Source: Corynebacterium tuberculostearicum
GTDB taxonomy: Bacteria; Actinomycetota; Actinomycetes; Mycobacteriales; Mycobacteriaceae
Assembly (NCBI RefSeq): GCF_016894265.1
Contig: NZ_CP069791.1
Span: forward strand, 1,302,001 to 1,366,000
Direction: 5' to 3'
DNA length: 64,000 nucleotides
This document shows, one piece after another, positions 1 through 64,000 of the stretch. Below the pieces are notes generated by a model, which did no database searches, was not told the DNA's origin, and was given only the letters and a program-made list of their open reading frames with translations. The translations under genes and the position numbers were made by a program. Each line of letters starts with the position of its first letter. Position 1 is the stretch's first letter.

Positions 1-738
1 GGCAGCGTGGTGGGGCTGCAGCTGTGGCGGCTGGCCCGCGGCATTGATGACCGTGAGGTGGCGCCGCGCGCTATTTCTAAACAGATTTCTACTGAGCACA
101 CCTACCCGAAAGACTTGCAGACCGCCCCTGAGGTCGATGCAGCCATCACTCGCGCGGCTGAGGGCGCTCACCGCCGGTTGCTTAAGGACGGGCGCGGCGC
201 GCGCACCGTAACGGTAAAGCTGCGCATGGCGGATTTTCATATCGAATCGCGCTCGACCACCTTGCCCTACGCGACTGACGACGCCGCCGTGCTCACCGCC
301 GCCGCCTTCAAGCTTGCTCGCTACCCCGATGAGCTGGGGCCCATCCGCCTGGTAGGGGTGAGCTATTCCGGCCTAGAGACCGCTCGCCAAGACGTGCTTT
401 TTCCGGAGCTAGACCGCGAAATAGTGCGCCCTGCACCGGCAGACACGGACTATGAAACTGGGGTGAGCGACGACGCAGCACCGGCCGTTCCAGCGCCTAC
501 GGTGACGGTGGAGGAAGAAACCGATAACCAGTGGCACGCCACGCAGGACGTCTTCCATCCCGACTACGGCCACGGTTGGATTCAAGGCGCCGGCCACGGG
601 GTGGTCAGCGTGCGCTTTGAAACCCGCGCCACGGGTCCCGGCCGCACCAAATCCTTCGCGGCCGACGATCCCGCGCTCGTGCCAGCAGACCCGCTCGACT
701 CACTGGATTGGCAAGACTGGCTGACCAGCGAGGACTAG
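1..738 (+). CDS. dinB: DNA polymerase IV, C-terminal part (5' end outside window)
   Basis: The reading frame is open from base 1, so the gene starts upstream of the window. The visible 245 codons correspond to the thumb/little-finger part of a Y-family translesion polymerase: 'ISKQISTEHTYPKDL' is the linker before the little finger, followed by the 'VTVKLRMADF' strand typical of DinB. The palm with the catalytic carboxylates is not in view. The last ~70 residues form an acidic, Pro/Ala-rich tail ending 'DWLTSED'. The stop overlaps by 4 nt the stop of the convergent asparaginase gene. The family copies damaged DNA with low fidelity. The assignment rests on the C-terminal half only. Confidence 0.85.
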   Translation, partial: GSVVGLQLWRLARGIDDREVAPRAISKQISTEHTYPKDLQTAPEVDAAITRAAEGAHRRLLKDGRGARTVTVKLRMADFHIESRSTTLPYATDDAAVLTAAAFKLARYPDELGPIRLVGVSYSGLETARQDVLFPELDREIVRPAPADTDYETGVSDDAAPAVPAPTVTVEEETDNQWHATQDVFHPDYGHGWIQGAGHGVVSVRFETRATGPGRTKSFAADDPALVPADPLDSLDWQDWLTSED

Positions 739-1628
739 CCCTCCTGAGCAAAAAGCTCTGCCGGATCGGTACCGGTGGCCAGCGCCGCCGCGAGCAGGAT
801 TCGCGCTTGGCTCGGGCGGAACCATCCGGCGTTGATGGCGCCACGTTTGCCCAGGCTCGCGCCACCGCCGTCGCCACCGTAAGCCAGCGCCGTCGGGCCA
901 TAGGGTGTGCGGGTAGAAATGATGACGGGGAGGCCGGCGTGGAGGGCGTCGGCAAGCGCGCGGCCCATGTCCTCGCCCATATTTCCCGAGCCCATGGCCT
1001 CCACAATGAGACCGGTGGTGGGGGAGTTTACGGCGGCGTCGACCAGCAGGCGCCCCGCTCCCGGATAGGCGGGGATGATCTCGATACGCTGCGACGCCAG
1101 CGGGGCAGGATGCAAACGCGGGGTGGTGCCAGGAACCGGCAGCGACTCAAACCCGCGCAGGTCACTGGTGTGTCGCTTGCGCGCACCGCGCGCCGGGATG
1201 GTCTCGCCGCCAAAGCAGAGGAAAACCCCAGGGCGCCCGCTGGCCGCTAGCTCGCGGGCAGCGCGCAGATTGGTGGGGCCGTCGGCCGCAGGGTGATCGT
1301 AGGCGCGCTGCGCTCCAGTAAGCACGATGGGTTTTGCCCCTGCGCAGAAAATCTCCAACGCCAACGCGGTTTCCTCCATGGAGTCGGTGCCATGGGTGAT
1401 GATCACGCCACCGATGTCCTCGCGCGCGGTGTGCTCATTGACCACCGCAATGAGCTCATCGAGGTCCGCCAAAGTAATAGAGGACGAGTCGAGCTGGCGA
1501 AACTCCACTACCTCGGCGTCGATTTCAGCGGCAAGGTCCGCGCCGGAGATTGTGGGAACCAGGGAACCATCGGCCACGGTGGTGCACGCGATCGTGCCGC
1601 CGGTGGCGATCAAAGCAAGTCGGGTCAT
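735..1628 (-). CDS. L-asparaginase (type I-like)
   Basis: 297 aa, hydrolysing L-asparagine to aspartate and ammonia, probably in the cytoplasm because there is no signal peptide. The N-terminal 'ALIATGGTIA' motif carries the first catalytic Thr, and 'VIITHGTDSMEETA' carries the second catalytic Thr-Asp pair; both are complete. I start at the ATG at 1628 because the protein then begins 'MTRLALIATGG', the family start; an upstream in-frame start would add ten unconserved residues. It is convergent with dinB with a 4-nt overlap. Whether glutamine is also used cannot be read from the sequence. Confidence 0.9.
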   Translation of the reverse strand: MTRLALIATGGTIACTTVADGSLVPTISGADLAAEIDAEVVEFRQLDSSSITLADLDELIAVVNEHTAREDIGGVIITHGTDSMEETALALEIFCAGAKPIVLTGAQRAYDHPAADGPTNLRAARELAASGRPGVFLCFGGETIPARGARKRHTSDLRGFESLPVPGTTPRLHPAPLASQRIEIIPAYPGAGRLLVDAAVNSPTTGLIVEAMGSGNMGEDMGRALADALHAGLPVIISTRTPYGPTALAYGGDGGGASLGKRGAINAGWFRPSQARILLAAALATGTDPAELFAQEG

Positions 1629-1736
1629 GCACTCAAGGTTAAAGAAATCTCCGCCCACGCGGCGGGCGCAGCCCGGAAAAGGCTGGTGCAGCTGTAAACT
1701 GATGGGAGTTTAGAACCCAGACGTGAGGAGTTAGAA

Positions 1737-2387
1737 GTGAAATTCCGCAAGTTTAGCGCCGCGTGCCTCGCACTGACCGCGGCCACCGCCCTGGCCGCCT
1801 GCTCTTCCGACGACGAGCAGGACGATACCGCCGCCACCAACACCGAGGCGCAGGAATCCGCCTCTTCCGACGGCGATTCCGCCGCCCCAGCGCTGCCGTC
1901 CCCGGCGGACCTCAACGCCATCTTGGCCAAGGCCACCGATCCGAACGCCTCTGAGCAGGAAAAGACCGCCACCGTGCAGGGCGGCGAGACCGCACCGGAA
2001 ATCTTTGACACCATGGCACAGTCCAAGCAGGAATCCGGCGCCGAGTTCGAGGTCGTCGATCCCGTACTTCCGGGCTATGACCCGCAGTCCGTGCTGACCA
2101 CCGTGAACTTCACTACCGCTGACGGCCAGCAGCAGACCGCTGACCAGGTGGAGTTCGTGTACGAAGATGGCACCTGGAAGCTCTCCAAGGCGTGGGCTTG
2201 CACCCTCATCCAAAACACCGTGCCGCCGGAGCAGGTTCCGGAGATGTGCGCGGATACCGGCGCCGGTGCCTCTGCACCCGCCCCGGCACCGGCCGAGGGC
2301 GACGCTGCCCCGGCTGAAGGCGACGCCCCGGCTGCCGGCGCCGAGCAAGCCCCAGCTGAGGCCCCCGTAGAAGCCCCGGCCGAGTAA
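1737..2387 (+). CDS. Secreted lipoprotein with Ala/Pro-rich tail, function unknown
   Basis: 216 aa. A type II signal peptide (KFRK, then a hydrophobic stretch) ends in the lipobox LAAC, so Cys22 should be diacylated and the protein held on the outer face of the membrane. A Ser/Asp/Glu-rich linker follows, then a ~110-residue domain with 'FEVVDPVLPGYDPQSVLTTV' and 'VEFVYEDGTWKLSKAWAC', which resembles the small NTF2-like lipoprotein domains common in actinobacteria. The last ~45 residues are an Ala/Pro/Glu repeat (APAEGDA type). Start is GTG with GAGGAG about 8 nt upstream. I cannot assign a ligand. It is convergent with the next lipoprotein gene, with no gap. Confidence 0.8.
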   Translation: MKFRKFSAACLALTAATALAACSSDDEQDDTAATNTEAQESASSDGDSAAPALPSPADLNAILAKATDPNASEQEKTATVQGGETAPEIFDTMAQSKQESGAEFEVVDPVLPGYDPQSVLTTVNFTTADGQQQTADQVEFVYEDGTWKLSKAWACTLIQNTVPPEQVPEMCADTGAGASAPAPAPAEGDAAPAEGDAPAAGAEQAPAEAPVEAPAE

Positions 2388-3329
2388 TTAGGAAAAGTTC
2401 AGCTCCGTCAGGCTCGACTGCACCACGCGCAGCTCCGAGCCGGCGGCGCCATAAATGACCTTCGTGTCGAAAGATACGTCACCGCCCACGGGCAACGGCT
2501 TGCTCAGGTCCACCGTGATGTTGCCCTTGGATTGGGTGCTGGAGTCCACAACCTTGAGCTCCTTGTCCTCCAACTCCGTGCCCTGGGCCTGGCCCTCAAA
2601 GGACAGCGCGCCTAGCGACGGCCGCTGTTCTACCTCTACGTTGAGCTTGACCTGGTCGCCCTCGATGGAAGCGACCGTATAGCGCGTGGTCTGCAGCAGG
2701 GTGGACTCGCCGGTAACGCGCGAATCCACCGTCCAGCTCGCTCCCTTGCCTACCTCCTCGGTGGGGAAAACCACGGGCAGGGCCGTCAGCTTCATAATTG
2801 CCTGTTCCACGGAGCCACGGGCTTCATCCGTGGCCTCCTGGGGTGCGGCAAGGCGCAAGGAATTCATCTGGCCGGTATTTTGGCCGCGCCAGCCAAATTG
2901 AAATCCCTCGGCCGAGGAGACGTCGGTGTCGCCAGAAGTTTCCGGCGCACCGGCCGTGACAAAGGCATTGCGGGTGGCCGGCAGCTGGTCTTCGACGTCC
3001 TCGCTAGCCTTATCTACCTTGGCCGATAGCGGCAGGGTAGTGGTGGTGGATTCGACGTCGGAAGCCTGAAACTTCTCGGCCGCTGACTTTTTGAGCAGGT
3101 CCTGCGAAAAACCCTCGGTAACGCGGTAGTTCACGTCCTGCGTGGAGTCGATATCGCGGTATTCCAGGAGCTTTTTCTCCCCAGTGCCGGGATTGTCCAC
3201 GGTTACGCGTGGGGCGTCGATAGTCAGGCCCACGGGCTGTTCTACCGCGGGTCCCGGCTTTTCATAGGAACACGCCGTAAGCGCTACGGCGGCTGTGGTC
3301 AGGGCTGCAAAAACTTTGACTCGAAACAC
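2388..3329 (-). CDS. Lipoprotein of unknown function (DUF6263-like)
   Basis: 313 aa from the GTG at 3329. The N-terminus is basic then hydrophobic and ends in the lipobox LTAC, so it should be lipid-anchored outside the cell. The remainder is a beta-rich extracytoplasmic domain without catalytic motifs that I recognise; the layout (two related halves, 'LPVVFPTEEVGKGASWTVDS') resembles actinobacterial DUF6263 lipoproteins. A TTG at 3338 would add three residues, but TATTTT followed by 7 nt and then this GTG looks like a leaderless start. It is divergent from lspA, the enzyme that would process its own signal peptide. Confidence 0.75.
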   Translation of the reverse strand: MFRVKVFAALTTAAVALTACSYEKPGPAVEQPVGLTIDAPRVTVDNPGTGEKKLLEYRDIDSTQDVNYRVTEGFSQDLLKKSAAEKFQASDVESTTTTLPLSAKVDKASEDVEDQLPATRNAFVTAGAPETSGDTDVSSAEGFQFGWRGQNTGQMNSLRLAAPQEATDEARGSVEQAIMKLTALPVVFPTEEVGKGASWTVDSRVTGESTLLQTTRYTVASIEGDQVKLNVEVEQRPSLGALSFEGQAQGTELEDKELKVVDSSTQSKGNITVDLSKPLPVGGDVSFDTKVIYGAAGSELRVVQSSLTELNFS

Positions 3330-3336
3330 GCTTACC

Positions 3337-3363
3337 AAAATACCGGACGCTCCCGTTTAGAAT
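3337..3363. promoter_or_regulatory. Back-to-back leaderless promoters for lipoprotein gene and lspA
   Basis: On the plus strand TAGAAT (3358-3363) lies 7 nt before the lspA GTG. On the minus strand TATTTT (3342-3337) lies 7 nt before the lipoprotein GTG at 3329. No Shine-Dalgarno precedes either start. No convincing -35 is visible. Spacing fits transcription starting at the first base of each start codon. Confidence 0.6.
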
Positions 3364-3370
3364 AGAGCGG

Positions 3371-3862
3371 GTGAGTCAAAAACGAAGGAGCAAGACAGGA
3401 CATATCGCCGCGGTTGTCATCGCCGTGGCGCTGGTGGACCAAACCGTGAAACAAGTAATGCTCTCCATCCTTACGGAGGGCGAGCCCCTGCCGGTCATTG
3501 GGGACTGGTTCCGGTTTACCCTGCTTTTTAACCCTGGCGCCGCCTTTTCCATGGGCGGGGAGGGATCGACGTGGCTTTTTACCACCATCCAGCTGGTCTT
3601 TGTGCTCGGCGTGGCCATTGCCGCCCCGCGCATTACCCACTCCGGCCAGGCAGTGGGCCTAGCGCTTATCGCCGGAGGCGCGCTGGGTAATTTCGCCGAC
3701 CGCATCTTCCGCGCCCCCGGCTTCTGGTTCGGGCACGTGGTGGACTATATTTCGGTCGGCTCTTTCGCCGTGTTCAATATTGCGGACGCGGCCATTACTT
3801 GCGGCGTGGTGATCTTCATCATCGCCATGGTGCTGGAGGAAAGGAAGGCCGAGCATGAATAG
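3371..3862 (+). CDS. lspA: Signal peptidase II (lipoprotein signal peptidase)
   Basis: 163 aa, four predicted membrane helices (about 12-30, 68-86, 94-110, 133-152). It removes the signal peptide from diacylglyceryl-modified prolipoproteins at the cytoplasmic membrane. The two catalytic aspartates are present: Asp110 in GNFADR and Asp139 in NIADAAI; the 'FNPGAAF' motif (53-59) is intact. Start is GTG, apparently leaderless behind TAGAAT. The 3' end overlaps rluD by 8 nt, so the two are cotranscribed, an arrangement common in bacteria. Lgt, the enzyme acting before it, is encoded at 35.3 kb in this window. Confidence 0.95.
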
Positions 3863-4781
3863 GCAGATGCGCAGCTTCCCCATTCCTGAAGGCCTAGAAG
3901 GCATGCGTGCCGACGCCGCCCTGGCCAAGCTCCTTGGCCTGTCCCGCAGCGCCACCGCGCAGCTGTGCGCCGAAGGCAGCGTGACCATCGATTCCCAAGA
4001 GCTGGGCAAGTCCGAGCGGTTGACTTCCGGCAACGTGGTCTCCGTGCTTTTGCCGGAGCCAGAAAAGCCGTTGCTGCCGCGCGAAGAGCTGGTCGAGGGC
4101 ATGGACGTGCTTTACAACGATGCCGATATTATCTGCGTGCATAAGCCGGTGGGCGTGGCCGCGCACCCCAGCGTGGGGTGGGACGGGCCGACGGTGATTG
4201 GTGGGCTGCGCGCGGCCGGTTATACCGTGGCTTCGTCCGGGCCGACCGAGCGCCAGGGCATCGTGCACCGCCTCGATGTGGGCACGTCTGGTGTAATGGT
4301 CGTGGCTTCCTCGGAGCGCGCCTATTCCGCGCTTAAGCATGCCTTTAAGTACCGCAGCGTAAAAAAGACCTACCACGCCGTGGTGCAGGGCCTGCCGGAT
4401 CCCATCGAGGGCACCGTCGATGCGCCTATCGGCCGCCACCCCAAGTCGGGCTGGAAATTCGCCGTGCTTGACGACGGCAAAGCGGCCGTCACCCACTACA
4501 GCCTCATCGAGGCCTTCCGAGAGGCCAGCCTCATCGAGGTGCACCTGGAGACCGGTCGCACCCACCAGATCCGCGTGCACATGTCTGCCACCGGTCACCC
4601 GTGCGTGGGCGACCCAATGTACGGCTCGGATCCCAACTTGGCTAAGCGCCTTGGGCTTCAGCGTCAATGGCTGCACGCGGTAAAGCTCGGCTTTACCCAC
4701 CCCGGCACCGGCAAGTGGTTCGAGATTGAAGCGCCGTACCCGGCCGATCTCGAGCACGCCTTGGAGGTTCTGCGGGGATGA
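3855..4781 (+). CDS. rluD: 23S rRNA pseudouridine synthase, RluA family
   Basis: 308 aa. It isomerises uridines in 23S rRNA (helix 69 in the RluD group). An N-terminal S4-type RNA-binding region (about 18-70) precedes the catalytic domain with the signature HRLDVGTSG, whose Asp141 is the nucleophile. '[10 protein letters not shown]' near residue 235 is the second conserved family motif. The start at 3855 lies inside lspA with GGAGGAAAGGAAGG upstream; an ATG four codons later is possible. The stop shares ATGA with the next gene. Family is certain; the exact target uridine is inferred. Confidence 0.92.
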
Positions 4782-5314
4782 GGAAGGTCTACCGGCGGCG
4801 TCGGCTAGCGGCCCTAGCGGTGCTTGCGGTGCTTTTCCTGGCCGCGCTCGCGCTTTTTGGCACCTTAGGGACCCAGGCTTCTTCGCAGGTGCAAGGAGAC
4901 CAGCTCGGCCCAGATGGCGAGACGCGCGCGGAGTATATTGCGCGCGTGTCCGGTAGCGACATTCCGGACGCGCCTGCCTACGCCCTTGTCACCTTCGACG
5001 AGGATTTGCCACCCGTAGCCGCTGCGGCCGCCGTCGCCGCGGCCCCGCGCATGGATGCCATCCTGATCGGCTCCACCGCCCCCATTGACGTCCCCGAACC
5101 CACCGCCGGCGAGGACCGGGCCGCGGTCATCCAACGCGCCTTCGACCGCATCGATGCCTCCTATGGGCAGCGCCCCACCGCGGTGAGCGCCGCCGTGGTG
5201 TGGGGGTCGGGCGCCCAGCTTGCCGACGTCGCCTCCACCCCCTCCGTCGCCGCCGTCGAACCCGCGCCCGCGGACGCCGCCTGGGGCAGCTTCGCCATCC
5301 GCCCTCCCAGCTAA
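4778..5314 (+). CDS. Small membrane-anchored protein, unknown function
   Basis: 178 aa. It has a very basic start (RKVYRRRR), one hydrophobic helix (about 10-31) and then an extracytoplasmic Ala/Pro-rich domain, so it is probably a type II single-pass membrane protein. No known domain is recognised. Its start overlaps the rluD stop as ATGA, so it is translationally coupled to lspA-rluD. The external domain contains '[25 protein letters not shown]', probably a compact fold. Its constant linkage to rluD is the only functional hint. Confidence 0.75.
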
Positions 5315-5361
5315 TATCGCCCTCCTGGCCCCTGCGGCGCGCGGTGGCCGCCCAGCGCTTT

Positions 5362-5374
5362 TAGCATCTAGGGC
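5362..5374 (+). promoter_or_regulatory. Leaderless -10 box (TAGCAT) for HNH gene
   Basis: TAGCAT at 5362-5367 is followed by 7 nt and the ATG at 5375, with no ribosome-binding site. Confidence 0.5.
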
Positions 5375-6415
5375 ATGGAACACATTCGGGCTTATATCGC
5401 GGCGCTCAACTCGGCGATGGACATCCTCGCCGAGGCCGCCGATGCCTCCGCCGCGGACCTTACCGCCGCTGGCATGCCCGATGCCACGGCTGACACTATT
5501 GCGCAGCTCGCGCAGGTCTACTTCGGGACCACCAGCTTTCGCCGCCGCCAACGCCGCGCGGTGGACGGGGCCCGCCGCAACCGGCATTCGCTGCCGACGC
5601 TGGAGGTCATCGAAAAGCATGCGCGGCGCGCGCCCACCCAAGCCCGCGCCTGGGCCCTGCGCGCCGAGCTCACCCATATCGCGTGCGATACGCGGGAGAT
5701 GGAAAGGCGTGCCCGCAAGAAGCTGCGCGAGATGCGCGCGCCGCGCGAACCCAAGCCGGGGGTGCGGTTGCGCCGCCGCGCCGCCGGCAAACCCTGGACG
5801 CTGTCCATCACTGGGCCGTCCGCACTCATCGCCGAGTTGCACCAGCATGCCGGTTCGCTTGCCGACGTCACCTCCCTCTTCCGCACCGGTACTGGCGCCG
5901 CCGCAACCGTGCGCACCAACGTTGTAGTGCCACTGGATGAGCTGGTTGGCGTAGCCCATGGCAGCGACGATGTGGTGTTGACCATGACCAATGGCGCGCA
6001 GATTACGGGTGCTGAATTGGCCCAGCGTGCGCTTGCTGAGGAGGGATTTGTCACCCTGCTCCACCCCGTAGAGGGCCCAGTGAACCTCTATCGCATGCGC
6101 CGTGGGGCCACCTGGAAGCAGTTCATGATGGCCGCGGCGGAAAATCCCACTTGCCCGGTCAAGGGATGCAATAAGCCTGCCGATGAGTGCCAGGTTCACC
6201 ACATCTTCAGTTGGGCCGGCGGCGGGTGGACCAATGCGAAGAACCTCACCACCGCCTGCGCCTATCACAACGGCCGCAATGACGACCATCGCACCGGCCC
6301 GCCGCGCAATGGCCGCTTCGAGCGCACCGCCCGCGGCGTTCGCTGGGTTAACCCTTGGGATCCGCCCCCACCGGACCTCGTCGATACCGGGCCCACGAAT
6401 ACGACCACCGCGTAG
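5375..6415 (+). CDS. HNH endonuclease signature protein (DUF222/13E12-like)
   Basis: 346 aa. The N-terminal two thirds is a helical, Arg-rich domain of the kind found in mycobacterial 13E12-repeat and corynebacterial DUF222 proteins. The C-terminal HNH nuclease module runs from about 255 to 305: a zinc-type Cys pair (CPVKGC), then 'ECQVHHIFSWAGGG', 'TNAKNLTTACAYHN', ending in a His-Asn pair. Such proteins are present in many copies in actinobacterial genomes; some look mobile, and no substrate is established. It stands as a single gene between core genes, with a leaderless-type promoter. Confidence 0.85.
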   Translation: MEHIRAYIAALNSAMDILAEAADASAADLTAAGMPDATADTIAQLAQVYFGTTSFRRRQRRAVDGARRNRHSLPTLEVIEKHARRAPTQARAWALRAELTHIACDTREMERRARKKLREMRAPREPKPGVRLRRRAAGKPWTLSITGPSALIAELHQHAGSLADVTSLFRTGTGAAATVRTNVVVPLDELVGVAHGSDDVVLTMTNGAQITGAELAQRALAEEGFVTLLHPVEGPVNLYRMRRGATWKQFMMAAAENPTCPVKGCNKPADECQVHHIFSWAGGGWTNAKNLTTACAYHNGRNDDHRTGPPRNGRFERTARGVRWVNPWDPPPPDLVDTGPTNTTTA

Positions 6416-6424
6416 ACTAGACCT

Positions 6425-6694
6425 ATGTCCTCACGCCAGCCCTTTTCGCAGTGGATGCCCAACTACAAATTTGGCTATATCGCCGCGTGGGTCGCGGTGG
6501 TGGTTTCCGGCATCGCGCTTTTAATCGGCCTTGTCACCGGCGGCACCCCGATGACGCTGGTGTTTTCCGGGATCGTATGTGCCTATGGCATCTTTCTCGT
6601 CGTGGTGATGCCGCGCTGGGCGCTGCGCGCAGAAGAAGAACAGGCGGCGCGTCGCCGCGCCCGCGCCGCCCGCGAGGAACTTAGGCGCTCCTAG
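6425..6694 (+). CDS. Small two-helix membrane protein
   Basis: 89 aa. Two hydrophobic helices (about 17-38 and 43-62) are followed by a Glu/Arg-rich cytoplasmic tail with an alternating charge pattern (AEEEQAARRRARAARE). Unknown function; similar small proteins occur across corynebacteria. TAGACT (6413-6418), which includes the stop codon of the HNH gene, lies 6 nt before the ATG, so the gene probably has its own leaderless transcript. Its 3' end overlaps the convergent rarD gene by 14 nt. Confidence 0.7.
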   Translation: MSSRQPFSQWMPNYKFGYIAAWVAVVVSGIALLIGLVTGGTPMTLVFSGIVCAYGIFLVVVMPRWALRAEEEQAARRRARAAREELRRS

Positions 6695-7532
6695 CCATGC
6701 GCACTAAGTCGGCGACGTAGATAGCCACCGCCACGCCGATGATGCCGAAGCCGATCCAGCGGTGCGTCGAAAAGTGCTCGTGGGTGACAAAGAGCGCCCA
6801 CAGCATCTGCATGATGGGGGTGAGGTATTGGAGCATGCCGATCGTCGATAAGCGCAGCGTCCGTGCGCCCTCCGCAAAGCAGAGAAGCGGCAGCGCGGTA
6901 ATCAAGCCGGCGCTGACCAACAGCAGCGCGTGGCCGACGCCCTCGCTGGCGAAGGTGCCCTGGCCGCTTGTTTCTAGCCATAGGATGTAGCCCACCGCCA
7001 GCGGTGACATCACGAGCGCCTCCGCCGCGACCGAGACGGCCGAGGACACCCGGACCTGCTTTTTGAGCAGCCCATAAAAGCCGAAGCTGAAGGCTAACAA
7101 CAGCGAAATGTACGGCGCTTGGCCGGTAAAGAACGTCAAGTACAGCACCGCGATGGCCGCAACGCCCACCGCTCCGGCCTGCCACGGGCGGAGCCGCTCT
7201 TTCAAAAACACCATGCCGAGGGCGACCGACACTAGGGGATTGATGAAATACCCCAGCGCCGCATCGGCCACGTGGTTGCTATTAATCGCCACCACGTAGG
7301 TGCCCCAATTGACCGTGATGAATACACCCGCGGCCGCAAGCCAACCCCACGTGCGCTTGTCCATGCGCGCCATTTCGCGCCACCGGCCGCTGAGGAACAA
7401 AAATCCCGTGACCAGCACCGCGGTCCACAACACGCGGTGAGCCAAGATTTCCAGTGGCGATGCCGGCAGCAACAGGGGAAAGAACGCGGGGAAAAATCCC
7501 CACATGATGTAGGCGGCGAGCGTGTAGAGCAT
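6681..7532 (-). CDS. rarD: EamA/RarD-type transporter
   Basis: 283 aa with about ten hydrophobic helices and two EamA repeats. The '[10 protein letters not shown]' motif near the N-terminus and '[10 protein letters not shown]' mid-protein are typical of RarD proteins of the drug/metabolite transporter superfamily; the substrate is unknown. I start at ATG 7532, because TATTAT (7544-7539) lies 6 nt upstream, giving a leaderless start; ATG 7550 would add six residues. It is divergent from dnaE1 and convergent with the small membrane protein before it. Confidence 0.85.
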
Positions 7533-7538
7533 CACAAA

Positions 7539-7570
7539 ATAATAGCCCATTTTGACCGCCCCGCTATGAT
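7539..7570. promoter_or_regulatory. Divergent leaderless promoters, rarD and dnaE1
   Basis: TATTAT on the minus strand (7544-7539) stands 6 nt before the rarD ATG. TATGAT on the plus strand (7565-7570) stands 7 nt before the dnaE1 ATG at 7578. Only 45 nt separate the two start codons, so the promoters share one short DNA segment and may compete. Confidence 0.6.
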
Positions 7571-7577
7571 GAGCCGC

Positions 7578-10500
7578 ATGGCCAAAAACTCCTCCTTCGT
7601 CCACCTGCACAACCACACCGAGTTTTCCATGCTGGACGGCATGGCCAAGGTCGATATGCTGGCAGACGAGGTGGTCCGCCAAGAAATGCCGGCCGTCGGC
7701 ATGACCGACCACGGCAATATGTATGGCTCTGATGCCTTCTACCGCCGCATGACCGGCGCCGGCGTCAAGCCCATCATCGGCATCGAGGCGTATATGGCGC
7801 CCGAATCCCGCTTCAATAAAAAGCGCGTGCTGTGGGGCACGCCGGATCAAAAGCGCGACGACGTCTCCGCGTCCGGTGCCTACCTCCACCAAACGATGAT
7901 CGCGGAGAATGCCACCGGCCTGCGCAACCTCTTTACCTTGTCTTCGCTGGCTTCCTACGAGGGCCAGTTGGGCAAGTGGCCGCGCATGGACGCCGAGCTC
8001 ATCGCCGAGCATGCCGACGGCATCATCGCCACCACCGGTTGCCCCTCTGGCGACGTCCAGACCCGCCTGCGCCTCGGCCAGTTCAACGAGGCGCTGGAGG
8101 CTGCGGCCATGTGGCAGGACATCTACGGCAAGGACAACTTCTTTTTAGAGTTGATGGACCATGGGCTGGACATCGAAAAGCGCACGCGCGATGGCCTGCT
8201 AGAAATCGGCCGCAAGCTGGACTTGCCGCCGCTGGTGACCAATGACTGCCACTACGTGTTGGAGTCCCAGGCGCCGGCGCATGAGGCGATGCTGTGCGTG
8301 CAGACCGGCAAGACGTTCATGGACCCGGACCGCTTTAAGTTCGGCGGCACCGGCTACTACATTAAGTCGGCCGCGCAGATGCGCGAGACCTGGGACGATA
8401 TGATTCCAGACGGCTGCGATAACACCCTGTGGATTGCCGAGCGCGTGCAGGACTACGGCGAGATCTGGGAAGAACACACCCACGATCGCATGCCTATTGC
8501 CGACGTCCCCGAGGGCCACACCCCAACTTCCTGGCTCACCCATGAGGTGATGGAGGGCCTGCAAAAGCGCTTCCCCGGCCAGGATGTTCCGGAGGAATAT
8601 ATCGAGCGCGCCAAGTATGAGATCACCGTTATTGAGATGAAGGGCTACCCGTCCTACTTCCTCATCGTGGCCGAGCTCATTAAGCACGCGCGCTCCGTGG
8701 GCATTCGTGTGGGGCCGGGCCGTGGCTCGGCGGCCGGTGCGCTGGTCGCCTACGCGCTGACCATTACTAATATCGATCCGCTGGAGCACGATCTCCTCTT
8801 CGAGCGATTCTTGAACCCTGAGCGCCCGTCCGCACCCGATATCGATATCGACTTCGACGACCGCCGTCGCGGCGAAATGATTACCTATGCGGCCGAGCGC
8901 TGGGGCGAGGACAAGGTGGCGCAGGTGATTACCTTCGGCACGGTGAAGACCAAACAGGCCATTAAGGACTCGGCCAAGGTGCACTTTGGCCAGCCTGGCT
9001 TCCAGATGGCCGACCGCATCAACGGCGCGCTGCCGCCGGCGATCATGGCCAAGGACATTCCGCTTAAGGGCATCACGGACCCGGACCACGAGCGCTACTC
9101 CGAGGCCGCAGAGGTCCGCCAGATGGTGGAATCCGACCCAGACGTGAAGAAGATTTATGACACGGCGCGGGGCTTGGAGGGCGTCGTCAGGCAGGCGGGC
9201 GTGCACGCCTGTGCGGTGATTATGGCTTCGGTCCGGCTCATGGACCACATTCCTATGTGGAAGCGCCCGGCCGACGGCGCTTATATCACCGGCTGGGATT
9301 ACCCAGCCTGCGAGGCCATCGGCCTGCTGAAGATGGACTTTTTGGGCCTGCGCAACCTCACCGTTATCGGCGATGCGATCGAAAACATCAAGCGCAACCG
9401 CGGCGAAGAAATCCACTTGGAGCAGCTGCATGCCGACGACCCCAAGGTTTCCAAGGTCTATGACCTGCTCTCGCGCGGCGATACGCTGGGCGTCTTCCAG
9501 CTCGACTCCGGCGGCATGCAGGAGCTGCTTAAGCGCATGAAGCCGACCGGATTTAAGGATATTGTGGCCTCCCTTGCGCTCTACCGCCCAGGCCCGATGG
9601 GTGTGAACGCCCACTGGGACTACGCGGACCGCAAGAACGGCCGCAAGGAAATCACCCCAATTCACCCGGAGCTGGAAGAGCCGCTCAAGGAAATCCTGGA
9701 TGAGACCTACGGCCTCATCGTCTACCAGGAGCAGATCATGCGTATCTCGCAGAAGGTCGCCAACTACACGGCCGGCGAGGCAGATGGCTTCCGTAAAGCA
9801 ATGGGTAAGAAGAAGCCCGAAGTGCTGGCCCAGCAGTACGACAAGTTCTGGGGCGGCATGCAAGAAAACGGCTACTCCAAGTCCGCCATGGACGCGCTCT
9901 GGGGCACCATCGAGCCCTTCGCATCCTACGCGTTTAACAAGTCTCACGCCGCAGGCTACGGCCTGGTGTCCTTCTGGACGGCCTACCTCAAGGCTTACTA
10001 CGCGCCGGAATACATGGCCGCGCTGCTGACCTCGGTGGGTGATAAGAAGGATAAGTCCGCCATCTACCTTTCCGATTGCCGCCACCTGGGCATCAAGGTG
10101 CTGCCGCCGTCCGTCAACGAGTCCGAAGAGGACTTCCAAGCGGTGGGAGAGGCTATCCGCTTCGGCATGGGCGCTATCCGCAACGTCGGCTCGGAAGTGG
10201 TGGAGTCCATCATCAAATCCCGCCACGACAAGGGCGCGTTTACCTCCTTTAGCGATTATCTGGACAAGATCGAGCTCGCCGCCTGCACTAAGCGCGTAAC
10301 AGAAGCGCTGATTAAGGCCGGCGCCTTCGATGACTTGAACCATCCGCGCAAGGGCCTCATGCTCATCCACGAGGACGCGGTGGATGCGGTGCAAACCACC
10401 AAGAAGGCCGCGGATAAGGGACAGTTCGATCTCTTCGCTGGAATCGGCGGGGGAGAAGACGACGCGGCCTCTAACGCCTTTGCCTTGGACATTCCGGAAG

Positions 10501-11150
10501 ACAATTGGGATCGTAAACACGAACTTGCCCTCGAGCGCGAAATGCTGGGCCTGTACGTTTCCGGCCACCCGCTCGATGGCTTCGAGGAGGCGCTGGCCGC
10601 GCAGACGGATACCCCGCTGACCAAGATCCTCAACGACGAGGTGCATAACGGCCAAGAGCTCATCATCGGCGGCATCATTTCGGGCGTGGATCGTCGCTTC
10701 TCTAAGCGTGATGGCTCGCCGTGGGCCATTGTCACGGTGGAGGACCACAACGGCGCGCAGGTGGAAATCCTGGTATTCAACAAGGTGTACTCGCTCGTCG
10801 CCCCGCAGATTGTGGAGGACAATATCATCCTCGCGCGCGTGAACGTGAAGGTTCGCGATGAGCGCCGCTCCCTGTTCTGCTCCGATATTCGCGTGCCGGA
10901 GCTGGGCCCGGGCGGTGGCGCCGGTCTGCCGCTGCGCCTGACCATGCGCACGGATCAGTGCACCATGGAAAACATTGCCCGCCTCAAGCAGGTCCTGCTC
11001 AAGAACCAGGGCGAGTCGGATGTGTACCTCGAGCTTGTCGACGGCTCCGAGTCCACCACCATGATCCTCGGCGATCACCTGCGCGTGGAGCGATCCGGCA
11101 ACCTCATGGGTGACCTTAAGGCCACTATGGGTGCGGGCATATTAGGCTGA
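7578..11150 (+). CDS. dnaE1: DNA polymerase III alpha subunit
   Basis: 1190 aa, the usual DnaE length. This is the replicative polymerase subunit. The N-terminal PHP domain begins '[15 protein letters not shown]'. The catalytic palm has the aspartates in '[12 protein letters not shown]' (about residues 417-428), with the third expected further on. '[13 protein letters not shown]' belongs to the fingers region. A C-terminal OB-fold ('[24 protein letters not shown]') and tail follow. The start is ATG 7578 because it gives the family N-terminus and a leaderless spacing from TATGAT; ATGs at 7566 and 7569 fall inside that box. Confidence 0.97.
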
Positions 11151-11187
11151 ATTTAAACTCGGCGGCGGCAGGTACCCTCCACTAATC

Positions 11188-11203
11188 TAGACAGCACAGT
11201 CTA
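11188..11203. promoter_or_regulatory. McbR-type operator TAGAC-N6-GTCTA
   Basis: A perfect inverted repeat TAGAC-AGCACA-GTCTA lies 19 nt before the start of the MetE-like gene. This is exactly the consensus known for McbR, the TetR-family repressor of methionine and cysteine synthesis in Corynebacterium glutamicum. It would overlap the promoter and the transcript start. The McbR gene itself is not in the window. Confidence 0.75.
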
Positions 11204-11222
11204 TATCGATGGAGGAAACCTG

Positions 11223-12413
11223 ATGGTAAACAAGATTCGCACCACCCATGTCGGCTCGCTGCCGCGCACCCCGGAGCTGCTGGAAGCCAACCTGCAGCGC
11301 GGGGAGCTGCCGGCCGCGGAGTTTCAGGGGATTTTGGAGGCTGCGGTAGCGGACGTCGTCAAGCGGCAGCTCGATCTCGGCCTCGACATCATTAACGAGG
11401 GCGAGTACGGCCATATCACCTCTGGCGCGGTGGATTATGGCGCGTGGTGGAACTATTCGTTTAGCCGCCTGGGCGGGCTGACGATGACGGATACCGACCG
11501 CTGGGAATCGGCCGAGGTGGTGCGCTCCAAGCCGGGGGAGCCGCGGCTGACGTCGTTTATTGATCGCCGCGACCGCGCGCTGTTTTCGGAGGCCTATAAT
11601 GACCCGGATTCTGGCATCTTCACCGGCCGCGCCAAGGTGGCGAACCCAGAGTTCACCGGCCCTGTAACCTACATCGGCCAGGACGAGGTCGCCGCCGATG
11701 TGCGCCTGCTTGCCGACGCCCTCCCAACCGGCACCCCCGGCTTCATCGCCGCCCTTTCGCCCGGCTCAGCTGCACGCCTGACCAACCGCTACTACGACGA
11801 TGAGCATGAGCTGCTTGCCGACGTCGGCCGCGCTATGCGCACCGAATATCAGGCCATCACCGATGCTGGGCTTACTGTGCAATTCGACGCGCCCGACCTG
11901 GCCGAGGCTTGGGACCAAATCAACCCGGAGCCGTCCGTGGAGGACTTCCGCGGTTTCATTCGCGAGCGCATTGACGTCCTCAATGATTCCATCGCCGGCC
12001 TGCCCAAGGAACAAACGCGCCTGCATATCTGCTGGGGTTCCTGGCACGGACCGCACGTTACCGACGTGCCCTTTGCGGATATCGTCGAGGAAATCCTGCG
12101 CGCCGAGGTCGGTGGATTCTCCTTCGAGGCCGCTTCGCCGCGCCACGCGCATGAGTGGCGCGTGTGGCAGGACCATGCGCTGCCGGAAGGCACCGTGATT
12201 TACCCGGGCGTGGTCTCTCACTCCACCAACGCGGTAGAGCATCCGCGCCTCGTGGCCGATCGCATCATCCAGTTTGCAGAGGTAGCCGGCCCGGAAAACG
12301 TCATCGCGTCGACCGACTGTGGTCTGGGCGGCCGCCTGCACCCCCAGATTGCTTGGGCGAAGTTGCAGTCCTTGGTCGAGGGTGCGGAGATTGCTACCCG
12401 CGAACTCTTCTAA
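11223..12413 (+). CDS. Cobalamin-independent methionine synthase II family protein (MetE C-terminal domain only)
   Basis: 396 aa, a single TIM-barrel equivalent to the C-terminal half of MetE, without the N-terminal domain that binds polyglutamyl folate in full MetE (about 750 aa). It begins 'TTHVGSLPRTPEL'. All four zinc ligands of the MetE site are in place: His268 and Cys270 (HIC), Glu302 (FEAAS) and Cys366 (TDCGLG), so it should bind zinc and activate a thiol such as homocysteine. The methyl donor is unknown. GGAGG lies about 7 nt before the start. A McbR box upstream places it in sulfur amino acid control. Confidence 0.88.
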   Translation: MVNKIRTTHVGSLPRTPELLEANLQRGELPAAEFQGILEAAVADVVKRQLDLGLDIINEGEYGHITSGAVDYGAWWNYSFSRLGGLTMTDTDRWESAEVVRSKPGEPRLTSFIDRRDRALFSEAYNDPDSGIFTGRAKVANPEFTGPVTYIGQDEVAADVRLLADALPTGTPGFIAALSPGSAARLTNRYYDDEHELLADVGRAMRTEYQAITDAGLTVQFDAPDLAEAWDQINPEPSVEDFRGFIRERIDVLNDSIAGLPKEQTRLHICWGSWHGPHVTDVPFADIVEEILRAEVGGFSFEAASPRHAHEWRVWQDHALPEGTVIYPGVVSHSTNAVEHPRLVADRIIQFAEVAGPENVIASTDCGLGGRLHPQIAWAKLQSLVEGAEIATRELF

Positions 12414-12422
12414 AACGCACAA

Positions 12423-12448
12423 AGCCGCTCCGGAGTTCCGGAGCGGCT
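12423..12448. terminator. Hairpin terminator between convergent genes
   Basis: A perfect 12-bp stem (AGCCGCTCCGGA/TCCGGAGCGGCT) with a 2-nt spacer lies between the stops of the MetE-like gene and the convergent secreted protein gene. T-rich tracts are weak on both sides, but the position suits a shared bidirectional terminator. Confidence 0.7.
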
Positions 12449-12462
12449 CAATTATCTAGTGC

Positions 12463-12948
12463 TTAGAAGCGCACGCCCAACTGCTTGAGGGCATTCTTCA
12501 TCGGCTCCAGCACAGCGGGGTTCACCTTGGCAACCATGGTGAAGGCCTGCAGCAGCGCGGCAACGAGGCTGGTAGCCACGGTAACCCAGCTCATGACCTC
12601 GAGGAACTTCTCTGGGGAGGAAGAACCCCAGATGGGAAGCTTCTTGAGCGCCTCGATCTGTTGCGCCTCTGCCTCCTCGGCCACGCAGTCCGGCTCCTTC
12701 GGCATTCCGGAAGAGCCGTAGCCGTTAGCCAGGCCCTGCATGAGCTCCTGCGGGGTGCGGGCGGAAGATCCGAGCTCGCCGCTCTCAATCTTCTTGAGGT
12801 GCTCTTCCTTGGCGTTGTCGACCTCGGCCTGGCATTCAGCCGAAATCTCCTTCGGCTTATCTTCTGCGGCAGAAGCGGTTGCTGGTGCAACGAGGCCCGC
12901 TACCACGGCGGTGGCGGCGACGAGCGAAGTGCTGAGACGGTTGCGCAT
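12463..12948 (-). CDS. Secreted protein with hydrophobic C-terminal segment
   Basis: 161 aa. A Sec signal peptide (RNRLSTSLVAATAVVAGLV) ends near ASA|AED, so the mature chain starts about residue 28. The mature part is acidic and Lys-rich with two cysteines (about 39 and 87) that could form a disulfide. A ~25-residue hydrophobic stretch (about 120-143) and an amphipathic tail ending 'LKQLGVRF' follow, an arrangement seen in two other exported proteins in this window. AAAGGAG precedes the ATG. The function is unknown; mycomembrane or cell-envelope attachment is an inference. Confidence 0.75.
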   Translation of the reverse strand: MRNRLSTSLVAATAVVAGLVAPATASAAEDKPKEISAECQAEVDNAKEEHLKKIESGELGSSARTPQELMQGLANGYGSSGMPKEPDCVAEEAEAQQIEALKKLPIWGSSSPEKFLEVMSWVTVATSLVAALLQAFTMVAKVNPAVLEPMKNALKQLGVRF

Positions 12949-13010
12949 GGTTCTCCTTTAGAGTGAGAGGTATTAGCCTCAAATAATTTAGCAGCTAAAT
13001 CTCGGAAGAT

Positions 13011-14876
13011 CTATGGCAAAAGCTTGCGCACCTGCGCCGGCAACAGCGCATAGAACTCGTCGACGGTCTTCGGCAGGAAGCCCAGCGCCCCGCCAATCAG
13101 GGCGCCAAGACCTACCAAACCAGCCACGATGCCCACGCCGGCAGCGACGCTGCTGCCGTTGCTGCTGTTGCTGGAACCGTCGGAGCTGCCGGATGCGGCA
13201 GGGGAGTCGGCGTTGTCGGAGGCGTCGGCGAGCAGGTCTTTGACGGAGAACACGGTGGTGGTGCCGGATACCTCGTTGCCGGCGATGAGGAGCGCGTCAT
13301 CGCTAGGGGAGTCGGCGGCGGGAACGAAGGCTAGGCCCTCTGGTCCGAGGTCGCCGGCCTTGGTGGTGGCAGCGACATCGTCCTCGTCGTAGCCAACGGA
13401 GAAATCGCGATTGTTGACGTAGGTGACAAACTTTGCCTCGGCGGGGGTGGTTACGTCGTAGACAAAGATGCCGCCCACTCGCTCTGCGCCGATGAAGGCA
13501 TAGGTGCGATCGCCAACCTTGCCGATGGTCAAGGCTTCTGGCTCTGGTCCCTTGTTATCGGAGCGGTCATCGAAATCCGGATCCTCGTTATCAGCGTTGA
13601 AGTTCAGGCCGGGCATATCCTTGGTGATGTTCTCGAAGTCCGCACCGGAGTCGAAGACGACGTTGCCTTCGGCGTCGTAGATGCTAAAAGAGCGCGAGCC
13701 ATAGGAATACAGGCCGTCGAAGCATTCCTTTTCTTCGTTCCAGCCAGAAGCGTTGGAGAGCTTGAGGTTGCCGGCGACCTTCTTATCCTCAATGCCCTCG
13801 GGAAGCTCGAGGTCATCGCAGACCTTGCCGTCCTTTACTAGGTCCTTGAGCTCTACTTCGTCGGTATAGCCGCCCCATTCACGGGCATCGCCTTCGTTGG
13901 CGGTGGCGAAATAGGTCTGGCCTTCAGTCTCGAAAGCGCCGATGGAGTCCGGCATGGACAGGCCCTTGACCGGAATGGTGCGCAGCTCCGCGGCGTCATC
14001 CTTATTGGACGGATCCAGCGGCACCTGGGAGTGGTCTGCGATATGAGCGGGGATTAACTTTTCTACGGTGGCGGATTCGATATCGATGACCGCGATGGCG
14101 TTGTTTTCCTGCAGCGTGGCGTAGGCCTTGCCGCCCGCGGAGGAGATGTACTCCGGCTCGAAGTCCCGCGAGGGCAGGTTGTGGTGCGCGGAGGGGCCGA
14201 AGACACGGATCGAGGGGTCGAGGTCGGCGGTGTCAAAGGCGGTGAAATCGGCCGTGTGGACGTCGCCAAGCGCGGGCGCTGCGACGTCCTCGGGCAGGCT
14301 GATGACGGAAATGGAGCCCTCTGGGTCCTTGAGGTAGGCGGTGCCCTCGGCGTTGAGGGCGTCGGAAGGCTCGCCCTCGTTGGCAACCAGCGCGTGGCGG
14401 CCGTCGGCGGTGAGGTGCACGTTATCGGGCAGGGCGCCAACGCCTACGCGCCCAAGCTCCTCGCCGGTTTCGGCATTGAAGAACAGCGCCTCGCCGTTGT
14501 CGGTTTTGTCCGCCTGCTGTACCGCGGCGACGGCCAGGCCATCGGGGCGCACGGCCACGGAGTTGATTTCCTTGTCCCCGCCGGCGGAGAGGGCGCCGAC
14601 CTTGCGCGGCTGAGTGGGGTCGGAGGCGTCGAGGATATCGACCTCACCGGAGCGCGCATTGACGGTGAGGATGCGCTGGGACGCAGCGTGGTAGGCGACG
14701 ATTTCGGCGGCGGATTTGCCCAGCACGCCGGATTCATGGGAACCGATGGGGGTCAGCTGCAGTGCCGCGTTGGGGGCGGAGTGTTCCAGCACGTTATCCA
14801 CGACGTGGGCGTGGGCGGCCGGGGCACAGGCGAGGACGAGCGAGGAGGTAACGCAGAGAGAGATGCGCTTGAGCAT
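13011..14876 (-). CDS. Choice-of-anchor I family secreted protein (alkaline phosphatase-like beta-propeller)
   Basis: 621 aa. The Sec signal peptide (LKRISLCVTSSLVLACAPAAHAH) is followed by a beta-propeller with repeated 'GxVDILDASDP' and 'LVANEGEPSD' strands, the hallmark of the choice-of-anchor I domain; 'TANEGDAREWGGYTDE' is a likely metal-binding loop. Near the C-terminus a Ser/Gly/Asn linker leads to a glycine-rich hydrophobic helix and a short tail 'ALLPAQVRKLLP'. The start is ATG 14876 with AAAGGA 6 nt upstream, chosen over a longer frame that lacks a signal peptide at its start. The family is often annotated as phosphatase or phytase-like, but the activity is not proven. A Pho-box-like repeat lies upstream. 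Confidence 0.85.
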   Translation of the reverse strand: MLKRISLCVTSSLVLACAPAAHAHVVDNVLEHSAPNAALQLTPIGSHESGVLGKSAAEIVAYHAASQRILTVNARSGEVDILDASDPTQPRKVGALSAGGDKEINSVAVRPDGLAVAAVQQADKTDNGEALFFNAETGEELGRVGVGALPDNVHLTADGRHALVANEGEPSDALNAEGTAYLKDPEGSISVISLPEDVAAPALGDVHTADFTAFDTADLDPSIRVFGPSAHHNLPSRDFEPEYISSAGGKAYATLQENNAIAVIDIESATVEKLIPAHIADHSQVPLDPSNKDDAAELRTIPVKGLSMPDSIGAFETEGQTYFATANEGDAREWGGYTDEVELKDLVKDGKVCDDLELPEGIEDKKVAGNLKLSNASGWNEEKECFDGLYSYGSRSFSIYDAEGNVVFDSGADFENITKDMPGLNFNADNEDPDFDDRSDNKGPEPEALTIGKVGDRTYAFIGAERVGGIFVYDVTTPAEAKFVTYVNNRDFSVGYDEDDVAATTKAGDLGPEGLAFVPAADSPSDDALLIAGNEVSGTTTVFSVKDLLADASDNADSPAASGSSDGSSNSSNGSSVAAGVGIVAGLVGLGALIGGALGFLPKTVDEFYALLPAQVRKLLP

Positions 14877-14939
14877 AAGTATTCCTTTCTTGTGGTTATG
14901 TCCACTATTGCTGATGGAGGTAACGGTGCAACTAAAGGA

Positions 14940-14958
14940 CAGTGAATTTCCAGTGAAT
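14940..14958 (+). promoter_or_regulatory. Tandem 8-3-8 repeat resembling a PhoR box
   Basis: CAGTGAAT occurs twice, separated by TTC. The 8-bp repeat with 3-bp spacing is the architecture described for binding sites of PhoR, the phosphate-starvation regulator of C. glutamicum, and the half-site resembles its CTGTGAA core. It lies 64 nt upstream of the choice-of-anchor I gene and directly before the ilvA -10 box, so either gene could be the target. Confidence 0.4.
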
Positions 14959-14961
14959 GGG

Positions 14962-14975
14962 TAGACTGTCAAGAC
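14962..14975 (+). promoter_or_regulatory. Leaderless -10 box (TAGACT) for ilvA
   Basis: TAGACT at 14962-14967 is followed by 8 nt and the ilvA ATG, with no ribosome-binding site between. Confidence 0.55.
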
Positions 14976-16244
14976 ATGACTGATTCGACCATCCATGCAT
15001 CCGATATCCAGCAGGCGCAGGCGCGGATTAGCTCGGAAATCGCCCCGACTCCGCTGCAGTACTGCGCCCGGCTGTCGGCCGAGACGGGCTGCGAGGTCTA
15101 TCTCAAGCGGGAGGATCTGCAGGACGTGCGCTCCTATAAGATTCGCGGCGCGTTAAACGGTATGTCGAATGTTCCCCGGGAAGAGCGCGGCCGGGGAATT
15201 GTTACGGCGTCGGCCGGCAATCATGCGCAGGGCGTGGCCTATGCCTGCCGCACGATGGGCATTGCCGGCAAGATTTTCGTGCCGGAGCCCACGCCGATGC
15301 AAAAGCGCGACCGCATCCTGGTCCATGGCGGCGACCAGGTGGAGCTGGTGGTGGTCGGCGCCAACTTCGACGAGGCAGCCGTGGCCGCGCATGCCGACGC
15401 CGCCGAGCGCGACGCCACCTTCATCGAGCCCTTCGACGCCCGCGATACCATCACCGGACAAGGCACGGTCGCGGCGGAGGTTCTGGCGCAGCTTTCGGCC
15501 AAGGGCAAGTCTCTCGACACCATCGTCGTCCCTGTGGGTGGCGGCGGCCTGATTTCTGGCATCACCTCCTATGTGGCGGATATGGCGCCGCAGACTCGGG
15601 TGGTGGGCATGGAGCCGGAGGGGGCGGCGTCGCTAAGAGCGGCGTTTGACCACGGCGGCCCGGTGACGCTGGAGGAGGTCGACCCCTTCGTGGATGGCGC
15701 GGCCGTCAAGCGCCTAGGCGCGCTGCCCTATGAGATTTTGCAGGCCAATCGCGAGCGCCTGAGCTTCGATACCGTGTCCGAGGGCGCGGTGTGCACGGAC
15801 TTGCTCAACCTGTATCAAAATGAGGGCATCATTGCGGAGCCGGCCGGTGCACTATCGGTGGCGGGCCTGCACCAATTGGACCTGGAACCAGGCTCGACGG
15901 TGGTGTGCGTAATTTCCGGCGGCAATAACGATGTGCTGCGCTACGCCGAAATCATGGAGCGCTCCCTAGTCCACCGCGGCCTGAAGCATTACTTCCTGGT
16001 GAATTTCCCGCAGGAGCCGGGCCAGTTGCGCCATTTCTTGCACCAGATTTTGGGCCCGACCGATGACATCACGCTCTTTGAGTACCTCAAACGCAATAAC
16101 CGCGAGACGGGCGCTGCGCTGGTGGGCCTGCAGCTTAGCCGTGCCGAGGATCTCCAGGGCCTGCTAGAGCGCATGGGAGAATCCAAGATTTCGGTGCAGT
16201 ACCTTAAGCCCGGCACCCCCGAGTACGAATTCCTCGTGGCCTAA
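14976..16244 (+). CDS. ilvA: Threonine ammonia-lyase (threonine dehydratase), biosynthetic
   Basis: 422 aa. This PLP enzyme converts threonine to 2-oxobutanoate and ammonia, the first step towards isoleucine. Lys55 in RSYKIRGA forms the PLP imine; 'SAGNHAQGVAY' (about 77-87) and the glycine loop 'VPVGGGGLISG' hold the cofactor phosphate. From about residue 335 ('HYFLVNFPQEPGQLRHFL') one ACT-like regulatory domain follows, the short form also found in C. glutamicum, so feedback control by isoleucine is expected. The stop codon overlaps the start of the YigZ gene by one base, so the two are coupled. Confidence 0.95.
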   Translation: MTDSTIHASDIQQAQARISSEIAPTPLQYCARLSAETGCEVYLKREDLQDVRSYKIRGALNGMSNVPREERGRGIVTASAGNHAQGVAYACRTMGIAGKIFVPEPTPMQKRDRILVHGGDQVELVVVGANFDEAAVAAHADAAERDATFIEPFDARDTITGQGTVAAEVLAQLSAKGKSLDTIVVPVGGGGLISGITSYVADMAPQTRVVGMEPEGAASLRAAFDHGGPVTLEEVDPFVDGAAVKRLGALPYEILQANRERLSFDTVSEGAVCTDLLNLYQNEGIIAEPAGALSVAGLHQLDLEPGSTVVCVISGGNNDVLRYAEIMERSLVHRGLKHYFLVNFPQEPGQLRHFLHQILGPTDDITLFEYLKRNNRETGAALVGLQLSRAEDLQGLLERMGESKISVQYLKPGTPEYEFLVA

Positions 16245-16882
16245 TGCAGAATTCTTATCGTCGCCCAGTAGGCCAGGTCGAACACGAAATTGAAATTAAG
16301 CGCTCCCGGTTTATTACCTTGATTGGTCGCGTCACCAATGAGGAAGAGGCTCGCGCGTTTATCGACGCCGCCCGCAGCCGCTTTCCCGACGCCCGCCACC
16401 ACTGTTCCGCCTACGTCTATCACGTTGATGGTGCGAACCCGGTGGAGCGCTCTTCCGATGACGGCGAGCCCTCCGGTACGGCCGGAAAGCCGATGCTGGA
16501 CGTGGTGAAGGGCTCCGGCATGCTCGATGTATGCGCGGTGGTCGTGCGCTACTTCGGCGGCATCAAGTTGGGCGCTGGCGGGTTAGTGCACGCCTATGGT
16601 GGTGCGGTGAGCGAGACCATGGAGAAGGTGCGCGCAGTAACTAGGGCGCGCCGGGAGCTTTATGCCGTGGAGTGCCCACATGCGACGGCCGGGCGGGTAG
16701 AGGCGGACCTGCGCGGGCGCGGCTATGAGATAATCGATACCGCCTATGCGGCCGCGGTGACTTTTATGCTAGCCGTGCGCCCAGGCGGGCTGGACGAGCT
16801 GGAAGCTACGCTGGCAGCGATCTCGCAGGGCCAGCTCGAAGCGGCAGAGGCCGGCAGCGCGTGGGTTGAGGTAGGATCCTGA
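16244..16882 (+). CDS. YigZ/IMPACT family protein
   Basis: 212 aa. The N-terminal UPF0029/IMPACT domain (about 1-120) includes 'IEIKRSRFITLIGRV', 'HHCSAYVY', 'SSDDGEPSGTAGKPML' and 'VVVRYFGGIKLGAGGL', all diagnostic of the family. The C-terminal DUF1949-like part (about 140-210) has a ferredoxin-like fold in relatives. Bacterial YigZ proteins are thought to act in translation or nucleic-acid binding, but no reaction is established. It is coupled to ilvA through a 1-nt overlap (TAATG). Confidence 0.9.
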   Translation: MQNSYRRPVGQVEHEIEIKRSRFITLIGRVTNEEEARAFIDAARSRFPDARHHCSAYVYHVDGANPVERSSDDGEPSGTAGKPMLDVVKGSGMLDVCAVVVRYFGGIKLGAGGLVHAYGGAVSETMEKVRAVTRARRELYAVECPHATAGRVEADLRGRGYEIIDTAYAAAVTFMLAVRPGGLDELEATLAAISQGQLEAAEAGSAWVEVGS

Positions 16883-16884
16883 CC

Positions 16885-17124
16885 ATGACTATGCAGCAAC
16901 GACCGAATAACCCCATTGCGCAGCGCAAGCAGCAGGTGCGCAAGCACTCCCGCAATGCCGTCGTATGCGTGGCCGGCGGCATTGGTGTGGGCGTAGTGCT
17001 CGGCGTGCTTTCGGCTAACTTCTGGGCTTGGATGCTACTGGGTGCCATCGTCGCCGTCGCAGGTGGCGGCTATAACTGGCTGAAGATCCAGAAAATCGTC
17101 AACGAGAACCACAACCAGTATTAG
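16885..17124 (+). CDS. Small two-helix membrane protein
   Basis: 79 aa. A basic, polar start of about 25 residues (QQRPNNPIAQRKQQVRKH) is followed by two adjoining hydrophobic helices (about 25-43 and 47-63, rich in Gly and Val) and a polar tail ending 'ENHNQY'. No domain recognised. It is the third gene of the ilvA run, 2 nt after the YigZ stop, and the next gene starts on the base after its stop. Conserved position in the run suggests a housekeeping role, but nothing more can be said. Confidence 0.75.
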   Translation: MTMQQRPNNPIAQRKQQVRKHSRNAVVCVAGGIGVGVVLGVLSANFWAWMLLGAIVAVAGGGYNWLKIQKIVNENHNQY

Positions 17125-17514
17125 ATGCCGGCACCGCAACCTAGCGGCCGCCCCGTCCGGATTGATGCCTGGGTGTGGGCCGTGCGCATGTTTAAGACCC
17201 GATCCGCGGCCGCGACCGCCGTGCGCGCCGGGCACGTGAAGATCAACGGCGAGGCCGTCAAGCCTTCCCAACAGGTGGTGCCGGGCGACCGCGTGCGCGT
17301 ATGGCGCAACCACCATGAGCATGACCTCGAGGTTTTAGCGACCGTCGCCAAGCGCGTCGGCGCGCCCGTCGCGCGCACCTGCTATACGGACCACGCGCCA
17401 CCGCCGCCGCCCAAGGAGTTTCTGCCGTCGGTTCCCGTGCGCCCGCGCGGCGCCGGTCGGCCGACGAAGAAGGAACGCCGCGATATGGAGAAATTCCGCG
17501 GCGGTTTCCGGTAA
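17125..17514 (+). CDS. S4-domain RNA-binding protein (HslR/Hsp15-like)
   Basis: 129 aa. An S4 domain spans about residues 9-60: 'RIDAWVWAVRMFKTRSAAATAVRAGHVKINGEAVKPSQ' in outline, with the conserved Arg and Gly positions. The C-terminal half is basic and Pro-rich and ends with a 'RPTKKERRDMEKFR' helix, as in Hsp15. Hsp15 of E. coli binds stalled 50S subunits carrying nascent tRNA, so a ribosome-rescue role is plausible. The start directly abuts the previous stop. It is the last gene of the ilvA run and is convergent with the alarmone synthetase gene. Confidence 0.88.
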   Translation: MPAPQPSGRPVRIDAWVWAVRMFKTRSAAATAVRAGHVKINGEAVKPSQQVVPGDRVRVWRNHHEHDLEVLATVAKRVGAPVARTCYTDHAPPPPPKEFLPSVPVRPRGAGRPTKKERRDMEKFRGGFR

Positions 17515-17535
17515 GTTGCCGAAAATCCTGCGCGG

Positions 17536-18534
17536 CTAGTGGGCGGCGCGCAGGGCTTTCAGGCGCGCAGTAAGCCGCCGCTTGCGGCCTGGGCGGTCGC
17601 CGGATTCGGCGGTGGCCTCGATGTGTTGTTTGCCAAACTTGTTGAGCAGGAGGTCGTCGATAAGCCGCACCTGGCCGGGGCGGAAACGGTAGCGCATGGC
17701 GTCGTGGACGTGGGCAATGGCGGTATCATCCAGCAGCTGCTCAAGCTGGCCCAAGTGGCGCACGCCGTTCTGCTCCAATAGCTCCGCCAAGAAGCGGTAG
17801 TGCTCCGAGCGCGAGAGCGGGAAGCGGTTGCCCAAGATGATGGCGAGTACGCCCGGCAGGGTCTCGGCGGTAAGCTCGACGTCCTTGTCGGTTTCTGTAT
17901 CGGGGGCCTTGAGGGCGGCGATCTCATCGAATTGCTGGTCGGCGAGCTCGATAAGCCCGGCGGCCAAGGTAAAGAGGCGATCTACCTCCGGCGAGGGCGG
18001 GTTTGGTCCCTGCTTATAGCGGATATCGTGCTCAAACTCCGCCCACGCGTGCTGCAGAACGGTGCGAATTTGCACCTCAAAGGTCCATCCCACGTAGGCG
18101 GCGAGCTCTTCCATCGCAGCCGCGCTATCTTCGGTCACGGTAAGCACCAGGTGGTGGGAGCCGTAGCCAAAGCCGCCCGAAATACGAGTTTCGGCCGCCT
18201 TGTCTACGGAGCGTTCAACCTTAAAGGATTCACCGAAAACGCCTAGCGCTTCTGGAATTGCGGTGGAGTGATACAGGGTGACACGCACTCCCATGACGTC
18301 GTGAATCTCGTCCCACGGCTGGGGATAGACAAAATCGCCGTTCTCCCGGCGCTTCTTGGCCTTCGCCTTCAGCGAGGGCCAGGTTTTGACGCGGGTAGAC
18401 ACGCGGTCGAAGATGATGCCGGCGTCATTGAGGAGATCCTCGATGGCGGTGCGGAAGTCCACTGCGGCGGTGGGGTGGCTGCGCGCCCAGTCGTGGTACT
18501 GGTTGCTCAGCCGCGACATCCTACTTTCCGGCAT
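17536..18534 (-). CDS. Small alarmone synthetase (RelA/SpoT synthetase domain only)
   Basis: 332 aa. It transfers pyrophosphate from ATP to GDP or GTP to make (p)ppGpp. The synthetase core is visible: 'DRVSTRVKTWPSLKAKAKKR', 'EIHDVMGVRVTLYH', the G-loop 'GYGSHHLVLTV', and 'EVQIRTVLQHAWAEFEHD', which holds the catalytic Glu. There is no HD hydrolase domain in front and no TGS/ACT tail, so it is not the long Rel enzyme. A ~110-residue C-terminal extension of unknown role follows. AAAGGAG lies 6 nt before the ATG. The gene upstream (18545-19162) is 10 nt away, so they are cotranscribed. It probably corresponds to RelS of C. glutamicum. Confidence 0.85.
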   Translation of the reverse strand: MPESRMSRLSNQYHDWARSHPTAAVDFRTAIEDLLNDAGIIFDRVSTRVKTWPSLKAKAKKRRENGDFVYPQPWDEIHDVMGVRVTLYHSTAIPEALGVFGESFKVERSVDKAAETRISGGFGYGSHHLVLTVTEDSAAAMEELAAYVGWTFEVQIRTVLQHAWAEFEHDIRYKQGPNPPSPEVDRLFTLAAGLIELADQQFDEIAALKAPDTETDKDVELTAETLPGVLAIILGNRFPLSRSEHYRFLAELLEQNGVRHLGQLEQLLDDTAIAHVHDAMRYRFRPGQVRLIDDLLLNKFGKQHIEATAESGDRPGRKRRLTARLKALRAAH

Positions 18535-18544
18535 GGTGCTCCTT

Positions 18545-19162
18545 TCATAACTCCCGCGGGAATCCGTTAGACCATACTAGCGGGCGTGGGTGGAGCACGG
18601 TGCGATGGCGGGGTACGCGCGCGACGGCATCGGCAGCCAGCTGGCGGGTATAGGTGTCCGGCAGATGGGCAAAGACAAAGAGCGTAGCGGAGTCCGGAAC
18701 TAGGTAGGTCAGGGAGTGCGATCGCAGCAGGCGGCGCATGTGCTTGTCCAGCACGGTAAAGGTCTCTGGGTGGGCAATCCAGGAGGAAATCGGTGCGCCG
18801 TGGGAGCGGACTTGCAAGCCACCGAAACGGGCGGCGGAAGGCAGCTCGCAGGCGGCGGGGCGGGTCCAAAAGCGCAGCCCTTGCGAATCGAGGGCGGCGC
18901 GCTGCAGGTTATGGGAGGCGTGGTTCCATGCTCGGCGCGCGGAGATATCCATGTCCGCGAGGCCGCGGTGGCTGAGCCGGCGAAAGGTCTGCTTGCCGGG
19001 AAAGACCAGCGCCATGGACAGGCTGGGGGAGAGCTGGATGGTGGCGAGGGAGTCGCAGAAGCCGTCGTCAGAAAGCCGCTGTTCTTTCAGCCAGGAACGG
19101 GCAAAGAGCGCAGGCAGCAGGTTCGCGGTGGTGGGACGGGGCGGGCGCAGGGCGACGGTCAC
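18545..19162 (-). CDS. Conserved hypothetical protein
   Basis: 205 aa, not recognised. No signal peptide or membrane helix. The sequence is rich in Leu, Arg, Pro and His and has conserved-looking islands 'LSMALVFPGKQTFRRLSHRGL', 'NHASHNLQRAAL' and 'SLTYLVPDSATLFVFAHLPD'. Homologues appear limited to corynebacteria as far as I can tell. It lies in a minus-strand run after the exonuclease gene (80 nt gap) and 10 nt before the alarmone synthetase, so it may share their transcript. The coding assignment rests on frame length, position and codon bias. Confidence 0.65.
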   Translation of the reverse strand: MTVALRPPRPTTANLLPALFARSWLKEQRLSDDGFCDSLATIQLSPSLSMALVFPGKQTFRRLSHRGLADMDISARRAWNHASHNLQRAALDSQGLRFWTRPAACELPSAARFGGLQVRSHGAPISSWIAHPETFTVLDKHMRRLLRSHSLTYLVPDSATLFVFAHLPDTYTRQLAADAVARVPRHRTVLHPRPLVWSNGFPREL

Positions 19163-19242
19163 GGCGGGTTCTCCAGTGTGGCGGTAGGGTGCGGTCGCCT
19201 TTATTGGACTGGAGAAACCGCCGTTTGGTTCCCCGGGTGGGC

Positions 19243-20574
19243 CTAGAAGGGTGGCTCGGCGTCGAGTTGCAGCTCGGCAAAGAGCTTATCGGCCGGCCAG
19301 ATGTCGATTTCTTGGCCCTTGGCTTGCAGCTCCTCCGCGCGCTTTTCCTTGGAGGTTTTCTTGGCCCATTCGCCCACGATGAGCAGGGTGGTCTTTTTGG
19401 TGACATTCTTTGCCACTTGGCCACCGCGCTCGGCGATGCCCTGCCACAGCACGCCCTTATCGTAGGGCTCGAAATCGCCGGTGAGGGTGACATGCTGGCC
19501 GTAGAGTGCGCCTTCCGGGTCGGCGTCTGGGTTGGGCTCTGGGATAGTGTCTGGCGTGGCAACGGCCTGCCAGGGGGCAGGACCGCTGGGCTTCTTTTTC
19601 TTGGCACCGGCTGCGCGGGTCTGGTCGCGGAAGTCAGTCCCTGCGCCGAGGTCCGCGCCGGAGGTGGGGGCGGTGTGGGCGCGCAGGACGGGCAGGATGG
19701 CCTCGGAATCGAGGCGGCCCAAGGTGAATTCGCGTGCGGTGAATAGATCGCGGATGCTGCCGGTGTGCCCGAAGCGCTCGGCCAAACGGGCGATGATTTC
19801 GCCGGCCGCACGAGCATCCTCGGTGGCGTCGTGGTGGCTGAAGTCCGGCGCAGACAGGTGGGCGGCGACGGTGGGCAGCTTGTGGTTGCGCACCGAAATA
19901 ACCTTGGCCTTGGAAGCGTCACGGGACAGTGCCAGGGAGCAGGCCAGCGGCACGGTGGGCACCTCCGCACCGGCGGTAAGCAGGCCGGAGCGCAGCGCGG
20001 TGGAATCGAACTGGGCGTTGTGGGCGACAAGCACGTCGCCGCCGAGGAAATCGAAGAGCTCCTTGGCAACGTCGGCAAATGCCGGTGCCCCTTTCACATC
20101 GTCCGCGGTAATGCCGTGGATGGAGACGTTGATATCCGCAAAGTGCTCCAAGCCTGGTGGAGGGGTGCACAGCCAGGACCGAGAGGCGGTCTCCTGGCCG
20201 TCGCGGAAGCGCACCGCGCCAATTTGGCAGATAGAGCCCCAGTTGTCGTTGGCCGTTTCCACGTCCACGGCAGTGAAATCAAGGCCGGGGATGGTGGTGG
20301 CGGAGGAGGGGGCCTCGCCGCGCTGTGCGGCGGAAATGGCGCGGGCGACTGCCTGCGGGGCTTGGTGCGGGGCGAAGGCGATAGTGCCGGCGGCGCCCAA
20401 GTCCAGGGCACCGAAGCCGGTGGGGGTCGGTTCACTCACGCGCACGGTGTCGATGGACTCAAGCGGGATATCCTGCGTGGCGGGGGCGCCGAGGCTGGTA
20501 GCCAGCAGGGTGCGATGGAGCACGAGTTTATCCGCTGTGACATCGATGAGTGCGCCGTGCGCGGGAAATGACAC
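19243..20574 (-). CDS. DEDDh exonuclease with C-terminal BRCT domain
   Basis: 443 aa. The middle part is an epsilon-type 3'-5' exonuclease: ExoI 'FTAVDVETANDNWGSICQIGAVRF' (Asp, Glu), ExoII 'LVAHNAQFDSTALRSG' (Asp), ExoIII 'HHDATEDARAAGEI' (His, Asp). Before it is a ~100-residue PH-like region; after it a BRCT domain ('GQHVTLTGDFEPYDKGVLWQGIAERGGQVAKNVTKKTTLLIVGE') like that of DNA ligase A. Start is GTG 20574 because AGAAAGG lies 7 nt upstream; an ATG at 20613 would overlap glgX. It probably trims DNA ends in repair or proofreading; BRCT suggests protein contacts. Confidence 0.85.
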   Translation of the reverse strand: MSFPAHGALIDVTADKLVLHRTLLATSLGAPATQDIPLESIDTVRVSEPTPTGFGALDLGAAGTIAFAPHQAPQAVARAISAAQRGEAPSSATTIPGLDFTAVDVETANDNWGSICQIGAVRFRDGQETASRSWLCTPPPGLEHFADINVSIHGITADDVKGAPAFADVAKELFDFLGGDVLVAHNAQFDSTALRSGLLTAGAEVPTVPLACSLALSRDASKAKVISVRNHKLPTVAAHLSAPDFSHHDATEDARAAGEIIARLAERFGHTGSIRDLFTAREFTLGRLDSEAILPVLRAHTAPTSGADLGAGTDFRDQTRAAGAKKKKPSGPAPWQAVATPDTIPEPNPDADPEGALYGQHVTLTGDFEPYDKGVLWQGIAERGGQVAKNVTKKTTLLIVGEWAKKTSKEKRAEELQAKGQEIDIWPADKLFAELQLDAEPPF

Positions 20575-20587
20575 GAGGGGCCTTTCT

Positions 20588-22804
<2,217 letters not shown>

Positions 22805-22807
22805 TTT

Positions 22808-23347
22808 TTAGGCGCCGGTGCCGTGTGTAAGTCCAGCGTTAATAATGCGTACGCCGCGAATGAGGTCTGCGCGATAATCTGCGGCGGGAGTCTCGCCGGT
22901 GGTTTCTGCAAGCTGGCGTTGGGACTGTTCCATCAAGGTGGCGCCGAGCACGAGGTGAATGGCGGAGAGCGCGGCGGCGCGGTGGGCGCTGTCGGCAGCG
23001 AGGGTACTGCGCGTGGCAGCAGCGGTGAAGGCCGCCAAGAGGCGGTCCCAGGCAGGGGCCTGCGGGAGGGAGAGGCCGGCAATGACTACCTCGGCGCCGT
23101 CGCGGCGGGCGAGCAGCAAATCACGAAGATTGAGGCTGATATCCTCGAGCGACTCCCCAGAAACGGGGGAGGTAATGTCTTCCGCTAGGGCTGCAATGAG
23201 CGCTTGCTTATTGGCAATGTGCCAGTAGAGCGCGCCGGGGGCGACGCCGAGGGAGGAAGCAACGCGGCGCATGGTGACGTCGCCAAGCCCGTAGGTATCA
23301 AGCAGGGAAAGAGCGGCGTCGATAATACTCTCGCGGTTTATGTGCAC
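22808..23347 (-). CDS. TetR-family transcriptional regulator
   Basis: 179 aa. The N-terminal helix-turn-helix is 'INRESIIDAALSLLDTYGLGDVTMRRVASSLGVAPGALYWHIANKQALIAAL' in outline (about 3-52), the standard TetR DNA-binding unit with the YWH recognition helix. The C-terminal half is all-helical and fits the TetR_C ligand-binding domain. It is the first gene before glgX, 3 nt apart, so it may regulate its own operon including the debranching enzyme; this is inference. The ligand is unknown. Confidence 0.88.
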   Translation of the reverse strand: MHINRESIIDAALSLLDTYGLGDVTMRRVASSLGVAPGALYWHIANKQALIAALAEDITSPVSGESLEDISLNLRDLLLARRDGAEVVIAGLSLPQAPAWDRLLAAFTAAATRSTLAADSAHRAAALSAIHLVLGATLMEQSQRQLAETTGETPAADYRADLIRGVRIINAGLTHGTGA

Positions 23348-23511
23348 CTTGGCAATTGTACGGACTTGGCCGGGCGGGACGGTAGTTCACAGGTTCTTTT
23401 AACGGAGTCTCAATGTCATTTCCATCGTCGGGTTGTTAGTATTGCGAAGACAAATAAGAGGCCGCCCTTGGGGTGGCTTCACATTCGCAAGATTGATTCA
23501 GGAGCTTTCCC

Positions 23512-24324
23512 TTGTCCTTTTTGACCCCTGCAAAGAAGTCCCTCATCGCAGTTGCGCTGGTTACCCCGCTGGCTTTGGCTGCGTGTGGTTCGGATGACAA
23601 TGACGATTCCAAGAAGGCTGCCGCCACCACGGCATCCAAGTCTTCTGAGGATAAGTCTGCAGATAAATCCGAGGACAAAGATGCCGATAAGTCCAAGGAC
23701 AAAGACAAGGACAAAGACAAAGACAAGGACAAGGAAAAAGAAAAGGATCAGAATAAGGGCGGCGAAAACAAGGACGCCGCCGCAGGCGCAGAAGGCCAGG
23801 AGGGCGAGGACGGCGCTGGGGAGGGGCCAGATCAGCTGGCTAACCCGCTGAACAATGGTGAAGATCCTTTCGCTGGCGCGAAGGATATCAAGCCGATCGA
23901 AGGCGGCCAGGACGCTAATGATGGCGATAAGCAGGCCATCGAGCAGCTGGTTCGCGGCCAGCACGAGATCGATAACGTGAAGGAATACTTCAACTACATG
24001 CCGCAGCACGCCTGCCAGGCAGTCCGCGATGAGCAGTCCCAGGAGTTCGGCCAGTACCAGCAGTACGTCGATAGCCTGCCGAACCAGTCCTTCGCCGAGT
24101 ATGCCAACACCATGCGCCAGCAGGGCGGTGGCAACGCCGAGGTAGAGAAGTTCGCTAGCCAGTTGGAGTCCATCCCGCAGTCGACCAAGCTGCAGTCCGT
24201 CAACGACGTTGTGGTCAATGGCGACGATGCTTCTGCAACCGTGAGCGTGTCCAACTCCGAGGGCTCCGAGACCTCCACGGTCCGCTTCCGTCGAGAGAAC
24301 GGCAACTGGACCTTCTGTAACTAA
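23512..24324 (+). CDS. Lipoprotein with Lys-Asp repeat linker
   Basis: 270 aa, TTG start with AGGAG about 8 nt before it. Signal peptide with lipobox LAAC (Cys25), so it is lipid-anchored outside. Residues ~35-105 are low-complexity: Ser/Lys/Asp, then a KDKD run, then Gly/Glu/Asn, probably an extended linker through the cell wall. The folded part (~130-270) includes 'YFNYMPQHACQAVRDEQSQEFG' and 'NDVVVNGDDASATVSVSNSEGSETSTVRFRRENGNWTFC', an NTF2-like pattern seen in actinobacterial lipoproteins. Function unknown. The next gene begins 2 nt after its stop. Confidence 0.8.
   Translation: MSFLTPAKKSLIAVALVTPLALAACGSDDNDDSKKAAATTASKSSEDKSADKSEDKDADKSKDKDKDKDKDKDKEKEKDQNKGGENKDAAAGAEGQEGEDGAGEGPDQLANPLNNGEDPFAGAKDIKPIEGGQDANDGDKQAIEQLVRGQHEIDNVKEYFNYMPQHACQAVRDEQSQEFGQYQQYVDSLPNQSFAEYANTMRQQGGGNAEVEKFASQLESIPQSTKLQSVNDVVVNGDDASATVSVSNSEGSETSTVRFRRENGNWTFCN
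23698..23733 (+). repeat. In-frame hexanucleotide repeat (GACAAR)6
   Basis: Six tandem GACAAA/GACAAG units inside the lipoprotein gene encode Asp-Lys pairs; degenerate copies continue on both sides. Gain or loss of units would keep the frame and change only the linker length. Confidence 0.85.
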
Positions 24325-24325
24325 G

Positions 24326-24811
24326 TTGGCTCTGTTAAAGCGCCGGTTACCCCGCACCCTAGGTTTTGGTGCGGGGTTACTCGCGTGTGCGCTCCTGGTG
24401 TATGGCGTGGCCGGTGCGCTGTGGGGGCTTTTCCGGCCGACGCTTACCGGCCATGAGGTAGACGATGGTGGCTATGCCATCGATGCGATGGGAAGCGTTC
24501 AGTTCATCGCCTTTATTACCTTTGCCCTCATTACCGGCCTGCTTGGTTTGTTCTTGGGGTTGGGCGCGTATCTCCGCCGGCAGGGGCGGGGCTTGTCGAT
24601 GCTCCTGTGGGTCGGCGTGTGTGCCCTGGCTGGGGCGGCGTCGTTTTATGTCTTTGGCGGGGTCACCGCCACGCATCCGCCAGAAAACCCAGGGGAAGTC
24701 GTAGAGTTTGCGCCGAATTTCTCCCCGGCTATCTCGTGGGCGGTAGCGCCCTTTATGGCGATGTTTGCCTATTGGTCCACGGCCTTTGTCAGCGCCGATG
24801 AAGATTGGTGA
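24326..24811 (+). CDS. Four-helix membrane protein, unknown function
   Basis: 161 aa with about four hydrophobic helices (12-33, 54-77, 88-107, 133-155), and an external loop with 'HPPENPGEVVEFAPNFSPA'. TTG start, 2 nt after the lipoprotein stop, so coupling is likely although the start codon is weak. No domain recognised. Neighbouring with a lipoprotein suggests an envelope role, which is only inference. It is convergent with the YbjN gene, 9 nt away. Confidence 0.65.
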   Translation: MALLKRRLPRTLGFGAGLLACALLVYGVAGALWGLFRPTLTGHEVDDGGYAIDAMGSVQFIAFITFALITGLLGLFLGLGAYLRRQGRGLSMLLWVGVCALAGAASFYVFGGVTATHPPENPGEVVEFAPNFSPAISWAVAPFMAMFAYWSTAFVSADEDW

Positions 24812-24820
24812 TGTGCGCGT

Positions 24821-25717
24821 CTAGGGCCATTCGACGGGGGAGGCGCCGGTTACTTCGTGCGCGATGTCATCGATGCCGTGCAGGATGTGCTTGAGTCCGC
24901 GGCCGATGGCGCTAAATAGTTGCGGCCGGGTAAGTCCCGCGGCGGTAATGGTGGCGGCATCCATCCGCACCTGCAGGCCCTCGGAGGTGTGGTGGCAAAA
25001 TGCCACGGCGCCGTGGTGGGCGCGATTCCAGTCATTGCAAATGAGAAAAAGCCGGGTAAATTCCGCCTCGTCCAGGCTAGGGTCCCAATGCCCTTTGATA
25101 ATGAGGCTGGGCCCGTTGTCCAGTGCAAAGGCGAAAAGGACATCATTGACCCAGGCGTAGATGGCGGTGGCCCCGTCGCTTTGGAAGCGCTGGATGCCAA
25201 TAAGCGGCAGGATCTCGGCCAGGCTATCGAGCGTGAAGGATTCCAAGGGGGCGTCGGCAAGCGGGGCAAGCTCCGGTGAGGCTTCGCGCACGAGGCCGGG
25301 ATGGGATTGGGCGAGCAGATCCATGAGGACCTCCGCGTTGCGTAGCGCCGGTAGGAGGAATGCCGCGAGCTGTTCGCGGCTGGGGGAGGTATCGGCCGGC
25401 AGATAGCTATGACCGGAAACGCTCACGCAGTCAGGCTGGTCATAATCAACCACGACGGCCGGGGAGAGGCAATCGTGATTCCACTCATTGGCTAGGTGTG
25501 CGAGCTCGGAGATCTCGCTGAGATCAACGCCTCCGCGGGGGCTGGTGTGCAGGTGGAGCACCGGTTCTTCCAACTGGTCTATAAAGATGAAGGTGGAGCC
25601 ACCGGCCGCATGAGGAACGAGAAGCTCGCCAGTAGGCAGAGCCCAGCAGGACACGTCATTATCGCGGGCAATGGTGCGGGCATGCGAGAGCAGAAGAGAG
25701 GGTTCAATCTCGCTCAT
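24821..25717 (-). CDS. YbjN-domain protein (two tandem domains)
   Basis: 298 aa. Two YbjN-like halves are visible: the first with 'LHTSPRGGVDLSEISELAHLANEWNHDCLSP', the second with 'GHWDPSLDEAEFTRLFLICNDWNRAHHGAVAFCHH'. The 'NxWN' motif occurs in both halves, which suggests internal duplication. YbjN proteins resemble type III secretion chaperones in fold, and their function is unclear. Start ATG 25717 with AGGTGG about 8 nt before it; a GTG at 25729 would be too close to any ribosome-binding site. It is divergent from the histidine operon. Confidence 0.85.
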   Translation of the reverse strand: MSEIEPSLLLSHARTIARDNDVSCWALPTGELLVPHAAGGSTFIFIDQLEEPVLHLHTSPRGGVDLSEISELAHLANEWNHDCLSPAVVVDYDQPDCVSVSGHSYLPADTSPSREQLAAFLLPALRNAEVLMDLLAQSHPGLVREASPELAPLADAPLESFTLDSLAEILPLIGIQRFQSDGATAIYAWVNDVLFAFALDNGPSLIIKGHWDPSLDEAEFTRLFLICNDWNRAHHGAVAFCHHTSEGLQVRMDAATITAAGLTRPQLFSAIGRGLKHILHGIDDIAHEVTGASPVEWP

Positions 25718-25843
25718 CGCTGCCACCACCTTAAAGCTGTGTTGACACCGAGTCTATAGCCCAAACCGGCCCCCTCGCTGGCGTTTGGCCATTAGGATAT
25801 TGGTTTAATAACAGAAATCCGATAGGGAGTAGAGGAGCCGGGA

Positions 25844-27154
25844 ATGCTTCGCACCATCGATTTGCGTGGCCAAGAGCTGCGCCCCGCCCAGCTGCGGCGA
25901 GTTTTGCCGCGCGGTGGCACCGACGTCGCCGCCGTGGTGGACAAGGTGGCGCCGCTGGTTCATCGAGTACGTCAAGAAGGCGCTGCGGCGGCCTTGGACT
26001 TTGGCGAGCAATTCGATGGCGTGCGCCCAACCCACCTGCGGGTGCCCCAAGCGGAGTTGGAGAAGGCCGCTTCCGGCCTAGACCCGCAGGTGCGCCAAGC
26101 GATTGAGGTTTCCATTGAGAGGGTTCGCAAGGTTCACGCCGAGCAGAAACCGGCCGCGCACACCACCGAGCTAGCACCAGGTGCCACGGTGACCGAGGTC
26201 TTTCGCCCCATCGAGCGCGTTGGGCTATACGTGCCGGGAGGCAAGGCGGTCTATCCGTCCTCGGTAATCATGAACGCCGTGCCAGCGCAGGCGGCCGGCG
26301 CGGAAAGCTTGGTGGTAGCCTCACCGCCACAAAAAGAGTCCGGCGGCCTGCCGCACCCCACGGTGCTGGCCGTGTGCCAGATGCTCGGCGTAGATGAGGT
26401 CTGGGCGGTAGGAGGCGGCCAAGCCATCGCGCTGATGGCCTACGGTGATGATGACGCCGAACTAGCCCCGGTGGACATGATCACCGGACCAGGAAATATC
26501 TTCGTCACCGCGGCCAAGCGGTTGGTGCGCGGCGTGGTGGGCACCGATGCTGAGGCCGGGCCGACCGAAATCGCCATTATCGCTGATGACACCGCGAATC
26601 CGGTGTATGTGGCCTATGATCTCATCTCCCAGGCCGAGCATGATCCGATGGCCGCGAGTGTGCTCATTACGGCATCTCCAAGCCTGGCTCAGCGTGTGAA
26701 GGAGGAGGTAGAAGCGCGCCACGGCGCCACTGCACATGCGCAGCGGACGGCCGAAGCTCTAGGCGGCGAGCAATCCGGAATTGTGTTGGTCGATTCCCTG
26801 GATGCAGCGGTGGCGGTGGCCAATGCCTATGCCGCTGAGCACCTGGAAATCCACACCGCAGAGCCCGGCGCGGTGGCCGAGCGCATTAAGCACGCCGGTG
26901 CCATCTTTGTAGGGCACTTTGCTCCAGTGCCGCTGGGAGATTACGCGGCCGGCTCCAATCACGTATTGCCCACTTCCGGTACGGCGCGCTTTTCTGCCGG
27001 CCTTTCTACCCATACCTTTATGCGGCCGGTCAACCTTATTGATTATGACCGAGCTGCGTTGGAAGAGATTGCCCCGCACGTTATCGCTTTTGCGGAGGCC
27101 GAGGGGCTACCCGCCCACGGTGAGGCTATCCGCGCCCGATTCGAGGAGAATTAA
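25844..27154 (+). CDS. hisD: Histidinol dehydrogenase
   Basis: 436 aa, the usual length. Last two steps of histidine synthesis: oxidation of L-histidinol to histidinal and histidine with NAD. The signature '[20 protein letters not shown]' and '[16 protein letters not shown]' are present, as are the zinc-binding and catalytic His-Glu region 'AAEHLEIHT' and 'GSNHVLPT'. AGAGGAG precedes the ATG by about 7 nt. It is the first gene of a run that continues without real gaps to hisI. TAGGAT at 25793 could be the -10 box. I see no T-box or His-rich leader peptide in the 113 nt upstream. Confidence 0.96.
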
Positions 27155-28884
<1,730 letters not shown>

Positions 28885-28889
28885 AACGC

Positions 28890-29057
28890 ATGCATTTTAT
28901 GATCTTGGTCCTCTTCCTCGTCGCTGGCATGTTGGTGGGCGGTGCGTGGTCTGCCTACCAACAGGGATCGAAGGCAATGACAGTAGTAGCCTCTTTATTG
29001 GCCGCAATAACCGCGGTGGCAGCAATCTCGTGGATGGTAGGAGCGTTCGGTAAATGA
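28890..29057 (+). CDS. 55-aa two-helix membrane protein in his operon
   Basis: A short frame from ATG 28890 to TGA 29057. The product is almost wholly hydrophobic: helix 1 about residues 3-22 (FMILVLFLVAGMLVGGAW), a short 'SAYQQGSKAM' loop, and helix 2 about 31-50. It starts 5 nt after hisB and its stop overlaps the ATG of the MFS gene as ATGA, so it is almost certainly translated. C. glutamicum has a similar small gene at this position in its his operon. Function unknown; it could assist the MFS carrier. Confidence 0.75.
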   Translation: MHFMILVLFLVAGMLVGGAWSAYQQGSKAMTVVASLLAAITAVAAISWMVGAFGK

Positions 29058-30304
29058 GCAATACCCAAGAAACTAATATCTGGAAGGTTCCGGGTTATAC
29101 CGCGACCATGTTGGCCATCGCCGCAGCCTTCGGTGCTTGGTCCATCCTCCTTCCAGTGGTGCCGCTAGCGGTCATTGACTCCGGCGGCTCAGCCACCTTG
29201 GCGGGCTCATCCACGGGCATCTTCATGGCCTTCACCGTGCTTACCCAGATCATCTCCCCGTGGCTGCTGCGCCGGTGGGGCTACCGCCGCGTGATGGCAC
29301 TGTCCGCTTTTACCCTGGGCGTACCTGCCTTTGGCCACCTCTTGGGTACCGATGCTTGGGTTGTCCTACTCTTTTCTGCTCTGCGCGGCGTGGGCTTTGG
29401 CGCGCTGACCGTTTCTGAGTCCGCGCTTATTGCGGAACTGGCGCCCGTACGCCTGCTGGGCAAGGCTACTGGCATGATTGGTGTTTTCACTGGCCTGGGC
29501 CAGATGGTCTTTTTGCCCCTAGGGTTGATCATGGCGGAAAAGCTGGGTTATGCCTCGACGTATATCACCGCCGGCATCATTGGCTTTGTGGGCTTTGGTC
29601 TGTGCCTGCGCATTCCCAAGATTAAGGTCACGCTCGCCTCCGATACCGAAGAGGAGCCGAACCTGATCCGCGTTCCTACGTGGAAGCTAGTGCTCGTGCC
29701 CGCGCTGGCGCTAACGACGTTTTCTATGAGCTATGGCGCCGTCTCGTCCTTCCTGCCGCCGGCGGTACAAGAACTCGATGCAGAGCGCGGCGCCAGCTTG
29801 GCCGGCATCATGCTGTCCATCGTGGGCGGCGCCGCCATGATTTTCCGCTACCTCGCGGGCATGGTGGCAGACCGCGTGGGCACTCCCGGCCGGCTCTACA
29901 TCCCCGGCCAGGTAATGGCCATTGTGGGTGTGCTCGCCATCGCCGTACCTCTTTATCTCGATGGTTCCGTATGGTGGCTCGTGCTTGGTGCCTTCCTGTT
30001 CGGTGGTGCGTTCGGTATTGCGCAAAACGAGGCCCTGCTGTCGATGTTTGACCGCTTGCCTCGCGAGCGCGTCTCGGAGGCTTCTGCTATCTGGAATATC
30101 TTCTATGACGGCGGCACCGGCTTGGGCTCGACCCTCTTGGGTGCCTTGGTTGCCGGCTACGGCTATGCGGGGGCTTTCGGGGCCGGCGTGGTCATCCTCG
30201 TCGCAGGCGTTGTGATGACGTTGGCAGATTTTGTCCTTGGGCGCACCCGCGTGAGCGAAACCAACGATATCCGGACGCGTCTGCGTCGCATGCGTAAGGT
30301 ATAG
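29054..30304 (+). CDS. Major facilitator superfamily transporter
   Basis: 416 aa, twelve predicted helices. The loop after helix 2 carries 'SPWLLRRWGYRRVMALSAF' as the MFS motif A equivalent; the matching loop in the second half is 'AGMVADRVGTPGRLYIPG'. It resembles uptake or efflux carriers of small organic solutes; the substrate is unknown. It sits in the middle of the histidine operon, coupled to the 55-aa gene by ATGA and followed 3 nt later by hisH, so a link with histidine or an intermediate is a reasonable guess but unproven. Confidence 0.88.
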   Translation: MSNTQETNIWKVPGYTATMLAIAAAFGAWSILLPVVPLAVIDSGGSATLAGSSTGIFMAFTVLTQIISPWLLRRWGYRRVMALSAFTLGVPAFGHLLGTDAWVVLLFSALRGVGFGALTVSESALIAELAPVRLLGKATGMIGVFTGLGQMVFLPLGLIMAEKLGYASTYITAGIIGFVGFGLCLRIPKIKVTLASDTEEEPNLIRVPTWKLVLVPALALTTFSMSYGAVSSFLPPAVQELDAERGASLAGIMLSIVGGAAMIFRYLAGMVADRVGTPGRLYIPGQVMAIVGVLAIAVPLYLDGSVWWLVLGAFLFGGAFGIAQNEALLSMFDRLPRERVSEASAIWNIFYDGGTGLGSTLLGALVAGYGYAGAFGAGVVILVAGVVMTLADFVLGRTRVSETNDIRTRLRRMRKV

Positions 30305-30307
30305 CCC

Positions 30308-30940
30308 ATGGCAAAGACGGTCGCATTATTGGATTATGGCGCGGGCAATGTGCGCTCAGCCCAGCGCGCGCTGGAGCGGGTGGGCGCGGACGTCACCGTT
30401 ACCGCGGACCCCAAAGAAGCGGTGGAAGCGGACGGTCTTCTTGTCCCTGGCGTGGGTGCCTTTGCTGCCTGCATGCGTGGGCTACGGGCGGTGCAGGGCC
30501 CTCGGGTCATCGGCCAACGCTTGGCAGGAGAGCGGCCGGTGTTGGGCATTTGCGTAGGCATGCAGGTGCTTTTCGACGCCGGAGTGGAACACAACATCAA
30601 CTCCACCGGTTGCGGCGAGTGGCCCGGCACCGTGGAAAAGTTGCAGTCTGCGGTGCTGCCGCACATGGGGTGGAATACCGTAGAAGTACCCGTCGGCAGC
30701 GATATGTTTGCCGGAGTGGCCGAAGACGAGCGTTTTTATTTCGTGCATTCCTACGGCGTTCGCCGTTGGGAATTGGAAACGGAGATTACCCGTCCGCCGC
30801 AGGTGAGCTGGGCCGAGCACGCGGGCGATAGGTTTGTCGCCGCGGTAGAAAACGGTGCCCTGTGGGCGACCCAATTCCACCCTGAGAAATCCGGGGACGC
30901 CGGTGCTCAGCTTTTGGAAAACTGGATGCGCACGCTCTAG
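30308..30940 (+). CDS. hisH: Imidazole glycerol phosphate synthase, glutamine amidotransferase subunit
   Basis: 210 aa. It hydrolyses glutamine and passes ammonia to HisF (32.6 kb). Class I amidotransferase triad: Cys82 in GICVGMQ, and His-Glu in '[12 protein letters not shown]' near the C-terminus. '[16 protein letters not shown]' is the HisH N-terminal motif. It follows the MFS gene by 3 nt and is followed by hisA. Confidence 0.95.
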
Positions 30941-30954
30941 GTAGGATGAAGGAT

Positions 30955-31743
30955 ATGACTTTTACGCTCTTGCCAGCAGTCGATGTATCTCAAGGCCAAG
31001 CCGTGCGCTTGGATAAAGGCGAAGCAGGCACCGAAACCTCGTATGGTTCCCCGCGCGATGCCGCGCAAAAGTGGCAGTCCCAAGGCGCGCACTGGCTGCA
31101 CTTTGTGGATTTGGATGCGGCTTTCGGCCGAGGCTCCAACCACGAAGAAATGGCGATGATTACCCGCGATCTGGGGGTAAATGTGGAGCTTAGCGGCGGC
31201 ATTCGGGACGATGCCGCGGTGGAGCGCGCGCTGGCTACCGGTGCGCAGCGCATTAGTATCGGCACGGCTGCTCTAGAACAGCCGGAATGGATCGAGGATA
31301 TCCTCGCGCGCTACGGAGATAAGGTCGCCGTGGACCTTGCCGTGCGCGAAGATGGCGGCGAATGGCGTACCGCCGGCAATGGCTGGGTCTCCGATGGCGG
31401 CGATCTGTGGGAGGTACTCGAGCGCCTCGATGCCGCCGGATGCCAGCGCTTTGTGGTGACCGACGTGTCGAAAGACGGCACGCTCACCGGACCTAATATT
31501 GAGCTCCTGCGTGAGGTAGCGATGGCAACGGAGGCAAAGATCACCGCCTCTGGTGGCATTTCTAGCGTGGAAGACCTGCGCGAGCTCGCTCTTTATGTCA
31601 ACGAGGGCATCGATTCCGCCGTTATTGGCAAGGCCCTGTACGAGGGGAATTTCACCCTCGACGAAGCACTCGCTGCGGTGGCCGAGGTAGAGCCGCTGCC
31701 GGCGGAAGAAACCATTGACCCTTACGACCCCGAGGACAACTAA
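30955..31743 (+). CDS. hisA: ProFAR isomerase
   Basis: 262 aa, (beta-alpha)8 barrel that performs the Amadori isomerisation of ProFAR to PRFAR. The catalytic pair is Asp10 ([10 protein letters not shown]) and the Asp in '[14 protein letters not shown]'; phosphate loops 'ELSGGIRDD' and '[11 protein letters not shown]' are present. I choose ATG 30955, which gives the family N-terminus '[10 protein letters not shown]'; an ATG three codons earlier is possible. In many actinobacteria this protein (PriA) also does the TrpF step; corynebacteria carry trpF elsewhere, so a histidine-only enzyme is expected here. Confidence 0.93.
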
Positions 31744-31746
31744 GTC

Positions 31747-32529
31747 ATGATGGAACCCCGCGAGTTGGTGGCCTTCGCGGAGGCGGCCGTAGACCAAGTA
31801 GAACCCATTTTTCGCTCCGGCCTCGGAGCTGCGCCCGCCCGTTTTAAGGGGCAGGGAGATTTCGCCACCGAGGTAGATCTCGTCATTGAGCAACAGCTGC
31901 GCGATATCTTGACCCAGATGACCGGCATCCCGGTCTATGGAGAAGAATCAGGCGGCAGCGTGCTCGATACCGTGTGGGTGGTAGATCCGATTGATGGCAC
32001 CGCAAACTACTCTGCCGGAAACCCCATGGCCGGCATCCTGGTGGCGCTCATTCATGAGGGTGCGCCCGTTGCTGCGGTATCTGACTTCCCGCTCCTGGGG
32101 CGCCGTCTGGTCACCTGCGATGGCTCCCCACTGCGCTCCGTAGGTGGGCCTGCCACTGGTTTTGGTGGAGGGGACGAAGCAATGGGATTTGATGAAGCAC
32201 GCGGTCATGTAGGCTGCTCTTCCCATCTGCCCACCGACATTTTCCACGAGCTGCGCGAGACCGGACTGCGCCCGCGAATGACCGGTTCTGTGGGGCTTGA
32301 TAATGCCTTCGTCGCGCAGGGTGTGTTCGATGGCGCGATTAACTTCTCTCCGCACCCATGGGATAACGCCGCGGGAGCGCTGCAGATCCGGGCAGCCGGT
32401 GGCGTTGTTACCGATCCGGAAGGAAATCCGTGGACCGCGCAGTCGCGCGGCATGGTGGCAGGTACCCCGCAGGTCCATGCGACCATCGTGGATAGCCTGT
32501 CTCGTCATACCGGTGCTTTTCACCGTTAA
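31747..32529 (+). CDS. impA: Inositol monophosphatase family phosphatase
   Basis: 260 aa. Metal-dependent phosphatase of the IMPase fold: 'GQGDFATEVDLVIEQQL' with the first Asp, 'YGEESGG' with Glu, 'VWVVDPIDGTANYSAGNPM' with the DPIDGT metal site, and 'PHPWDNAAGALQIRAAGG' with the final Asp (WDNAAG). The family includes myo-inositol-1-phosphatase and the HisN histidinol-phosphatase. Position between hisA and hisF makes histidinol phosphate a tempting substrate, but the C. glutamicum homologue at this locus is named impA and its main HisN is elsewhere. ATG 31747 or 31750 are both possible. Confidence 0.87.
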   Translation: MMEPRELVAFAEAAVDQVEPIFRSGLGAAPARFKGQGDFATEVDLVIEQQLRDILTQMTGIPVYGEESGGSVLDTVWVVDPIDGTANYSAGNPMAGILVALIHEGAPVAAVSDFPLLGRRLVTCDGSPLRSVGGPATGFGGGDEAMGFDEARGHVGCSSHLPTDIFHELRETGLRPRMTGSVGLDNAFVAQGVFDGAINFSPHPWDNAAGALQIRAAGGVVTDPEGNPWTAQSRGMVAGTPQVHATIVDSLSRHTGAFHR

Positions 32530-32559
32530 AATTTAAACCTTAAAAAGGAGGCGGCCGCC

Positions 32560-33330
32560 ATGGCTGTAGCCGTACGCGTGATCCCCTGCCTAGATGTGGA
32601 CCAAGGCCGCGTGGTCAAGGGCATCAACTTTGACAACCTGCGCGATGCCGGCGACCCAGTGGAGCTAGCCGCGCGTTATGATTCCCTAGGAGCCGATGAA
32701 CTTACCTTCTTGGACGTCTCTGCTTCTAAGCAAGACCGCTCCACCATGCTCGAGGTCGTGCGCCGCACTGCGGACCAGGTATTCATCCCATTGACGGTGG
32801 GTGGTGGAGTTCGCAGCGTTGATGACGTCCGGGAATTATTGCGCGCCGGGGCAGATAAGGTCTCTGTTAACACCGCGGCCATTAAGAATCCGGAACTGCT
32901 GCGCGAAATGGCTGAGATTTTCGGGGCTCAATGCATCGTGTTGTCCGTTGATGCTCGCCGGTGCCGCGAAGAGTATGCGCCATCCGGCTTTGAGGTCACC
33001 ACGCACGGTGGTACGGAATCAGCTGGGATCGACGCCATCGAATGGACACGCCGCGGCGAAGAACTCGGCGTAGGGGAGATCCTCCTTAACTCAATGGATG
33101 GCGATGGCACAAAGCAAGGGTTTGACCTTGAATTGCTGCGCGCCGTGCGCGCAGCGGTGACCATTCCCGTTATCGCCTCCGGCGGCGCGGGAAACGCCGC
33201 AGACTTCCCACCGGCAGTTGCGGCCGGCGCCGATGCCGTCTTGGCAGCAAGCATTTTTCACTTCGGTGAGGTAGAAATCAGCGACGTGAAAAACGCCCTG
33301 GATGCTGCTGGCTACGAGGTGCGCCGATGA
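32560..33330 (+). CDS. hisF: Imidazole glycerol phosphate synthase, cyclase subunit
   Basis: 256 aa. Partner of HisH; closes the imidazole ring, giving ImGP and AICAR. Barrel motifs: Asp12 in '[15 protein letters not shown]', '[12 protein letters not shown]', 'SVDARR' with the second catalytic Asp, and '[12 protein letters not shown]'. An excellent AAGGAGG lies 8 nt before the ATG, the strongest in the operon, so translation starts independently here after a 30-nt gap. The stop overlaps the hisI start (ATGA). Confidence 0.96.
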
Positions 33331-33689
33331 GTATCCCGGGCAACTATGAACTTAACGGGGACATCGCCAAGCAGCTCAAGCGCAATGACCAAGGCTTGGT
33401 GCCGGCCATTGCCCAAGCTGAATCTGGTGAGGTGCTGATGATGGCCTGGATGGATGACCACGCCTTGGCCCATACCCTGGCCACCCGCAAGGCAACGTAT
33501 TTTTCGCGCTCGCGCAATGAATATTGGATCAAAGGAGAAACTTCTGGAAATACCCAAGAGGTGCTGGGCGTTCGCCTTGACTGCGATGGAGATACTATTC
33601 TGCTGACCGTGCGGCAGCGCGGCGGCGCCTGCCATACCGGTGACCGCACGTGCTTTGACGCCACCGATCTCCTAGGAGGGCAACCGTGA
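33327..33689 (+). CDS. hisI: Phosphoribosyl-AMP cyclohydrolase
   Basis: 120 aa, monofunctional: no pyrophosphohydrolase (HisE) domain, which must be encoded elsewhere. It opens the adenine ring of PR-AMP. Metal residues are visible in '[27 protein letters not shown]' (Asp-Cys-Asp, Cys-His, Cys). '[26 protein letters not shown]' is the N-terminal family motif. Both ends overlap neighbours by 4 nt (hisF before, membrane protein after). Confidence 0.95.
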
Positions 33690-34324
33690 AGGCTAGACGC
33701 CTTGGACCACTACTTATCGCTGTAGGAGCCATCGTAGTGTGGCTGGCCTCCCGTGCTACGTGGGTGGTAGCCGCCAGCGAGGACGACAAGGCCGGATCTG
33801 CGGCCAATGACATCATCGGCTCGGCCTGGTCGCTGGAAATCATGGCCTTGACCCTGGTTCTGGTAGCCGGTGCCGTCGCAGGGATGGCGCTGCGTCGCGT
33901 AGGTAGGCGAGTAGTGGGCATCGTGTGCGCCCTCGCGGCCGCGGCTAGTGCATGGACCCCGGTGAGCCTGTTGACTGCGGGCGCGGACGCCGAGCGCGCC
34001 CAGAAGATACTGCAGGGAGCCTCAGCCAATGAAAACGCCGTAGACTCTGCGCAGATTTCTGACTGGGCCACAGTCGTTTCCACCGAGGTGCATTCTCTGG
34101 GACCAATTCTGGCCCTAATAGGTGCGGCAGCGGCCCTATTCGGTGCGGTCATGCTTGCGCGCAATCCAGGCGTGGATAAGGCGAAGGCGTCTAGCAAATA
34201 CGAAACCCCAGCGGCACGGCAGGCAAAGTTGGAGGAGGATTTGGAAACCTCTTCCGACTCCGGGCGCGTGATGTGGGACGCCCTTGATAGTGATATCGAT
34301 CCCACCGATATTGACAAAAAATAG
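33686..34324 (+). CDS. TIGR02234-type membrane protein (trp-region associated)
   Basis: 212 aa. Three or four helices (about 8-24, 50-68, 76-94, 137-156) and an acidic cytoplasmic tail rich in Glu/Asp. In mycobacteria the family member lies between trpE and trpC; here trpE is absent but a trpC homologue follows 84 nt later, so the order is preserved. GTG start overlaps the hisI stop by 4 nt, fusing it to the his operon. The function is unknown. I read it as a remnant of the ancestral trp operon that stays intact. Confidence 0.8.
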
Positions 34325-34408
34325 CCCCGTTTCCTGTGTAATTTCCGGAACGGCACGCTAGCGGGTTAACCTAAGTGTGATTTTAATCGCCCGTGGAGGG
34401 AGGTGCTG

Positions 34409-35239
34409 ATGCCTACGCCCATTGCCGTTGACCACCTAGTTGCAGGAGTCTTGGAGGACGTCGCTGCGCGGGAAGCCCGCGTGTCTTTCAAAGAGGTGAA
34501 GGCGCGCTCGCGTGACATGGAACCTCCCCGGGATGCCCGCGCGGCGTTGCTACGCACAGGCTGCTCGGTCATCACGGAGCTCAAGCGCGCCGTACCCTAC
34601 GGCGGCGAAATCGCACATGTTGGCTCTGCGGAACAGATGGCGGAATGGGCTCGCACTTTTGAACACTGCGGTGTACATCTCATGGCATGCCAGACTGATT
34701 TCCGCCGCTTCCACGGTTCTTTAGAAGATATGGCAGCTGCCCGTGCTGCGATTGATATTCCCATGATGTCGCGCGATCTCATCGTGGACCCTTATCAAAT
34801 TCATGAAGCCAGGTGCTTTGGGGCCGATGCTATTCCGTTGCAGGTTGAACTCTTAGAGCAAGCTCGCCTGGAGGCACTTTTGGACCGGGTGGAATCGCTC
34901 GGGATGGCCGCCATCGTTGAGGTGCGCAACTGCGCCGAGGTTGACCGCGCAATCAAGGCGGGAAGTAGCATCATCGCCATTAATGCATGGTCGTTGGCTT
35001 CGGATGCCATTAACCGCGAGGCGTTTAACGATATCGCCCCGGGCTTACCCGAATCCATCCTGCGCATCGCAGTAGGCGGGGTAAACAACGCGCGCAACCT
35101 GTTTCAATATGCTTCACGCGGCGCCGATGCAGTTTTGGTGGGCGAATCAGTCATGGCTGCCCAGGATCCTACGGCGCTGGCGTGCTCTTTGGTGGCTGCC
35201 GGGCAGCATCCAGCGTGTCCCGCGCGCAAGATAGAATAA
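34409..35239 (+). CDS. TrpC (indole-3-glycerol phosphate synthase) homologue with altered active site
   Basis: 276 aa from ATG 34409, behind a strong GGAGGGAGG. It aligns along its length with actinobacterial TrpC: 'VAAREARVSFKEVKA', 'DPYQIHEARCFGAD', 'ADAVLVGESV'. From family knowledge, catalytic Glu57, Lys59, Glu171 and Asn192 are kept. However, the Lys of the LRKDF motif is Arg122 (SRDL), the SPS motif is V62-P-Y64, the Arg-Asp after Asn192 is W194-S195, and the Glu-Ser pair of the ESG motif is V222-G223. These changes should abolish normal IGPS catalysis. The frame is intact, so selection for some other role is likely. Confidence 0.8.
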   Translation: MPTPIAVDHLVAGVLEDVAAREARVSFKEVKARSRDMEPPRDARAALLRTGCSVITELKRAVPYGGEIAHVGSAEQMAEWARTFEHCGVHLMACQTDFRRFHGSLEDMAAARAAIDIPMMSRDLIVDPYQIHEARCFGADAIPLQVELLEQARLEALLDRVESLGMAAIVEVRNCAEVDRAIKAGSSIIAINAWSLASDAINREAFNDIAPGLPESILRIAVGGVNNARNLFQYASRGADAVLVGESVMAAQDPTALACSLVAAGQHPACPARKIE

Positions 35240-35284
35240 GGCCCCAACTAGCTGGTTGGGTGGGGGATAAGGCACACTGGCTAC

Positions 35285-36238
35285 GTGCACACAGAAATTC
35301 TTGCAAATATTCCGTCTCCGCCGCAGGGCGTGTGGCAGGTGGGACCACTTCCCATCCGTGCGTACGCGCTATGCATCATCGTGGGCATTATCGTCGGCCT
35401 GCGCATGACCTTGCGCCGATATACTGCTCGCGGCGGTAACCCAGACACAGTATGGGATGCTGCCATCGTGGTTATCCCAGCCGGCATCATTGGCGGGCGG
35501 CTCTACCACGTCATTACCGATAACCAGAAATACTTCTGCGAGAGCTGCAATCCCGCGGACGCGCTGAAGATTACCAATGGCGGACTGGGCATCTGGGGCG
35601 CCGTAGCCTTGGGCGCACTAGCTTTGTGGGTGCTTTTCAAAGTGAAGAAGGTGCCGCTCGGTCCCTTTGCTGACGCAGTGGCGCCAGGCCTCGTCCTGGC
35701 GCAGGCGATTGGACGCCTAGGTAACTGGTTTAACCAAGAGCTCTATGGGCGCCCGACCGACGTTCCGTGGGCTTTAGACATCTATTACCGCGTCAATGAA
35801 AATGGCGGCTACGCTCCCGTTTCCGGACACTCCACGGGTGAGGTCATGACCTCGGTACACCCGACCTTCCTGTACGAGCTCGTGTGGAATGTCCTGATCT
35901 GCCTTTTCCTCTTGTGGGCTCACAAAGCCTGGAAGTTGGGGCACGGGCGCATCTTTGCCCTCTATGTCATGGGCTACACATTGGGCCGCTTCTTTATTGA
36001 AGGGATGCGTTCCGATGAGGCGACCCATATTTTTGGGGTCCGCGTAAATATCATCGTGTCGCTTGTGATCTTTGTCATTGCCGCGATCGTCTTCTTCTTG
36101 CTCGATAAGCGACGACAAGGTCCCGAGTCCCCCGAAGAGGTGGATCCTAAGTATTGGGCGGAGCGCCGGGATACTGATGGGCACAGCCATGAGCACGCGG
36201 TATCTGATGGGCAGCAACCGGGTTCTTTATCGACGTAA
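35285..36238 (+). CDS. lgt: Prolipoprotein diacylglyceryl transferase
   Basis: 317 aa with about seven helices. It adds diacylglycerol to the lipobox Cys of prolipoproteins, the step before LspA (3.4 kb); several substrates are encoded in this window. The Lgt signature '[22 protein letters not shown]' contains the essential Arg and Asn residues; '[23 protein letters not shown]' near the C-terminus is the second conserved block. GTG start. The C-terminus is a polar, His/Glu-rich extension (about 270-317) typical of actinobacteria. As in mycobacteria, it follows the trp region and precedes pyk. Confidence 0.95.
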
Positions 36239-36394
36239 ATACTGCCCAAGTGTGTCCGGTTGGTTTTGTTTTTGTGGGAAATAGGGCATTTTGGGGTGCC
36301 CGTTCAGAAAATGAACCCGAGAAATTGTGGCCCCAATCCTTTCGAAGGAGTAGGTTGGGGAGTGTTCAGTTTCCCCCGACGGAATAGGCCAATA

Positions 36395-37813
36395 ATGCTG
36401 GATAGAAGAACGAAGATTGTTTGTACTCTCGGCCCTGCCGTTGCTAGCGAGGATGGCATCTTGCGCCTCGTACAGGATGGTATGGACGTTGCCCGCCTGA
36501 ATATGTCTCACGGCGAGCATGCAGACCACGAGGCGAATTACAACTGGGTGCGCCAAGCCACCGATAAGACCGGTCGCGCCGTCGGTATCTTGGCGGACCT
36601 CCAGGGCCCTAAGATTCGCCTTGGCCGCTTTATCAATGGCGAGGAGCAGTGGGATAACGGCCAGATCGTCCGCATTACCGTGGACGATATCGAAGGCACC
36701 CATGACCGCGTCTCCACCACCTACAAGGGTCTGGCGAAGGACGCCAAGCCAGGTGACCGCCTGCTGATCGACGACGGCAAGGTTGCCGTTGTTTGTAAGG
36801 AAGTCGACGGCAACGACGTCGTCTGTGAGGTTACCGAAGGTGGCCCGGTTTCCAATAACAAGGGCGTTTCCCTCCCTGGTATGGATATCTCTGTTCCGGC
36901 TTTGTCGGAAAAGGATATCGCTGACCTGCGCTTCGCTTTGAAGCTCGGCGTTGACCTCGTGGCACTGTCCTTTGTCCGCTCCCCAGCAGATGTGGATAAG
37001 GTCCATGAGATTATGGACGAAGAGGGTCGCCGCGTTCCGGTCATTGCGAAGCTGGAAAAGCCTGAGGCAGTAGACGCGCTCGAGTCTATCGTGCTGGCTT
37101 TCGATGCCATCATGATTGCCCGTGGTGACCTCGGTGTTGAGGTGCCGCTGGAGCGCGTGCCGCTGTTCCAGAAGCGCGCTATCCAGATTGCTCGCGAGAA
37201 CGCTAAGCCGGTCATCGTGGCTACCCAGATGCTGGATTCCATGATTTCTAACCTGCGCCCGACCCGTGCAGAGGCTTCCGACGTGGCTAACGCCGTTCTC
37301 GATGGCGCTGACGCCGTTATGCTCTCCGGTGAGACTTCCGTGGGTATTGACCCGCAGAACGTCGTGCGCACGATGTCCAAGATCGTGGCTAACGCTGAAG
37401 ATGGCGGCAAGGTTCCACCGCTGACCCACGTTCCGCGCACTAAGCGTGGTGTGGTGTCCTATTCCGCCCGCGACATTGCCGAGCGCCTCAATGCGAAGGC
37501 CATCGTAGCCTTTACTACCTCCGGCGATACCGCTAAGCGAGTGGCTCGCCTGCACTCCCAGCTTCCGCTGTTGGCGTTTACGCCGGACCCAGCGGTTCGC
37601 TCCCAGCTGGCTTTGACGTGGGGTGCTGAGACCTTCTTGAGCCCGCACGTTAAGTCCACCGATGACATGATGGAAGCCATCGATGATGCATTGCTGGAGA
37701 TGGACAGGTACGAGGAAGGCGACATGATTGTCGTCATTGCTGGTACTCCTCCAGGAATTGCTGGCAACACCAACATGATTCAGTGTCACTTGTTGGGTGA
37801 AACCAAGAAGTAG
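36395..37813 (+). CDS. pyk: Pyruvate kinase
   Basis: 472 aa. It converts phosphoenolpyruvate and ADP to pyruvate and ATP. The N-terminal 'RRTKIVCTLGPAVASEDGI', the active-site 'ADLQGPKIRLGRF', metal-binding 'IAKLEKPEAVDALE' and 'MIARGDLGVEVPLERVPLFQKRAI', and 'ATQMLDSMI' are complete; the C-terminal allosteric domain ends 'GIAGNTNMIQCHLLGE'. ATG 36395 is used because the protein then begins like the C. glutamicum enzyme; codons upstream in the frame are unlike any pyruvate kinase. 156 nt separate it from lgt. A strong terminator follows. Confidence 0.97.
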   Translation: MLDRRTKIVCTLGPAVASEDGILRLVQDGMDVARLNMSHGEHADHEANYNWVRQATDKTGRAVGILADLQGPKIRLGRFINGEEQWDNGQIVRITVDDIEGTHDRVSTTYKGLAKDAKPGDRLLIDDGKVAVVCKEVDGNDVVCEVTEGGPVSNNKGVSLPGMDISVPALSEKDIADLRFALKLGVDLVALSFVRSPADVDKVHEIMDEEGRRVPVIAKLEKPEAVDALESIVLAFDAIMIARGDLGVEVPLERVPLFQKRAIQIARENAKPVIVATQMLDSMISNLRPTRAEASDVANAVLDGADAVMLSGETSVGIDPQNVVRTMSKIVANAEDGGKVPPLTHVPRTKRGVVSYSARDIAERLNAKAIVAFTTSGDTAKRVARLHSQLPLLAFTPDPAVRSQLALTWGAETFLSPHVKSTDDMMEAIDDALLEMDRYEEGDMIVVIAGTPPGIAGNTNMIQCHLLGETKK

Positions 37814-37826
37814 ATTTTTGGCACGA

Positions 37827-37874
37827 GCGCCGCGACCCACCCTTTAACACGTTCCACGGGTCGCGGCGCTTTTC
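37827..37874 (+). terminator. Rho-independent terminator of pyk
   Basis: GCGCCGCGACCC (37827-37838) pairs perfectly with GGGTCGCGGCGC (37858-37869) across a 19-nt loop, followed by a T-rich tail from 37870. Confidence 0.9.
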
Positions 37875-37878
37875 TATA

Positions 37879-37896
37879 TACATTTATACAAATGTA
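37879..37896. promoter_or_regulatory. AT-rich palindrome TACATTT-N4-AAATGTA
   Basis: A perfect 7-bp inverted repeat with a 4-bp spacer directly after the pyk terminator, in an AT-rich stretch unlike its surroundings. It could be an operator of the metal exporter gene downstream, but it lies 176 nt before that gene's promoter, so a role is uncertain. Confidence 0.3.
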
Positions 37897-38071
37897 GATT
37901 TATATTTACCTCGAGTGCGCTCAGCGGTTGCTTTCCTGACATGCGGCTGCAGTACTTTTTGGTTGTTCATGTTTCAGCTTCTCTACACATTCAAAGGACA
38001 ACTGCACAATGACCTAAATCAGGCCGACTTGGCCTCAGTGGCTGCGCTTACCGCCATCCATTTTCATTTAA

Positions 38072-38100
38072 TTGTCAATAAGCGTCGACGGGGATAGGCT
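38072..38100 (+). promoter_or_regulatory. Promoter of CDF exporter gene
   Basis: TTGTCA (38072-38077), a 17-bp spacer and TAGGCT (38095-38100) form a well-spaced promoter. The ATG at 38107 lies 6 nt after the -10, which suggests a leaderless transcript. Confidence 0.65.
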
Positions 38101-38106
38101 GAGTGC

Positions 38107-38997
38107 ATGGCACACGAGCACCACGACCACGATCACTCCAGCACGCCGCTGCGCGCACTCTTGATTGCGCTAGGCATTACCGGCACCGTCTTCTTCGCGG
38201 AGCTGATCGGCGGCTGGTTGGCGGGTTCGATGGCGCTGATGGCGGATGCGATGCACATGCTTTCCGACGCTGCGGGGTTGATCATCGCGGTGTTAGCGGT
38301 GTTGGTTGGGCGCCGACAAGCATCGGCTCAGGCCACGTACGGCTACCGACGAGTGGAGGTGCTTGCTGCACTGGCGAACGCAGTGATGGTGCTGGCGATC
38401 TCGGTGTGGATTGTCGTCGAGGCGGTGCGCCGCCTGCAGAGCCCGGCCGAAGTGCAGGGAAAAACGATGCTGATCATCGCGGTGATCGGCCTGGTGGCGA
38501 ATGCGCTATCGGCGTGGGTTCTGCACCGGCACCGCAAATCCTCGATCAACGTGGAGGGCGCGTTCTTGCACGTGTTAGTGGACATGCTCGGCTCGGTCGC
38601 AGTAATCGTAGCCGGCATCGTGGTACTGACCACGGGGTTTGTGGCGGCGGACGTGATCGCCTCCCTAGCGATCGCGGCGATGGTGCTGCCGCGCGCCTGG
38701 CAGCTCATGCGGCTTTCGGCGAGCGTGCTGCTCGAGCAAGTCCCGGCGGACTTCGACGCCAGTGCGATCGAGCCCGCGCTGCGGCAGGTCGAGGGCGTTG
38801 CTGACATCCACGACCTGCACCTGTGGAGCCTGGACGGCGTGAACGTGCTCACGACCGTGCATATCGTGCGCGACGGCACCGTCGGTACCGGCCCGCTGTT
38901 GGATGCCGCCCAGCAGGCCCTGCGCGAACACGGTATCGAGCACTCCACCATCCAGATTGAGCACCCAGAGCACGAATCCCACGAGACGGTGTGCTGA
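38107..38997 (+). CDS. czcD: Cation diffusion facilitator, zinc/cobalt/cadmium exporter (CzcD-like)
   Basis: 296 aa, six predicted helices. It exports divalent metal ions in exchange for protons at the cytoplasmic membrane. A His/Asp-rich N-terminus (AHEHHDHDHS) may bind metal. The transport site has HxxxD in helix 2 (HMLSDAAG) and again in helix 5 (HVLVDMLGS), the pattern for Zn-type CDF proteins. The C-terminal cytoplasmic domain (about 205-290) includes 'VADIHDLHLWSLDG' and ends with a His/Glu-rich tail. It has its own promoter and lies between the pyk terminator and insertion-sequence remains, so it looks like part of an acquired segment. Confidence 0.92.
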   Translation: MAHEHHDHDHSSTPLRALLIALGITGTVFFAELIGGWLAGSMALMADAMHMLSDAAGLIIAVLAVLVGRRQASAQATYGYRRVEVLAALANAVMVLAISVWIVVEAVRRLQSPAEVQGKTMLIIAVIGLVANALSAWVLHRHRKSSINVEGAFLHVLVDMLGSVAVIVAGIVVLTTGFVAADVIASLAIAAMVLPRAWQLMRLSASVLLEQVPADFDASAIEPALRQVEGVADIHDLHLWSLDGVNVLTTVHIVRDGTVGTGPLLDAAQQALREHGIEHSTIQIEHPEHESHETVC

Positions 38998-39000
38998 TTC

Positions 39001-39757
39001 CCTTCTAACCTGACTTAGGCCAATTTTGTGCGGAAGTTCGCGGCCGGTGATTACTTGGATGGTGGCAGTGAGGTCGGGCGGGAATGGTACGGCGGCGTGA
39101 ATGGTTTCGCCGCCAACGACGAGTTGAAAGCTGCGGTATTTCTTGAGTGTTCTCACGAGGCGTTTGATGAAGTGACCACTGCGGGTCTCCATCAGGTGGG
39201 TCACGGCTAGTGCTGCCATCACAATATTGAGATGTGCTGTGATCGAGTTTTGTTTCCTCGCATAGATTGGGCGTGCTTTCAGGTCTGATTTCGACATCCG
39301 ATACGACATTTTCAATGTGGAATAGCCTGCGGTAATGCCCGATAACCTCCTGGGCGGGAAGAGCGGTCAGGTCGGTTTCATAGCCTTTAATTCCGGCTAG
39401 GGCTCGGTGTTTGGCAGCAAGAGCGTAGTTGACCTTCTTGTTCGGGGTGGAAAGATCGAAATAGCGGTTGCGCTTAATGGCGATTTCGCCGTCAACAGCG
39501 CGTTTGGCTTTTGCGACTTGCTCTTTGATTCCGCGCAGGCCGCGTCTGGCCCGATCATAGGAGTACTGGAAGTGGGTCACCGTATTCGGGGTTGTGTGTT
39601 TGCGCGCATCGCTTGCCGAGGCTTGTGTCCAGATCTGGCCGTGGGCGTAGGCTTCACCAGGGATTTCCCGCCGCCAGGTTTCAATCACCTCAGGCACGGT
39701 GGGGTTTCACCGACAAAATGTAGTGCAGACCTGCATCTATCAATGCTTGCTTGTTCG
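39001..39757 (-). pseudogene. IS1634-family transposase remnant (3' half, two frameshifts)
   Basis: Read on the minus strand from 39757, the fragment gives 'NKQALIDAGLHYILSVK', shifts frame near 39700, continues 'PEVIETWRREIPGEAYAHGQ...YDRARRGLRGIKEQVAKAKRAVDG...HYRRLFHIE', shifts again near 39308 by one base, and then reads 'SYRMSKSDLKARPIYARKQ...NIVMAALAVTHL'. These are the second half of an IS1634-type DDE transposase. The 5' half is missing: the gene is cut exactly at 39757/39758, where the IS256 copy begins. The natural stop is not evident. The element is dead. Confidence 0.85.
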
Positions 39758-40233
39758 GAGGGTGTCAAGTTGTTTGTGTGTGGGGCTAGGTTTATAGGTA
39801 TTTGTCGAAGCTGTCGGGGTAGGCCACGGCCATTTGGTTAATGGCTTGTTTCCAGCCGGAAACTCGGGTCCCTTCCATGAGTCTGCCGGTTGTCGCTGAG
39901 ACTCGTTTGCCCTGCTTCGCTCTCTTGGCAGCTTGTCTGTCTTCGATATTGCAGATCATCAACCATAGCGTCTTGAGCGCTGATTCATTGTTAGTGAACT
40001 GCACCCTGTTGCGGGTAGCTTTCCGCAGTTCATTGTTGAATGATTCAATCGAATTCTTCGTGTAAATGACCTTGCTGGCTGCTGGTGGGAACTGGAGAAA
40101 CGGTACGAAACGCGCCCATGCATCTCGCCAGACTTTGACTGAGCGTGGATACTTTTCTGCCAATTCAGAGGCTTCAAATTCGTCTAAGGCAGCCTGAGCT
40201 GTGGACTCGTCCGTGGCGGTGTAAATCTTTTTC
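39758..40233 (-). mobile_element. Truncated IS256-family copy (3' end only)
   Basis: 476 bp that repeat, at about 95% by eye, the 3' end of the full element that follows (from 40234). It begins with the terminal repeat GAGGGTGTCAAGTTGTTTG and encodes 142 codons of transposase C-terminus, with the proper ending 'NQMAVAYPDSFDKYL' and stop at 39792. It is broken at 40233 where the second element starts. It interrupts the IS1634 transposase gene. Confidence 0.88.
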
Positions 40234-41610
40234 GAGCGTGTCAAGTTGTTTGTGTGTGGGGCTAGTTTTACAGATATTTGTCGAAGCGGTCGGGGTAGGC
40301 CACGGCCATTTGGTTAATGGCTTGTTTCCAGCCGGAAACTCGGGCTCCTTCCATGAGTCTGCCGCTGTCGCTGAGACTCGTTTGCCCTGCTTCGCCCTCT
40401 TGGCAGCTCGTTTGTCTTCGATATTGCAGATCATCAGCCACAGCGTCTTGAGCGCTGATTCATCGTTGGTGAACTGCACCCTGTTGCGGGTAGCTTTACG
40501 CAGTTCATTGTTGAATGATTCAATAGAATTCGTCGTATAGATAACCTTTCTGGCCGCTGGTGGGAACTGCAGAAACGGTACGAAACGAGCCCAAGCATCT
40601 CGCCAGACCTTGACTGAGCGTGGATACTTTTCTCCCAATTCAGAGGCTTCAAATTCGTCTAAAGCAGCACGGGCTGTGGACTCGTCTGCGGCGGTGTAAA
40701 TCTTTTTCAACGCCGCCGATACACCCCGTCGATCGCCGTAGGCTACCCACCGGTTAGCGGCACGAATCAGGTGCACGATACAGGTTTGCACCATAGAGTT
40801 CGGCCACGTTGCCTCAACTGCTTCTGGCAGGCCTTTAAGCCCGTCACAGCAGACAATAAAGACGTCTTTGACCCCACGATTGGAAAGATTGGCGCATACC
40901 TGCGCCCAGGATGAAGCGCTTTCTTCTTTGGCAATCCACGATTCCAAAAAGTGCTTGATACCGTCGGGAGCCACGCCGATTGCCATGTACGCGGACTTAT
41001 TGACCACTAGGCCGCCATCGCGGATTTTAATGCGCAGCGCGTCCAGGAAAATGACCGGGTAGAACTCGTCTAGCTGGCGGTTTTGCCAGACCATGACCTC
41101 ATCGAGGACGGCATCGGTGACTGCGGAAATCGTCTCATGGGAAATATCAACACGCATCGCCGTTGCCATATGGTGCTGGATGTCCCTAATTGTCATCCCA
41201 CCGGCGTACAAGCTAACGGTCATGTCATCGACATCGGTCAATCTCCTCGAGCCTTTAGGGACCATAGTCAGCAAGAATGTGCCAGCCCTATCCCTCGGCA
41301 CATCAACGGTAACTGGCCCGTAGTTAGAATCCACGGTCTTTGGATACGACCCGTTGCGGTGATTGTCTGTTCTAGCTGCAGCTTTAGCGCTCCTGTCGCC
41401 AGACTCGTAGCCCAGGTGGGCATCCATTTCAGCGTTGAGTCCCCTGGTAATCGAGGCTTGCAACATGCCGCGAACCAGGTCGTTGGCATCCGTTGTAGAC
41501 GTGCCTAGGTCATCAATCAGCTTCGCGATTTCAGGGTTAGCAAGAAGCTTCTTTTCAATCGCATCAATCTTGGCCTTATCAGCCGGATCTCGTCTCGCCA
41601 CAGTAGTCAT
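40174..41610 (-). CDS. IS256-family transposase, C-terminus frameshifted
   Basis: 478 aa from ATG 41610. Mutator-type DDE transposase: first Asp in 'VIFLDALRIKIRDGG', second in 'FIVCCDGLKGLPEAVEA', Glu in 'YTTNSIESFNNELRKATRNR', all present. Compared with the neighbouring truncated copy, one base is missing near 40364 (GCCGCTGTC instead of GCCGGTTGTC). This replaces the normal last ~30 residues, whose stop would be at 40268, with a longer unrelated tail that runs into the other copy. The catalytic core is intact; activity is doubtful but possible. Confidence 0.85.
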   Translation of the reverse strand: MTTVARRDPADKAKIDAIEKKLLANPEIAKLIDDLGTSTTDANDLVRGMLQASITRGLNAEMDAHLGYESGDRSAKAAARTDNHRNGSYPKTVDSNYGPVTVDVPRDRAGTFLLTMVPKGSRRLTDVDDMTVSLYAGGMTIRDIQHHMATAMRVDISHETISAVTDAVLDEVMVWQNRQLDEFYPVIFLDALRIKIRDGGLVVNKSAYMAIGVAPDGIKHFLESWIAKEESASSWAQVCANLSNRGVKDVFIVCCDGLKGLPEAVEATWPNSMVQTCIVHLIRAANRWVAYGDRRGVSAALKKIYTAADESTARAALDEFEASELGEKYPRSVKVWRDAWARFVPFLQFPPAARKVIYTTNSIESFNNELRKATRNRVQFTNDESALKTLWLMICNIEDKRAAKRAKQGKRVSATAADSWKEPEFPAGNKPLTKWPWPTPTASTNICKTSPTHKQLDTLEKDLHRHGRVHSSGCLRRI

Positions 41611-41667
41611 TCTGGTCCATCTCCTCATGCAGGTTAGGTACCCACACACAAACCATCAGACACTCTC
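40234..41667 (-). mobile_element. IS256-family insertion sequence (full length)
   Basis: About 1434 bp. Its right end GAGCGTGTCAAGTTGTTTG (from 40234) and left end, read inward from 41667 as GAGAGTGTCTGATGGTTTG, form imperfect terminal inverted repeats sharing GAGNGTGTC and TTTGTGTGTGGG. The 8 bases on either side (TCTTTTTC and TATTCCGA) do not match, so no target duplication is seen: this end configuration did not arise from a simple insertion. It encodes one transposase. Confidence 0.88.
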
Positions 41668-42771
41668 TATTCCGAAGCCACTCCGGCGGCGTGGGCCGCG
41701 CACAACAAGGACCGCGATAAGCTGCAGGACATTAGCCGTGAGATGCTCGGCAGCGCCCTCGACTTGGTCATGGCCGCTGGCCACCCGTTCTACGATAATG
41801 ACCACCAGAAGGTCGATACTCCCGACTATATCTTCATGTACGAGGACGACTACGCCAAGCTTTCCGGAGGCGAGACCGACTGGAATTACTTCGAGTCCAA
41901 CGATGACTTCAAGAAGATGGCGCAAGGTGACGTCAAGCCGTAGCAGAAGTATTGGGGTATCGCGCAGGTAGGTTCCACGTTGCAGAACTCCCGCTCGAGC
42001 GAGGCAAAGGCTCCATACTCGGACGAGCTTAACGACGTCGTCGATCTCCCCACCATGACGACTGGCGCCCTCAATGCGCTGGGACAGGACGAGGATGGCT
42101 TTTCCATCATGATTGAGGGCGGTGCCATCGACTGGGCCGGCCACGGAAATAACCCAGTGCGCGATATCGAGGAGACCCAGGATTTCAATAAGTCGGTTGA
42201 CGCCGCCATTAAGTGGGTGGAGGAGAACTCCTCGTGGGAAGATACTCTGCTCGTTGTCACCGCGGACCACGAGACTGGCTATCTCTCCGGTGCGAATGAG
42301 GTGCCTACAGAAGACAACCCTGAAGCGGACAACCGCTTCAATGCTATGGAAGGTGAAAAGGGCAAGGTTGCCCGCCACGGTTGGTACTCCGGGCAGCACA
42401 CCAACCAGCTAGTGCCGTTCTTCTTCAAAGGGGCCGGCTCGGAGGACATTATGGCCCGTACCTCCGGTACCGATTCGGTGCGCGGTGAATACATCGACAA
42501 CACTTTGGTGGCAAATTTGGTCTTTGACGAGTGGTGGAACGATGGCACCGATTCCGCTGGTGACCCAGAACAGCCGGGAGATACTGCTAATCCCTCGGAT
42601 GGCGAAGGCAAGGACGGTAGTAGCAAGGGCTTTGCCGCAGGCCTCGCTACCGGCCTAGGAATCCTGGGGGCCGTCGTCGGTGGACTCGGCTTCCTGGCTA
42701 CGCAAATGGGTGTGCTCACTATTGACTTGCAACCCATTTATGAGCAGCTAAAGCGCATGGGCCTGCGCTAA
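41668..42771 (+). pseudogene. Alkaline phosphatase family protein, 5'-truncated, internal stop
   Basis: The frame enters directly from the IS256 end with 'LYSEATPAAWAAHNKDRD', the motif after the catalytic Ser region of PhoA-type phosphatases; the signal peptide, first metal site and nucleophile Ser are missing. TAG at 41941 interrupts the frame after 'GDVKP'. Downstream, metal-site motifs are intact: 'MIEGGAIDWAGHGN', 'VTADHETG' and 'WYSGQHTNQLVPFF'. The C-terminus has a Ser/Gly linker, a Gly-rich hydrophobic helix and the tail 'YEQLKRMGLR'. Losing the 5' half explains why the nonsense mutation was tolerated. No initiation site is apparent. Confidence 0.9.
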
Positions 42772-42796
42772 ACAGAATTGAGCACAGCGCCTTGCC

Positions 42797-42841
42797 AAAA
42801 GGTCCTGCCCTCCGCCACGAAAGCGAAGGACAGGACCTTTT
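42797..42841. terminator. Bidirectional terminator between phosphatase remnant and glgP
   Basis: AAAAGGTCCTG (42797-42807) pairs with CAGGACCTTTT (42831-42841). The arms give a U-tail in both directions, serving the two convergent genes. Confidence 0.85.
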
Positions 42842-42842
42842 C

Positions 42843-45233
42843 TTAGCGTGAGGAAATCGGGGTGGGCTGGATCTTCCACACCTCGTTCGCGTAGTCCGCG
42901 ATGGTCCGGTCAGAGGAGAAGCGGCCGGAATAGCAGATATTGAGCCACGCCTTCTTAGCCCAAGCAAGGTTGTCTTCCTCATAGTCCGCAGCCATGCGGT
43001 CTCGAGTAGCGCGGTAGTCGGCGAAGTCACCGAGGACGTAGTACTGGTCCTGGGCGTGCTCCCCGTAACCATCGAGAAGTGAGGAGCGCAGGTCGCCGAA
43101 GATGCCGGCATTTTCGGCGCCCAAGGTGCCGTCGACAAGCGCATCAAGCACGCGGGCTAAGCCTGGCACGCTCTGGTAAAGCTCGCCCGGGTTGTACTCG
43201 GCGCGCAACGTAGGAAGCTCCTCGTTGCGGGCGCCAAAGATATAGGCGTTGTCCTCACCGACTGCCTCTACGATTTCTACGTTGGCACCATCCATGGTCC
43301 CCAATGTCAGCGCGCCATTCATCATGAACTTCATATTGGACGTACCGGAGGCTTCTTTGCCGGCTACAGAGACCTGCTCTGAGATATCAGCGGCGGGGAT
43401 GATGTGCTCGGCAGGGGAGACGTTGTAGTTCTCCACAAAAACGACGCGGATGATGTCCTTGGTATCTGGGTCGTTATTGACTAGCTCCGCGATGCTGTTG
43501 ATGAGCTTAATAATCGCCTTGGCGCGCTCGTAGCCCGGTGCGGCCTTTGCGCCAAAGATGAAGGTGCGCTTCGGCACCGTCTCGCCCTGGTCTTTGATGC
43601 GGAAGTAGAGGTCGAGGACGTAGAGGGCGTTCATCAGCTGGCGCTTGTACTCGTGCAGGCGCTTAATCTGTACGTCAAAGATGGAAGCGGGATCAACGTC
43701 GGCGCCTTGGTGGTCTTTTACCCAGTTAGCAAAGTCGCGCTTGTTGGCCTGCTTGATGGCGATGAGCTCGCGCAGCAGAACTGTATCGTTTGCCTTCTCG
43801 GCGAGCTGGGCAAGCTGGGTGAGATCAGTAACCCACGCATCGGAACCTGCCTGCTGGGTAAGCAGTTCCGCCAAGCGGGGATTACACATCTTGAGCCAGC
43901 GGCGAGGGGTGACGCCATTGGTCTTGTTATTGAACTTCTCCGGCCAGAGTTCGTGCCATTCGGCCAACGTATCGGCCTTGATGATTTCCGTGTGCAGGGC
44001 GGCGACACCATTGATGGAGTAGGCGGCATAGCAGGCGATCCAGGCCATATGCACGTGGCCGTTGGATACCGGCGCCATGTAGTCGATGCGGCCCTGATCC
44101 AGACCGCGGTGGGCCATATCTTCGCGGAAGCGGCGGTCGATTTCCTCCACCAACTGCCAAATGCGCCAAAACAGCTTCTGGAAGATGGACACCTCCCAGC
44201 TCTCCAGCGCCTCCGCCAGCACGGTGTGGTTGGTATAGGCGAAGGTTTCGGTGACGATCTTCCAGGCTGCATCCCAGCTCAGACCGTGCTCATCGAGCAG
44301 GATGCGCAGCAGCTCCGGGATGGCAAGTACGGGGTGGGTGTCATTGAGCTGGATGGAGTTATACTTCGCAAACCCGGTGAGGTCTTCGCCGTGCTGGTCA
44401 ATGTAGTTATCCACCATGGTCTGCAGGGAGGCAGAGACAAAGAAGTACTGCTGGCGCACGCGCAGTACCTTGCCCTCGTACGTGGTGTCATTGGGGTAGA
44501 GCACGCGGCAGATATCCATGACGCGCTCGCGATCGACAATGGCCTCCGTAAAACGCTGGGAGTTGAAGGCGTCGTAATCGAATTCATCGATGGGCTCGGA
44601 TTTCCACAGGCGTAGCGTGCCTACGTTATCGGTTCCGTAGCCGGTGATAGGCATGTCATAGGGAATGGCGCGCACATCCATGTCATCGAAGTGGACGCGG
44701 CGTTGCTCGGAGGCGCGGCGGATGATGAAGTCATAGCCGTTTTCCATCCATGCATCAGGCTGTTCCTTCTGGAAGCCATTCTCAAAGGACTGGCGGAAAA
44801 GGCCGTAACGGTAGAGCAGGCCATAACCGGTGACGGGGTAGTCCTGGGTGACAGCGGAATCGAGGAAGCAGGCGGCAAGGCGTCCGAGGCCGCCGTTGCC
44901 GAGCGCGGCATCATGCTCGGTTTCGAGGACATCGCTCAGCTCGTGATCGGTTGCCTTGGCCGCAGCCTTGGCATCGTCAACAAGACCCAAGTTGGTGAGG
45001 TTATTGAGCAGCGCGCGTCCCTGCAGGAATTCCGCAGAGAAGTAGTGCTGTTGGCGCGTTTCCGCGTAGGCAGCACGGGTGCGCTCCCAATTATCGGCAA
45101 TCTGCTCCATGACGGCACCGGAGAGGCCCGACCAGAACTTACGGTTGGAAGCGCTGTGCGGGCTCACGCCAGAGGCCGCGCGGACATGGGAGGGAACAGT
45201 GGATTCGAAAGCAGAATGCCGTGGCTGGCTCAT
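42843..45233 (-). CDS. glgP: Glycogen/maltodextrin phosphorylase
   Basis: 796 aa, family GT35. It releases glucose-1-phosphate from alpha-1,4 glucan chains; GlgX (20.6 kb) removes the resulting branch stubs. The PLP site 'GKEASGTSNMKFMMNGALTLGTMDGANVEI' contains the cofactor lysine. 'HDAALGNGGLGRLAACFLDS' and 'IQLNDTHPVLAIPELLRILLDE' are further hallmarks. Start ATG 45233, with AAGG 6 nt upstream. Single gene between two convergent or divergent neighbours; the terminator lies just after its stop. Whether glycogen or maltodextrin is preferred cannot be read. Confidence 0.95.
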   Translation of the reverse strand: MSQPRHSAFESTVPSHVRAASGVSPHSASNRKFWSGLSGAVMEQIADNWERTRAAYAETRQQHYFSAEFLQGRALLNNLTNLGLVDDAKAAAKATDHELSDVLETEHDAALGNGGLGRLAACFLDSAVTQDYPVTGYGLLYRYGLFRQSFENGFQKEQPDAWMENGYDFIIRRASEQRRVHFDDMDVRAIPYDMPITGYGTDNVGTLRLWKSEPIDEFDYDAFNSQRFTEAIVDRERVMDICRVLYPNDTTYEGKVLRVRQQYFFVSASLQTMVDNYIDQHGEDLTGFAKYNSIQLNDTHPVLAIPELLRILLDEHGLSWDAAWKIVTETFAYTNHTVLAEALESWEVSIFQKLFWRIWQLVEEIDRRFREDMAHRGLDQGRIDYMAPVSNGHVHMAWIACYAAYSINGVAALHTEIIKADTLAEWHELWPEKFNNKTNGVTPRRWLKMCNPRLAELLTQQAGSDAWVTDLTQLAQLAEKANDTVLLRELIAIKQANKRDFANWVKDHQGADVDPASIFDVQIKRLHEYKRQLMNALYVLDLYFRIKDQGETVPKRTFIFGAKAAPGYERAKAIIKLINSIAELVNNDPDTKDIIRVVFVENYNVSPAEHIIPAADISEQVSVAGKEASGTSNMKFMMNGALTLGTMDGANVEIVEAVGEDNAYIFGARNEELPTLRAEYNPGELYQSVPGLARVLDALVDGTLGAENAGIFGDLRSSLLDGYGEHAQDQYYVLGDFADYRATRDRMAADYEEDNLAWAKKAWLNICYSGRFSSDRTIADYANEVWKIQPTPISSR

Positions 45234-45333
45234 TTTCAACCTTAAGTTTGTGGGGAGTCACGAAACGCCTGCCAGCTTAATAGCATTGGCCCTGCGCCGC
45301 AGGCGGGGGAATGAGAAGACGCGTCTCGGGCAC

Positions 45334-46539
45334 CTAGGGCGTGGCCAAGTAGGTCAACGCCGCACCGTATGCTGCCCGGGTGGAGGCATAAACGGTGGGG
45401 GCATAGTCAGGCAAGAAGGTTGCTTGGTGGTTGACCGGAGGATCCTGCAACTCATTTTCCGGGGTGCAGCCGATGTGCCAAAAGACATAAGGCACCCCCC
45501 ACGCCTGCGGCAGGTAGCAAAAGTCTTCGGAAGCGGTGGAGGGGGCCGCGATGACTGAATCGGAGCCAAAAGCGGCGTCGAAAACCTCGCCTATTGGGGC
45601 ATGGGCAGCGGCGTCATTATCGGTGACCTCGCCGTGCGCGTAGTACTCAAAAGTAGGGTCCTGCTCGCTTCCAGAGGCGACACACTCGGCCTTAACCATG
45701 CGTTCGAGGGAGTGGTAGACCTTTTCTGCCAACGCGGGATCATAGTAGCGAGTATTGAGTACCAGCTCGGCGGAGTCGGGGATGATGTTGTTTTTATCGC
45801 CGGAGTGAAGCTCGCCTACGGAGATGACAAAGAACTCGTGCGGGGCGACCTCGCGGCCCACAATGGCTTGGAGGCGGGTGACGATCATGGCCGCGATATA
45901 GGTGGGGTCGATGGAGTTATGGGGCATGGAAGCGTGGGCCGATTTTCCAAAGACGCGGATGCGCAGGGAATCGCAGCCAGCCATGATGGGGCCTGCGGTG
46001 TGGCGCACCGTGCCGGCGCGGCCGGGCATGATGTGCTGGCCAAGGCAAATATCGGGACGCGGCACGCGCTCGATGAGGTTATCGGCCAACATGTCCTTAG
46101 CCCCCACGGAGGATTCTTCGGCCGGTTGGAAAAGGGCGAGGAAGGTGCCGGACCAGGAGCTTCGGGAGGCGTCGAGAAGCGCGCAGGCACCCAGCAGCGC
46201 CGTGGTGTGCATATCGTGCCCGCAGGCGTGCATCTTTCCATTAGTGGCGGAATAGGACACGCCGGTGGCCTCTTCCACGGGCAGGCCGTCAAAGTCCGCA
46301 CGCAGCAAAGCAGTGGGGCCATCGCCGTTGCGGAAGATGGCGACCATGCCAAAGCCGCCGATGTTTTCTACTACCTCGCAGTCAAAATCGGCGAGCTTGG
46401 CGCGGATGCGACCGGCGGTGCGCTCCTCTTCATGCGAAAGCTCGGGGTGGCGGTGCAGGTCCTCATAAAAGTCCTGTTGCCACTCCAGATCGGCCTCCTG
46501 GGAATTGACGAGCTGGGCGATGCGGGCAGAATCAGACAT
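45334..46539 (-). CDS. M20-family amidohydrolase
   Basis: 401 aa. Zinc- or manganese-dependent amidohydrolase of the M20D group (hippurate hydrolase/N-acyl-amino acid amidohydrolase type). Metal and catalytic residues: 'MHACGHDMHTTALLG' (Cys and His ligands), 'FQPAEESSVGAKDML' (catalytic Glu pair), 'GQHIMPGRAG', 'STASEDFCYLP' (Glu ligand). Start ATG 46539 with AAGGTG about 8 nt before it. The substrate is unknown; in skin corynebacteria one relative releases odour acids from glutamine conjugates, but nothing here shows that activity. It is divergent from the next gene. Confidence 0.9.
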   Translation of the reverse strand: MSDSARIAQLVNSQEADLEWQQDFYEDLHRHPELSHEEERTAGRIRAKLADFDCEVVENIGGFGMVAIFRNGDGPTALLRADFDGLPVEEATGVSYSATNGKMHACGHDMHTTALLGACALLDASRSSWSGTFLALFQPAEESSVGAKDMLADNLIERVPRPDICLGQHIMPGRAGTVRHTAGPIMAGCDSLRIRVFGKSAHASMPHNSIDPTYIAAMIVTRLQAIVGREVAPHEFFVISVGELHSGDKNNIIPDSAELVLNTRYYDPALAEKVYHSLERMVKAECVASGSEQDPTFEYYAHGEVTDNDAAAHAPIGEVFDAAFGSDSVIAAPSTASEDFCYLPQAWGVPYVFWHIGCTPENELQDPPVNHQATFLPDYAPTVYASTRAAYGAALTYLATP

Positions 46540-46562
46540 GGTTTCACACCTTAGGGATTGGG

Positions 46563-46575
46563 TAGGGTTGGCGCT
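46563..46575 (+). promoter_or_regulatory. Leaderless -10 box (TAGGGT)
   Basis: TAGGGT at 46563-46568 is followed by 7 nt and the ATG at 46576; no ribosome-binding site. Confidence 0.45.
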
Positions 46576-46974
46576 ATGCCGGTTATTCAATTTGATGTTT
46601 TGGTTCCCAACGCGCAAGCAGAGCGCGTCGCGGAAATCTTTACCACCGCCACTGACAAGCTGGTGGAGAGCGGTTCGCTTTCCTCAGCTGACGTTACCCG
46701 CCCCAAGGCGCCGCAGTTTCCAGAGGGGTTGGAAGAGCAGCTGCGGCAAAATTATCGTGACGAGCATGAGGACCGTGACCTTGAGGACGCGAGCGTGCAC
46801 CGCTATGACATTGCGGTGGCGGGCGTGAGTGGCTCGGTCAACCAGCTGGGCATGGTGCTCTCGCGCCTTCTAACCCCGCATGCAGTGCTGCCCAAGGACC
46901 ACGTATTGCTAGAAGATGAGCTGGCGCATGAGCGGCCCGCCATCTTCCCGTGGTCGCTGTCCATTCGGCCTTAG
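46576..46974 (+). CDS. Conserved hypothetical protein
   Basis: 132 aa, cytoplasmic, acidic. No recognised domain. It starts 'MPVIQFDVLVPNAQAERVAEIFTTATDKLVESG', suggesting a small alpha/beta fold, then a charged segment 'NYRDEHEDRDLEDASVHRYDIAVAGVSGSVNQLGMVLSRLLTPHA'. TAGGGT 7 nt before the ATG suggests a leaderless transcript. Its stop overlaps that of the convergent glycerate kinase gene by 4 nt. Function unknown. Confidence 0.7.
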   Translation: MPVIQFDVLVPNAQAERVAEIFTTATDKLVESGSLSSADVTRPKAPQFPEGLEEQLRQNYRDEHEDRDLEDASVHRYDIAVAGVSGSVNQLGMVLSRLLTPHAVLPKDHVLLEDELAHERPAIFPWSLSIRP

Positions 46975-48053
46975 AGCTGCTTGACGATGTCCCCGGCGGC
47001 CGCCGCTAGCTGCTGGGCCAACGAGCCTTCTTGGCTAAGGCGAGCGCAGTAGGCGTCGGTGTCATGCTCGAAGGAGCCGGCGATAATGCCCACGGGAGTT
47101 CCGGCTTGTCGGGCGAGATCCGTGATGGTTCCGACTGCCTTGCCGGTCAGAGACTGTTCATCAAAGCGGCCCTCGCCGGTAATGACGAGATCGGCCGAAG
47201 CGATCTTTTCTGGAAGGCCCAGCGCTGCGGCCACGTGCGTGCCGCCGGATAGGACGCGCACGTGTTCGTCTGAGTCCCAGAGGGTGCGCGAGAGCCAGGA
47301 CAGGCCAATGGGAAGGCCACCCGCGGCGCCATAATATGCAGAATCTGCATCGGTGCCGGTAACCTCGCAGGCTTGGAGCATGGCGCCGGCCAGCAGCGCT
47401 ACTTGTTCGCCTTGAGCTCCCTTTTGGGGGCCGTACATGGTTGCCGCCTGCACTGGGGTAGCGCGGGTATCTGCCAGCAGTGTGAAGTCGAGCATGCCCG
47501 CCTTGATATTGAGCTGCGCTGTATCGATGTGGTCGAGCTGAACGAGGGGAGCGCCGCCCTTGGGCAGGGCATAGCCGCGGGCATCGTGCGCGGCGGCGCC
47601 GAGTGCGGTGAGGATGCCCATCCCGGCGTCAATGCTGGCGGTGCCGCCCAATCCCAGCACGATCGAGGTAGCGCCACGTGTTTCTGCGTCCGCGATCAGC
47701 ACGCCAGTGCCATAGGAATCGGCGTGGAGCGGATCAAGGCTGTCCTGCACGGCGGGCAGCCCGGTGGCAGCGGCGACGTCAATGAACGCAGTGGTTCCGG
47801 CGAGGGCATAGCTTGCCTGAGTCAATCGGCCAATGGCGTCGGTAGTGGGCAGGGTAATGGTCTCGGCGGATTGTCCACCGGCCGCTGCCGCCTGTGCGAG
47901 GACAGCGGCGGTGCCTTCGCCGCCATCGGCCATGGGCAGGGTGGTCACCGTGGCGTCGGGAAGCGCTTGGCGCACTCCCATAGCAATGCTGGATGCGGCC
48001 TCGGGCGCGGAGGCGGTGCCTTTAAACGAGTCTGGGGCGACGACAATATGCAT
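46971..48053 (-). CDS. glxK: Glycerate kinase (type I)
   Basis: 360 aa. It phosphorylates D-glycerate to 2- or 3-phosphoglycerate, feeding glyoxylate- or serine-derived carbon into glycolysis. Family motifs: 'VVAPDSFKGTASAPEAASSIAMG', 'MADGGEGTAAVL', 'LGLGGTASIDAGMGILTALGA', and 'DLVITGEGRFDEQSLTGKAVGTI'. Monocistronic as far as the neighbours show: convergent with the hypothetical protein, and 199 nt divergent from gdh. Confidence 0.94.
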   Translation of the reverse strand: MHIVVAPDSFKGTASAPEAASSIAMGVRQALPDATVTTLPMADGGEGTAAVLAQAAAAGGQSAETITLPTTDAIGRLTQASYALAGTTAFIDVAAATGLPAVQDSLDPLHADSYGTGVLIADAETRGATSIVLGLGGTASIDAGMGILTALGAAAHDARGYALPKGGAPLVQLDHIDTAQLNIKAGMLDFTLLADTRATPVQAATMYGPQKGAQGEQVALLAGAMLQACEVTGTDADSAYYGAAGGLPIGLSWLSRTLWDSDEHVRVLSGGTHVAAALGLPEKIASADLVITGEGRFDEQSLTGKAVGTITDLARQAGTPVGIIAGSFEHDTDAYCARLSQEGSLAQQLAAAAGDIVKQL

Positions 48054-48198
48054 GCCCGCAATTATAAAGCCCGTGTGCGATGGGGCACTGCGCGGCTTAA
48101 GATTCGAACGGACTACAGAAAATATCTATCTTTATTGTCGCTGGTAAAAGGGGTTACGTATCTACCTAGACCCTCGAACCTGCTTGCATTATCGGTAG

Positions 48199-49599
<1,401 letters not shown>

Positions 49600-49619
49600 T
49601 AGCTCGCTTTTTCCTTTTT

Positions 49620-49663
49620 AGCTCCGCTTCTGCGCTGCCTTTGTGTAGTGGAGAAGGGGAGCT
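49620..49663. other. Inverted repeat after gdh
   Basis: AGCTCCGCTTCT (49620-49631) and AGAAGGGGAGCT (49652-49663) pair with one mismatch around a 20-nt loop. The T-run lies before the hairpin, not after it, so it is not a classical terminator for gdh; it could still stabilise the 3' end of the mRNA. Confidence 0.4.
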
Positions 49664-49800
49664 TGTGCTGTAAATACGCGCCATAGATTGTGTGAGTGGG
49701 CGGGTGGAAGGCGATTGTCGGCACTGGAGGGTAAATCCTCAGTACACACTCGGTGCGTGGCCTCCACGTCTGGCACGTGAGGGCATGTAAAATTCGCAGC

Positions 49801-50559
49801 ATGTACCGTGTCTTTGAGTCCCTAGATGAACTAGTCCAGCACTTGGAAGAGGCCCATAGCCTCCCCATGACCTCTAATTGCATGGTTCCGCGCCATGAAA
49901 TGCTCGCGCTTCTCGACGACCTCCGTAACGCCCTGCCCGTTGAGATTGATGACGCGCAGGATGTCTTGGATAAGCAGGATGAAATCCTGCACGGCGCCGA
50001 AGAGCGCGCGGATCAGACGATCAACGACGCTAATGCGCAGGCCGATGACATCGTGGGCCATGCTCGCGAGGAGGCGGATGCTACGGTGTCCCACGCAGAA
50101 CAGCATGCCGCCAAGCTAGTGGCTGATGCTGAAGCTCGCGCTCAGTCCATGGTGGAGCAGGCCCGCGCGGAAGCAGACCGCACCATCGCTCAGGCCAATG
50201 ATGAATATGAGCGTTCCGTGGCAGAAGGCCGTGCCGAGCAAGAGCGTATGGTTTCGGAATCGGAAGTTGTGCGCCGCGCTGATGAGGAAGCACACCGCAT
50301 CGTGGAGTCCGCCCACACTGAGTCCAACCGTCTGCGCAGTGAATGCGATGAGTTTGTAGACGGCAAGCTAAGCGAATTTGAAACCACCCTCAATGGGCTG
50401 CTGCGCACCGTAAGCTCCGACCGCTCTGCACTGCGCGGCGGTGCCGGGGTCCGTTCCCGCGGCGGCGACTACCAGCCCTCGAGTCGTGCCGGCGGTGTTG
50501 CGGGCGGCTCCCGCTACGCAGAAGGCGAGAACTACGAGCGTCGCTATAACGAGCGCTAA
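49801..50559 (+). CDS. DivIVA-like coiled-coil protein (SepIVA-like)
   Basis: 252 aa. N-terminal 'YRVFESLDELVQHLEEAHSLPMTSNCMVPRHEMLALLDDLRNALP' followed by a long Ala/Glu/Arg coiled coil (about 50-200, with repeated 'AEARAxxMVEQARAEADR' heptads) and a Gly/Ser/Arg-rich tail. The order sepIVA-DUF177-rnc-mutM-smc-ftsY is the same as in Mycobacterium tuberculosis, where the equivalent protein (Rv2927c/SepIVA) acts in septation. A cell-division or polar-growth scaffold role is therefore likely. ATG 49801 is chosen as the start of conserved sequence. Confidence 0.82.
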   Translation: MYRVFESLDELVQHLEEAHSLPMTSNCMVPRHEMLALLDDLRNALPVEIDDAQDVLDKQDEILHGAEERADQTINDANAQADDIVGHAREEADATVSHAEQHAAKLVADAEARAQSMVEQARAEADRTIAQANDEYERSVAEGRAEQERMVSESEVVRRADEEAHRIVESAHTESNRLRSECDEFVDGKLSEFETTLNGLLRTVSSDRSALRGGAGVRSRGGDYQPSSRAGGVAGGSRYAEGENYERRYNER

Positions 50560-50663
50560 ACCTTTAAATTCTTTCTGCCCTTAAGCTTCATTTCCCGGAG
50601 GTACCCGGGCTAGGGAGCTTGAGGGGTGAGGGATGGTTTAGTCCCTTATATCAGGCACGGCCA

Positions 50664-50725
50664 AAGGCTCTGGTGGGTGGACAGACGGTTTGTCGTACAC
50701 CGTCTGTCCACCCACCAGGGCCTTT
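50664..50725 (+). terminator. Very long hairpin terminator after sepIVA-like gene
   Basis: The core CTGGTGGGTGGACAGACGGT (50670-50689) pairs perfectly with 50699-50718 over a 9-nt loop. With one G-T wobble the stem extends to AAAGG...CCTTT, giving about 26 bp, and TTTTTG follows. This is much longer than needed for termination. Confidence 0.88.
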
Positions 50726-50750
50726 TTGTTTTCCTACCAGCTCGGGCAGT

Positions 50751-51398
50751 TCAGGAGGTTGCGCGGGAGCGAGGCTGTGTGGTGGGCACTGCCACATTCG
50801 GTGCATGGGGAGCAGCTGTTGACGGCGTGTGTGTGGACGTGGCACTGCTTTCCTTCCCTGATGTGAGACGCGCAGGTGCGGCGGATTGGACGGCCATACA
50901 TGCTGCAATGATTGTGGTTACTAATCCAGGGAAAAGGAATGCAACGAGTGCGGTAAAGAAATAGGAAGATAATGACGTCAGTGCATTATCGCTGAAATTC
51001 TGCGGAAAGCACACGGCGCACACGCTTACGAGAGCACCTGTGGCAACTAGCATGGTGCCTACAGAAATAAGCGCCGTGGGAATGGTCTCCCGAGAGAACC
51101 AGGTAATGGCGCCTGCGCTTAGGGAAAAGATGAGTGCGCCGGTAAGCACCGAAAGGTCTATGCCAGTGGGCAATACCAGGATGGTGCCAGCTATCAAACC
51201 AGCAATGATGCTGCAGATGAGTGCAGTAAAGAGGCGAATCCCACTAGCACCATAGATTCCTGAACGGTCCGGCCGTGGAGTCGCGTGCACGAGCGTGCCG
51301 GCAATGGTTAATACCGCGGCAGGAAGGCAGCTAAACACGGCGAATCCGAGTGCTATGCTGCGGGGATCCGTGGAGGCTAGCGCCAAGTGGTAAGTCAT
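50751..51398 (-). CDS. Membrane protein of unknown function
   Basis: 215 aa. About five hydrophobic helices (15-37, 57-79, 84-103, 112-133, 145-168) are followed by a Ser/Thr/Pro/Ala-rich tail of about 40 residues ending 'QPRSRATS'. No domain recognised. It stands alone on the minus strand between the sepIVA-like gene and DUF177, breaking the order found in mycobacteria, where those two genes are neighbours. Coding status rests on length and the regular helix pattern. Confidence 0.6.
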   Translation of the reverse strand: MTYHLALASTDPRSIALGFAVFSCLPAAVLTIAGTLVHATPRPDRSGIYGASGIRLFTALICSIIAGLIAGTILVLPTGIDLSVLTGALIFSLSAGAITWFSRETIPTALISVGTMLVATGALVSVCAVCFPQNFSDNALTSLSSYFFTALVAFLFPGLVTTIIAACMAVQSAAPARLTSGKESSATSTHTPSTAAPHAPNVAVPTTQPRSRATS

Positions 51399-51532
51399 GC
51401 CTCCACACTAAAGACGGCTTTGGCTTGGGAAAAGGCTAATCCGGAAAGGCATAGGCCCTTTTACTTTAAACGACAGACTCTTGACAGAAAGTTTGCCTGT
51501 GCTGGCCGCTAGGCGGAGTTTGCGGGGCAAGG

Positions 51533-51548
51533 TAGACTACCTAGTGTT
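51533..51548 (+). promoter_or_regulatory. -10 box (TAGACT) of DUF177-rnc-mutM operon
   Basis: TAGACT at 51533-51538 ends 10 nt before the ATG at 51549. There is no ribosome-binding site, so the 5' leader must be very short or absent. Confidence 0.45.
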
Positions 51549-52094
51549 ATGACATCACCATTGAAGTTCGATGTGGGCGAATTGTTGAACGCCCAAGGCG
51601 CTGACGCACTGCCGGAGCAACGCACCCAGACCGGCCCCGCACCTGAGAGGATCGGCGTCGAGATGATCGCCATTCCGAAGGGCGAGGAGCTCACCGTAGA
51701 CGCCACCTTAACCCCTCTAGGTGCAGGTGTCTTGGTGGACGCCAACGTATCCGGACGGCTAACCGGGGAATGTTCCCGCTGCTTGAAGGAACTGCACCCG
51801 CAGCTGGATCTCCACGTCACGCAGGTCTTTGCCGCCGATGACTCCTTTGTCTCTGGCGATGATCCTGCAGCCGATGATGAAGGTTCCGGAGATGAGATTC
51901 CGGAGATCGAGGATGATGAGCTGGACCTTTTGCAGGCCGTGATCGATGAGGCAGGCCTCAACCTTCCCTTCGCGCCGGTGTGTGAGGACGGCTGTGAGAT
52001 TGACACGCCTGAAGGGGTGACCACCGGTATCTCTGGCGAAGAAGAGGAAGACAAGGTCGATCCCCGCTGGGCTGGTTTGGAGAAGTTCCTATGA
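51549..52094 (+). CDS. DUF177 (YceD) family protein
   Basis: 181 aa. The family is defined by a Cys pair 'GECSRCLKELHPQL' and a later 'PFAPVCEDGC', probably a zinc site; both are present. YceD-type proteins usually lie beside rpmF (L32), but in actinobacteria beside rnc, as here. A role in 23S rRNA or ribosome assembly has been proposed. The central part is strongly acidic (DDEGSGDEIPEIEDDELD). Its stop shares ATGA with rnc. Confidence 0.88.
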   Translation: MTSPLKFDVGELLNAQGADALPEQRTQTGPAPERIGVEMIAIPKGEELTVDATLTPLGAGVLVDANVSGRLTGECSRCLKELHPQLDLHVTQVFAADDSFVSGDDPAADDEGSGDEIPEIEDDELDLLQAVIDEAGLNLPFAPVCEDGCEIDTPEGVTTGISGEEEEDKVDPRWAGLEKFL

Positions 52095-52861
52095 GCCGCA
52101 AAAAGAAGCTAACCGGGGAAGAGGCACTGGCAGCCGAATTTGCTGCAGTAGACCACAGCCCACTGTTGGAATCGCTCGGCGTGGACTTGCAGCCAGAACA
52201 CCTGCGTTTGGCGCTTACTCACCGCTCGTTTGCCAATGAGAATGGGCATTTGCCTAATAACGAGCGCTTGGAGTTTCTGGGCGATGCGGTGCTGGGCCTG
52301 TCGGTGGCCTCCCAGCTCTACATCACTTATCCTTCTCGTCCGGAATCGGATATTTCCAAGATGCGTGCCTCGATCGTCTCGCGCTATGGCCTATCGGATA
52401 TCGCTCGTGAGATAAACCTCGGCCCGCACATTTTGCTGGGCAAGGGCGAGCAGTCCACTGGTGGACGCGATAAGGATTCCATCCTTGCCGATACCACCGA
52501 GGCAATCTTTGGCGCCATCTACCGCGAGCATGGATTCGAAACCGCGCGAGAAGTCATCCTGCGCCTATTTGCAGAAAAGATCGACAATGCGACCGTGAGT
52601 GGTCGCCACCTGGATTGGAAGACCACCTTGCAGGAGCTGTGCGCCGAGCTTAAGGCACCGATGCCGGTCTATTCGGCTACCTCCACTGGCCCAGAACATG
52701 ATCAGACCTTTAACGCGGTAGCTACCGTCGCTGGTCTGACCGTGGGCAATGGAGTGGGCCACAATAAAAAGCTGGCCGAGCAGCAAGCAGCTCAGGAGGC
52801 CTGCCAGACTTTGCGCGAGACTCCTCTCTTGGTGCAGGGCACTGCGCATAAAGAAGGCTAA
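52091..52861 (+). CDS. rnc: Ribonuclease III
   Basis: 256 aa. It cleaves double-stranded RNA, for example in rRNA precursors. The signature 'NERLEFLGDAVLGL' (58-70) with catalytic Glu and Asp, and 'LADTTEAIFGAIYREHG' with the second metal-binding Asp-Glu pair, are intact. The double-stranded RNA-binding domain spans about 178-245 ('DWKTTLQELCAELKAPMPVY', 'GHNKKLAEQQAAQEAC'). Overlaps DUF177 at the start and is 2 nt from mutM. Confidence 0.96.
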   Translation: MSRKKKLTGEEALAAEFAAVDHSPLLESLGVDLQPEHLRLALTHRSFANENGHLPNNERLEFLGDAVLGLSVASQLYITYPSRPESDISKMRASIVSRYGLSDIAREINLGPHILLGKGEQSTGGRDKDSILADTTEAIFGAIYREHGFETAREVILRLFAEKIDNATVSGRHLDWKTTLQELCAELKAPMPVYSATSTGPEHDQTFNAVATVAGLTVGNGVGHNKKLAEQQAAQEACQTLRETPLLVQGTAHKEG

Positions 52862-52863
52862 GC

Positions 52864-53679
52864 ATGCCGGAACTGCCGGAAGTCGAGTCCGTCCGCCGGG
52901 GTCTGGAGCCCCACGTGGTGGGGCGGACTTTTGAGTCTGTGCGCGTCCTGCACCCGCGTGCCAACCGTGGCCAAGATGCGCCACTTCCCGGTCTCCTAAA
53001 AGGCAAAGAGATCGCCGCTGTGGCTCGGCGGGGAAAGTTCATGTGGCTGGAATTTGTGGGCGAAGATTCCATGGATCCCCACCGCGACGTGCTCTTCATA
53101 CACTTAGGCATGTCGGGCCAGGTTCGAATCGGCACGACCGATTCGCCGCATTTGCGCATTAGCGCTCAGCTAAGCGGTGGGGTAGAGCTTAGCTTTGTAG
53201 ACCAGCGCACCTTTGGCTATTGGCTCTATGCACCGTGGGCGAAGATCTCGCACATTGGCATTGACCCGTTGGAACCAGATTTCGACATTGTGGCAACCGC
53301 CCGGCGCCTGCGGGCAAAGAAGACTGCAGTAAAGACTGCACTGTTGGATCAAACCTTGGCTTCTGGAATCGGCAATATCTATGCCGATGAATCCCTGTGG
53401 GCGGCACAGATTCCGCCCCGCAAAAGGGCATCGACGTTGCGCCAAATGGATGCCGTAGCCCTGCTCGAAGCGGCTCAAGAGGTCATGACCGCCGCCCTAA
53501 AAGTGGGTGGCACGAGCTTCGATTCCTTGTACGTCAACGTGAATGGTGAATCGGGATACTTCTCGCGGTCCCTGGCCGCGTATGGGCGGGCTGGCCAGCC
53601 CTGTCGGCGGTGTGGAACGCCCTTGGAGCGCTGCGTAATTTCAGGACGATCCACCCATTTCTGCCCCCATTGTCAATAA
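52864..53679 (+). CDS. mutM: Formamidopyrimidine-DNA glycosylase
   Basis: 271 aa. It removes 8-oxoguanine and Fapy bases from DNA and nicks the strand by beta/delta elimination. N-terminal 'PELPEVESVRRGL' provides the catalytic Pro2 and Glu3; 'ARRGKFMWLEF' contains the conserved Lys. Helix-two-turn-helix 'TLASGIGNIYADESLW' binds DNA. The zinc finger at the C-terminus has four cysteines (CRRC...HFCPHC). Third gene of the DUF177-rnc-mutM operon. Confidence 0.95.
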   Translation: MPELPEVESVRRGLEPHVVGRTFESVRVLHPRANRGQDAPLPGLLKGKEIAAVARRGKFMWLEFVGEDSMDPHRDVLFIHLGMSGQVRIGTTDSPHLRISAQLSGGVELSFVDQRTFGYWLYAPWAKISHIGIDPLEPDFDIVATARRLRAKKTAVKTALLDQTLASGIGNIYADESLWAAQIPPRKRASTLRQMDAVALLEAAQEVMTAALKVGGTSFDSLYVNVNGESGYFSRSLAAYGRAGQPCRRCGTPLERCVISGRSTHFCPHCQ

Positions 53680-53693
53680 GTTATGGCGCATGG

Positions 53694-53710
53694 GGTTCAC
53701 GTTGTGAACC
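53694..53710. promoter_or_regulatory. Perfect palindrome GGTTCAC-GTT-GTGAACC before symporter gene
   Basis: A 17-bp site with 7-bp arms, centred 31 nt before the symporter ATG. If transcription starts at that ATG, the site covers the -35 region, the position expected for a repressor operator. I cannot name the regulator. Confidence 0.5.
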
Positions 53711-53719
53711 TCAAGGCAG

Positions 53720-53732
53720 TAAATTATTCTGC
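53720..53732 (+). promoter_or_regulatory. Leaderless -10 box (TAAATT) for symporter gene
   Basis: TAAATT at 53720-53725, then 7 nt, then ATG 53733. No ribosome-binding site is visible. Confidence 0.5.
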
Positions 53733-55232
53733 ATGGATTTTCTTGAAAATGTCGTAACGACATTTAATGACGGCGTCTGGTCGTGGATTCTGCCCTGGCT
53801 GCTCATCGCGGCGGGCCTATTCTTCGGCATCCGTACCGCTTTGGTGCAGGTGCGCATGGTGCCGGATATGTTCCGCGCCGTCGTCGAGCGACCCAAGGGG
53901 GAGGGCCGCGATGAGGACGAGGACTATGGCGGCATCTCTGCTTTCAAGGCCTTTACCATCTCGGCCGCCTCCCGCGTTGGCACCGGCAATGTGGCCGGCG
54001 TGGCCGTGGCTATTTCCGTGGGCGGCCCAGGTGCTGTCTTTTGGATGTGGCTCATCGCCATCCTTGGTGGTGCAACTGCATTTATCGAGTCCACCCTGGC
54101 GCAGCTGTGGAAGGTGCGCGATGGTGATGGATACCGCGGCGGCCCGGCGTACTACATGAAACGCGGCTTGGGCTGGGGCCCGCTTGGCGCGCTTTTCTCC
54201 ATCGCTATCGCCTTTACCTTTGGTTTGGTCTACAACGCCTTTCAGACCAACGCCATTGCGGATGCGGTGTCTTTCTCCTTTGACCGCGATGACACCATGT
54301 TCCGCTCCATCATCGGTGTTGTTATTGCCGTGGTTGCGGGCCTCATCATCTTTGGCGGCGTGAACCGCATTGCCAATATCACCCAGATCATCGTGCCTTT
54401 TATGGCGGTGGCCTACCTGCTTATCGGCGGCTTTGTAGTCATCACCAACTTTGACAAGGTGCCGGGAATGATTGGCGATATTGTCGGCCACGCTCTGGGT
54501 ATTAAGGAAATCGCTGGCGCCGGTCTCGGCGCGGCCATGATGAAGGGCATTCAGCGCGGACTGTTCTCCAACGAAGCTGGTGAGGGCTCTGCTCCGAACG
54601 CAGCGGCTACCGCGGCAGTCTCCCACCCGGTCAAGCAGGGCCTGGTACAAACCCTTGGCGTGTACTTCGACACCTTGGTGGTGTGTACCATCACCGCCTT
54701 TATCATCTTGCTGGGGCCGGAGATTGCCTACGGCGCTGAAGCAGAAGGCGTCTCCTTGACCCAGGCGGCTTTGTCTTCTGAGGTGGGCGAGTGGGGAATC
54801 CACTTCGTCAGCTTCATCCTCTTTTTCCTGGCTTTCTCCTCCATCCTGGGCAATTATTACTTGGCGGAATCCAACCTGGAGTACCTCACCCAAAGCAAGC
54901 TTGCGCTGATAATTTTCCGCCTTGTCGTGCTCTTCTTCGTCTGGTTCGGCGCAGTGGGCTCTCTGCCGCTGGTCTTTGCCTTGGCCGATACCGGTGCGGC
55001 AACCATGGTGATCCTCAATATCATCGCCATCGTGCCACTATCCGGTGTGGCGATTAAGCTGCTCAAGAATTACAACGAGCAGCGCAGCCACGGCATTGAC
55101 CCGGTATTCCACCGCGATATGATGCCGGAGCTGAAGGGCGTAGAGTGCTGGGACGGATCGGATCCTGTCACTCGCCGCAGCGAGGAGGATCGCCGCGTGT
55201 TGCGCGATAAGGGACACCACGACCGCTATTAG
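53733..55232 (+). CDS. alsT: Alanine/glycine:sodium symporter (AGCS family)
   Basis: 499 aa with about eleven helices. It takes up alanine or glycine with Na+. Family motifs: 'FKAFTISAASRVGTGNVAGVAVAISVGGPGAVFWMW', the AGCS signature, 'RGLFSNEAGEGSAPNAAATAAVSHPVKQG' and 'GNYYLAESNLEYL'. ATG 53733 gives the usual N-terminus 'MDFLENVVTTFNDGVWSW'. It has its own promoter and a candidate operator and lies between mutM and acyP, genes that are otherwise neighbours, so it seems to be an insertion into a conserved block. Ends 16 nt before acyP. Confidence 0.93.
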   Translation: MDFLENVVTTFNDGVWSWILPWLLIAAGLFFGIRTALVQVRMVPDMFRAVVERPKGEGRDEDEDYGGISAFKAFTISAASRVGTGNVAGVAVAISVGGPGAVFWMWLIAILGGATAFIESTLAQLWKVRDGDGYRGGPAYYMKRGLGWGPLGALFSIAIAFTFGLVYNAFQTNAIADAVSFSFDRDDTMFRSIIGVVIAVVAGLIIFGGVNRIANITQIIVPFMAVAYLLIGGFVVITNFDKVPGMIGDIVGHALGIKEIAGAGLGAAMMKGIQRGLFSNEAGEGSAPNAAATAAVSHPVKQGLVQTLGVYFDTLVVCTITAFIILLGPEIAYGAEAEGVSLTQAALSSEVGEWGIHFVSFILFFLAFSSILGNYYLAESNLEYLTQSKLALIIFRLVVLFFVWFGAVGSLPLVFALADTGAATMVILNIIAIVPLSGVAIKLLKNYNEQRSHGIDPVFHRDMMPELKGVECWDGSDPVTRRSEEDRRVLRDKGHHDRY

Positions 55233-55248
55233 AAATCAGGGAGGCCGC

Positions 55249-55533
55249 ATGGCACAGGAAAGAATGACCGCTTTTGTCCATGGGCACGTCCAAGGCGTGG
55301 GCTTTCGCTGGTGGACGCGCTCCCGTGCCCTTGAGCTCGGCTTGCGTGGGCATGCCACCAATCTGAGAGATGGCCGGGTGCAGGTGGTAGCAGAAGGTCC
55401 GCGGGAGAAATGCGAGGAACTGCTGGGACTCCTCAATGAGCAGCCGAGTACCACCCGCCGTCCGGGAACGGTGGATCTGGTTGTCGAACAATGGGCTGCC
55501 CCTAAGGGCGAATCTGGCTTCATTGAACGCTAA
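55249..55533 (+). CDS. acyP: Acylphosphatase
   Basis: 94 aa. It hydrolyses acyl phosphates such as carbamoyl phosphate. The signature 'VHGHVQGVGFRWWTRSRALELGLRGHATNLRDGRVQVVAEG' holds the catalytic Arg (GFRWW) and Asn (ATNLRDG). It follows the symporter by 16 nt with AGGGAGG upstream and precedes smc by 78 nt; the acyP-smc order is common in actinobacteria. Confidence 0.93.
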   Translation: MAQERMTAFVHGHVQGVGFRWWTRSRALELGLRGHATNLRDGRVQVVAEGPREKCEELLGLLNEQPSTTRRPGTVDLVVEQWAAPKGESGFIER

Positions 55534-55598
55534 CTCGCAGCACAAGCCCGCCGAATCTAGCCTCCAGGCTCGGCTGGGCAGCTGCGTTCAAGACTTGC

Positions 55599-55611
55599 TA
55601 AACTTACCCAA
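55599..55611 (+). promoter_or_regulatory. Leaderless extended -10 box (TGCTAAACT) for smc
   Basis: TAAACT at 55599-55604, preceded by TGC, lies 7 nt before the smc ATG. There is no Shine-Dalgarno. Confidence 0.55.
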
Positions 55612-58600
55612 ATGCACCTGAAATCGCTGACGCTGAAAGGCTTCAAATCATTCGCGTCGGCGACGTCTCTGAAATTCGAGCCCGGAATTTGCGCCGTCGT
55701 CGGACCGAATGGCTCCGGCAAGTCCAATGTGGTGGACGCCCTGGCCTGGGTTATGGGTGAGGGAAGCGCCAAGACGCTGCGCGGCGGAAAGATGCAGGAC
55801 GTCATCTTTGCCGGCGCCGGTGATCGCAAAGCGCTGGGGCGCGCCGAGGTCACCCTCACCATCGATAATGCGGACGGTGCGCTGCCAATCGAATACTCGG
55901 AAGTGTCGGTCACCCGCCGCATGTTCCGCGATGGCGCCAGCGAATACGAAATCAATGGCTCCAAAGCGCGCCTGATGGATATTCAGGAGCTGCTATCTGA
56001 TTCCGGTATTGGCCGCGAGATGCACATTATCGTCGGCCAGGGCAAGCTTTCTGAGATCCTGGAATCGCGGCCCGAGGATCGGCGCTCGTATATCGAAGAG
56101 GCCGCGGGTGTGCTTAAGCACCGCCGCCGCAAGGAAAAAGCGCAGCGCAAGCTTACCGGCATGCAGGCCAATTTGGATCGCCTGCAGGACCTTACTGATG
56201 AGTTGGGCAAGCAGCTCAAGCCTTTGGCCCGCCAGGCTGAGGCCGCGCAGCGCGCCGCCACTGTGCAGGCTGATCTGCGCGACGCCCGCCTGCACTTGGC
56301 AGGCGATAGGGTGGTGCGCCTGCGCAGCAAGTTTCAGGAGGCCGAGCGCGCGGCCGAGGTTTTGGCCGAGCAAGTAGAAGAAGTTACCGCGCAGCTGGAA
56401 GAAGCAACGGGTTCTCAGTTAGAAGTGGAAGCCCAACTGGAAGAGGTAAACCCCAAGGCGGAGGCGGCTCAAAAGCTGTGGTTCGACCTGTCCACGCTGT
56501 CCGAGCGCATTTCCGCCACCCAGCGCATCGCGGAGGAACGAGCGTCCAATGCCGGCGCACAGGTGGCCTATTCTGGCCAGGACCCGGATGACCTAGAGGC
56601 ACGGGCTGCCCGCGCGGACGAAGAACATGCAGAGCTTCTCGCCGCGGCGGAGGAAGCTGCGGAACGCTTGGAGGCTATCCGCGAAGAGGTAGCAGAGCGC
56701 CGTGAAGCATTCGAGGCCGCTGAGCGCGAGCACATGGCGCAGCTGCGTGCCATTGCGGATAGGCGCGAGGGCGTCGTTCGCCTCATCGCCGCAGAGGAAA
56801 AGGCGGCAGGCCAGGTTACTTCGGCAGAAGAGGAGCTGGCGCGGCAAGAGGAGACCCTGACTTCTACCAAGCAGCGCACCCAAGCTGCCCAGGCGGAGGC
56901 CGATGAGGTAGCGGATAAGCTGCAGTCTTTGGCCGGCGAGCGTGAGCCGCTCGAGGAAGCCCATGTGCGGGCGGCCAGTGAATCGGGCGCGGCCGATAAG
57001 CGTTTGGAGCAGCTTCGCGATGAGCAGCGCGAGCGTGAGCGCGCTGTCTATACCTTGCGTTCCCGCATCGATACCTTGGTCCAGACCGCACCGGAAAAGA
57101 TTGAGGTAGGCGAGCATTTCCAACCGTTGGCCGAGTTCATTACCACCAAGTACGAGACCGCGGTAGCTGCCGCGTTGGGTGCTTTTGCAGAGGCCCAGGC
57201 CGGCGAGATTTCTGCCCAGCTAATTGCAGATTTAGAAAAGGGCACGCGCTCCGCGCTTATCGACGTCTCCGTGGCCGCCCCCGCCACCTCTTGGCGCGTG
57301 GATGCGACTTTGCCCGCAGGCACCTCGTGGCTGCTCGACCACATTGCAGTGGTTCCAGAGGTATCTGCCGCGCTGCACCGCCTCCTTGCGGATGTCGTGC
57401 TCGTCTCCGATGTCGCGGAGGCGAAAAAGCTGGTGGCAGAGGACCCCCGCCTGCGTGCCGTCACCGAATCCGGCGTGGTGCTGGGTGAAGGTTGGGTAGA
57501 AGTAGGCACCGGTGCCTCATCCACCGTCGAGGTTTCCGCCCGCATCGCGGAGGCAGAGGAGCAGCTGGAATCCGCCACGCAGGAGCTGGAAGAACTATCC
57601 GGCACGCTCGAGGGCGCGAAGATCGCGGCGGAGGATGCCCGCGTGACTGCAGCCTCGGCGAAGGCTGCCTTGCGCGAGCATGATACTGAAGTCGATGCGT
57701 GGAAGCGCGATCATCAGCGCCTGCTCAAGCAGTACGAGGCCAATAAGAACGAGCACGAGAAGGCCGCAGCGCGGGCGACCGAGATCGAGGTAAAGCTCAC
57801 TGAGGCCCGCACGCAGCTTGCCGACGCCCGCGATAGGCTCGCCCGCGTCGATGCGGACGAGCAGCCCGACGAGCCCTCTTCGGTGGAGCGCGACGAGGCC
57901 TCCGCAGCATTAGAGCAGGTCAAGTCCATGGAAATGGAGGCGCAGGTGGCAGCCCGCTCGGCCCAAGACCACGTGGGTCAGGTAGCAGGGAAGGGTGAGG
58001 CGTTGCGTCGTCAAGCGCAGCATGAACGCCAAGCCAAGGCCCGCCATGAGCAGGCCATGGCGCGGCGCAAGGCCCAGGGAGAATTGGCCGGTGCGGTAGC
58101 CAAGCATTCACGCGATCTGGCCGCGCGCGCTACGCAGCTGCTTGAGCGCGCTACCTCTGAGCGCGATGACTACTTTGCGCAGCGCACCTCCTTAAACTCG
58201 CAGCTGCAGCAGGTCAAGCAACACGTCTCGGCCGCGCGGCAGCAGCTGGACCGGCTGACCAACCGCGCCCATGACTCGGAAATTGCTCGCTCCCAGGCGC
58301 AGGTGCGTGTGGACGAAGCAGAAGCCAAGATCGTGGAACAGCTGGGCATTGCGATTTCGGATCTCCTGCAGGACTACACTCCAGGCGAAGATTTCGACCG
58401 CGGAGCGGAAAACGCGCGCTTGAAGCAAGCAGAAAAGGACCTCAATTCACTAGGCAAGGTCAATCCGCTCGCGCTGGAAGAATACAAGGCTTTGGAGGAG
58501 CGCTATTCCTTCCTTTCCACTCAGTTAGAGGATGTCATCCAAGCCCGCAAAGATCTGGCGGGCGTTATCGAGGATGTAGACGCGCAGATCTTGCAACTGT

Positions 58601-59133
58601 TTACAGATGCATGGCACGACGTCGAAGCAGAATTTCCAAAGGTTTTCCAGACCCTTTTCCCCGGTGGCGAGGGGCGCCTTATCCTCACAGAGCCAGAGGA
58701 CATGCTCACCACCGGCATCGAGGTGGAAGCGCGCCCACCGGGCAAGAAAGTCAAGCGACTGTCCTTGCTATCTGGTGGCGAGAAATCGCTTACTGCGCTT
58801 GCCATGCTGGTAGCTATCTTCCGCGCCCGCCCCAGCCCGTTCTATGTCATGGACGAGGTCGAGGCAGCGCTTGATGACGTCAACCTGCGCCGCCTCATTG
58901 CCCTCTTTGAGGAGCTGCGTAAAGACTCGCAGCTCATCGTCATTACGCACCAAAAACCGACGATGGATGTCGCCAACGTCCTTTATGGCGTAACCATGCG
59001 CGGCGATGGTGTTACTCGCGTGATTTCGCAGCGCATGAATCCCGCAGGCAGCGCTCCTGGAACGGAGCAAGCCAGCGAGGATGCCACTCGCTTGGGCGTA
59101 GATGCTCCTCGTGGTGACGAGGCGGGGAAGTAG
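55612..59133 (+). CDS. smc: Chromosome segregation protein SMC
   Basis: 1173 aa. Condensin ATPase that organises the chromosome. Walker A 'GPNGSGKSNVVDAL' (31-44) near the N-terminus; the two long coiled coils (about 165-500 and 660-1000) are rich in Glu, Ala, Arg, and flank a hinge (about 500-640) with 'YETAVAAALGAFAEA' and 'LLADVVLVSDVAEAKKL'. At the C-terminal head the signature 'LSGGEKSLTALAMLVAIFRARPSPFYVMDEVEAALDDVN' provides the ABC signature and Walker B. The partners scpA and scpB are not in the window. A hairpin terminator separates it from ftsY. Confidence 0.97.
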   Translation: MHLKSLTLKGFKSFASATSLKFEPGICAVVGPNGSGKSNVVDALAWVMGEGSAKTLRGGKMQDVIFAGAGDRKALGRAEVTLTIDNADGALPIEYSEVSVTRRMFRDGASEYEINGSKARLMDIQELLSDSGIGREMHIIVGQGKLSEILESRPEDRRSYIEEAAGVLKHRRRKEKAQRKLTGMQANLDRLQDLTDELGKQLKPLARQAEAAQRAATVQADLRDARLHLAGDRVVRLRSKFQEAERAAEVLAEQVEEVTAQLEEATGSQLEVEAQLEEVNPKAEAAQKLWFDLSTLSERISATQRIAEERASNAGAQVAYSGQDPDDLEARAARADEEHAELLAAAEEAAERLEAIREEVAERREAFEAAEREHMAQLRAIADRREGVVRLIAAEEKAAGQVTSAEEELARQEETLTSTKQRTQAAQAEADEVADKLQSLAGEREPLEEAHVRAASESGAADKRLEQLRDEQRERERAVYTLRSRIDTLVQTAPEKIEVGEHFQPLAEFITTKYETAVAAALGAFAEAQAGEISAQLIADLEKGTRSALIDVSVAAPATSWRVDATLPAGTSWLLDHIAVVPEVSAALHRLLADVVLVSDVAEAKKLVAEDPRLRAVTESGVVLGEGWVEVGTGASSTVEVSARIAEAEEQLESATQELEELSGTLEGAKIAAEDARVTAASAKAALREHDTEVDAWKRDHQRLLKQYEANKNEHEKAAARATEIEVKLTEARTQLADARDRLARVDADEQPDEPSSVERDEASAALEQVKSMEMEAQVAARSAQDHVGQVAGKGEALRRQAQHERQAKARHEQAMARRKAQGELAGAVAKHSRDLAARATQLLERATSERDDYFAQRTSLNSQLQQVKQHVSAARQQLDRLTNRAHDSEIARSQAQVRVDEAEAKIVEQLGIAISDLLQDYTPGEDFDRGAENARLKQAEKDLNSLGKVNPLALEEYKALEERYSFLSTQLEDVIQARKDLAGVIEDVDAQILQLFTDAWHDVEAEFPKVFQTLFPGGEGRLILTEPEDMLTTGIEVEARPPGKKVKRLSLLSGGEKSLTALAMLVAIFRARPSPFYVMDEVEAALDDVNLRRLIALFEELRKDSQLIVITHQKPTMDVANVLYGVTMRGDGVTRVISQRMNPAGSAPGTEQASEDATRLGVDAPRGDEAGK

Positions 59134-59158
59134 CCTGGGTTTTCCGACTTCCCGCAGG

Positions 59159-59184
59159 CCCCCTTCCGCTATAGGAGGGGGTTT
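59159..59184 (+). terminator. Terminator after smc
   Basis: CCCCCTTC (59159-59166) pairs with GGAGGGGG (59174-59181) with one G-U pair and a short loop; only TTT follows, so termination may be partial. Confidence 0.55.
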
Positions 59185-59222
59185 GACGTGCCGCGAGCTG
59201 AGAAGACTGGCACTATAGAGGC

Positions 59223-61187
59223 ATGAATTCTTTATGGTTATGGATCGGCATTGCGATCGTCGTGATCGTGCTGATTATTCTTTTCGTGGTAATCGGCAAA
59301 AAGCGCGGCGACGCCAAGAAGGTGTCCTTTGATAAGCCTGCTGAGGAAGAACCGAAGCAGCTGACCCAGGAGCAAAAGTCCGGCAACTATCAAGCCAAGT
59401 CCGGCTTTAACTTCGCTCCTGCTGGCGGCGCTAAGGAAGCGCAGAAAGCCCCGGTTCAGGCGGACAAGCCGGCTCAAGCACAGCAGGCAGCTAAGGCAGA
59501 GCCGAACGCTGCAGAACCGAATGCTACTGACATCGCCAATGAGCAGCTCAGCGGCAAGACCTCGCAGCCGAAGGAAAAGCCGCAGGCACAGGCTAAGCCG
59601 CAGGCTGATAAGCCACAGTCTGCTCAGCCCACGGCCGATGCCGCGGCAAACAAGCCCGTGGCCGACAAGCCTGTGGCCGAAAAGCCCGTGGCAGAGGAAC
59701 CAGAAACCAAACCGGCACAACAGCAGCGGAAGCCGGCGAAGACCGACAAGCCGGCAGAGCCTACTAAGCAGGCCCAGGCCCAAGCGCCAGCGGAGGAGAA
59801 GAAGCAAGCGGCAGAATCTTCCGCTGATAAGGCAGATAAACCACAGTCCAAGGGAACTGGCGCTGCGGCCGCGGCTGCTGCTGGCGCGGCAGGCGTAGCG
59901 GGTGCGGCAGCTGGGGCGTCGGAAAGCGAAGAATCGCACGCGGACCGTGCCCCAGAAAAAGCTGAGCAGCCAGAAGCTGCACCCAAGGCAGAAGAGCCGG
60001 CAGCTGCCGAAAAGGCAGAAGATCCAGAAGACGTTGTCTCCGTGGAAAATGCCGAGGTAGAAGAGGAGTCCCCAGTCTTCGACGAGGTTGTTGAAGACAA
60101 TGATGCCGAAGACATCGAAGAGCGAGTGGACGACCGCGAGGAAGCCGAAGAGGCCGCAGCTGCTGCCGAGGCACAAACCGGTGCAGCAGAAGCCGCCAAG
60201 GAACAGACCGAAGTTCCAACGGGTGAGCCTGCCCCAGCACCAGCTCCGCAGGATGATATCGCACCCGCCGGTGGACGTCTTGGCCGCTTGCGTGGCCGCC
60301 TTTCGCGCTCGCAAAATGCCATCGGCCAGGGGCTTATGGGAATTTTGTCCGCAGGCGATCTGGATGAAGATGCCTGGGAGGAAGTTGAAGATACGCTCAT
60401 CATGGCGGATTTGGGTACCAAGTCCACGATGAAGGTGACTGATTCCCTGCGCGAGAAGATTGCAGAGCGCGGCGTTTCCAGCGAGGATGAAGCCCGTGCT
60501 ATGCTGCGCGAATGCCTGATTGAAGCAGGCCACCCAGAGATGGATCGTTCCATTAAGGCTATGCCGAATGAGGGCAAGCCAGCCATCGTCATGGTCGTCG
60601 GCGTGAACGGCACCGGCAAAACCACAACCACCGGCAAGCTTGCTCGCGTGCTGGTATCCATGGGCCACAAGGTCCTTTTGGGTGCTGCCGATACTTTCCG
60701 TGCTGCGGCCGCTGATCAGCTTGAGACGTGGGGCCGCCGCGTTGGCGCCGATACCGTGCGCGGCAAGGAAGGTGCCGACCCAGCATCTGTAGCCTTCGAT
60801 GCGGTAGCAACCGGCGTGGAACAGCAAGTAGATGTGGTCTTGGTCGACACCGCAGGCCGCCTTCACACCTCCACGGACTTGATGGACCAGCTGGGCAAGG
60901 TCAAGCGCGTGGTGGAGAAGAAGACCGATGTGGACGAGGTCCTGCTGGTATTGGATGCCACGGTGGGGCAAAATGGCCTTACGCAGGCACGAATCTTCCG
61001 CGAGGTAGTAGATATCACCGGTGTGGTTCTTACCAAGCTGGATGGTACTGCCAAGGGCGGAATCGTCTTCCAGGTACAAGAAGAATTGGGCGTACCAGTC
61101 AAGCTTGTGGGCTTGGGCGAAGGCGCCGATGATCTCGCGCCATTCGAGGTTGAAGGCTTCGTCGACGCCCTGTTGGGTGAGAAGTAG
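59223..61187 (+). CDS. ftsY: Signal recognition particle receptor FtsY with long acidic N-terminal region
   Basis: 654 aa. GTPase that docks ribosome-SRP complexes at the membrane. An N-terminal hydrophobic helix (about 3-23) anchors it, as in other actinobacterial FtsY. Residues about 35-340 are low-complexity (Ala, Pro, Lys, Gln, Glu), first basic and then strongly acidic. The NG domain begins near 350: 'GRLGRLRGRLSRSQNAIG', G1 'GVNGTGKTTTTGKLA', 'DTFRAAAADQL', G3 'DTAGR', G4 'TKLDGTAKGG', and the final 'GLGEGADDLAPF'. The A region is about twice the length of that in E. coli. Confidence 0.96.
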   Translation: MNSLWLWIGIAIVVIVLIILFVVIGKKRGDAKKVSFDKPAEEEPKQLTQEQKSGNYQAKSGFNFAPAGGAKEAQKAPVQADKPAQAQQAAKAEPNAAEPNATDIANEQLSGKTSQPKEKPQAQAKPQADKPQSAQPTADAAANKPVADKPVAEKPVAEEPETKPAQQQRKPAKTDKPAEPTKQAQAQAPAEEKKQAAESSADKADKPQSKGTGAAAAAAAGAAGVAGAAAGASESEESHADRAPEKAEQPEAAPKAEEPAAAEKAEDPEDVVSVENAEVEEESPVFDEVVEDNDAEDIEERVDDREEAEEAAAAAEAQTGAAEAAKEQTEVPTGEPAPAPAPQDDIAPAGGRLGRLRGRLSRSQNAIGQGLMGILSAGDLDEDAWEEVEDTLIMADLGTKSTMKVTDSLREKIAERGVSSEDEARAMLRECLIEAGHPEMDRSIKAMPNEGKPAIVMVVGVNGTGKTTTTGKLARVLVSMGHKVLLGAADTFRAAAADQLETWGRRVGADTVRGKEGADPASVAFDAVATGVEQQVDVVLVDTAGRLHTSTDLMDQLGKVKRVVEKKTDVDEVLLVLDATVGQNGLTQARIFREVVDITGVVLTKLDGTAKGGIVFQVQEELGVPVKLVGLGEGADDLAPFEVEGFVDALLGEK

Positions 61188-61202
61188 TAGCTAAGCTTGT
61201 AG

Positions 61203-61254
61203 CTCCCCCTGCATATCGGGTGCCACGTACGTGCGCCACGGTGTGCTGGGGGAG
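61203..61254 (+). terminator. Imperfect hairpin after ftsY, possible terminator
   Basis: CTCCCCCTGCA (61203-61213) pairs with TGCTGGGGGAG (61244-61254) with one mismatch; the loop can fold further around GGTGCCACG/CGTGCGCC. A CCTTCGTTTTC tail follows, so termination is possible but not certain. Confidence 0.45.
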
Positions 61255-61335
61255 TCCTTCGTTTTCATGGGCGAGTTATAGCGTGCAGTAATCTCGCGAA
61301 TTCTTTTCGCTCTCATCTCGCTGTCGGTTCGCAGA

Positions 61336-61362
61336 CTATGCAAATAGGCCTATGCAATAGGC
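61336..61362. repeat. Direct repeat of CTATGCAA(A)TAGGC
   Basis: CTATGCAAATAGGC (61336-61349) is followed at once by CTATGCAATAGGC. Each copy is itself a CTAT...ATAG inverted repeat, and the junction forms ATAGGCCTAT. The symmetry suggests a two-site operator. Confidence 0.5.
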
Positions 61363-61504
61363 GCGGGAATAAGTCCTGCTGAGCGCCTGTGAATTCTCTG
61401 CCTGCGAGCGTAATTGTGGCGGTTGTACTCGCCTTTTATGAAACGTAGAGGAATGCTGCAATGTGGTTTGACCTTGGCGGGAATGGTAGCCTGAAAGGGC
61501 TGTA

Positions 61505-61527
61505 TTTAATGCGAAATCCGCATTAAA
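61505..61527. promoter_or_regulatory. Perfect inverted repeat TTTAATGCG-N5-CGCATTAAA upstream of mrpA
   Basis: 9-bp arms around AAATC, ending 31 nt before the GTG start of mrpA. Possible repressor or activator site, or a 5' leader hairpin if transcription begins upstream at the TGGTAGCCT box. Confidence 0.55.
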
Positions 61528-61558
61528 CCTAGACCAAGGTTCGTGAGGCAAGTATTTC

Positions 61559-64000
61559 GTGACGCTACTTTATGCAGTCCTCCTCGCGGCGCTGGCAGTG
61601 ATCTTGGCACCGGTAACCGTAAAGGTTATTGACCGAAAGGCAGGCTATCCACTAGCTGGCCTTTTTCTTATTGCAGCGGTCCTCATCGCCAAGGAATTTC
61701 CTGCCATTGCAGCCGGGGAGGAATTAAGTTTCCACGCCACTTGGGTGCGTGATTTCATCGCACCAGGCGTCGACGTAAGTTTTGCTCTCCGCGGGGACGC
61801 GTTGAGCATCTTCTTCGCTATGTTGGCACTGGTCATTGGCGCCGTCGTTTTCACTTATTCGGCGGCCTATCTGCCCAAGAATGAGGGCAACACCAGCTTT
61901 TATACCTTGATGACAGCGTTCACGCTGTCCATCTTGTTGCTGGTTCTGGCCAACGACGTGGTGGTTTTGTTCCTTGCCTGGGAGCTAGTCTCCTTGGCTT
62001 CGTTTATGTTGATCGCTCGCTCCGGTTCCGGCGGCGAGGCTGGTTCGCAGCGCACCTTAATCCTGACCTTTATTGGCGGATTGACCCTGCTGACTGGCTT
62101 GGGTATTGCCGCGACGGTGACCGGATCGACTACCGTATCTGCCATCTTGGCGTCCCCTGTATGGACGGAACGCCCAGGGGTAACGGCAGCCGTAGCCGTG
62201 TTGATTGCGGCGTCCGCCTTTACCAAGGCGGCGCAGTTCCCATTCCATTTCTGGTTGCCAGAGGCTATGGCCGCCGCCACGCCGGTATCGGCTTTCCTTC
62301 ACGCGGCAGCGGTGGTCAAGGCCGGTGTGTACCTGCTTATTCGCTTTTCCACCATCTTCCACGATGTGGCGGTGTGGAATTGGTTGCTCATCGTCGTAGG
62401 CATGGGCACCGCGGTCATGTCCGCGGTATTTGCAGTGCAGAAGACGGATCTGAAAAAGCTTACGGCCTATTCCACCGTCTCCCATCTGGGCTGGATCGTT
62501 GCCACCATCGGTGTGGGCACCCCGTTCGCTATCGCCGCAGCGCTGGTCCACACTCTGGCGCACGCGCTGTTTAAGTCCTCGCTGTTTATGCTCATTGGCG
62601 TCATCGACCACGAGGCTGGGTCGCGCGATATTCGCCGCCTTGGACCGCTGTGGAATAAGATGCCGTGGACCTTCGGTTCCGTAGTAATCGGTGCAGCCTC
62701 GATGGCTGCGGTGCCACCGCTTTTGGGCTTTGTGTCCAAGGAAGGAATGCTTACCGCGTTTGAAGACGCCCCGATTGGCGGCGCGGGCCAGGTAATCCTT
62801 CTCATCGTTGCCGGTATCGGTGCTTTCTTTACCTTTACTTACTCCGCAAAGATTGTCTTCGGCGCCTTCTTTGACGGACCTCGCGACATGGGAGATGTCC
62901 ATGAAGCACCAGTGTCGCTGTGGCTACCTGCAGCTTTGCCGGGCTTTATGTCTCTGCCGCTGGTATTTGTGCTCGGGCTCTTTGATGCCCCGATCGATGA
63001 TGCAGTGGCTGCCGTGGGATTGGAGCATCATTCGCACCTTGCCCTCTGGCACGGGCTCAACGTTCCTTTCCTTATCTCGCTAGTGGTCCTCATCCTCGGT
63101 ATTGCCGGTATCTTTGCCCGCAAGAAGATGTGGGCAAGCTTTGAAGCCCACGAGTTCATGCCGCGTAGCGGCAATGATTTGCTGTACTCCTTGATGAAGG
63201 GCTGCTCCCAGTTGGGGCGCGTCTTGGGCAAGATGTCCGACTCGCATAATCCATCCCGCCACATGCTGCCGATTGTCATTTTGATCATCGTGCTGGTTGC
63301 CACCACCCTCATCCGCGATGGCGTCGACGGGGTAGCACTGCAGCCACGGGTGGATGGTTTGGATAACCCATGGGACCTGCTGCCACTGGGCATCATCGCC
63401 CTAGCGATGTTTGGACTAGTGCGCACCCAGAACCGCTTGACGGGTGCCATCATGATTGGCATTGCCGGCTCGGGCGTGACCCTGCAGATGTTCCTGCTGG
63501 GCGCACCTGACGTGGCGCTGACCCAGTTTATGGTGGAGGCCCTGTCCGTCATCGTCATGATGATGGTGCTGCGCTACCTGCCAGAAACCTTCCATCCGGT
63601 GAAGAACAAATCCCGCAAGACCGGCTCCATCGTCATTGCGGTCTTGGCCGGTGTGGCTGCGTTCCTGGGCGTGTGGGGACTCATGGGCCGCCACGAGCGC
63701 TCCGATTTGGCCATGTGGTACCTGGACAATGCTCCGGATATCACCGGCGGCGACAATGTTGTCGCTACTATCATCGTGGAATTCCGTGCACTCGATACCT
63801 TGGGCGAGCTTTCCGTTCTGGGTATGGCTGCGGTGGTTATTGCAGCCATCACTACGACGTTGCCGCGATTCCCGTTCAAGTCGGGTACACGCCCAGCACC
63901 GTTTGGCCAGTCCCAGCTGAACTCCGTGCCATTGCGCAAGGGCGTGCACGTTGTCATCCCGCTGTTGGTCATTATGTCCGTCATCGTTTTCTTCCGCGGG
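61559..64000 (+). CDS. mrpA: Mrp-type Na+/H+ antiporter subunit A, 3' end outside window
   Basis: 814 codons are open to the end of the window from GTG 61559. The product is a multispanning protein homologous to NuoL: 'YSAAYLPKNEGNTSFYTLMTAF', 'LFLAWELVSLASFMLIAR', 'AQFPFHFWLPEAMAAATPVSAFLHAAAVVKAGVYLL' (with the conserved Lys and His residues) and 'KLTAYSTVSHLGWI'. The last part, 'LTGAIMIGIAGSGVTLQMFLLGAPDVALTQFMVEA', is the MrpA C-terminal (DUF4040/MbhD) region. It exchanges Na+ for H+ in a complex with other Mrp subunits, presumably encoded downstream. Confidence 0.93.
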   Translation, partial: MTLLYAVLLAALAVILAPVTVKVIDRKAGYPLAGLFLIAAVLIAKEFPAIAAGEELSFHATWVRDFIAPGVDVSFALRGDALSIFFAMLALVIGAVVFTYSAAYLPKNEGNTSFYTLMTAFTLSILLLVLANDVVVLFLAWELVSLASFMLIARSGSGGEAGSQRTLILTFIGGLTLLTGLGIAATVTGSTTVSAILASPVWTERPGVTAAVAVLIAASAFTKAAQFPFHFWLPEAMAAATPVSAFLHAAAVVKAGVYLLIRFSTIFHDVAVWNWLLIVVGMGTAVMSAVFAVQKTDLKKLTAYSTVSHLGWIVATIGVGTPFAIAAALVHTLAHALFKSSLFMLIGVIDHEAGSRDIRRLGPLWNKMPWTFGSVVIGAASMAAVPPLLGFVSKEGMLTAFEDAPIGGAGQVILLIVAGIGAFFTFTYSAKIVFGAFFDGPRDMGDVHEAPVSLWLPAALPGFMSLPLVFVLGLFDAPIDDAVAAVGLEHHSHLALWHGLNVPFLISLVVLILGIAGIFARKKMWASFEAHEFMPRSGNDLLYSLMKGCSQLGRVLGKMSDSHNPSRHMLPIVILIIVLVATTLIRDGVDGVALQPRVDGLDNPWDLLPLGIIALAMFGLVRTQNRLTGAIMIGIAGSGVTLQMFLLGAPDVALTQFMVEALSVIVMMMVLRYLPETFHPVKNKSRKTGSIVIAVLAGVAAFLGVWGLMGRHERSDLAMWYLDNAPDITGGDNVVATIIVEFRALDTLGELSVLGMAAVVIAAITTTLPRFPFKSGTRPAPFGQSQLNSVPLRKGVHVVIPLLVIMSVIVFFRG

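Follow-up and report, generated by a model that had tools for sequence, protein, structure and literature searches.

A TrpC paralogue with exchanged active-site residues has probably taken on a new role in most Corynebacterium species examined

The closest described relative of the protein reported here is the actinobacterial indole-3-glycerol phosphate synthase (IGPS, TrpC) of Mycobacterium tuberculosis (MtIGPS; PDB 3qja, 3t44; PF00218), a member of the (beta-alpha)8 family. According to the accessible text of PMC10591298, the MtIGPS substitution K119R lowers kcat more than 2700-fold, K119A, E57A, K59A, E168A and E219A show no activity, and E219Q is 10-fold faster than wild type. A second precedent is SubHisA, a Corynebacterium PriA/HisA narrowed after the lateral gain of trp genes; it shares its presumed cause with our case (PMC13055916, available part), but SubHisA kept one of two reactions, whereas our protein has apparently been left without the single reaction known for it and would have to do something else. 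A search of the literature found no paper describing this altered TrpC paralogue. The primary paper on SubHisA is said to be Noda-Garcia 2013, and BMC Biology 2:15 reportedly deals with trp-operon transfer. Public annotation names the altered copies TrpC, which gives many corynebacteria two apparent IGPS enzymes, the second of which has very probably lost the IGPS job. A network study of C. pseudotuberculosis, for instance, lists "trpC2" as essential and as a drug target, and in the available portion of that source either gene may be meant (PMC5097352). We analyzed a 64,000-nucleotide stretch of a Corynebacterium tuberculostearicum chromosome (the window) together with 151 Corynebacterium genomes, drawn evenly from a larger genus. 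In most Corynebacterium species examined, a spare TrpC with swapped active-site parts has probably taken a new job. The window gene had been described, from its letters alone, as a relic of the ancestral trp operon; we regard a widespread, apparently retargeted TrpC that is still annotated as TrpC as the more interesting finding.

The window protein, here called TrpCL, aligns with TrpC from end to end, as had been proposed. It matches the Pfam IGPS family (PF00218) over residues 8–256 with 167.3 bits (cut-off 27, E=4.7e-49) and MtIGPS chain 3qja over residues 5–272 with 240.5 bits. The NCBI TrpC equivalog cut-off is missed (281.7 bits versus 329 for the best model, NF001369). The nearest named record is from C. 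tuberculostearicum, at 99% identity, in a comparison from which records of the own genome were perhaps excluded. The locus reads hisH-hisA-impA-hisF-hisI-TIGR02234-trpC-like-lgt-pyk (Table 1) and thus contains the order hisI, TIGR02234, trpC-like, lgt, pyk described earlier; lgt adjoins TrpCL in nearly all loci compared. The ribosome-binding site read in front of the gene is present as GGAGGGAGG and is also kept in many loci of the window's clade. An Rfam search of window positions 29000–38000 gave no match up to E=1, and a promoter scan returned one site versus 0.7 expected by chance.

Table 1. Genes and sites of the TrpCL locus (positions counted from the first letter of the window)
Feature	Position	Strand	Remarks
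hisH, glutamine amidotransferase	30308..30940	+	PF00117, 70 bits
hisA	30946..31743	+	named by family knowledge
impA, inositol monophosphatase family	31747..32529	+	PF00459, 133.9 bits
hisF	32560..33330	+	named by family knowledge
hisI	33327..33689	+	PF01502 match at that place in own genome
TIGR02234 / Trp_oprn_chp membrane protein	33686..34324	+	212 aa; PF09534 160 bits, TIGR02234 141.8 bits
Putative promoter or regulator site of TrpCL, block TAAGTGTGAT	34372..34381	+	28–37 nt before start codon
Ribosome-binding site GGAGGGAGG	34395..34403	+	upstream of TrpCL; read from sequence
TrpCL, altered TrpC (IGPS) paralogue	34409..35239	+	start ATG 34409; 276 aa plus stop
lgt homologue	35285..36238	+	3' of TrpCL; named by family knowledge and order
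pyk (pyruvate kinase) ORF	36260..37813	+	likely start ATG 36395; named by family knowledge

All 151 Corynebacterium genomes contained a PF00218 match. A single TrpC was found in 40/151, with an intact active site in every case (40/40), and an altered copy occupied the TrpCL locus, in the same neighbourhood, in 108/151, a recurrence that is not due to chance. The protein search detected no recognisable altered copy in 3/151 genomes: G058 (deleted), G008 (eroded) and G130 (82% complete). At least one further PF00218 match accompanied the altered copy in 106 of the 108 genomes, the exceptions being G143 and G118 (53% complete). The altered pattern is common to C. striatum, C. minutissimum, C. mucifaciens, C. 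silvaticum and C. propinquum. In the other genera of the family, 139/140 genomes had a match (not G181), and Amycolatopsis and Prauserella controls displayed the true TrpC pattern. The ancestral arrangement is preserved within the genus: the one single-copy locus read gene by gene, L145, has the order hisF-hisI-trpE-TIGR02234-trpC-trpB-trpA-lgt (trpE, trpB and trpA named from their sequences), TIGR02234 lies within the fetched stretch beside TrpC in 40/40 single-copy genomes, and trpA was found in 39/40 of them (not in G112, 95% complete). Together these observations bear out the proposal that the TrpCL locus is the native trp locus without trpE, trpB and trpA. The TIGR02234 / Trp_oprn_chp protein occurs in 150/151 genomes, including those without TrpCL (G058, G008) or without trp genes (G143), so its "tryptophan-associated" name may reflect old gene order only.

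Corynebacteria had been said to use a separate trp operon, and a search for a second trpC(F) in the window's genome (one contig, 99.98% complete) located it. The second PF00218 gene is trpCF (485-aa ORF) in a complete trpE-G-D-CF-B-A operon away from the TrpCL locus. The operon is of proteobacterial type by model scores: with 552.9 bits, its TrpE exceeds the cut-off (494.65) of the proteobacterial model TIGR00565, and its TrpCF passes NF006945 (555.7 versus a cut-off of 380). Although both proteins belong to PF00218, trpCF differs from TrpCL in being fused to TrpF, in its place in a trp operon, in its intact active site (E57, K59, K122, E171 and E222 in 31/31 rows) and in its distant position in the tree.

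Phylogenetic analysis placed the altered copies together. The FastTree phylogeny comprised 171 rows (109 altered, i.e. the 108 plus L183 of another genome; 41 single-copy; and 21 outgroup rows, a sample made up of the best-scoring fetched loci of other family genera), with four near-duplicate Corynebacterium loci excluded. In it, all 109 altered copies grouped in a single clade with support 100, the 41 single-copy rows stood next to them (82), and the outgroup was separate (99). An IQ-TREE phylogeny of 68 rows (35/109 altered, 15/41 single-copy, 12/21 outgroup and 6/31 trpCF; fast rows L131–L140 absent) supported the altered clade with 100/100 and the outgroup with 100/99. There, a branch of 2.6 changes per column (100/100) carried trpCF and arose from within the single-copy rows, so that these no longer formed one clade. 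We take this attachment to be a long-branch effect; the altered clade is untouched by it. The altered copies are one clade of native actinobacterial TrpC, and a descent of TrpCL from trpCF is ruled out by the tree (100/100 split, branch of 2.6).

The residue exchanges attributed to TrpCL are correct relative to MtIGPS. R122 stands in place of the general-acid Lys (K119), V62/Y64 in place of S62/S64, W194-S195 in place of R191-D192, and V222-G223 in place of E219-S220. By contrast, the equivalents of Glu57, Lys59, Glu168 and Asn189 are intact (E57, K59, E171 and N192) and Gly224 is kept, so the description of the active site as dismantled, right for the named losses, overstates the change as a whole. 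Half of the catalytic set is retained, and elsewhere in the pocket there are new residues, conserved in their turn. Q95, P143, Q145, R173, C52 and D127 are new compared with MtIGPS, at what is the same chromosomal locus with trpE/B/A gone. Across the 108 altered copies, the catalytic residues are widely retained (E57 in 101, K59 in 96, E171 in 103, N192 in 97), and residue 122 is Arg in 94 and Lys in 5. Position 222 is Leu (68), Val (23) or Met (12) and never Glu; position 194 is Trp (60) or Arg (38); position 62 is still Ser in 32/108. P143 (93), R173 (98) and Q145 (72) are frequent, and P128, Y129, H132 and E133 occur in 108/108. In single-copy and outgroup rows alike, the 13 pocket columns spell EKSSKL(I/M)EHNRES. 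Conserved cysteines were considered as a possible metal site: C52, C121 and C136 are frequent novelties of the altered copies, but true TrpC already has C94 and C270 in many cases.

Since TrpCL has both the K119R change and, at the E219 position, a hydrophobic residue, effective IGPS activity would be unlikely. A working second IGPS that aids tryptophan synthesis could draw on the retained E57, K59, E171 and N192, on the public naming of relatives as TrpC, and on the dispensability of the E219 carboxylate in MtIGPS, where Gln works. Yet K119R alone is so costly there and E219A inactive, TrpCL scores below the NF001369 cut-off, and G143 keeps TrpCL without trpA or trpCF; such a role is hardly to be expected and is the least probable of the readings considered.

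We lean towards a different reading, in which a former TrpC has been retargeted, as an enzyme, to a probably phosphorylated ligand outside tryptophan and histidine synthesis. On the earliest altered branches (L117, L123, L108, L113), E222, S62 and S64 are already changed and K122 is still present; R122 and R173 are the next changes, and S223G and R194W the latest, on branches that include the window. In the proposed course of events, a lineage would have acquired a further trp operon, of proteobacterial type and including trpCF, while the native TrpC stayed at the ancestral locus. The old locus would then have lost trpE, trpB and trpA, freeing TrpC from making indole-glycerol phosphate. Its pocket may have changed stepwise in the order seen on the branches, with K122 giving way to Arg only after E222, S62 and S64, and with the E57-K59-E171-N192 cluster and Gly224 mostly kept, whereas the presumed anthranilate-ring positions would have turned polar or smaller (L95Q, L143P, I145Q). 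We assume that residues 95, 143 and 145 lie against the anthranilate ring, as in the S. solfataricus enzyme; in that case the site would have retained its ribulose-phosphate end, and its aromatic end would have become polar. The product of these steps would no longer be an effective IGPS and may act on another sugar-type phosphate that retains the ribulose-phosphate part of the former substrate and carries a polar group instead of anthranilate. A narrower version, speculative and rather improbable, is that TrpCL handles a polar relative of CdRP, namely a 1-amino-1-deoxyribulose 5-phosphate (Amadori) compound with an amino acid-like group, perhaps in metabolite repair. TrpCL would then be a new Corynebacterium enzyme, arisen because the old TrpC was released when a whole trp operon was acquired, and a bolder form would have the locus recruit biosynthetic leftovers, HisH likewise. 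If a new function is found, this would be a clear natural case of pathway replacement freeing a gene for reuse. Single-copy relatives and graded intermediates are alive today, so each step of the change is testable.

Selection on the altered copies was assessed by frame integrity and pairwise dN/dS (NG86, only pairs with 0.1<dS<1.2). Interrupted frames were sought among the 108 altered ORFs and none was found; one ORF was short (L140, 241 aa). The frequent frameshifts in close relatives that would have spoken for simple decay are therefore not seen. In the window's species group, TrpCL dN/dS was 0.016 (8 loci, 15/28 pairs), below the values of HisF (0.075), HisI (0.107), TIGR02234 (0.079) and Lgt (0.071). 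Altered copies elsewhere gave 0.037 (wider clade), 0.156 (second large clade, 30 loci) and 0.185 (third), true TrpC of single-copy species gave 0.193, and the C. glutamicum-like clade had no TrpCL pair within the dS range. Identity over the window's clade is unexceptional for TrpCL (0.713 versus 0.805 for Lgt and 0.590 for TIGR02234). Pocket conservation was compared with 20000 random column sets. For 16 columns, some of them selected with the data in view, the numbers of random sets as conserved were 104 in the core (the 99 rows remaining after we chose to remove ten degenerate rows, L131–L140, for long branches and motif loss), 3 in the window's clade and 15151 in the C. glutamicum-like clade. 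For 14 columns chosen beforehand from IGPS knowledge, they were 200 in the own clade and 2 in the second large clade; over the core (2409) or all 109 rows (5793), these 14 columns were no better than chance. Each large subclade thus guards its own version of the pocket, and there is no genus-wide shared one.

These results leave the wording "relic" unsupported, given the lack of interrupted ORFs, the dN/dS of 0.016 and the new conserved pocket residues, and simple decay is ruled out for the window's clade by the first two. The companion suggestion of the sequence-only reading, retention for a new function, gains support from the same two observations and from persistence without hisI or trpA/trpCF. 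Its idea that the protein may bind a phosphorylated ligand is plausible. Decay does fit some lineages: in G058 the gene is cleanly deleted and TIGR02234 runs straight into lgt, in G008 the eroded copy is a barely recognisable 238-aa ORF, and the C. glutamicum-like loci have lost E57/K59 and evolve fast (identity 0.688 versus 0.915 for HisF). Rows L133–L135, L139 and L140 are also fast-evolving. The C. glutamicum gene cg2293 is very probably the orthologue, judged by name, length and neighbour cg2294 in the accessible parts of PMC6691914 and PMC3896937; if it is among the C. glutamicum-like rows (261–268 aa), E57/K59 and the pocket are gone from it, unlike in the window protein. As far as the available account goes, the evolved C. 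glutamicum strain EVO5 has mutations in both dtxR and cg2293 and tolerates the frameshifted cg2293. The missing E57/K59 and unconserved pocket of the C. glutamicum-like clade, the chance-level conservation of the beforehand-chosen pocket columns over the core and over all rows, the losses in G058 and G008 and this tolerance count against retargeting. A functionless, decaying relic kept by chance would fit the losses in G058 and G008, the fast evolution of the C. glutamicum-like clade and of rows L133–L135, L139 and L140, and the tolerated frameshift. Such a relic is nevertheless very unlikely: the window's clade already contradicts it, interruptions are absent from all 108 ORFs, dN/dS in the measured clades (0.016–0.185) compares with 0.193 for true TrpC, and one altered clade spans the genus.

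TrpCL also persists where neighbouring pathways are lost. The hisI gene (PF01502) is missing in 11/151 genomes, 10 of which are at least 98% complete; a TrpCL ORF is present in 11/11, with E57, K59, E171 and N192 kept in 10/11 (L140 is the exception). A role tied to histidine synthesis is thereby weakened. One genome, G143 (99% complete), is also without PF00290 (trpA) and trpCF; its TrpCL reads EKVYRPQERNWVG, and its locus (L210) keeps TrpCL, impA, TIGR02234, HisA and a Cys-less HisH. Genomes that lack His synthesis keep a HisH-like ORF beside impA, with hisF and hisI gone from the stretch (L210:7840-8565, minus strand; upstream of impA in L064, L065, L066, L067, L068 and L083). The nucleophile Cys motif GICVGMQ is replaced by AIGTGMQ, AVGTGMH or A/VVGAAMD in 7/7 such loci, and the Cys-less motif recurs in five named near-duplicates (L240–L243, L248). 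A HisH match was absent in L119, L140 and L283. The Cys-less HisH is possibly a second reused biosynthetic leftover.

The retention of HisH without its nucleophile indicates that non-catalytic retention happens at the TrpCL locus, which bears on whether TrpCL itself is still an enzyme. As a pseudoenzyme, it would be a non-catalytic barrel retained for binding, for regulation or as a structural partner, e.g. by sensing a phosphorylated metabolite or pairing with another protein. The 99 core rows are near-invariant at C52, D127 and R41 (99 each) and F27 (98), followed by P143 (93), R122 and R173 (92 each), A93 (88) and Q95 (85). The degenerate rows, where E57 or K59 is often lost, still keep F27 (9/10), C52 (9/10) and D127 (10/10). 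F27, C52 and D127, which lie off the pocket by our reading and are at least as conserved as it, would fit a structural or binding role. Because they mostly survive in degenerate rows that have lost catalytic residues, they slightly weaken the enzyme reading in favour of a binding protein, and the invariance of P128, Y129, H132 and E133 points the same way. On the other side, the four catalytic residues are kept together in the core rows (E57 and E171 in 99/99, entropy 0), and TIGR02234 is disfavoured as a partner, being kept where TrpCL is lost (G058, G008). We therefore treat a pseudoenzyme as possible but somewhat doubtful, and continue to lean towards a retargeted enzyme.

A lead on expression comes from the window's clade and from C. 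diphtheriae. In the window's clade, whose loci include near-identical species, the block TAAGTGTGAT lies at most 100 nt upstream in 14/26 loci, where base shuffles predict 0.00; it was found within 100 nt upstream in 0/82 other altered copies and 0/40 single-copy loci. Its distribution suggests a putative promoter or regulator site of TrpCL's own in this clade. In C. diphtheriae, DIP1555, named "Indole-3-glycerol phosphate synthase TrpC", is iron- and DtxR-induced (log2 1.24 and 1.02), in a table whose accessible part holds many iron-using proteins and no other trp gene (PMC13001254). Judged by locus numbering, DIP1555 is probably TrpCL. A possible tie to iron is a lead from this induction and from the joint mutation of dtxR and cg2293 in EVO5. 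A literature search for locus tags neighbouring DIP1555 found nothing, and the main text of the C. diphtheriae TraDIS papers (PMC10166564, PMC12022263), in the parts available, does not mention the gene tags sought.

Three minor observations concern neighbouring or related genes. In G002 (C43:43015-43754) and G022 (C14:11137-11665), the IGPS domain of trpCF falls into two frames, possibly through a sequencing error or a real loss; the TrpCL of G022 belongs to the degenerate rows. At window positions 39792–40244 (minus strand), an ORF translation resembles, by eye, the end of a mutator-type transposase. The related loci L082, L092 and L102 hold an extra ORF of ~400 aa between TrpCL and lgt (gaps of 1266–1397 bases), with a lipoprotein-like signal (LTGCS / LTACS).
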